Under the pieces are notes generated by a model. It saw only the letters and a program-made list of their open reading frames with translations, searched no databases and had not been told where the DNA came from. DNA of 31,974 nucleotides from a virus, in IMG/VR virus record IMGVR_UViG_3300028857_000250, positions 1-31,974 of that record. One strand, given 5' to 3'. This document shows positions 1 through 31,974 of the stretch, in pieces (within the stretch, counting starts at the first letter, position 1; each line of letters begins with the position of its first letter). The position numbers were made by a program, and so were the translations under genes.

Positions 1-2595
1 ATAAGTAGTCACACCATTGGTTCCGGCAGGGCCTTGTATACCTTGATTACCCGTAGCTCCCGTTGCACCATCGGCACCCTTGATTAGTGACCACGAGTAA
101 TCACCCGGGGTGGTTGATTCGGTGGCCGTGGACTTGTTATAGGCCAGTCCAATGTAGAGCTTGCCCGTTGGGTCATCAGACAGACCTGCACCGGCAACTG
201 TGTCAGCGTACTTTATCCAAGTATAGAGAGTTGCACCCGTTGCGCCCGCTATGCAAGTACCATTTTCTGATGGAGTATAACTGGTAGTTCCATCCGTGAG
301 GATTACCTTAGTTCGACTCCACATAAACTTTCCTTCACTCCAAACGGGGGCCAAGGTCGACCATTCTCCGCCTGAAAGTGCAGTTTTTGAAATTGACAGA
401 TAAAATTCAACATCAGCAGTTGCTACGGTTTTGTCAACGACCTCTTCAATGTTTTTTCCAGAAGATTGAAACTTAAAATTCCCTTGTATGACGCCATTAA
501 GAAGATCAATAAACGTATTCCCGTCCGCAGATATAAATTTGTTTGCTCTAACTCGTCCTGGTGTTATTTCGCTGTATCCGTAGAAAGGAACAAGGTCGCC
601 CCTGGTACCGTCTATCTCGCTGTTTAGAATGCCTACAAGCAAGTAGTAATACCCTGCAACTGATTCAATACCTTTTGCTGTTTCTGATAATTCATAGGTT
701 CCGGTACGCACCGTTTTTGAAACCTTTGCATAGAAATAATATTTCTTGCTACCATCATCCAAGACTGGCGAAACATAGGCCGACATGTCCCAAAACTTGT
801 ACTCAGATACCGAGTGAGTTGGGGATATCGTTGTAATGCCAAGCGTCATGTGTTGAATGATGCCGGCAGGGATACTGAGTTGCTTGGTTGACTCAGAGTA
901 AGCGATGAAGTCATCTACTTGTACCGGGTTGGTCTTGTTATTGACATAATAGAACTGCAACGACTCATCACCCAGGAGAATGGCCATTGTCTGAACGGCC
1001 ACCGGATTGATGGCGCTCCCAAAACCCGCAAAGGCTTCGGAGAGCATTTCTATTGTCTGTTGTGATGCCTTAAGTCCCCGTTTGGCATATTTAGCGACGG
1101 CCTTTGTCAGACGCTCAATTGTCTGTTCTTGCGTCGTGACCGAATTAATGACGGACGAAAACGATTTTGCCGAGACATTGTTGGCAATCTCAATAACCGG
1201 TGACTTAGGCTTGTTTACATAATCCTTGACGCTGATGATGCGTATGGCCACCGGCGTGGTCAGGAACTGATCATCATGAAACAGCACGAAGTACCCCACA
1301 TTCAAAAACCCACCAATGGCAAGCCAGTTGCGTTTGGCGTATAGCTCGTCGAGTGTCCACTTATAGGTGAACTGTGGGAGTAGGCGCGAGTCAAGGTACT
1401 CAACGGATTTATTCAGAGCTTTTGTTTCAGCCTGTGAGACGTAAGAAGTAGGCAAGGTGATATGAAACACCGCGTATTGATCACCCACGCCAGGTACCAA
1501 TGGCGCCTGTGGAAAATTGACTCCGTTATCCGTTGTTGGCACAATAGCAAAGCGACGCAGCGCGTGATCGTAGGCAACGTCAAACTCTTTTCCGGACAGA
1601 TCACCCGTCTGAAAGATGATGGTCATTGTCTCACCTGGCATCACAACTTGTGAAAAGTCGAGCCCAGACGGGATGGAACTATCAATGATGTCATATAGAC
1701 TTTTTGTGTCGTCAACTGCAACCACACCGCTTACGGTTCCTGTCCAGGAAGGCTTAATCTCGCTTACATCAAGAGAGTCATCAACCACATCACCCGTTCG
1801 GTCAAGACGCTCAACGTACGAGCCCGAAGCATCGGTGATGTAAGTTTTCCCATTGTAAGCAATCTCGGTTGAACGGGGTAATAGTAGTGTTGTATTGCCA
1901 TATACACCGGCATTTATATTTTCGGATCCACCCTGAATGTAAACCCTATTGATGACCTTTGAATCATCATACTGTGTGCGCTGAAGACCTGACAAGATAC
2001 CGTTATCGTAACCGTACGAAAGGTCGATAGGTGATTCTTTTAGTTTTTCGATCGGTCCAATAGATAGGGTCTTGTTCTCAAAATCGTACTCAGTCTTGAA
2101 GGCATCAATGATCTTTGTGAGTGCTGCGTCACAATACTCGTGGTTAAAGTCAAGGGTAACGGGTTCGGCCGTGATGCATTCGCCCAATGTCCACCCTTTA
2201 TCCGCATCATTGAGGTTGAGATTATTTACAATCAACCGGCCAAACTCCTCGGGTGTGGCTGTCAGGGAAAACTTCAACCGATACGGTCCCTCTGGAGTTG
2301 TACCGTTCATGGTAAAGAACTTGAACTTAACCGTTGATGCCTTTCGATAGGCACCATACATAACGAGGGTATAGTCGTATGACCTCGAGTGTATCTTGGT
2401 GAAGTTTTCCGGATTAAAAAGGTAGTATTTCTCAGCACGAAACTCGCACCAACTTCCAAGTGGCAGCTCTACGAACTCGGATGAAGAGAAATACAAAGTC
2501 AAAACATTTTCCCCCATGATCTCTTTAAGCCTGTAACTCTTGTCGTCTACAGGGATATCAAGGAGTAGTGCGTTATTCTTGTTGTAGAGCTGCAT
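1..2595 (-). CDS. Tail tip / tail-associated protein with collagen-like repeats (3' end outside window)
   Basis: The frame is open from the ATG at 2595 to the left edge (865 codons, no stop; I checked every codon), so the C-terminus is missing. The N-terminus (MQLYNKNNALLLDIPVDD) and the first ~500 residues look like the phage tail endopeptidase/Tal-type proteins that follow the distal tail protein in siphoviruses. Around residues 480-520 is a helical stretch, and at the edge a run of Gly-X-Y triplets (GADGATGATG, then GIQGPAGTNG) that resembles collagen-like fibre segments of receptor-binding proteins. It starts 20 bp downstream of the distal tail gene and is the last visible gene of the tail operon. 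Inferred role: baseplate hub and start of the fibre. No DGR variable repeat is visible in this part. Confidence 0.82.
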   Translation of the reverse strand, partial: MQLYNKNNALLLDIPVDDKSYRLKEIMGENVLTLYFSSSEFVELPLGSWCEFRAEKYYLFNPENFTKIHSRSYDYTLVMYGAYRKASTVKFKFFTMNGTTPEGPYRLKFSLTATPEEFGRLIVNNLNLNDADKGWTLGECITAEPVTLDFNHEYCDAALTKIIDAFKTEYDFENKTLSIGPIEKLKESPIDLSYGYDNGILSGLQRTQYDDSKVINRVYIQGGSENINAGVYGNTTLLLPRSTEIAYNGKTYITDASGSYVERLDRTGDVVDDSLDVSEIKPSWTGTVSGVVAVDDTKSLYDIIDSSIPSGLDFSQVVMPGETMTIIFQTGDLSGKEFDVAYDHALRRFAIVPTTDNGVNFPQAPLVPGVGDQYAVFHITLPTSYVSQAETKALNKSVEYLDSRLLPQFTYKWTLDELYAKRNWLAIGGFLNVGYFVLFHDDQFLTTPVAIRIISVKDYVNKPKSPVIEIANNVSAKSFSSVINSVTTQEQTIERLTKAVAKYAKRGLKASQQTIEMLSEAFAGFGSAINPVAVQTMAILLGDESLQFYYVNNKTNPVQVDDFIAYSESTKQLSIPAGIIQHMTLGITTISPTHSVSEYKFWDMSAYVSPVLDDGSKKYYFYAKVSKTVRTGTYELSETAKGIESVAGYYYLLVGILNSEIDGTRGDLVPFYGYSEITPGRVRANKFISADGNTFIDLLNGVIQGNFKFQSSGKNIEEVVDKTVATADVEFYLSISKTALSGGEWSTLAPVWSEGKFMWSRTKVILTDGTTSYTPSENGTCIAGATGATLYTWIKYADTVAGAGLSDDPTGKLYIGLAYNKSTATESTTPGDYSWSLIKGADGATGATGNQGIQGPAGTNGVTTY

Positions 2596-2615
2596 AAACG
2601 GTACTTAAATGGCAA

Positions 2616-3476
2616 TTAAATGGTTTTAAAAACAAGCGAAAAGGATACGTGAATACCGCTACTAAAAGCCTTGTATTTCTTAAAATCGGTCATCTGTGAG
2701 TAGTAGGCTATAAGCGTCCTACTGCCCGCATAACCTATCGTTACAGCACCGGCCGTTGCCTGATTAAACAGAGCGCTGTAATTGTCATAGAATACTTCGC
2801 GCGATGGCGCCATCATTGTACAATCGATTGTGATCTCACGACTTTTCTTTTTGGGTGCAAAAGCGGTATCGACGAGCAACCCCGTGCGCCGCTCACTGGT
2901 AAATGAAATGCCGCTCTTGACTGAGGCACCACGTAAGGCCGTATCATAAAAGCGTGATACGACAAGACCGAAAGCTGACAGATCATGGCCGTTTAGTGTA
3001 ATGTGCGATAGAGTGGCTCTTGGGTTTGTAGGCAGCATTTCAGCACCAATGAGCTGTAACGGCTCATCCATCGAATAATCAAGCGTGATGAAGCCGCATT
3101 TGCGCCCCTGTGATAGGATGCCGTGGCGGTGCTCATACTGTGAATTTCCAAGGTACCTAAGCGTAAAAGTTTTGTCCAGGTCACGCAAGTACATTTGTCT
3201 AAGACCTGACATCTCGTGCATGGCTATAAAAGTATCCAGGCGTTGCAGGTAGGCGCTGCCGTCATCAGCTTTTAGGTAGTAGCTCATCGTTACTTTCTTA
3301 TCATTGAAGAAAGCCTCCGAGAGGTCAACATCCAACCCGTCACGCTCAAACCAGTCCACTTGTGGTGGATCCTTGCGTGCAGGAAAGCTAAGCAAGTCTA
3401 GATCAGACTCACGAAGGACCATCGCCCCTATGGATGCAATGTCTACAGTGTCAATTATGCAGCTTCCTATACTCAT
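2616..3476 (-). CDS. Distal tail protein (Dit-like)
   Basis: A 286-residue protein directly after the tape measure gene and before the tail-tip gene, the usual place of the siphovirus distal tail protein that links the tail tube to the tip. The N-terminus (MSIGSCIIDTVDIASIGAMV) and the phrase HITLNGHDLSAFGLVVSRFYD near the middle fit the two-domain beta-rich plan of this family; I see no catalytic motif. Its ATG overlaps the TAA of the tape measure gene by one base (TAATG on the - strand, 3478-3474), which suggests translational coupling. The assignment rests on position and general appearance rather than on a diagnostic motif. Confidence 0.7.
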   Translation of the reverse strand: MSIGSCIIDTVDIASIGAMVLRESDLDLLSFPARKDPPQVDWFERDGLDVDLSEAFFNDKKVTMSYYLKADDGSAYLQRLDTFIAMHEMSGLRQMYLRDLDKTFTLRYLGNSQYEHRHGILSQGRKCGFITLDYSMDEPLQLIGAEMLPTNPRATLSHITLNGHDLSAFGLVVSRFYDTALRGASVKSGISFTSERRTGLLVDTAFAPKKKSREITIDCTMMAPSREVFYDNYSALFNQATAGAVTIGYAGSRTLIAYYSQMTDFKKYKAFSSGIHVSFSLVFKTI

Positions 3477-6400
3477 TATTTTACTTTTAATCCGCGAATT
3501 TTCATATCTTCAAATGAAGCGTTTAGCCCGTCAAGCTTGGCGGCCATATCCTCAAGGTAGCGGCAGTATTCAGTGTTTTCGGCTATCCGAACAAACAAGG
3601 CAAAGGCTGCTTGTTGTATTTCAAGCTCTTCGCGTTGCATGTTGCGGATATCGGCCACGGCTGTGCGTAGGGCAAGAGCATTACCCGTCAACTCAGTGAT
3701 TGACTCCTGTGATGCCGAAGAGTAGGCGCCTGCTGTACCGGTGCGTGTGGCCGTTGTTGCTGCAAAAAAATCCCATCCTTGTTGCTTACCTGCATCTTTG
3801 GCATCACCCATCATCTGGTTGTACAGGTCAAGGCGACCACGATAGATTTTGTCAAACCACATCATATCGTCGACAATGGACTGGTCACCACCAACGCCGA
3901 AACTAGCTTTAAAGCGCTCACCAAGACTGTCGAAGATGTCTCCAAAGGCAGCCACAAAAACCAGTTGGGCGATGATATCCTCAATCGTGGATGTTATCTT
4001 ATCGTGAAAGCTGTCGACAGCATCGTAGATATTGCCGTTTCTAAAGGCTTCAACGAGCGAGTCGGATAGCTGCTTACCAATGTCACCTGAAAGAGCCGTG
4101 AGGGTCTCTTCCATCTGCTTTTGTGCTTCAAGGGCAGCCGATTGTATCTCTTTCCAATTGTCAACGAGCTTTCTTGTTGATTCGTCAAGTTTTGAGTAGT
4201 CGTCAACGATTTTTGGATTGAGGGCGTAAGTCTTTTCGTCAAATATCTGTCCGTACTTTTTGGACAGTGATTCAAAAACAGGTACCGTTTTCTTTGTCAA
4301 TGCACCAACACCGGCGCCAATCAGACCACCTATCAGACCACCAACGAGTGTACCAACAACAGGTATCACAGACCCTACGGCGGCTCCCACGGCAGCACCG
4401 GCACCGGCGCCGGTGGCAATATTTTTGCCCGATACCACCTTGGTAGTACCTACTTGTACCTGACCACCTTCAAGACCCACGGCAGCCTCATTGAGCAATC
4501 CCATGGCCGTGGTGTATTGCTTCATTGAGGCAACAGCCTTGGCGTATGGATTCTCAACGTCGAACATATTACGCTGCTGGTAGGCCTCGCTAGCGATCTT
4601 AGCCATGCGCGCTGCATGCTCGGACTCATAGATGGCATCGGTCCACTTGTCCTGTTCCTCTTTGTTGGCCGCCGTCTGATCGGCAATCATGGAATAGAGC
4701 GTTGACATACCACTGATACCGGCATTGATCACATCGATGGTCGTAGCATCTTTCTTAAACGATGTAAGGATATCATCAGCGCTCGAAGCAACACCCGACA
4801 GCATACCACCAATCTCACCGATCGTGCCACCTGACTTGGAAAGTGATTGACCAAGTTTTGATATGGATTGAGCCAGGGAAGCAATTTCCTCGAGCTTGCT
4901 TGTCTGAAGATCATCGAGTGTAGTGTTAAATTCCTCCAGTGCTATCTCGGCTAACTTAATATCTTGTTTCAATTCCGGGGTGGGCGTGGCTGCATATTCT
5001 TGTCGAAGCGACTCAACGCGCTTAGCTGCAGCATCGCGCTGGATCGTTACAAGATCAGCCTGGCGGTCGGCAGCAAAAAAGTATTTCTTGTCTGTGAGTT
5101 CCATCTCACGACGGGCGACCTCTTCCTCAAAATCAATAGTTTTTAGGCGTTGATCACGACGTGAACGCTCGACCTCTTTCGTGCGTGATAGACCCAGACG
5201 ATTGAGCTGATCCTCTGTTGCCCCTTCCTCAGTTGCCTTAAGGATGATATCGTCGTAATAGGCATTGATGGCGTCGATATTCTTATCCAGTTCCCCTTTG
5301 AATGCCGCATCCACATTGCGCATGATATCGGTCAACGCCCTATCGGCCGCCTCATTGATGGTGGTTGTTTTGGCTGTGTATTGCTCTAATGAAGCATCAC
5401 CAAGTTCTTTATTTTTTGTGCGCTGCTCGGTAGCCGGCTTTCCGGTTGTCTTTTCAAGATCGGCAATAGAAAGTAGGTCTTTTTCAAGTTGGTTCTTTTG
5501 TTTCTCAAAATCAGCTTTGGCATCAGCAAGTCGGTTGGCGCGTCCTGTCTTGACGGCAGCGGCGCTCGCGGCCTCAATCTTTGAATCATAATCAATCGAC
5601 ATTTTGGAGAGTGTCTCCTGGGCCTTTGCTTGCTTTTCTGCCAACGTCTCCTCAGATTTGGTAGTTCCTTTGATGTCAAAGGTTTTTAGTTTTGATGTGG
5701 CTTGGTTATATTCATCAACAGCCTTTTTCCAAGCTCTTGATCCCTTCTGAGTGTCCGTCATCGCATCAATGCTTGCCTGAGCATTCTTTTGTACCTGTAA
5801 CCAATAGGCCTTCGTCCCTTTGACAATTGTTTCTGTTCCATCTTGCTGTGAATTGTCCAGCACTTTGTTCCATTTATCTATTTCCGATTGTAGGGTTTCT
5901 CGCTGATTGGACAATACCGTGTATGCAAACATTCGCTCTTTAGATAGCATGCCCATATCACCCATTACCAACAGTTCCTGATCATCCTTATTGAGCGAAT
6001 CAATCCAGTCAGTCATCTTCTGTTCAGCCTTGACGGCATTATCAGCCGCAATCTTTGCCCTGGCCGCTGATTTAATCTTCTGTATGTAACGATCGAGTGC
6101 TCCAGTATTATCCTCAATGAGATGCCCCTCAGAGTTGAGCATTGCGTTGTATCCCGGCATGATACCCTTTAGCTCAAGCAAGGCATCTCTGCGATCAACA
6201 GATTGTGCGTTTGAGTCTTTGAGCACACGCTCAAGAGACTGCACATGCGTAACCTGTTCTTGAATGTTCTTTTGAGCTTCAGATGACACCTTTGTTTGCA
6301 TGTCCTGCAACGCTGTTGCCTCTTTCTGCTTTTTGTTCCACTCTGAATAAGCCATCACCGCCAGTCCAACGGCGGCAATAATAGCCCCGATACCCGAAGC

Positions 6401-7606
6401 AATCAATGTCTTTGATAATACGGTAGAGATACCCAGTTGAGTGTTTAGGTAGGTTACTGCAGAGGAATAGGCCGCCGTTGCCTTTGCAACAATCTGTGTC
6501 TGGAAAGCGCCTTGTCTATTGACCAGATTATTCGCCTCCTGTAAACCAATTGTGATGGCAATCATCGACTGAAGACGAGCCTGTATCTTATCCATCTCCT
6601 CGGATTTCCCGTTGATGAGTCCCATCACACCAACTCCGGCAGTCAAGGCCCCTGAAAGTCCTGTTACACCCTGTACAAGTCCCTGAACCTTGCTATTATC
6701 TTGTCCGCCGAACTTTACGGCGGCAGACTCAGCGGCAAGCCTTTTATACAAATCTTCAAGTTTCCGATATTCATCCGTATTTCCCTTTCCTTCAAGACGT
6801 AGCTTGATCATCTTATCACGAAGGCCTTCCATCTGTTCGGTCAGGCGGCGTGAGGATATCTGTAGCTCATCCTGCTTAATTTTCATTCGGTCAAGATCAA
6901 CCACAGCACCCGCATATTGCTTTCGAGCGACTTCTATCTCCTGACCCAATGCATTTTTCTGTTTACCGGGAGCCATGTCCTTGTACGCATTCTCCATCGA
7001 GGTAATGTCGGTCTTAAGGTTTCTAACCTCATCTGCCTGTTGCTTGACGGCTTTACGAGCCTGGTCATACTGATCTTTAGTAGTCATTCCAAGCCCGGAT
7101 AACTGAGCGAATGTTTCTTGAGCTTGCTCACCGGTGGCGCCAAGTGCATCAGAGAGGACCCTTTGGTCTTCTTTCATTGATTCCATGGCAGGTGAACCAC
7201 CACGGCCGGCATCATTCATTTTCTTGATGGCCACCTCGACTGTTTGGTATTGTTGAACCATCGAACCAACTACGGCATTGATTTTTTCGACATCCACACG
7301 CATGGCTACCAACTCACCACGCGTCTCATCGATCATCTGACGCAGGTTTCCGATGCGCTGCATGGTGGCATCCACTTGCGTGGCATCGATGGAGGAGACC
7401 GTATTTTTACCCGATGTGCGCTTTTCGAGATCATCAAGTGACTTATTGAGTTTAGCTAGCACCGTAAGTTGACGCTGAACCTGAGCCTCGAGTTCACGCG
7501 TAGCTTTGCTCGATGCATCACCGATGCCACTTACGCCCTTGGAAGCCTTGTCGGCCTCCTCACTGACGTTCTGACGCAAATTGATATCTATCTCAACGGG
7601 TTCCAT
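3476..7606 (-). CDS. Tape measure protein
   Basis: The largest protein of the window (1376 residues). It sets tail length and is threaded inside the tail tube. It is rich in Ala, Lys, Glu and Gln with long predicted coiled coils (about residues 1-330 and 650-1000). A hydrophobic segment lies near residues 395-422 (ending in AAVGLAVMAYSEW) and a Gly/Ala-rich hydrophobic stretch near 1058-1108 (repeats of GGLIGG and GAAVG), typical of the membrane-active part of tape measure proteins. It follows the frameshifted tail chaperone by one base and precedes the distal tail protein, the canonical siphovirus order. I see no peptidase motif. Confidence 0.92.
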   Translation of the reverse strand: MEPVEIDINLRQNVSEEADKASKGVSGIGDASSKATRELEAQVQRQLTVLAKLNKSLDDLEKRTSGKNTVSSIDATQVDATMQRIGNLRQMIDETRGELVAMRVDVEKINAVVGSMVQQYQTVEVAIKKMNDAGRGGSPAMESMKEDQRVLSDALGATGEQAQETFAQLSGLGMTTKDQYDQARKAVKQQADEVRNLKTDITSMENAYKDMAPGKQKNALGQEIEVARKQYAGAVVDLDRMKIKQDELQISSRRLTEQMEGLRDKMIKLRLEGKGNTDEYRKLEDLYKRLAAESAAVKFGGQDNSKVQGLVQGVTGLSGALTAGVGVMGLINGKSEEMDKIQARLQSMIAITIGLQEANNLVNRQGAFQTQIVAKATAAYSSAVTYLNTQLGISTVLSKTLIASGIGAIIAAVGLAVMAYSEWNKKQKEATALQDMQTKVSSEAQKNIQEQVTHVQSLERVLKDSNAQSVDRRDALLELKGIMPGYNAMLNSEGHLIEDNTGALDRYIQKIKSAARAKIAADNAVKAEQKMTDWIDSLNKDDQELLVMGDMGMLSKERMFAYTVLSNQRETLQSEIDKWNKVLDNSQQDGTETIVKGTKAYWLQVQKNAQASIDAMTDTQKGSRAWKKAVDEYNQATSKLKTFDIKGTTKSEETLAEKQAKAQETLSKMSIDYDSKIEAASAAAVKTGRANRLADAKADFEKQKNQLEKDLLSIADLEKTTGKPATEQRTKNKELGDASLEQYTAKTTTINEAADRALTDIMRNVDAAFKGELDKNIDAINAYYDDIILKATEEGATEDQLNRLGLSRTKEVERSRRDQRLKTIDFEEEVARREMELTDKKYFFAADRQADLVTIQRDAAAKRVESLRQEYAATPTPELKQDIKLAEIALEEFNTTLDDLQTSKLEEIASLAQSISKLGQSLSKSGGTIGEIGGMLSGVASSADDILTSFKKDATTIDVINAGISGMSTLYSMIADQTAANKEEQDKWTDAIYESEHAARMAKIASEAYQQRNMFDVENPYAKAVASMKQYTTAMGLLNEAAVGLEGGQVQVGTTKVVSGKNIATGAGAGAAVGAAVGSVIPVVGTLVGGLIGGLIGAGVGALTKKTVPVFESLSKKYGQIFDEKTYALNPKIVDDYSKLDESTRKLVDNWKEIQSAALEAQKQMEETLTALSGDIGKQLSDSLVEAFRNGNIYDAVDSFHDKITSTIEDIIAQLVFVAAFGDIFDSLGERFKASFGVGGDQSIVDDMMWFDKIYRGRLDLYNQMMGDAKDAGKQQGWDFFAATTATRTGTAGAYSSASQESITELTGNALALRTAVADIRNMQREELEIQQAAFALFVRIAENTEYCRYLEDMAAKLDGLNASFEDMKIRGLKVK

Positions 7607-7607
7607 T

Positions 7608-8278
7608 TTATCTTCCTAGTATTTTTCTTACTTCATCTGCCGTTTCGCATACAGGTACACGGCGTCCTTTTACGTGTTTGGGTGCATCAGCGGACTCCAT
7701 CAGTATGTTTAGCCATGAGGTGTCCCATAGGATTTGCTTGTGGGTGTATCCCCGCTTTTCTTTTATCTGTCCAATAATTCCCCAAGGGCTATGAAGGCCA
7801 TCCATGTAGCCTTTTAACTCCCCTGATCCGCTTGCCCCAGTGTCCTCGGACTGACCATCATCTGCGTCATCACCGAGAAGTATCTGGTAATAGTCAAAAA
7901 AAGCCGCTTCTGATTGCGAGACTCTATGTGCAGGAATATCTGCAGTATCACATCTACGGGCAGCTGTAGGATCATAGCGGTCAGTGGTCGTCTTAAAAGA
8001 CGTATGTGCCATCTTGAGTTGGCCACCGCAACGGCTATACATTCAGCTATGGGGCGTATGCTTTCACTAAGGAATGCGCGATCATCCAACATGATGGCAT
8101 CCTCGAGCTTGTTCTCGATGACGATTCTGGATATCTCCAGTATGGTGCCTGCGCGTAATGGCTTGATGGTGATCCGGTGTAGACCAAGCAGCCTGTAACG
8201 CACAGGGGCGTGAGGAATGTTGTACCGCACGCCCCTGTCTAGGATGGCATCAGTCGCCAATAAACGAGGGTCCTCCAT
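7608..8278 (-). CDS. Tail assembly chaperone, long form made by -1 frameshift (G/GT type)
   Basis: Two overlapping frames lie between the tail tube and the tape measure. The upstream frame starts at the ATG 8278 and ends at 7814 (154 residues). The downstream frame is open to a TAA at 7608-7610 and encodes an acidic, more protein-like tail, with no convincing start of its own. They overlap at T-TTT-TTG (7901-7895), in phase for a -1 slip; the join gives about 223 residues. Slip-made short and long chaperones at this exact place between tail tube and tape measure are well known in lambda and many siphoviruses; both forms coat the tape measure during tail assembly. The alternative is a homopolymer sequencing error in the seven-T run. 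Confidence 0.78.
7814..8278 (-). CDS. Tail assembly chaperone, short form (no frameshift)
   Basis: The product of the zero frame alone, 154 residues from ATG 8278, which lies one base after the tail tube stop codon. The shared N-terminal part (MEDPRLLATDAILDRGVRYN, then an Ile/Leu-rich helical region) is present in both forms. After the slippery site the zero frame continues for only about 26 codons (ITRYFSVMTQMMVSPRTLG) to its stop. In known systems the short form is the major product and the long form a minor one; the ratio here cannot be read from sequence. Confidence 0.7.
   Translation of the reverse strand: MEDPRLLATDAILDRGVRYNIPHAPVRYRLLGLHRITIKPLRAGTILEISRIVIENKLEDAIMLDDRAFLSESIRPIAECIAVAVANSRWHIRLLRRPLTAMILQLPVDVILQIFLHIESRNQKRLFLTITRYFSVMTQMMVSPRTLGQADQGS
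7895..7901 (-). promoter_or_regulatory. -1 ribosomal slippery heptamer T TTT TTG
   Basis: On the - strand the zero frame reads CTT TTT TTG ACT. After a one-base backward slip both tRNAs face TTT TTT and the next codon is GAC, entering the frame that runs to 7608. The pattern matches X XXY YYZ, as in the dnaX-type A AAA AAG signal. I did not identify a strong stimulatory stem downstream. Confidence 0.65.
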
Positions 8279-8279
8279 C

Positions 8280-8789
8280 TTACCAGACTAGGTCGCAATC
8301 CCACGTTGGAGACGCTTGCAGGCAGCGGAATTTGAAGGGGTTCTTTTGTACGCCGTCCACACCCATTCCGATGGAGGTGTTCACGTACCCCTTTGCATTG
8401 GGAACGATAATCTCACTGTCGTCACGAAGGGTGAACTTAATGGCTTTGTGCAATAGCAGCTTGCGCGCTGAGCGGTGGAACTTGATATCGTCACCGGTAA
8501 CGGCTGTGGCTCCACCAACAAGGTCTACCAATTCGGCACGTGTGGATTTGATGAATGAGCCTTTTGCAGAGAGACCCTTGCCGGTGATATCGAAATCCTC
8601 GGCCGTGTCATTTTCGTTTGAGAAGACTTCTTTTTCGTCCGGATCATCCTCGACAATCGAAAGCTCGTCGTCGCGTAAGGTGAGCGGTTGTGGTGCCCAT
8701 GTGGCGGTAGCAAGACCGGCGGCACTGGTGATAGGATCCGCAAAGGCAATTGACTTGATGCGGACTTTGGTAAGGATGTTTTCAGCCAT
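8280..8789 (-). CDS. Major tail tube protein
   Basis: A 169-residue protein immediately upstream of the frameshifted chaperone. The N-terminus (MAENILTKVRIKSIAFADP) and the repeated DITGKG / KGSFIKSTRAELVDLVGG stretches are like tail tube subunits of Bacteroidetes siphoviruses. The C-terminal part (NPFKFRCLQASPTWDCDLVW) is also typical in being a beta-strand segment near the end. It would polymerise into the tube through which DNA leaves the head. The function call relies on gene order (tube, chaperone, tape measure) plus overall resemblance. Confidence 0.78.
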   Translation of the reverse strand: MAENILTKVRIKSIAFADPITSAAGLATATWAPQPLTLRDDELSIVEDDPDEKEVFSNENDTAEDFDITGKGLSAKGSFIKSTRAELVDLVGGATAVTGDDIKFHRSARKLLLHKAIKFTLRDDSEIIVPNAKGYVNTSIGMGVDGVQKNPFKFRCLQASPTWDCDLVW

Positions 8790-8790
8790 T

Positions 8791-9351
8791 TTATTGGGGT
8801 TTAAATAGTGTTATAATGCGTTTTAAATAGGTAATAAATGGTGTACGATAAAGAATCAACAGGCCAACTAAAACAAGAATGATCAAAATGATAAGCGTGG
8901 GACCAGCCGAAGGTGGCTTTTTTACAATCTTGCTCTTTGTGGTCTCTTTTCTTGTCACCTGTAAAGCTGAGGAGCTGGATGCGGATTTACTTATGGTCTG
9001 TTTTAGATCATCAACTCTTAAGGATACGGCTCCCACATTGATTGCCTTTACTTTTATCTTTTCGGTTTGTAAGATCCTTACCGGGTACTGACGACCAGTC
9101 GAGTCGGGAACAGATAGGGTGACATCAAGCGATTGAATAATTTCAGCCTCGTTAGATGTCGAGTCACGCACGGTGGTCATCTCTTTGTGCTGTGTGCTGA
9201 CGTCTTTAGAGATGGAATCGGTGTTGGTTACAAGAGCAGCTTGTACATCTGTGTGAGTCTTGATGTTTTGCTTTGTAGTTCCACATGAGAACAGCAAGAT
9301 GCTAAGCGTCAGAATGAAGATCAGCCTTAATCTGAGCAACGATTTTTTCAT
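8791..9351 (-). CDS. Unimolecular spanin-like lipoprotein
   Basis: A 186-residue protein starting at MKKSLLRLRLIFIL. It has a type II (lipoprotein) signal with the lipobox-like LLFSC followed by GTT, a long Ser/Thr/Lys-rich periplasmic stretch, and a C-terminal transmembrane segment (TLIILIILVLVGLLILYR, about residues 150-170) with a short basic tail. A lipid anchor at one end and a membrane helix at the other is the layout of u-spanins such as T1 gp11, which bridge and fuse inner and outer membranes in the last step of lysis. It follows the holin-like gene and amidase gene, completing a lysis cassette. The first 50 bp overlap the end of the holin-like frame. Start chosen over the upstream MQII start because a Lys-Lys signal peptide begins here. 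Confidence 0.7.
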   Translation of the reverse strand: MKKSLLRLRLIFILTLSILLFSCGTTKQNIKTHTDVQAALVTNTDSISKDVSTQHKEMTTVRDSTSNEAEIIQSLDVTLSVPDSTGRQYPVRILQTEKIKVKAINVGAVSLRVDDLKQTISKSASSSSALQVTRKETTKSKIVKKPPSAGPTLIILIILVLVGLLILYRTPFITYLKRIITLFKPQ

Positions 9352-9739
9352 AATTATCTGCATTGATTTTATCGAGTGATTTGACCATTTTAGTATTTAT
9401 CGTTACCAGGCGTTTTACTTCACCTCTAAGCTCCTCAGTGATTTGCGTGAGTTGTGAGAACTGCTCATCCGTTTTTTTCCATTTGAGTTCATAGGCTTCT
9501 GCCTGCTCGCGCCACATGCGTGCGATCTTCTCCACGTTGTCAATCTCCGAGCTCTCGGCTTGCTTCTCGACGACATCGGCCTGCGCCGTAGCCTGTAAGG
9601 CTTCACCCCGGCTCTTGAGCTTGTATGATCGAAGGGTCATGAACGTGAGGATCAGGCCACCACCAAAGAGCAGGTTAAGAATTAGGCTAAGCATCTGAAA
9701 CCACAGAGGAACAGCCTGGGATAAGTATTCGCCTTCCAT
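9302..9739 (-). CDS. Holin-like membrane protein with coiled coil
   Basis: 145 residues from the ATG at 9739, two bases after the amidase stop; the longer frame would need a TTG start inside the amidase gene. One strong hydrophobic segment lies at about residues 10-33 (FQMLSLILNLLFGGGLILTF), followed by a charged helical domain likely to form a coiled coil (EKQAESSEIDNVEKIARMW and on). The position between an amidase and a spanin-like gene suggests a holin or holin accessory that lets the amidase reach the cell wall, but a single-helix protein with a long cytoplasmic or periplasmic tail could equally be a structural membrane protein. Confidence 0.55.
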   Translation of the reverse strand: MEGEYLSQAVPLWFQMLSLILNLLFGGGLILTFMTLRSYKLKSRGEALQATAQADVVEKQAESSEIDNVEKIARMWREQAEAYELKWKKTDEQFSQLTQITEELRGEVKRLVTINTKMVKSLDKINADNYEKIVAQIKADLHSDA

Positions 9740-9741
9740 TG

Positions 9742-10197
9742 TCAGAGTCCAATTAAGCGAAGCCAACCTGCCACATCAAATGAGGGACAAGCCTTTGCGG
9801 AAAAGGCGTTATGTCCGACAATCTTGACGCGTGGGAACCTCCTGTTAAAGTCCTTAATGAATGTCTGCATAGCGGCAAGCTGTTGGGCAGTGCGCGTATC
9901 CTTTGGGTATGTGTTGGTAGAGTCCATACCGCCCACATACACAATATGCCGGCAAATGGAGTTCTTTCCTTCTACACCGTTGGTTATTTCCCAGGGATCA
10001 ACCGTATCATCATCATTGTTACGTACCAGACGTTCAATGCGCCCATCAAGGTGGATCATATCCGTATATCCAACCTGCTTCCATCCACGACCCGTTGGTG
10101 GTGGCGAGGTGTGCCAGCGGCGAATGTCGGCCGATGTGACAGCCATTCCTTCAGGGGTAGCTGTGCAATGGATCACAAGATATTGAAGCTTAGCCAT
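9742..10197 (-). CDS. N-acetylmuramoyl-L-alanine amidase (endolysin, Amidase_2 / T7 lysozyme type)
   Basis: 151 residues starting at MAKLQYLVIHCTATPEG. It cleaves the amide bond between muramic acid and L-alanine in peptidoglycan. The zinc ligands of the Amidase_2 family are visible: His in VIHCTAT, His in VGHNAFS and Cys in KACPSFD. The GYTDMIHLDGRIE stretch carries the conserved Tyr region and the family's typical strand. The Lys before the final Cys (AKACP) matches the T7 lysozyme active site. No signal peptide is present, so it would depend on a holin. The internal ATG at 10197 is preferred over the upstream ATG because homologous endolysins begin just before the first catalytic strand. 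Confidence 0.9.
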   Translation of the reverse strand: MAKLQYLVIHCTATPEGMAVTSADIRRWHTSPPPTGRGWKQVGYTDMIHLDGRIERLVRNNDDDTVDPWEITNGVEGKNSICRHIVYVGGMDSTNTYPKDTRTAQQLAAMQTFIKDFNRRFPRVKIVGHNAFSAKACPSFDVAGWLRLIGL

Positions 10198-10264
10198 GTC
10201 GATTGTTGTTGATACAGGACGCCTTAGCCGAGGCCTTAGCATCCTGTTGATGGTTGTTTTGAGG

Positions 10265-11509
10265 TTATGCTCCGGCAGCACGCGTGATCAACACTTCGTA
10301 CGTTGCGGTGGCAAGGCCATCAGCAGAGGTCACCTTCACACTGATGATGTTCTCACCAACGGCCAGGTTCTTGGCTGCAGAGGCAACACCAGTGGTCAGG
10401 GTCGTTGAACCTAGCTTGATGACCTGACCGGTCTCACCACGTGTGGCGGTTACAGTCGTGGTGGCAACGGTGTTGGCCACTGCGATTGTATAAGACAATG
10501 TCTCGGCATCGAATTCAGGGGTGAGATCACCAGCGCTCAACACCAGGTTGGCAAGGTCGGTTGACCCGGCAGCTACGGCAGCCTCACGGCCGTCATACAG
10601 GACGATGTCTTCACCAAATACAATGTTGGTATCGGCTTTCATAAGCATCTTGAAAAAATACTTTTCGCCGGCATTGGTGAGCTTGTCAATCTGGATTGCT
10701 TCAGCATCATCGGCAAAACCTACGCCTGCCCAGAAGTTGGATTCGATACCCGTCGAGGTGACAGCGGCAACAATGACATCCTTGGGCCAGTCAGCCAACT
10801 GAACAATCTGAATGCCTTTGAAGCGTTCCGGGTTCATGTTGGTATAGTCGGCACCCTTGGTGGGCTTGTCGGTGAGCTCATACTCGTAGCTCTCGGCATC
10901 CTCCATGGACATGAACAACTTCAGGTTCGGGTTTTTCTTGATGGCCTTGGGGATGCGGGCACGGATAAGCTTCAACTTGGCGATGATATTGGCCTGTGTC
11001 AGGCCTGCAGGTGAAGGCACTTCAACCACATTGTTATCAGCGGAGATACGGGTCAGGATACCATCGAAGTACTGACCTTCAACAGAACCTTTTACGCCGT
11101 TGACAAAGTGACCGCCCAGCTCGAAGTCAACTACCTTGGCAAGTTCAGCCAACAATTGGTTTTGAACATTAGCAGGAAGTTCAGCAAAGACCAGATTTCC
11201 GGTCGGTTGGAACGGACGCCAGATGGTTTCAAACACGCGAGGGTTGAAGGTCGTGAAGGCCATCAGGTCTTGCGGTTCGAGGTATTTCTCGTCAATCGCA
11301 AAATCGCCCTTGGAGTCGGCCTCTACGGGCTGTTCCTTGCGCTTTTGGAGCATCATACCCGCTTTCAGGCGCGGGATGGCGAACTTCTTAGTGATGTTGG
11401 GTTGCACATGGATGTGCCCGCCGGATACAATTTCGTTGCCGGTGGTGGCGCGTACGAGCAGCTGCTCGAGTACTTCGCCTGCGTAAGCGGATGTGACAGT
11501 AATTGCCAT
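10265..11509 (-). CDS. Major capsid protein with C-terminal Ig/cadherin-like domain
   Basis: 414 residues. The first ~320 look like a phage head subunit: N-terminal MAITVTSAYAGEVLEQLLVR, then a long alpha/beta region, and the stretch EKYFFKMLMKADTNIVFGED. The last ~85 residues are a separate beta-sandwich: LVLSAGDLTPEFDAETLSYT is the signature of the cadherin-like/Ig-like domain (Pfam PF12733 type) that often decorates Bacteroidetes and phage surface proteins. It lies after the protease/scaffold gene, where a capsid gene is expected. The extra domain would be displayed on the outside of the head; such domains are thought to bind carbohydrate or mucus. Confidence 0.85.
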   Translation of the reverse strand: MAITVTSAYAGEVLEQLLVRATTGNEIVSGGHIHVQPNITKKFAIPRLKAGMMLQKRKEQPVEADSKGDFAIDEKYLEPQDLMAFTTFNPRVFETIWRPFQPTGNLVFAELPANVQNQLLAELAKVVDFELGGHFVNGVKGSVEGQYFDGILTRISADNNVVEVPSPAGLTQANIIAKLKLIRARIPKAIKKNPNLKLFMSMEDAESYEYELTDKPTKGADYTNMNPERFKGIQIVQLADWPKDVIVAAVTSTGIESNFWAGVGFADDAEAIQIDKLTNAGEKYFFKMLMKADTNIVFGEDIVLYDGREAAVAAGSTDLANLVLSAGDLTPEFDAETLSYTIAVANTVATTTVTATRGETGQVIKLGSTTLTTGVASAAKNLAVGENIISVKVTSADGLATATYEVLITRAAGA

Positions 11510-11574
11510 GTTTTTTAGTGTGTTATGGGTTGTACTTTGGGTTTGTTTGGGTAAGCGTTCAGCGTTGTGGCTGC

Positions 11575-12510
11575 TTACTTTTTCTTGTTGGCTTTTTCAA
11601 TTTCCTGTTGGCGTTTTTCCCAGGCGTTGCCGGTTGATTCGTCTTTTAGCTCAACGACCTGTTTGCCTTTCAAGGGAAGGGCGGCAAGGGCATCCTTGGT
11701 GCCTTCATGATCACCATCGAAACACTTGAGCCAGAAAGCCCTTACGGTCTGGTCTTTGGTTTCAGACAGGCGACCATCTTTCAGAGCAGCATCGATCAGG
11801 GTTGTGGCCTCTGTGGTGCGGGCATCCTTATCCTTGAGCTCAATGGCGTCAAGGCGTACTTTTAGGGCGGTCTTTTCGTCCTTTTCTTTTTGCAGATCGG
11901 ATCGAAGAGTGACGTTTTCGTCAACAAGGGGCTGAACTGCGTTCACAAAATCCTGCTCACCGGCACCATCGGCCAGCTTTAGCAATTTTTCAAGTTCTTT
12001 CATGTTTGTATCTATTGATTGAGTAATTTGTTTGAGGGGAATGTTTGTCTGATCATCGGATAAAAAAATCAGTTTATCACCTTTATCATAAAGAGCCAAA
12101 GCGTTCTCGTTGGCTCCAAGATCAACGATGGAGGCCTCTTTCATCTTCCATTTTAAAACAGTCTCGTAGCGCTGTCCGGGCTTGATGAATTTAGTCTCTG
12201 AGCTCGTAGTAATAGGACGAGCACCGGCAGAAGCCATTCGCAGTGTTCCGGACTCAACCTTAGCTGCAATCTTCTGTGAAAATTCATCCGCATCAAAAAC
12301 GGCATCGGCAAGTATCTGTGTGCCTTCAACGCGTATGTTCTCCCAGTGTCCGATCGGAAGGATCGTATCTTCTGTATCACGCCATGGACGGTTATGGTTG
12401 AAAAGCATAATCGGGTTCTTGCGGAACTGTGTCAGGTCGGCGCCTGAGGTCAACATCCAGAATCCGTATTCATTGATGCTCTCGTCGTGGAGTATGAAGG
12501 TCTTAGCCAT
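11575..12510 (-). CDS. Head maturation protease fused to scaffold (Mu gpI-like)
   Basis: 311 residues from MAKTFILHDESINEYG. The N-terminal ~165 residues are protease-like: KNPIMLFNHNRPWR holds the candidate catalytic His and GTLRMASAGARP the candidate Ser, as in the herpes/HK97-type prohead protease fold used by Mu gpI. From about residue 170 the protein is a Lys/Glu-rich coiled coil (NMKELEKLLKLADG, then SDLQKEKDEKTALKV), as expected for an internal scaffold that is removed during maturation. First gene of the - strand late operon, followed by the major capsid gene. The start is the ATG after the promoter-like site at 12531-12562; the longer frame starts inside that promoter. Confidence 0.82.
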   Translation of the reverse strand: MAKTFILHDESINEYGFWMLTSGADLTQFRKNPIMLFNHNRPWRDTEDTILPIGHWENIRVEGTQILADAVFDADEFSQKIAAKVESGTLRMASAGARPITTSSETKFIKPGQRYETVLKWKMKEASIVDLGANENALALYDKGDKLIFLSDDQTNIPLKQITQSIDTNMKELEKLLKLADGAGEQDFVNAVQPLVDENVTLRSDLQKEKDEKTALKVRLDAIELKDKDARTTEATTLIDAALKDGRLSETKDQTVRAFWLKCFDGDHEGTKDALAALPLKGKQVVELKDESTGNAWEKRQQEIEKANKKK

Positions 12511-12530
12511 TTTTGTGGGTTGTTTTGCTG

Positions 12531-12562
12531 CAAAGGAAATCGTGAAACAAGCCTCACACAAA
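12531..12562 (-). promoter_or_regulatory. Bacteroidetes-type promoter for the capsid/tail operon
   Basis: On the - strand TTTG (12562-12559), 20 bases, then TTCCTTTG (12538-12531). The Bacteroides consensus is TTTG, 19-21 bases, TAnnTTTG, so seven of the eight fixed positions match. It sits 20 bp before the protease ATG. Confidence 0.5.
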
Positions 12563-12654
12563 TAACCTTACAAGGCTTAAAAAGAATGCTTTAAGGGTTA
12601 AAAGATTCTTTGTTGAGCTGATTCTTGCAGGGTAGCTTCGCAAGAAAAAAGGGG

Positions 12655-13101
12655 ATGGCCGATCTTACCATACAGCAAAAAAAGGACTGGGCCAAGCTGC
12701 TATACACTAGAGAGCAGCTCCAGCAAAAAGAGATATCCGAACGTGTCGGTGTATCCTCACAAACGATGTGTAAGTGGGTCAAGGATGGCCATTGGGATGA
12801 ACTCAAGGTATCAATCACCATCACAAAGGATGAGCAGATAAAATGCCTATACCGGCAGCTATCGGAGATCAACCAAGCTATCACCATGCGCGAGCAGGGC
12901 AAACGCTTTGCCACGCCCCCGGAATCGGACACCATCTCCAAACTAGCCGGCGCCATCAATAAGATGGAGTCGGACATAGGACTGGCTGACATCATCAGTA
13001 CCGTACGCCGCTTTCTGGACTGGTTGCGTACGAGCGATCTAAAGCAGGCACAGAGCCTGACCCCCCTTTTTGATGCTTTCATAAAGGAGATGATACGATG
13101 A
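12655..13101 (+). CDS. terS: Terminase small subunit-like DNA-binding protein
   Basis: 148 residues from MADLTIQQKKDWAKLLYTRE. A helix-turn-helix lies near the start (QKEISERVGVSSQTMCKWVK), the usual DNA-recognition part of small terminases; the rest is helical (TKDEQIKCLYRQLSEINQAI, KLAGAINKMESDIG) and would form the oligomer core. It binds the phage DNA and hands it to the large subunit. The ATG is preceded by AAAAAAGGGG, one of the few purine-rich start sites in the window. Its stop overlaps the large terminase start (ATGA at 13098). A + strand gene diverging from the capsid operon. Confidence 0.8.
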   Translation: MADLTIQQKKDWAKLLYTREQLQQKEISERVGVSSQTMCKWVKDGHWDELKVSITITKDEQIKCLYRQLSEINQAITMREQGKRFATPPESDTISKLAGAINKMESDIGLADIISTVRRFLDWLRTSDLKQAQSLTPLFDAFIKEMIR

Positions 13102-14636
13102 GCAAGCGACTCAAAATATCGGATCGTGACGCTGTCAGGGCATGGGATGAATACAAAAAGTCCATCATGGACTCTACGCCCGTTGACCTTAACGAGACGG
13201 CAGCCGAAAAGATCAAGCGCATCAAGGCTCTCGAGGCTGATGATGAAGCTTGGTTTAAATACTATTTCCCTCGGTACTATAAATCAGATCCGGCACCCTT
13301 TCAAAAGAAAAGTACGCGCATCGTAATGGACAACCCCCGTCTGTATTATGTGCGGGCCTGGTCGCGTGAACTGGCTAAGACAACTCGTACTATGTTCGAG
13401 AATGTGAAGCTGGCCATGATGGGTGAGATACGCAACACGTTGCTCATCTCCAACTCAGAGGATAATGCCAAACGACTGCTTAAACCTATCAAGATTAACC
13501 TTGAGAGCAATCAACGTCTGATCAACGACTATGGAGAGATGGTCAAGCTTGGATCATGGGAGGATGGTGAGATTACCACTAAGACCGGCTGCGCGTGGCG
13601 CGCGCTTGGAGCGGGTCAGTCACCACGTGGTACGCGAAACGAGGAGTTACGCGTCGACTTTCTCTGGTTTGATGACCTGGACACTGACGAGGAGACGCGT
13701 AACCCGGAGCGCATAAAGCAAAAATGGAACTGGATAGAGCAGGCCGTTTTTCCTACCGTATCAGTATCGGGTAACTATCGAAGAGTCTTCTGCGGAAACA
13801 TCATCGCCAAGGACTGTTGCATCACACGAGCCATCAAGATGGCCAGTTATGTGGATATTGTCAATATCCGTGATAAGAATGGATGTTCCACATGGCCACA
13901 AAAGAATAGTGAGAAGGATATCGACGACATCCTTTCCAATCAGTCCACAGCCTCTATACAAAAGGAATATTATAATAATCCTGTCTCTGAAGGTGACACG
14001 TTCAAAGATATTACTTGGGGCAAAGTTCCGCCACTCGAACGGTTCCCGTTCTTGATCAACTACTCCGACCCGGCGCCATCGAACAATACCAAGGCCAAAG
14101 CAAACAGCTTTAAGGCCAATTTTCTTGTTGGAATCCTAGACCAAACGCTGTATGTGATCACCGGGTACCTGGATCATGTCACCAACGCCGAGTTCGTGGA
14201 CTGGTATTACTACGTCCACGATTTTGTTGGACAAAAAAACCAGGTGTACTGTTACATCGAAAACAACAAACTACAGGATCCCTTTTATGACCAGGTGTTC
14301 AAGCCTCTGTTTGTTGCAGCGCGTAACAAGTTCAACAAGAACGTCAATATCTCACCCGATACCAGGCACAAGCCTGACAAGTTTGCACGCATAGAGGGCA
14401 ACCTCGAACCCCTGAACAAGCAGGGACGGCTCGTACTGAACATCGCTCAGAAGGATAACCCTCACATGCAGCGCCTTGAGGAACAGTTCAAGCTCATCAG
14501 CCCCACGCTGCCCGCTCCGGCCGACGGCGTGGACTGCGTAGAGGGTGGTTACTTCATTGCAAACGAGAAGATGGCCACCCTAGGCGTTGATTCAATAAAG
14601 ACTTTTACCAAACACCACAACTCTAAACGCATGTAG
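13098..14636 (+). CDS. terL: Terminase large subunit
   Basis: 512 residues, the ATPase/nuclease motor that packages DNA. The ATPase part has a non-standard Walker A (WSRELAKTTR, about residues 89-98; the usual GxxxxGK[ST] glycines are replaced), a Walker B with acidic pair (DFLWFDDLDTDEE, near 190-202), and a GNI coupling-type motif. The nuclease part carries acidic candidates in INYSDPAPS, YCYIENN and HKPDKFARIEG. Such variant Walker A loops are common in terminases of Mu-like and Bacteroidetes phages. The length is ordinary for TerL. Coupled to TerS by ATGA overlap and followed two bases later by the gp36-like gene. Confidence 0.92.
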   Translation: MSKRLKISDRDAVRAWDEYKKSIMDSTPVDLNETAAEKIKRIKALEADDEAWFKYYFPRYYKSDPAPFQKKSTRIVMDNPRLYYVRAWSRELAKTTRTMFENVKLAMMGEIRNTLLISNSEDNAKRLLKPIKINLESNQRLINDYGEMVKLGSWEDGEITTKTGCAWRALGAGQSPRGTRNEELRVDFLWFDDLDTDEETRNPERIKQKWNWIEQAVFPTVSVSGNYRRVFCGNIIAKDCCITRAIKMASYVDIVNIRDKNGCSTWPQKNSEKDIDDILSNQSTASIQKEYYNNPVSEGDTFKDITWGKVPPLERFPFLINYSDPAPSNNTKAKANSFKANFLVGILDQTLYVITGYLDHVTNAEFVDWYYYVHDFVGQKNQVYCYIENNKLQDPFYDQVFKPLFVAARNKFNKNVNISPDTRHKPDKFARIEGNLEPLNKQGRLVLNIAQKDNPHMQRLEEQFKLISPTLPAPADGVDCVEGGYFIANEKMATLGVDSIKTFTKHHNSKRM

Positions 14637-14638
14637 TC

Positions 14639-15058
14639 ATGTTTGTCACACCTGAAGAAATAAATACACACCTCTACGAGGAGACCCTGACAGCCATCAG
14701 TGGCGACGATGAGACTATGCTCGCTGCAGCACTCACGGGCGCACAGGCAGAAGCAAAAGGCTATCTAAGTGCTTTTGATACGGATGCCATCTTTGCAGCA
14801 ACTAATGATGATCGCGACCCATTGCTGCTAATCTGGGTCAAGGATATTGCCGTGTTTCATTACATCAACATTGCCAACCCGGCCGTGAACTACGAAGCGC
14901 GTGAGAGGCGATATAACGCCGCCATCGCTTGGCTCAAGGGTGTACAGAAAGGCAGCATCGTTCCTGATCTACCAACTAAGAAGACCCCAGAGGGAGATAA
15001 TGAGAATGCAACCCAATTTCGCTTCGGCAGTAACCCTAAAAGAAGCAACCACATATGA
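14639..15058 (+). CDS. gp36-like head-tail protein (DUF1320-like)
   Basis: 139 residues: MFVTPEEINTHLYEETLTAI, then a helical body (AALTGAQAEAKGYLSAFDTD; LLIWVKDIAVFHYINIANP) and a polar tail. This is the pattern of Mu gp36 (DUF1320), a small helical protein that I take to be a head-tail connector adaptor. It lies between the terminase and portal genes, and its stop overlaps the portal ATG (ATGA at 15055). Assignment by family resemblance and neighbourhood. Confidence 0.75.
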   Translation: MFVTPEEINTHLYEETLTAISGDDETMLAAALTGAQAEAKGYLSAFDTDAIFAATNDDRDPLLLIWVKDIAVFHYINIANPAVNYEARERRYNAAIAWLKGVQKGSIVPDLPTKKTPEGDNENATQFRFGSNPKRSNHI

Positions 15059-17628
15059 AAAAGAAAGATACTCCTGTAGCTACTCTTGAGAGCCCTAAGG
15101 CCTCCGCCATCATACAGACACTCGTTGTCCGTCCAAGCAAAATTGAGACCTATGACGTGAGCGCTTGGAAGACGGCCGTCAACGGTTTTAAGAACGGGAA
15201 CAGGACAAAATACTATGATCTGGCCGAAAATATCGCATCAGACACGTATGTTTCTGATGCCATCGACAAGCGCGTGAGAGCTATCACAAACGCAGAGATC
15301 ACCTTTCAGGTTGATGGTAAGAATGTCGAAGCCATTGACGATCTGATTGACACTCCGGAGTTCGAGGAATTGATACGTGAGATCATCCTTTCACAAGCCT
15401 ACGGCAAGTCAGTCATTGAAACCGCCTTCGTGCCTGAGTTCAGTGTTTTCTCATACCCACGCAAGCACATACGCATTGCACACATCGACCGTCCCCTCTC
15501 TGAACGACGCAAATACATCGTATCAAAAGAGTCAGACCAGGTGGGTTATGAATATGCCGAAGACCCGTTCATTATCGAGGTCGGTAAGGATGATGATCTT
15601 GGGTTTATCTTCCGTGTTGCACCATACGTGATATACAAGCGTGGAGGGTTCGGAGACTGGGCACAGTTCGCAGAGATCTTTGGAATGCCATTTGTCACAG
15701 GAAAGTATGACTCATACGACACCAAAACGCGCGATCTACTCTTCGAGGCCTTAAGCAACATCGGATCTAACCCCATTGCGGCCATCCCAAAGGAGGCAGA
15801 TATAGAAATCAAAGAGAATAAGTCATCGGGTAGCACTGACCTGTACGATACTCTTCGCAAAGCCTGCAACGAGGAGATCCTCGTTGGTATCCTGGGTAAT
15901 TCGATGACGACCGTCAACGGATCCTCGAAGTCACAAGGTGAAGTACACCTCGACCAACAACAGGAGATACATAAGTCCGACCGCCGTCTTGTTCAGCGTG
16001 TCCTTAACCGTAAGCTGGTACCGCTACTCATCCAGCGCGGGTACCCGGTAGTAGCCGGGGCATCGATAGGGTATTTCGGCTTTCCGGATGCCAAGGAAAA
16101 TATGACTACCAAACAGCGGGTTGAGCTTGGCATCATGCTTAAGAAAAATGACATCGCGGTATCTGATGACTATTTCTACGAGGTGACCGGTATCCCAAAG
16201 GCAGAGAGCAAGGACCCGGAACCCAAAGACCCTGATCAAAAAAAGCCCGATAAAAAAGAGCCTCAGAAAACCGAAACAAAGAAGGAAGAGGAAACTGATA
16301 ACCTCAACGATCGAAACTTCTTTATTAAGCTGCTTGATTATTTTTTCGTGGACGCCCCGACACTAAGGAGCGGGGCATCACGAAATTACAAAGGGATATT
16401 GAGGAGCAATACAACGATCACACTTGCCGATGATTACTCCATCGACATCAATGCTCTTATAAAGCGTGCAATAAAGGAGATCTACGCCTCCAAAGGCGCG
16501 GAACTTATCAACGAAAACCTGTTCAAAGCCACAAATACGCCACTGCAACACGCTGTTGATACCGGTCTATCTGAGGTGAAGGGCGATCACGCTGACTTTG
16601 TCAAACAGTTCAAGACCAATACGGCCATCTTTTCTGCGTTCAAGAACCATCAGCAGACTGCCGAGATGGCTGCTCTGATGATTGATGAGAACGGAAAGTT
16701 GCGTACCTTCTCTAAGTTCCGACGGATGGCCGAGCAGCTGTCAGCCAAGTATAACGTGGAATGGTTACAGACAGAGTACAATACAGCCATTAGCGCTGCC
16801 CGTACGGCCGCTAACCTACTCAAATTCCAACAGACCAAACACCTATATCCCAATCTTGAGTACATACAGTCCATAGCGGCTCATCCACGCGAACTACACC
16901 TTACATGGGTGGGAACTATCCTTCCCATGGATCATGAGTGGTGGAACACTCATATGCCACCATCGGACTGGAACTGCAGCTGCTCGGTACGCCAGACGGA
17001 CAAATCGCCCACGGCGGTACCCGATGGTGATGCCAAGCCGGCATTTGCCACCAACGCCCAAAAAGAGGCCTCGTTTGTCAAGCTGGATGAAACACCCTAT
17101 TACCAACATACTGATGAGGGTAAGCGAAAGGATATCATCAATGCAGCAAAACAGATGATGGATGCAAGCCAGGATGTGAAGATATCACTTTACAAAGGTG
17201 GCAAGGGCGGTAAACTCGAAATAGTCAAACAGAATGGGAATGAGGCTGCAAAAAACCTTGTGACGTACAAGATTATGGCTGACAACGGCGGTAACTACAC
17301 GTTGCTAGGAGAGTCTTTTATTGATGGGGTAAAGAATCCGGATGCTTACAATAACAATCTTAAGATATTCTCTGATGCAAAACATCCTGTATCCAAGACA
17401 GGTAAAAATGCAATCCAGAACAGTATTAAGAGTGCAAGCAATCAGGGCGTTGAAGAGGTTATTATAAGACTAGGAACGGATTATTCCTCGCATGATCTTT
17501 ATGAGGGGTTTAAGACCTCTTTAATTGCCGGCAGAGCCATCAAACTTCAGCGCATTGTTCTTATCAGGAATGCAGGAAAGCCGATTGTCCTTGATGTTGA
17601 GAAACTACGAAAAAGGTTTATAAAATAA
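15055..17628 (+). CDS. Portal protein fused to gpF-like head morphogenesis domain and a C-terminal putative nuclease domain
   Basis: 857 residues in three parts. Residues 1-~385 are a Mu gp29/DUF935-type portal (GNRTKYYDLAENIASDTYV; RVAPYVIYKRGGFGDWAQF; GNSMTTVNGSSKSQGEVHL), the ring through which DNA enters the head. A Lys/Pro/Glu-rich linker follows (~385-415). Residues ~430-690 are gpF/gp30-like: His-rich and Cys-rich HPRELHLTWVGT and THMPPSDWNCSCSVR near 610-645. In other Mu-like phages portal and gpF are separate genes. The last ~150 residues (from KISLYKGGKGGKLEIVKQ, ~708) resemble the CdiA C-terminal nuclease family: NPDAYNNNLKIFSDAKHPV followed by an alternating helix and the strand EEVIIRLG. 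Toxin-like tails on gpF-type proteins are known, but the enzyme activity is my inference. Confidence 0.85.
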   Translation: MKKKDTPVATLESPKASAIIQTLVVRPSKIETYDVSAWKTAVNGFKNGNRTKYYDLAENIASDTYVSDAIDKRVRAITNAEITFQVDGKNVEAIDDLIDTPEFEELIREIILSQAYGKSVIETAFVPEFSVFSYPRKHIRIAHIDRPLSERRKYIVSKESDQVGYEYAEDPFIIEVGKDDDLGFIFRVAPYVIYKRGGFGDWAQFAEIFGMPFVTGKYDSYDTKTRDLLFEALSNIGSNPIAAIPKEADIEIKENKSSGSTDLYDTLRKACNEEILVGILGNSMTTVNGSSKSQGEVHLDQQQEIHKSDRRLVQRVLNRKLVPLLIQRGYPVVAGASIGYFGFPDAKENMTTKQRVELGIMLKKNDIAVSDDYFYEVTGIPKAESKDPEPKDPDQKKPDKKEPQKTETKKEEETDNLNDRNFFIKLLDYFFVDAPTLRSGASRNYKGILRSNTTITLADDYSIDINALIKRAIKEIYASKGAELINENLFKATNTPLQHAVDTGLSEVKGDHADFVKQFKTNTAIFSAFKNHQQTAEMAALMIDENGKLRTFSKFRRMAEQLSAKYNVEWLQTEYNTAISAARTAANLLKFQQTKHLYPNLEYIQSIAAHPRELHLTWVGTILPMDHEWWNTHMPPSDWNCSCSVRQTDKSPTAVPDGDAKPAFATNAQKEASFVKLDETPYYQHTDEGKRKDIINAAKQMMDASQDVKISLYKGGKGGKLEIVKQNGNEAAKNLVTYKIMADNGGNYTLLGESFIDGVKNPDAYNNNLKIFSDAKHPVSKTGKNAIQNSIKSASNQGVEEVIIRLGTDYSSHDLYEGFKTSLIAGRAIKLQRIVLIRNAGKPIVLDVEKLRKRFIK

Positions 17629-17749
17629 CAAGGGAAGGTACGTTGCCGCATCTTCCCTCGTGGGGGAGCGAACCCCCTTGCGGGAATATCTCTCCAGACC
17701 ACAAAGATATATATAAACGCCTTAAAAACAATGTTTAAACGCCAAATAA
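17629..17749 (+). other. Intergenic stem-loop element, partly similar to the element at 18.7 kb
   Basis: A 121-bp gap between the portal fusion and the gpG-like gene, with clear inverted repeats: GGGAAG (17633-17638) against CTTCCC (17652-17657), then GGGGG (17662-17666), AGCGAA, CCCCC (17673-17677), and CCC...GGG outside it. The order GTGGGGG, GAACCCCC, TATCTC.CC, TTAAAA.CAATG recurs in the gap at 18685-18856. Not a recognised RNA family. Confidence 0.4.
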
Positions 17750-18247
17750 ATGAATATAGATGAGTTTTCGGCGCAGTTCGCCCAAAAGATGGATAAAGTC
17801 AATCAGTTTGTTCAGGGTGATGACATCAAGGACATCTGTGGCGTGGAAGCTGTCAATCATTTTAAAGAATCGTTCGTCAATGAGGGATTCACCGACGAGA
17901 CACTACAGAAATGGCCTGAGGTCAAACGTCGTGAATCCGGATCCACGTGGTATGGCCACTCGGGACAGACGGGTAAGTTCTCTCAAAGTAGGACAATGGC
18001 CAAGATATTGACCGGTGAGACCAAGGAGGTGCAGACGTCCATCTCGTACGTGAAGACTGCCAATGGCGCCAGGATAACGGACTCTGCACCATATGCTGCT
18101 GTTCACCAGTTTGGACTTAGTGCTAAAGTCTATGGACGTAACTCATTCACAATGCCAACGCGCAGATTCATGGGTAAATCCATGGTGCTTAAAAAGAATA
18201 TTGAAGACAAGATAGTAAGCGAAATAACCAAAATACTCACACAATGA
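17750..18247 (+). CDS. Virion morphogenesis / tail completion protein (Mu gpG-like)
   Basis: 165 residues: a helical N-terminus (MNIDEFSAQFAQKMDKVNQF), then the Trp-rich WPEVKRRESGSTWYG region and the segment SISYVKTANGARITDSAPY followed by AAVHQFG and MPTRRFMG. AAxHQFG followed by PxRxFLG is the hallmark of the phage virion morphogenesis family (PF05069) that includes Mu gpG. These proteins act at the head-tail joint. The stop overlaps the ATG of the next gene (ATGA at 18244). Confidence 0.87.
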   Translation: MNIDEFSAQFAQKMDKVNQFVQGDDIKDICGVEAVNHFKESFVNEGFTDETLQKWPEVKRRESGSTWYGHSGQTGKFSQSRTMAKILTGETKEVQTSISYVKTANGARITDSAPYAAVHQFGLSAKVYGRNSFTMPTRRFMGKSMVLKKNIEDKIVSEITKILTQ

Positions 18248-18684
18248 AAACGATCTATACGGCCGTCATGGCACGACTCGAAGAGCAAGCACCAAAAATC
18301 AAATGGATTGACCTGGACACAGGGCAGCTGGATAAACGCACAGACAAACCCGCCGTTGCATTTCCGTGCGCACTTGTGGGTATAGCCATCCGTCCTACAC
18401 GAAACATCACGGACAAGATCCAGGACTGCGAGGCAACTATTACCGTGCGACTCGCCTTTGATAACCAGTCTGGTCGTACATCAGCTCAGGCCCCGGAGAC
18501 GGGAAGAGGAAAGTCACTAGAGGTGTATGATGCTATTGCTGATGTTTACGCCGCGCTGCAAGGATGGGGTACGGCGGCCTTCGACACGCTGACACGATCA
18601 AGCCAGGGGAAAGAAAATAGCGTTAATGGATATTTTCAGTACCGTCTTGAGTTCAAAACAACTTTTGAAGACAATACGGCATAA
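18244..18684 (+). CDS. gp37-like minor tail / tail terminator protein
   Basis: 146 residues: MKTIYTAVMARLEEQAPKIK, then KPAVAFPCALVGIAI, an alternating strand region (CEATITVRLAFDNQSG) and a C-terminal strand (GYFQYRLEFKTTFED). This alpha/beta plan and the place after a gpG-like gene fit Mu gp37-type or tail terminator proteins, which cap the growing tail tube. Last gene of the + strand packaging/connector operon. No diagnostic catalytic motif. Confidence 0.65.
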   Translation: MKTIYTAVMARLEEQAPKIKWIDLDTGQLDKRTDKPAVAFPCALVGIAIRPTRNITDKIQDCEATITVRLAFDNQSGRTSAQAPETGRGKSLEVYDAIADVYAALQGWGTAAFDTLTRSSQGKENSVNGYFQYRLEFKTTFEDNTA

Positions 18685-18856
18685 AAAAAAAGGAATTTAG
18701 TTGGTGGGGGTAAAAGGGAACCCCCGGCCGATTAGTTTAAATAGTATCTCACCACATATTAAAACAATGCCGCAAGTGCACGACCGGGGGTAATTCCTGT
18801 TCGCACTTGCGGTTATTTTTTAATGGTGAGATATACAAAGGTACACAGAATTATCC
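18685..18856 (+). other. Structured intergenic element with crossing stems
   Basis: A gap rich in long-range pairing. P1: TATCTCACCA (18745-18754) with TGGTGAGATA (18824-18833), 10 of 10. P2: CCGCAAGTGC (18770-18779) with GCACTTGCGG (18803-18812), 10 of 10. P3: CCCCCGGCCG (18721-18730) with CGACCGGGGG (18781-18790), 9 of 10, and P4: GGAATT (18692-18697) with AATTCC (18792-18797). P3/P4 cross P1 and P2, so they would form a pseudoknot; alternatively GGGGG (18706-18710) pairs with the CCCCC of P3, giving a switch-like choice. It lies after the last gp37-like gene and before the HTH gene. Function unknown; candidates are an RNA, a terminator complex, or a DNA site for packaging or gyrase. Confidence 0.6.
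18770..18820 (+). terminator. Probable intrinsic terminator of the packaging/connector operon
   Basis: A perfect 10-bp stem (18770-18779 with 18803-18812) with a 23-nt loop, followed directly by TTATTTTTT on the + strand. It lies downstream of the last gene of the + strand operon. The loop is longer than usual and takes part in the larger element. Confidence 0.5.
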
Positions 18857-19102
18857 ATGACTTTATTTGAGATTTTGAAATTTAACAGGGAGCTAATAGA
18901 GCGCATAAGCAAAACAGGATACAAAAATGGTGACTACAAATATGTTGAGTTGTTTTGCGAATTTTTGAAGTTTAAGAACGAAGGACACAAAATATCCTAC
19001 ATCGTGTCCATGCTTTCAGACAAATATGGCGTATCAGAACGCAAGGTCTACTCAATCATCAGACGTTTTAAAACCGACTGCACAGATCATGCAGTGGGTT
19101 GA
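18857..19102 (+). CDS. Small helix-turn-helix-like protein
   Basis: 81 residues: a helical N-terminal part (MTLFEILKFNRELIERISKT) and a C-terminal part YIVSMLSDKYGVSERKVYSI followed by IRRFKTDC, which reads as a helix-turn-helix with its recognition helix starting at SERKVY. Similar small proteins are common in Bacteroidetes transposable elements and phages. Mu has a Mor/C-type activator of late genes; this gene sits just before the methylase and near both late operons, so a middle/late activator role is possible but not shown. Its stop overlaps an ATG of the methylase frame (TGATG at 19100-19104). Confidence 0.65.
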   Translation: MTLFEILKFNRELIERISKTGYKNGDYKYVELFCEFLKFKNEGHKISYIVSMLSDKYGVSERKVYSIIRRFKTDCTDHAVG

Positions 19103-19155
19103 TGGTCATTTATGCCGCTGGTAATTGGCTATCAGAGGATATTTGCAATAAAAAA

Positions 19156-19983
19156 ATGCAGAAGAATTACTTGTCAGCCCCACTGCCATTCATTGGCCAA
19201 AAGAGAATGATGCTCAAGCCTTACATTGAGGCCTTAAAATCATTCGATGATAAGACCGTATTTGTCGACCTATTTGGTGGATCCGGTTTGCTATCTCACA
19301 CAACAAAGAGGCTACGACCCGAATGCACGGTTGTCTATAACGATTACGACAACTACAGTGGCCGCATTGACATGATCCCACGAACGAACACACTACTCGC
19401 CGAGCTGCGCGCGTTGACAGCTGGAGAGAAAAAAGGAGAAAAGATGCCTCCTGACCTAAAAAACAAAGTGATTGAATGCATTGAAAGGCACGAAAAACAT
19501 GGATCGGTTGATTATTTAACACTGTCTTCCTCGCTGGTCTTTTCTGGTAAGAACGTAACGGATTTAACAAGTCTAAAGAAGGAAACACTGTATTGTAAAG
19601 TAAGACAAACCGACTATCAGGCTAATGGATACCTTGATGGACTTACTATCGTATGCCAGGACTATAAAAGCCTGTTTGAAGAGTATAAAAATGTTCCTAG
19701 TGTCGTGTTCCTGGTTGACCCTCCATACCTGAACACAGACTGCACAACCTACAACATGAGTTGGTCGCTTGTTGATTACCTTGATGTGCTTATTGTGCTC
19801 CACAACACATCGTACGTGTATTTCACGTCGAGCAAGTCAAGCATAAAGGAGCTGTGCCAGTGGATTGAAAAGAACAGGGAGATAGGCAACCCGCTCTCAG
19901 AGGCCGCTTATTACGGCTACTCGGCACACCTGAATTACAACTCAACTTATACCGACATGATGTTATATAAGAATAGCCGCTGA
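19156..19983 (+). CDS. D12-class DNA adenine (N6) methyltransferase
   Basis: 275 residues from MQKNYLSAPLPFIGQKRMM. The SAM-binding start PLPFIGQK and FVDLFGGSGLLSH and the catalytic VDPPYLNTDCTTY (DPPY) are the motifs of the Dam-like D12 class in their usual order. It would methylate adenine in phage or host DNA, probably as protection against restriction or in phage DNA regulation. A longer frame starts at ATG 19102 (in phase with the TGATG overlap of the preceding gene); I prefer 19156 because family members begin a few residues before PLPF. Followed by a hairpin at 19972-19996. Confidence 0.88.
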   Translation: MQKNYLSAPLPFIGQKRMMLKPYIEALKSFDDKTVFVDLFGGSGLLSHTTKRLRPECTVVYNDYDNYSGRIDMIPRTNTLLAELRALTAGEKKGEKMPPDLKNKVIECIERHEKHGSVDYLTLSSSLVFSGKNVTDLTSLKKETLYCKVRQTDYQANGYLDGLTIVCQDYKSLFEEYKNVPSVVFLVDPPYLNTDCTTYNMSWSLVDYLDVLIVLHNTSYVYFTSSKSSIKELCQWIEKNREIGNPLSEAAYYGYSAHLNYNSTYTDMMLYKNSR

Positions 19984-20030
19984 TGGAGCGGCTATTTCTT
20001 GATTTGTGGGTTGATTGTTCAATCAAGAAC
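19972..20030. terminator. Hairpins between convergent methylase and DGR operons
   Basis: AATAGCCGC (19972-19980) and GCGGCTATT (19988-19996) form a perfect 9-bp stem whose loop contains the methylase stop. A second hairpin TTGATTG-tt-CAATCAA (20011-20026) lies just after. The genes on either side converge, so a bidirectional terminator is likely; U-rich tails are weak. Confidence 0.45.
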
Positions 20031-20052
20031 AACCCATATTAATTAAGCCTTT

Positions 20053-20364
20053 TTACGTGAATTCAAAAGATTTTTTTCCTCCTCCATATCTTCTGGCCAC
20101 AATTATGGTCTGGAAAGGAAAATCTGTTTTATCAACTTGATCCAATGCTTTTTTTATTGGTTCAGCATTAGTAAAAAACTTACATTCATGATCATCGGTG
20201 AGTATTTTCAAAACATATCTTCCATCACCGTGTCTCGTTGTTATATTTCCCTGAAAATCAAGAACCTCAATTTCTTTATTAATAATATCTTCAATTGATA
20301 TCTGAGGAACATCAAAAATGTTCTTACTCTCGATTTTTACATTCAGATCAGAAAACTTTTTCAT
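20053..20364 (-). CDS. Small DGR-associated protein downstream of the reverse transcriptase (possible OB-fold)
   Basis: 103 residues: MKKFSDLNVKIESKNIFDVP, then IINKEIEVLDFQGNITTRHG, GDGRYVLKILTDDHECKFFT and a C-terminal TDFPFQTIIVARRYGG. The alternating strand pattern with a Gly-rich loop suggests a small beta-barrel such as a single-strand DNA-binding protein. Its ATG overlaps the end of the reverse transcriptase gene by 17 bases, so the two are almost certainly cotranscribed. I recall similar small genes next to DGR reverse transcriptases in Bacteroidetes phages, but I cannot name a family. It does not look like the four-helix Avd accessory protein. Confidence 0.6.
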   Translation of the reverse strand: MKKFSDLNVKIESKNIFDVPQISIEDIINKEIEVLDFQGNITTRHGDGRYVLKILTDDHECKFFTNAEPIKKALDQVDKTDFPFQTIIVARRYGGGKKSFEFT

Positions 20365-21334
20365 ACTTGAGTACCTTTTTCATTAAATGTCTTCCATTGC
20401 TCCCTTTTAGCCATCCATTCCATGGACTAAGTTGTTGCTTGTATTTTTTTGGATCAAGGTCAAGCTTATTGAGAGCCGCCGCTTTACGGCAGAAGTTCTT
20501 TTTAATCGATTTGCGCAGCAAGACATGAGTATGGAAGAAAACATATCCAACAACATCTATGCCCCTTGCATCGACGGGAAAAACCTGATAATTGCCCTTT
20601 ATTTGTAGTTTAAGATTGTCTCGCATGTATTGCTCCATCCTATAGCGGTAATAATGCGCCTGTGGCTTGTTCTTAGCCAATATCACAATGTCATCGCAGT
20701 AACGGTAGTAGTGTTTGACTTTCATCACATCTTTCATCCAGTGGTCAAAATATGCGAAATACAGAGTGGCCATATATTGAGACAGGTAGTTGCCTATTGG
20801 CATTCCCGGGGCAGACTCAATATACATATCCAAAAAGGCCAAGACACGTGCATCCTTTATCTTTTTACGCACAATTGCTTTCATGATATCATGGTCTATT
20901 GTCGGATAAAACTTGCGCGTGTCGATTTTAAGACAATACTGTGTGTTTCTATCCCTTTTAAGACCATGCTTCAGGTCAACGGATAATCCCTTAATACCTC
21001 TTCCCTTAATGCCTGAGTATGTAAACTTGATGAACACCTTGTCCCATATTGGCTTTAGCACATTCATCACAGCATGTTGGGCAACACGATCACGAAAAGG
21101 CAAGCAATAGACCAGTCGCTCTTTTGGCTCATATACTGTTGTTAGACGGTATTCGGAAATCTTATAGGTCTGATTCATTAGGTCTTGGTAAACACATTCC
21201 AAATTGTTGTCCAAATCCTTTTCAAATTCCAAGACTCCCCAAGACTTTGACTTCTTTTTTTTGGCGTTCAGATATGCCAGGAACACATTGTCCCTGGTAC
21301 ACACCTGATCGTATAGATTATTGTAACGTATCAT
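20348..21334 (-). CDS. Reverse transcriptase of a diversity-generating retroelement
   Basis: 328 residues from MIRYNNLYDQVCTRDNVFLA. The palm-domain motifs are in order: LKIDTRKFYPTI (first catalytic Asp, ~137), GMPIGNYLSQYMA (~173-185), and the catalytic YRYCDDIVIL (YxDD, ~207-216). The [I/V/L]GxxxSQ form of the fourth motif, here IGNYLSQ, is characteristic of DGR reverse transcriptases. The enzyme copies the TR RNA with errors at adenines and the cDNA replaces a VR in a target gene (mutagenic retrohoming). Template repeat at 21449-21521 is just upstream on the same strand, three VRs are further upstream. The ATG at 21334 is preferred over one 48 bp upstream that would begin before the conserved domain. 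Confidence 0.96.
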   Translation of the reverse strand: MIRYNNLYDQVCTRDNVFLAYLNAKKKKSKSWGVLEFEKDLDNNLECVYQDLMNQTYKISEYRLTTVYEPKERLVYCLPFRDRVAQHAVMNVLKPIWDKVFIKFTYSGIKGRGIKGLSVDLKHGLKRDRNTQYCLKIDTRKFYPTIDHDIMKAIVRKKIKDARVLAFLDMYIESAPGMPIGNYLSQYMATLYFAYFDHWMKDVMKVKHYYRYCDDIVILAKNKPQAHYYRYRMEQYMRDNLKLQIKGNYQVFPVDARGIDVVGYVFFHTHVLLRKSIKKNFCRKAAALNKLDLDPKKYKQQLSPWNGWLKGSNGRHLMKKVLKYEKVF

Positions 21335-21448
21335 TTTTAGCCTTGCTTCTATTTGGAGCCTTCGCCGTAAGGCTACCAGCACCGTTTGAAAGTGAGTTGT
21401 TTTTTGCCATGTGGGCAGGGCCTTTGCCTATCATTTTTTGAGCATTGT

Positions 21449-21521
21449 GGGAGGCGTCACCCGCGTTCGCGTTCGAGCAGTTGTAGTTCGTGTCGTAGAA
21501 ATCGACCGAGCCGGACGACAG
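21449..21521 (-). repeat. DGR template repeat (TR)
   Basis: 73 bp, between the first target gene and the reverse transcriptase. In the coding sense it would read SSGSVDF, then Y D T N Y N C S N A N, then AGDAS, with four AAC and two TAC codons in the core, the composition expected for a template whose adenines are mutagenised. The 14 adenines of the coding strand include 12 in the core (plus-strand T at 21466, 21467, 21472, 21473, 21481, 21482, 21484, 21487, 21488, 21491, 21493, 21496), all changed in at least one VR. The coding-sense 3' end (CGCGGGTGACGCCTCCC) is GC-rich and identical in all copies, as an initiation-of-mutagenic-homing sequence should be. Confidence 0.95.
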
Positions 21522-21548
21522 CCAAGAGGCAAACAGCCTGTTTTGATT

Positions 21549-21929
21549 TTATTTTCTCAAAGCCGTATTGAATTCTTCAGGCCACGTGGTGGCCGCGTGT
21601 CGCGTGTCGCTCTCATCGAGGAAGGCGCGGCGGGAGGCGTCACCCGCGTACGCGAGCGAGCAGCGGCAGTGCGTGTCGCAGAAATCGACCGAGCCGGACG
21701 ACAGCATCTCAAAAACTGGAAAGTGCTTTCTTTGATCATAATTGGACCAGTCAATAGGCACACCTGGCATGCTTAGTGAGTTGGCACATTTTGCCATAAC
21801 CTTTGTTCGGTAATCGGCCAGCATTTCTTCATGAAATTCTTCCGGGATTTCAGTAATAGTCTTCGCATCCGGAAGACCTGTGATTTCAAAACATTCTTTG
21901 AGATCCGTGATTTCAGCAAATTTTTTCAT
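21549..21929 (-). CDS. DGR target protein 1
   Basis: 126 residues, starting MKKFAEITDLKECFEITGLP. The first ~70 residues are helical; the VR encodes residues 76-100 (SSGSVDFCDTHCRCSLAYAG), followed by a 28-residue tail. It is a paralogue of target 2 (shared KECFE/NECFE, WSNYDQRK/WRNPNQKK, SSGSVDF, FLDESD and C-terminal Phe/Leu-Lys). The variable core differs from the TR-encoded one at six of eight diversifiable residues. It resembles a common family of Bacteroidetes phage proteins whose C-terminus has a W..P..W..F..SSG pattern; I recall no function for it. No signal peptide or membrane segment. Lies immediately upstream of the TR. Confidence 0.88.
   Translation of the reverse strand: MKKFAEITDLKECFEITGLPDAKTITEIPEEFHEEMLADYRTKVMAKCANSLSMPGVPIDWSNYDQRKHFPVFEMLSSGSVDFCDTHCRCSLAYAGDASRRAFLDESDTRHAATTWPEEFNTALRK
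21632..21704 (-). repeat. DGR variable repeat VR1
   Basis: 73 bp in target 1, aligned without gaps to the TR. Eight substitutions, all at TR adenines: core residues Y D T N Y N C S N A N become C D T H C R C S L A Y. A hairpin GGCCAC-GTG-GTGGCC (21580-21594) lies 38 bp downstream in the coding sense. Confidence 0.95.
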
Positions 21930-21938
21930 GTTAGATAT

Positions 21939-22325
21939 TTATTTGGTTAGAAAATCTTCAAATACGTCAGGTGCGATATTAAAGGCATGGCGTACATCGC
22001 TCTCATCGAGAAAAGCGAGGCGGGAGGCGTCACCCGCGACCGCGAACGAGCAGTCGTAGCGCGAGACGTAGAAATCGACCGAGCCGGACGACAGAAACCT
22101 AAGCCATCCAAACCATTTTTTTTGATTTGGATTTCTCCAGTCAGGCTTTTGATCAGATCCTTTTAATTTATTAGCCGATTCGGCTATGACCATTTCCTTA
22201 TAAAAGGCCATAATCACGGGATGCAAATCACTTGGTATTTGATCTACTGATTCAACAACTGGCCTTTCGGCTACTTCAAAACACTCGTTGACATCTTTAA
22301 TGTCAGTAAACTTTTTCTTTTTCAT
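21939..22325 (-). CDS. DGR target protein 2
   Basis: 128 residues, starting MKKKKFTDIKDVNECFEVAE. Helical N-terminal region (VIMAFYKEMVIAESANKL), then DWRNPNQKKWFGWLRFL leading into the VR at residues 78-102 (VDFYVSRYDCSFAVAGDASR), and the tail LAFLDESDVRHAFNIAPDVF. Paralogue of target 1, from which it is separated by 9 bp, so they probably share one transcript. The Trp residues before the VR look like the start of a ligand-binding fold in which the variable residues are displayed. Function unknown. Confidence 0.88.
   Translation of the reverse strand: MKKKKFTDIKDVNECFEVAERPVVESVDQIPSDLHPVIMAFYKEMVIAESANKLKGSDQKPDWRNPNQKKWFGWLRFLSSGSVDFYVSRYDCSFAVAGDASRLAFLDESDVRHAFNIAPDVFEDFLTK
22022..22094 (-). 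repeat. DGR variable repeat VR2
   Basis: 73 bp in target 2, gap-free against the TR. Nine substitutions, all at TR adenines: core becomes Y V S R Y D C S F A V. The Asp-to-Val and Thr-to-Ser changes come from the single adenines of GAC and ACG. Confidence 0.95.
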
Positions 22326-22355
22326 GTTTGGTTTGATTTTTCGGCTTTTGACCGG

Positions 22356-23108
22356 TTATTTATTCATGATGTTTTGGAAGACATTTTGACAGGCAGGGTT
22401 TTTGCCGAGTGTCTCGGCCGCTTTGGCGCTCACAGCGCTCAGGCGGGAGGCGTCACCCGCGTGCGCGAGCGAGCAGTGGCAGAGCGAGACGTAGAAATCG
22501 ACCGAGCCGGACGACAGCAAATTGAACCATGCCTGGTATTTACGGGTAGTGGTATCAAGGTAGGACAAACGCTGTCCTTGGTTGACAGCCTCGTACATGA
22601 CAATGCCGTCATACACTGACAGGATGTACTCGTGCAGGTCTTCAGGGAGTTCGCTGACGCTTGTTATGCGTGGGCGGCCTGCCTCTTGGTAGAATTCTTC
22701 GATCGATGCATCCTTGAGACGTTCAAGTACATCGGTGATGAGCGCTTTCTTACCGAAAGCGGCATCAAGTTTTGACTTGAGCGCTTCAGATGCGCTCGGG
22801 TACATTGCGATAGCTTCCTGGAGCGTGAAGTCCAGGGATTGGGATTGTGTTTCAGGTTCAGTCTTTTTCATTTTAAAAGTCATTAAATTAAAATCCTTCA
22901 ATAGTTTATAATCTTTATCAATTTGCTTATACAGTTGCTTTATTTCTTTCTCAATATTCGCTTTTCTATCTGCCTCAATACGAGAAATGGTCTTGTTTAC
23001 TTTTTCAAGAATGCTATTTGATACAACCAAGTTTGTTATTTTTTGAATTACGCCATCCATTTGAATGGATACTTCAATAGTCGACAATTCATTATTATCT
23101 TTTCCCAT
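22356..23108 (-). CDS. DGR target protein 3, with N-terminal coiled-coil extension
   Basis: 250 residues, twice the size of the other targets. Residues 1-~130 are extra: MGKDNNELSTIEVSIQMDGV, then a Lys/Glu/Ile-rich coiled coil (KVNKTISRIEADRKANIEKE, then LYKQIDKDYKLLKDFN) and an Ala-rich helical part. The rest matches targets 1 and 2 (SIEEFYQEAGRPRITSVSEL; LPEDLHEYILSVYDG; KYQAWFNLLSSGSVDF), with the VR at residues 198-222 and a different tail (LSAVSAKAAETLGKNPACQN). The coiled coil suggests self-association or a partner. First gene of the target cluster, just below the small HTH-like gene. Confidence 0.88.
   Translation of the reverse strand: MGKDNNELSTIEVSIQMDGVIQKITNLVVSNSILEKVNKTISRIEADRKANIEKEIKQLYKQIDKDYKLLKDFNLMTFKMKKTEPETQSQSLDFTLQEAIAMYPSASEALKSKLDAAFGKKALITDVLERLKDASIEEFYQEAGRPRITSVSELPEDLHEYILSVYDGIVMYEAVNQGQRLSYLDTTTRKYQAWFNLLSSGSVDFYVSLCHCSLAHAGDASRLSAVSAKAAETLGKNPACQNVFQNIMNK
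22445..22517 (-). repeat. DGR variable repeat VR3
   Basis: 73 bp in target 3, gap-free against the TR. Nine substitutions, all at TR adenines: core becomes Y V S L C H C S L A H. It shares five of its substituted plus-strand bases with VR2 or VR1 but has its own combination. Short hairpins GCGCT-CAC-AGCGC (22426-22438) and GCCGAG-TGT-CTCGGC (22404-22418) lie just downstream in the coding sense. Confidence 0.95.
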
Positions 23109-23109
23109 T

Positions 23110-23334
23110 TTAAAACATCGTTAATTGGTTCTTTTTTGCAGATTCAAGCTTGTCTAACTCCCGTTTGGCGTTAATGGCTAGGTAATTGTTGAATGTTGAT
23201 TCGGAGATGTGGTATTGAGAGGCAACAAGGTTTCGATAGATCCAGACTTGTGTGGTGCCGCGCTTTTTAGCATCAAGAACCAGGTTCTGGATTTCGATTA
23301 TTTTTATTAACAAATTTTTCTTGTTGTATGCCAT
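23110..23334 (-). CDS. Small conserved phage protein, helix-turn-helix-like
   Basis: 74 residues: MAYNKKNLLIKIIEIQNLVL, then RGTTQVWIYRNLVASQYHIS and ESTFNNYLAINAKREL. The middle part (YRNLVASQYHISESTFNNYL) has the spacing of a winged or simple HTH that is common in small proteins of Bacteroidetes mobile elements. One base separates it from the next gene (target 3), suggesting cotranscription. No specific function can be given. Confidence 0.7.
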   Translation of the reverse strand: MAYNKKNLLIKIIEIQNLVLDAKKRGTTQVWIYRNLVASQYHISESTFNNYLAINAKRELDKLESAKKNQLTMF

Positions 23335-23412
23335 CTCCGAAATCTTGCATATATTTGTAGACCCCCATCCACAAATACTGCCCTGATTGTCTTCGGACGT
23401 GACGGGCTTTAT

Positions 23413-23739
23413 TTATTTATCCTCCTTATCCTTGTAATAATCGACGGTCCTACTCATTGCCAGCACCACCACATCCTTTATGTAGGAACGCTGATTTGAT
23501 GATAGCGCCGATGTTTCGGAAAGAATCCTACGGAACTCATCACGCAAAGCATCAACCCTCATATAGCCTTTCTCACTCAGGTAATCGAAAGGGGTCCTTC
23601 TTAGCCGGCTGCCCGGACGGGCGCCGCTCAGAACCAGCTTTCTTTTGAGTCTGATCGACTCTATTTCCTTCGAGAGAAGTACCGCAAACTGTGAATCAAC
23701 AAGCACCTGTTCAACCGTTTCAAATTTTGATGTATTCAT
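23413..23739 (-). CDS. Hypothetical early phage protein
   Basis: 108 residues, not recognised. Mixed helices with many Arg/Lys (IESIRLKRKLVLSG, then ARPGSRLRRTPFDYLSE) and a C-terminal helical segment (YIKDVVVLAMSRTVDYYKDK). Its start overlaps the end of the next upstream gene by 20 bases, which supports membership of the early operon. No signal peptide. Confidence 0.6.
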   Translation of the reverse strand: MNTSKFETVEQVLVDSQFAVLLSKEIESIRLKRKLVLSGARPGSRLRRTPFDYLSEKGYMRVDALRDEFRRILSETSALSSNQRSYIKDVVVLAMSRTVDYYKDKEDK

Positions 23740-23938
23740 TCAACTTACTTTTTTCAAATAGTTCTTTAATTCTCGTTTTAATAATATACGCATCGTGTTC
23801 ACAGAACTGAATATCGACGTTGGCATCAATTGTGACCTTGAGAGCGCCATCATGGGTTGAAATCATCACCAGCAGCTCAAGCAACACATCCAACTCAACG
23901 GATGGATTCAGAGTAGACAGGCGGCGAATATCCAGCAT
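23720..23938 (-). CDS. Hypothetical early phage protein
   Basis: 72 residues, not recognised. A helical first half (NPSVELDVLLELLVMISTHD) and a strand-rich middle (ALKVTIDANVDIQFCEHDAY) before a C-terminal helix. It begins 3 bp after the HAD phosphatase stop and overlaps the next gene, so it is part of the early operon. Nothing can be said about its role. Confidence 0.55.
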   Translation of the reverse strand: MLDIRRLSTLNPSVELDVLLELLVMISTHDGALKVTIDANVDIQFCEHDAYIIKTRIKELFEKSKLNEYIKI

Positions 23939-23941
23939 GAC

Positions 23942-24481
23942 TCAATCCTCCACAGCAGGACTTGACGACCGGATCCAGCGATAGACCTCTTCCCATCCGG
24001 GGAAACCACATGCGTTCTTATCATCGATGTAGATATCGGCATACACCTTACGTGTTGAATCACCATACATTTTTCGGTTGTCGGGGTTCTGGTCATTGAC
24101 ACGGTCAAAATGTATATCCTGTTCCAAGAGGAAGTTGATGGCTGTTGTCAGGTGCTCACCGTTGCGACATGTCCAAATGATGATGTAGTGACCCTCATCA
24201 TGCAGTTGGTTAATGACCTTGCGCGCATAGGGGTTTACAAAACCAATCTCTGGATACTTGTCGTTTACGATGGTCCCGTCAAAGTCGATGGCAATAATCA
24301 TAGTCTGTCTGCGTATTGCGCAGAATGGTGCAATACCAACGGAGAACAATTCTTTGCTATCAGGTGCAAAAACACCGATCGGCTTTTGATAACGATCGCA
24401 ATGAAGGGAAACCCCTTTGATGACTGCAGACGACGAGCGTCTGCAGTCAGTACAATCAAGGCATGAATCAACGGTCTTCAT
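23942..24481 (-). CDS. HAD-superfamily phosphatase with Cys-rich N-terminal extension
   Basis: 179 residues. Residues 61-179 are a small HAD phosphatase: MIIAIDFDGTIVNDKYPEIG carries the DxDGT nucleophile motif, YIIIWTCRNGE the second motif (Thr/Arg after a hydrophobic strand) and YADIYIDDKNACGFPG the acidic motif (DD). The first 60 residues (CLDCTDCRR, HCDRYQKPIG, IAPFCAIRR) contain five Cys that could bind a metal, a module I recall as a separate short protein in Bacteroides mobile elements. It may remove phosphate from a nucleotide or sugar; the substrate is unknown. An alternative start at 24301 would give the HAD part alone. Confidence 0.75.
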   Translation of the reverse strand: MKTVDSCLDCTDCRRSSSAVIKGVSLHCDRYQKPIGVFAPDSKELFSVGIAPFCAIRRQTMIIAIDFDGTIVNDKYPEIGFVNPYARKVINQLHDEGHYIIIWTCRNGEHLTTAINFLLEQDIHFDRVNDQNPDNRKMYGDSTRKVYADIYIDDKNACGFPGWEEVYRWIRSSSPAVED

Positions 24482-24482
24482 C

Positions 24483-24899
24483 TTATAAATATTTAAGATC
24501 AGTCCAGTGAATGATCTGACCAGTTATCTTTCCCGTTTGGAACCATGTCAGGAACTCATACAGCGATGAGAAACCGTCGTTAGTGGCAAGCTGTTTGGCT
24601 TCCCTCTCGCTGAGCTTTCTGCCATCGATAGTGATCGTGTATTCAATGCCGCGAAACTCGCCACCCTTCGTGTTGATCTCGATCGATTGAACACCCTTGC
24701 ACGTGGACAGGTCATCACGATCCGCGTTGAACACCTGCTGTGACTTGGTGCGCACACCAGTTGCCATCTGTATGGCCATGCTTTCTTTCCAGCGATCCCC
24801 CTCGCGTATGGAGTGGATCTTGCGCCCATCAAGGATGAGGTCAACGAAATTCGTTGCCTCACCCGTTTTTTTGTTTGTTGTTGAGAATCCCAGTACCAT
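24483..24899 (-). CDS. ASCH-like domain protein
   Basis: 138 residues: MVLGFSTTNKKTGEATNFVD, then LILDGRKIHSIREGDRWKES and GVRTKSQQVFN, ending TGKIIGQ-like TGQIIHWTDLKY. The IHSIREG phrase and the overall plan match the ASCH/YqfB-like phage proteins I know from Bacteroidetes phages, a beta-barrel fold thought to bind RNA or modified nucleotides. One base separates its stop from the HAD gene. Role in the phage cycle unknown. Confidence 0.7.
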   Translation of the reverse strand: MVLGFSTTNKKTGEATNFVDLILDGRKIHSIREGDRWKESMAIQMATGVRTKSQQVFNADRDDLSTCKGVQSIEINTKGGEFRGIEYTITIDGRKLSEREAKQLATNDGFSSLYEFLTWFQTGKITGQIIHWTDLKYL

Positions 24900-24901
24900 G
24901 G

Positions 24902-25357
24902 TTATTCGCTTTTAGGAATTTCAACATAAGGAAAGACATCCATGATGTCGGTTTCCTTGATCATTGCAATCACATAATCACTCATTGTGCCTTTCATGCC
25001 TTCGTTGAGCCGGCTGATTGCTTCCTCAATGTCCGATGCTTGAATCAACATAGTAGATGGTACACGCTTCTCGATTCCTTTCTCTTGATCCAAAACGATG
25101 AACATCACCTTGGCGCGGTACCAGATGTCACCAGTTGGTGAGTCAAACACTTCATAAAGGCGTGATCGGCTAACCTTGGAGACGGTTAGTTCACCGCTTG
25201 TAAATGGCTTTGTTTCTTGTAGGATGCGGGCTTCTGCTTCGGTGAAGCTCAGCGCATCAATAAGATACGTCTCTGTTGTTTTCTTTTGAAGACCATCTTC
25301 GTGAGATAGTTTTTCGTACTGAATTTTGCATTCAAACCAATTGTGCATTTGTGACAT
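24902..25357 (-). CDS. DUF4494-like phage protein
   Basis: 151 residues: MSQMHNWFECKIQYEKLSHE, then ETYLIDALSFTEAEARI, FTSGELTVSKVSRSRLYEVF and DIWYRAKVMFIVLDQEKGIE. The NWFECK start, the YLIDALSFTEAEAR signature and the SGEFTV-like strand are those of DUF4494 proteins of Bacteroidetes phages. No biochemical function is known for the family. Followed within 3 bp by the ASCH-like gene. Confidence 0.8.
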   Translation of the reverse strand: MSQMHNWFECKIQYEKLSHEDGLQKKTTETYLIDALSFTEAEARILQETKPFTSGELTVSKVSRSRLYEVFDSPTGDIWYRAKVMFIVLDQEKGIEKRVPSTMLIQASDIEEAISRLNEGMKGTMSDYVIAMIKETDIMDVFPYVEIPKSE

Positions 25358-25368
25358 GGTGTTTTGTA

Positions 25369-26025
25369 TTACATGCGGTTAAAACTCGGTTCAATCTTAC
25401 TCCAGACGTTGTATTTCGTCTTTTCTTCAAAGTAGAAGTTGATGGCCGTACCCTCAACGATGTTGCTTTCCTTGAAAAGCTGCATGATCTCAGAGTATTC
25501 AGGGTCATTGAAGTCACTCTCCAACTCATACAGGCGCGAGATGGATTTGTAATCAAGCTCACCAGCATCGTTGCGCTGGATCATCAGCATGGCCAGCTTG
25601 TACATCGGGTCACTCACACCCTTCTCGCTGTCGGCCACCCATGCGGTGAGGAACGACACCAGGCGTTTTTCGGCCACATCAGCCCTCTCGTCGAACTTCT
25701 TTACCTTGGCTCCCTTCACGTGAACCTTGAAGTCACCATCAGAAAGAGAAAAGCCCAGCTGCTCATCACCGTTTTTGAGTTTTCCATATTCACGCATGAC
25801 AGACATCCACGACTCGGTTTCACCCCTGAGCCATGCTTTAAACATGCGACCATCTTCGAGGTAACGCGTCAGGCGATCTTTGAGACGGTACATGTAGTCC
25901 ATACGCAGGGATTCGTAGGCGTCCCGCCGTTTGCGATCGCCGTCTTTTTTCTCTTCCGAGAGCTTCTGTAGCAGCTCCTGCTTTTCTTGAGCCGTCAACT
26001 TACTTAAATCAATTTTCTCAATCAT
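25369..26025 (-). CDS. DUF3164-like (Mu gp8-like) early protein
   Basis: 218 residues. The N-terminus MIEKIDLSKLTAQEKQELLQ is followed by a charged helix (KRRDAYESLRMDYMYRLKDR), and the middle has a strand region (LGFSLSDGDFKVHVKGAKV) and an acidic C-terminus. The pattern resembles DUF3164/Mu gp8-like proteins found in the early region of Mu-like phages. It lies in the early operon downstream of the GemA-like gene. A long + strand frame opposite it is a shadow. Confidence 0.7.
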   Translation of the reverse strand: MIEKIDLSKLTAQEKQELLQKLSEEKKDGDRKRRDAYESLRMDYMYRLKDRLTRYLEDGRMFKAWLRGETESWMSVMREYGKLKNGDEQLGFSLSDGDFKVHVKGAKVKKFDERADVAEKRLVSFLTAWVADSEKGVSDPMYKLAMLMIQRNDAGELDYKSISRLYELESDFNDPEYSEIMQLFKESNIVEGTAINFYFEEKTKYNVWSKIEPSFNRM

Positions 26026-26035
26026 AATCTTGTTT

Positions 26036-26227
26036 TTAATAATTTATTGAATCACATGTAGATATATCTCCTGTCATCATGCATATCTGAAAAGAAATGT
26101 CCAGGTACTTTTTAACCCGTTGATCCCACTCGGGGGATAGAACCGGCGTGATGGCCAACAGCTCAACCACCATGTCAAGTTCGTAGTACAACCCTTGCAG
26201 GTCGCGCGAGAATGGTGCGTCACTCAT
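26036..26227 (-). CDS. Small hypothetical early protein
   Basis: 63 residues, not recognised: MSDAPFSRDLQGLYYELDMV followed by LSPEWDQRVKKYLDISFQIC. Its ATG overlaps the stop of the GemA-like gene by ATGA (26227-26224), a sign of translational coupling. Mostly helical and acidic/aromatic. Confidence 0.6.
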   Translation of the reverse strand: MSDAPFSRDLQGLYYELDMVVELLAITPVLSPEWDQRVKKYLDISFQICMMTGDISTCDSINY

Positions 26228-26646
26228 TTAAATGCCTCCTCCATGCCTTTGTACAACCTCTCAATGTCGGCGTTGGCCTTAATCTGTGCGTTGTAGAGAG
26301 TAATAAGTTGAGCGCGGGTGATATCGTTGAAGGAGTCCGAGCGCGTGGCTTTACAGGCCATACCCTTGGCTTTGTCGAGGCGCTGTGCATCCGGGTAATT
26401 GATGCTCATAATGGTGAAATAGCCGCAAATGGCCGCTAGTACGCGCTTGCGCCATATATCCATCGATGTGTTTTGCTGCATGCTAAGCGTCTCAAGTTTC
26501 TGGCAGAGCTCAACGAGTTCCTGATCTGTAAGGTCTTTGCTCGATGATGCGCCCTTGTAGCGTGACAACATCTGCTGTTTGGTGGAATCATCAATACCGG
26601 CCTTGCGAACTAGGGTGTGGTAGCGTTTGATAAGTGTTGCATTCAT
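26224..26646 (-). CDS. GemA/Mu gp16-like protein (DUF1018-like)
   Basis: 140 residues: MNATLIKRYHTLVRKAGIDD followed by MLSRYKGASSSKDLTDQELV and ELCQKLE. The order of an initial ALI(K) helix, a helix beginning with a Tyr/Arg-rich turn, and KDLTDxEL is the signature of Mu gp16/GemA. In Mu this early protein influences host gene expression and DNA supercoiling. The C-terminal half (LDKAKGMACKATRSDSFNDI) is extra relative to the short Mu domain. It lies in the early operon next to the RecA-fold ATPase. Confidence 0.75.
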   Translation of the reverse strand: MNATLIKRYHTLVRKAGIDDSTKQQMLSRYKGASSSKDLTDQELVELCQKLETLSMQQNTSMDIWRKRVLAAICGYFTIMSINYPDAQRLDKAKGMACKATRSDSFNDITRAQLITLYNAQIKANADIERLYKGMEEAFK

Positions 26647-26662
26647 GATGAAAAAGTGTTTG

Positions 26663-27289
26663 TTATTCCTTGATCGATTCTAAACCCCAATAGGCATCTG
26701 CCTTTTCTTTGCTTATATCTATGTACTTGCCGCCGCCATAACGTGAGACCGGTATCGCCCTGAACCCTTGAACCCGGAAGACCACCGACGCATCCCGCCA
26801 TATCTTTCTTGCTGTAAGTCCGTCCGGTTTGGTACCATCTATATGGCTGATGTAGATGAATAGTTTGTTGGGGAATTCAGCCTTCAATAGTTTGTACTCA
26901 GACCACTTAAGATCCATGAACTGTACCGAGTCGATAACTACGATGTCCGCAGACTTGTGCTTCTTAAGCCGTATGGTAAGCTCGTTGACATCTTCCTTGT
27001 CAAGTAGCACGAACCGTGAACCCACATCCACCATGCCCGTGCGCTCGAGCGCCATCTTGATTGTCAGTGATAAGCCCTCCTCCACTGAGTTGTAAGCTAT
27101 TTTCTTGAATCCGGCAAGTACCTTTGTAAGCATCATGGCAAAGGTTGTTTTTCCATTTTTTGGGGGTCCAAAGATGAACCATGTGCCTGAGGATTCCGGT
27201 TTGCCGATGGCTTCCAACCATTCACCTTCCAGATTAAGCGTCTGAAAACGGGCATCGATGACATTCGCAACTGATATTGCCCTCCGCAT
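26663..27289 (-). CDS. RecA-fold ATPase (AAA_24-like)
   Basis: 208 residues. Walker A is FIFGPPKNGKTTFAMM (GxxxxGKT, about residues 38-53) and Walker B is ADIVVIDSVQFMDL (near 112-125), the strand-Asp pattern of RecA/DnaB-type ATPases. A later strand KLFIYISHIDG is typical of this fold. Homologues of this short ATPase accompany the Mu A/B pair in Bacteroidetes transposable phages and are likely to act in DNA transposition or replication. Two bases upstream is the Mu B-like gene's stop. Confidence 0.82.
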   Translation of the reverse strand: MRRAISVANVIDARFQTLNLEGEWLEAIGKPESSGTWFIFGPPKNGKTTFAMMLTKVLAGFKKIAYNSVEEGLSLTIKMALERTGMVDVGSRFVLLDKEDVNELTIRLKKHKSADIVVIDSVQFMDLKWSEYKLLKAEFPNKLFIYISHIDGTKPDGLTARKIWRDASVVFRVQGFRAIPVSRYGGGKYIDISKEKADAYWGLESIKE

Positions 27290-27290
27290 A

Positions 27291-28175
27291 TCAACGAAGT
27301 GTCAGCTCGTTGTAAATACGACGCAGGGATGGAAATTTGTCCTCACCCATGCATCCGCGCAGCACCTTGCCCGTGTTAACGCCTGCCTCGGCGTTGGCCT
27401 TAATGATCATCGTTGCGGTAATGATGAGCATCTCGCTTCTTTCAACAGGCTTATCCTCGGCCACGATGCATTGGTAGCGCTTGCCAAAACGGCTAAAGAG
27501 CTCCGTAAAACCAATGATCTTATTGTCTATCGAGCGCTGCATGCGCTGTTTGAGTCCATCCGCTCCGACCATATACCAGGCACAGCAACCCCTTGTAGCG
27601 TTCCACAGCGACTTGATCTCCAAGAAAGTCTCGTGGCGTACATCACCTACCTCATCAAGGATGATAAGGGGCCGAGTGAGTGTCTTGAGGTAAAAAACCA
27701 ATTCCGAGTACACGTCGTTATAACGACCCGAGTAGGTCAGGCCGAACTCACGGGCAATGGCGCGAATGAGCAGCTGCTTTGTCTTAGCCTGTGAGCAATC
27801 AATATATACAGCGTTGCGGTGTGTGCGTACGTAGCACTCGCAGGCGTACGTCTTTCCAATATCCGACAGATCACAAAACAGGGAGCTGATTCCTTGCTCC
27901 TGGCAGTCCTCCAACTGAGCATTGATAAACTGAAAGACCGGCGTTTCGGCTGTCTTCCATACAGGAGCGTTGTCGATACTGATGGCCATGCGTCTAGCTA
28001 AGCCTATCCACTTCTGATCACTTAGGATCTTGTCCAGCTCACCGTTCTTGATGCGATTGTACTGAGCAGCGTTGATGTCAAGGCTGATGGCAAAACGTGC
28101 ATCGCTGCCGTCGAAATTCCTTCGAGCGTCCGCTAGTGCTGTTACAATACGCTGTTTAATGTCCGTTGAAATCAT
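27291..28175 (-). CDS. Mu B-like transposition ATPase
   Basis: 294 residues. An N-terminal HTH-like part (SLDINAAQYNRIKNGELDKI) is followed by an AAA+ domain: FCDLSDIGKTYACECYVRT is a degenerate Walker A (the GKT is kept, the first Gly is Ser/Asp context), RPLIILDEVGDVRHETFLEI the Walker B with DE, and GCCAWYMVGADGLKQRM the sensor region. Mu B binds target DNA and activates the Mu A transposase. It sits directly after the transposase gene, as in Mu. Confidence 0.88.
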   Translation of the reverse strand: MISTDIKQRIVTALADARRNFDGSDARFAISLDINAAQYNRIKNGELDKILSDQKWIGLARRMAISIDNAPVWKTAETPVFQFINAQLEDCQEQGISSLFCDLSDIGKTYACECYVRTHRNAVYIDCSQAKTKQLLIRAIAREFGLTYSGRYNDVYSELVFYLKTLTRPLIILDEVGDVRHETFLEIKSLWNATRGCCAWYMVGADGLKQRMQRSIDNKIIGFTELFSRFGKRYQCIVAEDKPVERSEMLIITATMIIKANAEAGVNTGKVLRGCMGEDKFPSLRRIYNELTLR

Positions 28176-28196
28176 GTTTAAACGATTTTTTAAGTT

Positions 28197-30191
28197 TTAC
28201 AATCCGGCTCTACCTGCAGAGCGCCAGTCACGAGAATTAACTATTTCTTCCTCTTCCAACACCTCGACAAGTTCCTTTGTCTGCCTGTCATCACTGGGGG
28301 CATCAAGCACGCGCTGCATGATCTGTGAGGTGGATGCCTCCATGATGCCGATGCGCGGTATGTCAACCCTTTGTTCCTTCATAAAGGCATCGAACTTTGA
28401 AAGGCGCTTGTTTTGGTGAAGCATATTCAGGTCATCAATATCCGTACGCTCGATCGCACACTCGTTATAGGCGTACTGTGCCTTATTGACGGCCTCACCA
28501 ATGTAGGTGTCGCCTTGGTATAGATAGACGTTGCTGATGGTGCCGTCTTCATCGGGTAGCCAGTATGCTGTCACGTCCCAATTGTTTGGCTTGAGCCTTT
28601 TAAGGTTTCCGAAATGCTGCAGCTCGAACTTATCGCCCTGAACGGGACAATAGTCGTTGTTGTAGATCATTGTCTTGGTCTTGTTACCGATCCATCGGTA
28701 TAGCCTCCATTTTTCGATCGGTGACAGAGTTGGGTTGACCTGTGATAGCAGCACCTGGCGGCGCGTCATACCCGGGTACCTCTTCTGTAGCGGGTGCAGG
28801 CTGTTATTGTGTGTGTCAATATCCGAAAGGTCATCTCCGATGATGGCCTGTGGTTGGTATGTCGGCTCAATGAAGTCTCCGGACTCTTTGTTACGAACGG
28901 CCCTGTAGGCTTCGTGACGAGCATACCAACGACCGCGTGTGTGACCGGCATCTTTAGCCGCACCATACTTGAGCGACCTAATAGCGTGCTCGGCGCGTTT
29001 CTCTGTTGGTGACTCGCAAAAACGTACAAAAGGGAAAGCATCACCAAGCCATTTGATGTCTTTCATGAGGTGGTGCTCAACCTCGAGTTCACCAGGCATT
29101 GGAAGATCTAACAGGGATAGTTCACAGAACATGTTCTGGAAGGACTCCATGACTGTATCAAGGGTGGGCTTGCCAACGATGTACGCCGGGCGGAACCAGT
29201 AACCGGATACAACATCCACGGCCATGTACTTAAAGACCCACCCACGGACGCTCTGACGGCTCATAGCCACGTCATCCATGGATATCTTGGAAAGTGAATA
29301 CATACCCACCTTGCGATCGTGCTTGGGACGCAGGCGGTTGACATAGTCAAAGTTGCCATTCCTGTCCGAGAATGTGGCTGTCTGATTGACAACGCTCTTT
29401 AAGTAACTCCATACGGTTGCCTGTGATACCTCTAAGGCGCGACCCTTATAACGGAAATCATCGGGACGGAAGACCTCACCCGTGCTCTTGTCAAACATCT
29501 CTTTGTCGCCGGCAACAAACTCAAGGTAGAGTTCATGCACGCGGGTACCGAAAGGCTTATCGTTTTGGCGCCACAAAGCCAGGAAGAGTTTTTCCATATC
29601 GCTAGACACTTTGCGTGCCCTGTCATTGCCGCGGCCTTTGTGCATCACCGAGGCATTTCCATCCTTGAGATATAGGTCATAGGCGCGCTTGAACGATCGG
29701 TCATTAGCAAAAGGTTTGAAGTTCATCTTTTCGGATTTTTCTAGCTGCCACTCGGTGGCCAGCTTCCAGAAATCGCCCATATTAATGCGTTGGTTGTTAC
29801 AGGAGCGAGCCTGACGTTGACTGGATAACCCGCGACGGATGGCCTCAAAGACACGTACACGGTTAGTGTACTCCTCTACCTTCTCGAAAGTCTGAGTGTC
29901 ACCCTCCGGCATGTGGGATAGGAACCAGGCGCGAGCCTTCTCGTCTTCCTCAATAGAAAAAATGGATTTAGGGCCTTCCTTGCTGATGGATCCAAAGGCA
30001 TCCTCGATGACGCGCAGCCTATCCGGGCGCTTGACGCTGTCAAGATAGATGGTCGTTCCTCCGTTGATGCTGCGAAGAGCAATCTGGAGAAGACCACCCT
30101 TGGAATCTTTTTTAAATTGGTCCATCGACAGGCCGGCAGTGAGCCAGTCATTGACGGTGAGAACCAACCTATTTCCAATCATCTTGTACAT
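28197..30191 (-). CDS. Mu A-like DDE transposase
   Basis: 664 residues from MYKMIGNRLVLTVNDWLTAG. N-terminal DNA-binding region with HTH-like parts, then the RNase H-like catalytic domain: AVDVVSGYWFRPAYIVGKP (first Asp, about residue 322), GELEVEHHLMKDIKW (second acidic position, near 369) and SPTEKRAEHAIRSLKYG (Glu near 395-398). The last ~150 residues have the Mu transposase C-terminal pattern (RPxYGMTRRQVLL-like GMTRRQVLLSQVNPTLSPIE). It catalyses phage integration and replicative transposition together with the Mu B-like ATPase. Start chosen at 30191; ATG 30182 and the upstream ATG 30215 are also possible. Confidence 0.92.
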   Translation of the reverse strand: MYKMIGNRLVLTVNDWLTAGLSMDQFKKDSKGGLLQIALRSINGGTTIYLDSVKRPDRLRVIEDAFGSISKEGPKSIFSIEEDEKARAWFLSHMPEGDTQTFEKVEEYTNRVRVFEAIRRGLSSQRQARSCNNQRINMGDFWKLATEWQLEKSEKMNFKPFANDRSFKRAYDLYLKDGNASVMHKGRGNDRARKVSSDMEKLFLALWRQNDKPFGTRVHELYLEFVAGDKEMFDKSTGEVFRPDDFRYKGRALEVSQATVWSYLKSVVNQTATFSDRNGNFDYVNRLRPKHDRKVGMYSLSKISMDDVAMSRQSVRGWVFKYMAVDVVSGYWFRPAYIVGKPTLDTVMESFQNMFCELSLLDLPMPGELEVEHHLMKDIKWLGDAFPFVRFCESPTEKRAEHAIRSLKYGAAKDAGHTRGRWYARHEAYRAVRNKESGDFIEPTYQPQAIIGDDLSDIDTHNNSLHPLQKRYPGMTRRQVLLSQVNPTLSPIEKWRLYRWIGNKTKTMIYNNDYCPVQGDKFELQHFGNLKRLKPNNWDVTAYWLPDEDGTISNVYLYQGDTYIGEAVNKAQYAYNECAIERTDIDDLNMLHQNKRLSKFDAFMKEQRVDIPRIGIMEASTSQIMQRVLDAPSDDRQTKELVEVLEEEEIVNSRDWRSAGRAGL

Positions 30192-30212
30192 ATCGTAAAC
30201 TTTATATCTTTG
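30184..30212 (+). promoter_or_regulatory. Bacteroidetes-type promoter for the membrane-protein moron
   Basis: On the + strand CTTG (TTG at 30184-30186), 18 bases, then TATCTTTG (30205-30212), which fits TAnnTTTG exactly. It lies 24 bp before the ATG of the + strand membrane protein and overlaps the beginning of the divergent transposase gene. Confidence 0.55.
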
Positions 30213-30236
30213 CAAAAACCTTAAATACTTATTACG

Positions 30237-30668
30237 ATGGACGATTTGTATTACTACCAGAGAATGAATGAGGTTGATCAGCTGACAAGACTATCCTTTG
30301 AGAAACAAGCGCAGTTTTTTCAACATGCTCTACTTGTATCTTCAGGAGTTCTTGGAATTCTAGTTCCCCTGCGCGCGAACAGCTCAGACGACCTATATAT
30401 TCGCTTGGTATTTCTTCTGACAGTTCTACTTCTTGGACTTGGTATCCTAACCTGCTCAATAGTAGTTCATACATTTTCAGTTCTGATAGAGCGTGTACGT
30501 CTATTGTACATTGACGAAGTTCAAAAAGCGCTAAAGGAGGATCGCAGGGTTCAGCCTTGCTTTTCGAAGCAAACAAAGACTGAAAAATTCCTCGAAAAAA
30601 TAACGAAGTGCGTTTTGTTACTGGCGATGCTTTCATTGATATCATACAGCGTGCTTGTTTGTCTTTAA
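30237..30668 (+). CDS. Three-helix membrane protein (moron candidate)
   Basis: 143 residues. Hydrophobic segments at about residues 30-45 (LLVSSGVLGILVPL), 52-83 (LVFLLTVLLLGLGILTCSIV) and 122-143 (ITKCVLLLAMLSLISYSVLV), with a charged loop between the second and third. It is read against the direction of the early genes, with its own promoter-like site, and is the only + strand gene between 19.98 and 31.3 kb. This is the layout of a moron expressed from a prophage, for example for superinfection exclusion, but no family is recognised. The opposite frame on the - strand is not supported. Confidence 0.65.
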   Translation: MDDLYYYQRMNEVDQLTRLSFEKQAQFFQHALLVSSGVLGILVPLRANSSDDLYIRLVFLLTVLLLGLGILTCSIVVHTFSVLIERVRLLYIDEVQKALKEDRRVQPCFSKQTKTEKFLEKITKCVLLLAMLSLISYSVLVCL

Positions 30669-30677
30669 TTTTATCTG

Positions 30678-30760
30678 TGGAGTGTGAAGGAATCGAACCT
30701 CCGACCTCGGCCAGGTTGTTACCCTGTATTACCGCGCTCTGTCCACTGAGCTAACACCTC
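30678..30760 (-). tRNA. tRNA-like gene with oversized anticodon arm (possible AAC anticodon)
   Basis: On the - strand an acceptor (GAGGTGT pairing ACACTCC with one A-C mismatch and a G-T), a D arm (GCTC...GAGC) and a T arm with the GGTTCGATTCC signature are clear. No CCA is encoded. Between the D arm and the variable region are about 10 bases too many: CGGTAATACAGG, loop GTAACAA, CCTGG, then CCG. Read that way, the loop has T33 and the anticodon would be AAC (30720-30718). A Val isotype with A34 is rare in bacteria, so it may be a decayed or specialised tRNA. Confidence 0.6.
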
Positions 30761-30764
30761 GGTT

Positions 30765-30794
30765 AAGTCATCCGGGGAGTGGGCCGGATGACTT
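30765..30794. terminator. Perfect 11-bp hairpin between tRNA-like gene and small membrane gene
   Basis: AAGTCATCCGG (30765-30775) and CCGGATGACTT (30784-30794) pair without mismatch around an 8-base loop. On the - strand it lies just after the 77-residue gene and five bases before the tRNA-like gene. There is no T-run, so a processing site is as likely as a terminator. Confidence 0.4.
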
Positions 30795-30807
30795 GTTGCG
30801 GTGACTA

Positions 30808-31041
30808 TTAACCAATACTCTTTTTGTCGCCGCGTTTTAAATTATCAGTGAGAGCCAAAGCCAAAAGCAATATGCATGGAGAGAGTACCATGTAATCATA
30901 TCTTACACCGGTGGTGTGCAACATTAATCGTAATGCCGGGAAAAGAGACATGAGTGAAATAATCAAGGCAACAAAACCAAGGATGGCAAAAAAAATGCCG
31001 AACACCATATCTGTGCCCGAAACAGATTTTGAATTTTTCAT
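30808..31041 (-). CDS. Small two-helix membrane protein
   Basis: 77 residues: hydrophobic segments at about 9-41 (MVFGIFFAILGFVALIISLM) and 48-67 (YMVLSPCILLLALALTDN), then a basic tail. Not recognised. Its ATG overlaps the stop of the Ner-like gene by ATGA (31041-31038), so the two are cotranscribed from the operator region. Early expression suggests a role in establishing infection or host exclusion, but nothing in the sequence shows it. Confidence 0.6.
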   Translation of the reverse strand: MKNSKSVSGTDMVFGIFFAILGFVALIISLMSLFPALRLMLHTTGVRYDYMVLSPCILLLALALTDNLKRGDKKSIG

Positions 31042-31226
31042 AAAATTTTTTGTTTTGGTTTTACATCAACTTCGGAGCCTCCGCGTTCGATGGCCGCCTT
31101 GCGTATACGCTTGGCCAAATCGGAGTTTGAGTCAAATTTTAATGCGTTGCTCACACAGCGTGGTGTAACTACGAACAAAACAGACAACTCTTTCCGTTCA
31201 CCATGCCTAACAAGTACTTCGCTCAT
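31038..31226 (-). CDS. Ner/Cro-like DNA-binding regulator
   Basis: 62 residues from MSEVLVRHGERKELSVLFVV. The VRHGERKELSVLFVVTPRCV segment with the following SNALKF and SDLAKRIRKAAIERGG is the pattern of small HTH proteins that Bacteroidetes phages carry opposite their repressor. It would repress or switch the early promoter like Ner in Mu or Cro in lambda. I place the start at ATG 31226, not at the GTG at 31325 that would run through the operator and overlap the repressor start. The residual N-terminal hydrophobic stretch of the longer frame is simply the operator repeat translated. Promoter-like site and operator O1 are at 31269-31300. Confidence 0.75.
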   Translation of the reverse strand: MSEVLVRHGERKELSVLFVVTPRCVSNALKFDSNSDLAKRIRKAAIERGGSEVDVKPKQKIL

Positions 31227-31268
31227 ATTTTCGTATATTTGGAGCCGTTCCGATATTGGAACATGCTG

Positions 31269-31300
31269 CAAAAGTGCGATTATAATCGCACCAAAACAAA
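31269..31300 (-). promoter_or_regulatory. Promoter-like site of the early (Ner-like) operon, holding operator O1
   Basis: On the - strand TTTG (31300-31297), 20 bases, then CACTTTTG (31276-31269), seven of eight fixed positions of the Bacteroides consensus if the first T of the second box is allowed to vary. The palindrome O1 (31275-31290) lies between the boxes, so repressor binding there would shut off early transcription. The Ner-like ATG is 43 bp further on. Confidence 0.45.
31275..31290. promoter_or_regulatory. Repressor operator O1 (perfect 16-bp palindrome)
   Basis: TGCGATTATAATCGCA is its own reverse complement. It lies between the divergent repressor and Ner-like genes. Two related sites follow at 31305-31320 and 31455-31470. 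Confidence 0.7.
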
Positions 31301-31304
31301 TAAT

Positions 31305-31320
31305 TACGATGATAATCGCA
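31305..31320. promoter_or_regulatory. Operator-like site O2 over the repressor start codon
   Basis: TACGATGATAATCGCA shares 14 of 16 bases with O1 and keeps the half-site TAATCGCA intact. The repressor ATG (31309-31311) lies inside it, so binding would compete with repressor translation start or its own promoter. Confidence 0.55.
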
Positions 31321-31974
31321 ACCACAAAGAAAAGAATTTTGCAATTTGTTGAATATAAGCAAATTACAAAGCAAGAATTTTTTAGAATAACGGGGTTGAG
31401 TAGGGGTCTTTTGGACGCTGATAAGCTAAATCAGTCCATAGAAGATGGAAAAGTGGCGACTATAATCGCATCTTTCCCTGAATTATCGCTGGAGTGGCTT
31501 ATAACCGGTAAGGGTGAGATGATTCGTGACGTTGATTCTGGTCAACGAATAAAAGAACCGCCTCCACCATTGATACAAAAACAAAAGGGTATACCACTTA
31601 TTCCAACAAAAGCAGAATCCGGTGTCTTTAATTGCGATATTCAAATAAATGAATACGAGTGCGAGTTTTTTGATGTGCCGACATTTAAGGGCGCCGACTT
31701 CTTAATAACGGTAAGGGGTGATTCAATGGTGCCAAATTACAAACCGGGTGATATCGTTGCATGTAAGAAGATAGAAATTGGTACATACATACAGTGGAAT
31801 CGCGTGTATGTAATAGACACAGATCAAGGACCAATCATTAAAAGGATTAAACCGGCACAATCCAAGGACATTCTCCTTATAATATCGGACAATGTGGACT
31901 TTTCACCTTTTGATCTACCAGTCGATAAAATTCGCCATCTGGCGCTCGTTTTGGGTTCAATAAGGCCTGAATAA
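31309..31974 (+). CDS. CI/LexA-type prophage repressor with S24 autopeptidase domain
   Basis: 221 residues from MIIATTKKRILQFVEYKQIT. N-terminal HTH (KQEFFRITGLSRGLLDADKL, then PELSLEWLITGKGEMIRD), a Pro-rich hinge and a C-terminal S24 domain: Ser139 in VRGDSMVPNYKPGDIVACKK and Lys178 in GPIIKRIKP are the expected catalytic pair, 39 residues apart. The hinge has Ser104-Gly105 (KAESGVFN) where an Ala-Gly cleavage site is usual. It would keep the phage dormant and be inactivated by self-cleavage after DNA damage. The frame extends upstream to 31090 but those residues lie opposite the Ner-like gene and over the operator, so I start at 31309. The stop codon is the last base of the window. Confidence 0.88.
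   Translation: MIIATTKKRILQFVEYKQITKQEFFRITGLSRGLLDADKLNQSIEDGKVATIIASFPELSLEWLITGKGEMIRDVDSGQRIKEPPPPLIQKQKGIPLIPTKAESGVFNCDIQINEYECEFFDVPTFKGADFLITVRGDSMVPNYKPGDIVACKKIEIGTYIQWNRVYVIDTDQGPIIKRIKPAQSKDILLIISDNVDFSPFDLPVDKIRHLALVLGSIRPE
31455..31470. promoter_or_regulatory. Operator-like site O3 inside the repressor gene
   Basis: GGCGACTATAATCGCA matches O1 at 14 of 16 positions with the half-site TAATCGCA intact. It lies about 150 bp into the repressor coding sequence, a place where bound repressor could roadblock its own transcription. Confidence 0.45.

Follow-up and report, generated by a model that had tools for sequence, protein, structure and literature searches.

The diversity-generating retroelement (DGR) of phage BPP-1 cannot work without the protein Avd, which is a usual component of DGRs but does not define all of them. 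Strains of the hankyphage (Bacteroides phage p00) carry a DGR cassette that is active in culture (PMC12135933), and an Avd has been reported for the hankyphage (PMC12135933; also PMC6199706, as a small open reading frame (ORF) near the reverse transcriptase (RT)). Of 948 DGRs, 28.6% have more than one variable repeat (VR; PMC6642488), and about 13% of cassettes have two target genes (PMC10743442). We analyzed the virus record IMGVR_UViG_3300028857_000250, a stretch of 31,974 bases referred to here as the window, and conclude with a probability of roughly 93% that it comes from a Mu-like Bacteroidales phage whose early region harbors a complete DGR, with one template repeat (TR) serving three tandem targets. 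The identification as a DGR, made in a preliminary description of the sequence, is supported by the clade and motifs of the RT, the pairing of TR and VRs, the adenine-only variation, and a structured RNA between the TR and the RT (Table 1).

Table 1. Features of the DGR cassette and early genes in the window.
Feature	Coordinates	Strand	Description	Basis
103-aa gene	20053..20364	-	Overlaps the RT stop; phrog_19665; candidate accessory protein	
DGR reverse transcriptase	20348..21334	-	328 aa if ATG 21334 is the start; ORF reaches GTG 21382	
Structured RNA	21334..21422	-	Between TR and RT; Rfam RT-17 (RF03020)	36.4 bits, threshold 40.4, E 1.5e-4
IMH*-like segment (candidate)	21442..21448	-	ACAATGC directly 3′ of TR; GCC[TG].GC after all three VRs	
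Template repeat (TR)	21449..21521	-	73 bp, 12 mutable core adenines	Repeat alignment and degenerate pattern search
Target 1	21549..21929	-	126 aa, holds VR1	Target family upstream of RT in relatives
Variable repeat 1 (VR1)	21632..21704	-	8 A substitutions	TR alignment
Target 2	21939..22325	-	128 aa, holds VR2; 46% identity to target 1	
Variable repeat 2 (VR2)	22022..22094	-	9 A substitutions	TR alignment
Target 3	22356..23108	-	250 aa, holds VR3; predicted N-terminal helix (residues 5-83), then family domain	
Variable repeat 3 (VR3)	22445..22517	-	9 A substitutions	TR alignment
MuB-like gene	27291-28175			
Transposase	28197-30215			
Repressor	31090-31974			

The coordinates first assigned to the TR and the VRs are exact on the minus (coding) strand, and the substitution counts (8, 9, and 9, for a total of 26) were reproduced. 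As had been claimed, all of the substitutions (26/26) are located at TR adenines, a placement with a chance probability of about 9.5e-23. The count of 12 varying adenines is likewise correct: 12 of the 14 TR adenines differ in at least one VR and the 59 non-adenine positions are constant, with the adenines at core positions 20 and 65 being the same in all three VRs. When the window was searched with a degenerate TR/VR pattern, allowing 3 mismatches, exactly four matches were returned, compared to none in shuffled sequences. Each VR is in frame within its minus-strand ORF and does not extend to the end of the gene, as about 25 coding codons are located downstream. The mutated codons are AAC, TAC, GAC, and ACG, in which adenine changes never give stops, and the 12 adenines allow about 1.3e7 protein variants per target. 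Three different VRs, one template, and three intact ORFs fit repeated retrohoming events.

The RT possesses both of the motifs that were attributed to it, IGNYLSQ and YCDD, which correspond to the DGR-clade patterns [LIV]GxxxSQ and YxDD. Its best PHROG match is PHROG 1423, phage reverse transcriptases (1.4e-108), and among solved structures the BPP-1 DGR RT ranks first (8ub7, 7e-51), with group II intron RTs scoring far behind. A small phylogenetic tree contains a 100/100 branch that has all DGR-type RTs, including that of the window, on one side; on the other side are two RTs of group II introns and one further phage RT. Relatives of the RT with 44 to 60% identity are the DGR RTs of crAss-like and other Bacteroidota phages, the closest at 59 to 60%. 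The probable start codon of the RT is ATG 21334 and not GTG 21382, since position 21334 is where a crAss relative begins and also where the match to the RT-17 RNA stops.

The RT-17 match in the window is 4 bits below the Rfam curated threshold; at the same place, RT-17 reaches the threshold in 11 of the 16 relatives searched and in 2 of 7 further loci. Among 31 aligned relatives, 98.7% of the cells in the predicted helices are paired, and 54 cells are two-sided compensatory changes, compared to 12.8 in shuffles. The pairing of the helices drops by half when the partner is shifted by one column. The equivalent site is occupied by the Rfam Phage_DGR RNA in BPP-1 and by RT-3 in the hankyphage. 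Because the same place holds Phage_DGR in BPP-1, both RT-17 and RT-3 look like DGR RNAs, and the conserved position and pairing of RT-17 would most simply make it the DGR RNA of the window's lineage.

Directly past the repeat, the bases G-C-C are common to all three VRs, in contrast to A-C-A at the TR, and relatives have an equivalent fixed difference in the 3′ flank (cAcctAtgct at the TR versus cGcctTtgct at the VR). This is the kind of difference known from IMH and IMH* in BPP-1, and by analogy the flank at 21442-21448 is a candidate signal for distinguishing the TR from the VRs. A hairpin 3′ of the VR was also considered and was dropped: no conserved one was found, and the best stems behind 93 VRs average 3.7 bp, versus 3.8 bp behind 48 TRs. 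If the steps of retrohoming are as in BPP-1 and other DGRs, the TR and the RT-17 spacer RNA would be transcribed together, and the RT would copy the TR RNA and place random bases opposite its adenines. The mutated cDNA would then enter a VR at its 3′ flank, replacing the VR in any of the three tandem targets, with the different 3′ flank (IMH versus IMH*) marking the VRs as recipients. The same analogy suggests that the cassette is currently active.

Judged by its Mu-type portal, Mu F, Gp36, and transposase pair, and by a shared gene order, the window is a Mu-like Bacteroidales phage related to the hankyphage. The terminase is 55 to 57% identical to the terminases of the hankyphage and of Porphyromonas gingivalis Mu-like phages, and the gene order runs in reverse relative to these phages. 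The early genes continue to position 20053 and are followed by the head operon on the plus strand (Mu-type portal, Mu F, and Gp36) and then by capsid and tail genes on the minus strand. The DGR cassette is flanked by early genes (the transposase pair and the DUF3164 and GemA-like genes) and by the opposite-strand head operon. A tail gene with a collagen-like stretch (1-2595, minus strand) is interrupted by the contig end, and tail-fiber genes are absent from the record because its left end cuts inside this tail gene. Adjoining the amidase gene, the protein encoded at 8791-9363 (minus strand) carries a lipobox-like sequence at its N-terminus and a membrane segment at its C-terminus and is a candidate unimolecular spanin.

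Relatives of the cassette were found by an RT alignment search of viral contigs. Searches of the viral contigs with single-protein and three-protein target patterns, or with the RT alone, gave no matches, as the patterns were too specific, and an exact-match search for the same phage population also gave none. By profile, the target family is present upstream of the RT in 65 of the 80 viral relatives, of which 49 have two copies, 12 have one, and 4 have three. A separate genome scan also recovered this arrangement from Paludibacter, Dysgonomonas, Tannerella, and other Bacteroidales. The order and spacing of the cassette are kept in tens of relatives, where the RT match is preceded by the TR at about 180 bases and by the VRs at about 360 and 780 bases. 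The adenine bias extends to these relatives: 2182/2432 TR-VR mismatches are at TR adenines in a scan that allowed any mismatch, since a scan for adenine changes only would be circular. In the 77 loci for which 1.5 kb or more of upstream sequence is available, some of which are near-duplicates, the number of VRs per locus was none in 3, one in 13, two in 53, three in 6, and four in 2. Three or four VRs are thus present in 8/77 loci, and the earlier statement that three targets are less common agrees with this count. One TR with three targets is uncommon yet recurrent, and multitarget DGRs are already published. The window has the common target pair and, in addition, a second copy of the short gene. 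Among the related loci, a Dysgonomonas locus (L101:6706-8144) is a DGR remnant that retains DGR targets and half of the 103-aa gene and has lost the RT. Three other loci (L037, L038, and L039) have a target-family gene and an RT, and no TR was detected upstream of the RT.

The Pfam bAvd model (PF22296) found no Avd in the window, in 11 relatives, or in the hankyphage; in the positive controls, the same model found Avd in BPP-1 (2.2e-37) and in Magia. A search with PF05635 was uninformative because it gave no match anywhere, BPP-1 included. The small hankyphage ORF directly after the RT (L005:40371-40853), which matches DUF4376 and not the bAvd model, is apparently the ORF described as the hankyphage Avd. 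The 103-aa family is located at the RT stop or close by in 72 of the 80 relatives, the gene overlaps the RT stop in most relatives, and the homolog and the RT form one ORF in the hankyphage and in four other loci (L072, L092, L094, and L096). When genomes were scanned with the 103-aa protein alone, 17/19 matches were beside a DGR-type RT; the two remaining matches are at a contig edge (L098) and in the locus that lacks an RT (L101). The family was not found beside the RT in the BPP-1, Magia, VHML, Epona, Perkons, and crAss loci. Pfam and PDB searches gave nothing credible for it, and an OB fold is a guess from the strand order read by eye. Because Avd is undetected and the gene overlaps the RT stop or is fused to the RT, the 103-aa protein is a candidate substitute for Avd, that is, an accessory factor whose role is suggested by its linkage to the RT. 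The protein may already be named in Wu et al. 2018 (PMC5758913), where another DGR-linked protein that lacks a Pfam family is reportedly given a name (PMC10053308).

Targets 1, 2, and 3 belong to one family of small proteins. The predicted extra N-terminal helix of target 3, approximately 80 residues long, is absent from the aligned targets of relatives. An AlphaFold2 model of target 2, built from 62 sequences, has a mean pLDDT of 81 and is mainly helical: two N-terminal and two C-terminal helices hold the VR, for which the pLDDT is about 50 or lower. No solved structure in the PDB matched the targets, and the only matches were uncharacterized phage proteins. The VR segment can be aligned to the VR end of lectin-type targets from related DGRs (hhalign probability 92, P 7e-7, 32 columns), and the ending GSRL[CA]F is common to this segment and to the lectin-type targets, including that of the hankyphage. 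The targets could possibly represent a reduced or rebuilt lectin fold, and most likely they present a variable binding surface.

As in BPP-1 and the hankyphage, the targets could be tail-associated receptor-binding proteins that switch host range, a reading that we consider quite possible, if short of even odds. The hhalign match of the VR segment to the VR end of tail-type lectin targets argues for this function, whereas the proteins are small, as a rule 120 to 160 aa, with no recognizable tail-attachment domain, and the cassette is located in the early region. Among relatives with small targets, early genes are near the cassette in 37/60 and tail genes in 1/60, compared to 0/7 and 5/7, respectively, in the same RT group with other targets; these counts are lower bounds, as similarity to the window's proteins was required. 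The position of the cassette speaks weakly against tail adhesins: it is an early-region site away from the tail genes, and therefore the targets may not be tail-tip adhesins.

Slightly less probable is an intracellular function, in which the targets may, for instance, serve as variable binding proteins against host defense proteins or proteins of competing phages. The early-region position, the lack of a signal peptide or membrane segment by hydrophobicity (the highest 19-residue mean is 1.09), and the diversification of several paralogs at once are consistent with an intracellular role. However, an early position is no proof of early-only use, and variable adhesins can reach export or virions without a classical signal. 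It appears unlikely that both of these departures from BPP-1 hold together, such that the window represents an Avd-free lineage in which the RT-linked 103-aa protein replaces Avd and early-region, non-tail mini-targets serve an intracellular arms race.

Two results count against reading the locus as a complete DGR, namely, that Avd was not found, though it is essential in BPP-1, and that no hairpin is conserved 3′ of the VR. We consider it improbable that the DGR is no longer active, with the VR differences being old and the cassette a relic in the phage. The missing Avd (by the bAvd model) and the broken state of some relatives (L101 without an RT, and L037 to L039 without a detected TR) would fit such a relic, but the RT, the targets, and the TR of the window are all intact and the RNA helix is conserved. 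Moreover, there are 0 non-adenine TR-VR differences in 3 × 59 positions, which argues for recent copying and against inactivity. Finally, the adenine-only pattern of the four repeats excludes their origin by ordinary gene duplication or by gene conversion, with differences due to chance: targets 1 and 2 are clear duplicates, but every difference among the repeats is at a template adenine (P about 1e-22), the identical core is bordered by strongly different flanks, and the repeats are next to a DGR RT.

Taken as a complete DGR with three targets, the locus resembles the BPP-1 DGR (mtd, avd, and brt) in the RT family, the TR upstream of the RT, the structured RNA between the TR and the RT, and the adenine-only variation. 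The two differ in their targets, which are a single 381-aa tail-tip protein, Mtd, in BPP-1 (PMC10743442) and three small proteins in the window, and in the length of the TR (134 bp in BPP-1 versus 73 bp). BPP-1 also has an Avd gene, whereas none was found in the window by the same search, and a GC-rich hairpin 3′ of the VR that is needed there (PMC3240598), whereas none is conserved in the window. The hankyphage, also a Mu-like phage of Bacteroidales, has related structural genes (55% identity for the terminase) and a DGR, and its RT ORF ends in a homolog of the window's 103-aa protein. Unlike that of the window, its DGR lies at the genome's tail end and diversifies one large protein with a 117-bp repeat (PMC6199706); the hankyphage RT is 33% identical to the window RT, and its RNA is RT-3 instead of RT-17. 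The two-target phage DGRs with tentaclins (nd4 and nd12) also use one TR for more than one target gene (PMC10743442). Their targets are lectin-Ig proteins of 569 to 579 aa and lectin proteins of 234 to 294 aa in myovirus-type phages, and their RTs are about 28% identical to the window RT.

The DGRs in Bacteroidota IMG/VR contigs and in Paludibacter, Dysgonomonas, and Tannerella prophages share the RT lineage, RT-17, the 103-aa gene, the small-target family, and the order of these parts with the window. Most of them have two targets; in the window, the short target is duplicated and the third target, of 250 aa, has an added N-terminal helix. This type of DGR is already known, and the window adds a clean three-target case in a lineage that is well populated in metagenomes. 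The lineage makes it testable what does the job of Avd in DGRs without Avd and whether targeted hypermutation in phages extends beyond tail-tip receptor binding. The linkage of the 103-aa gene, together with its RT-fused homolog in the hankyphage, makes the Avd question directly testable in a commensal laboratory system (PMC12135933).
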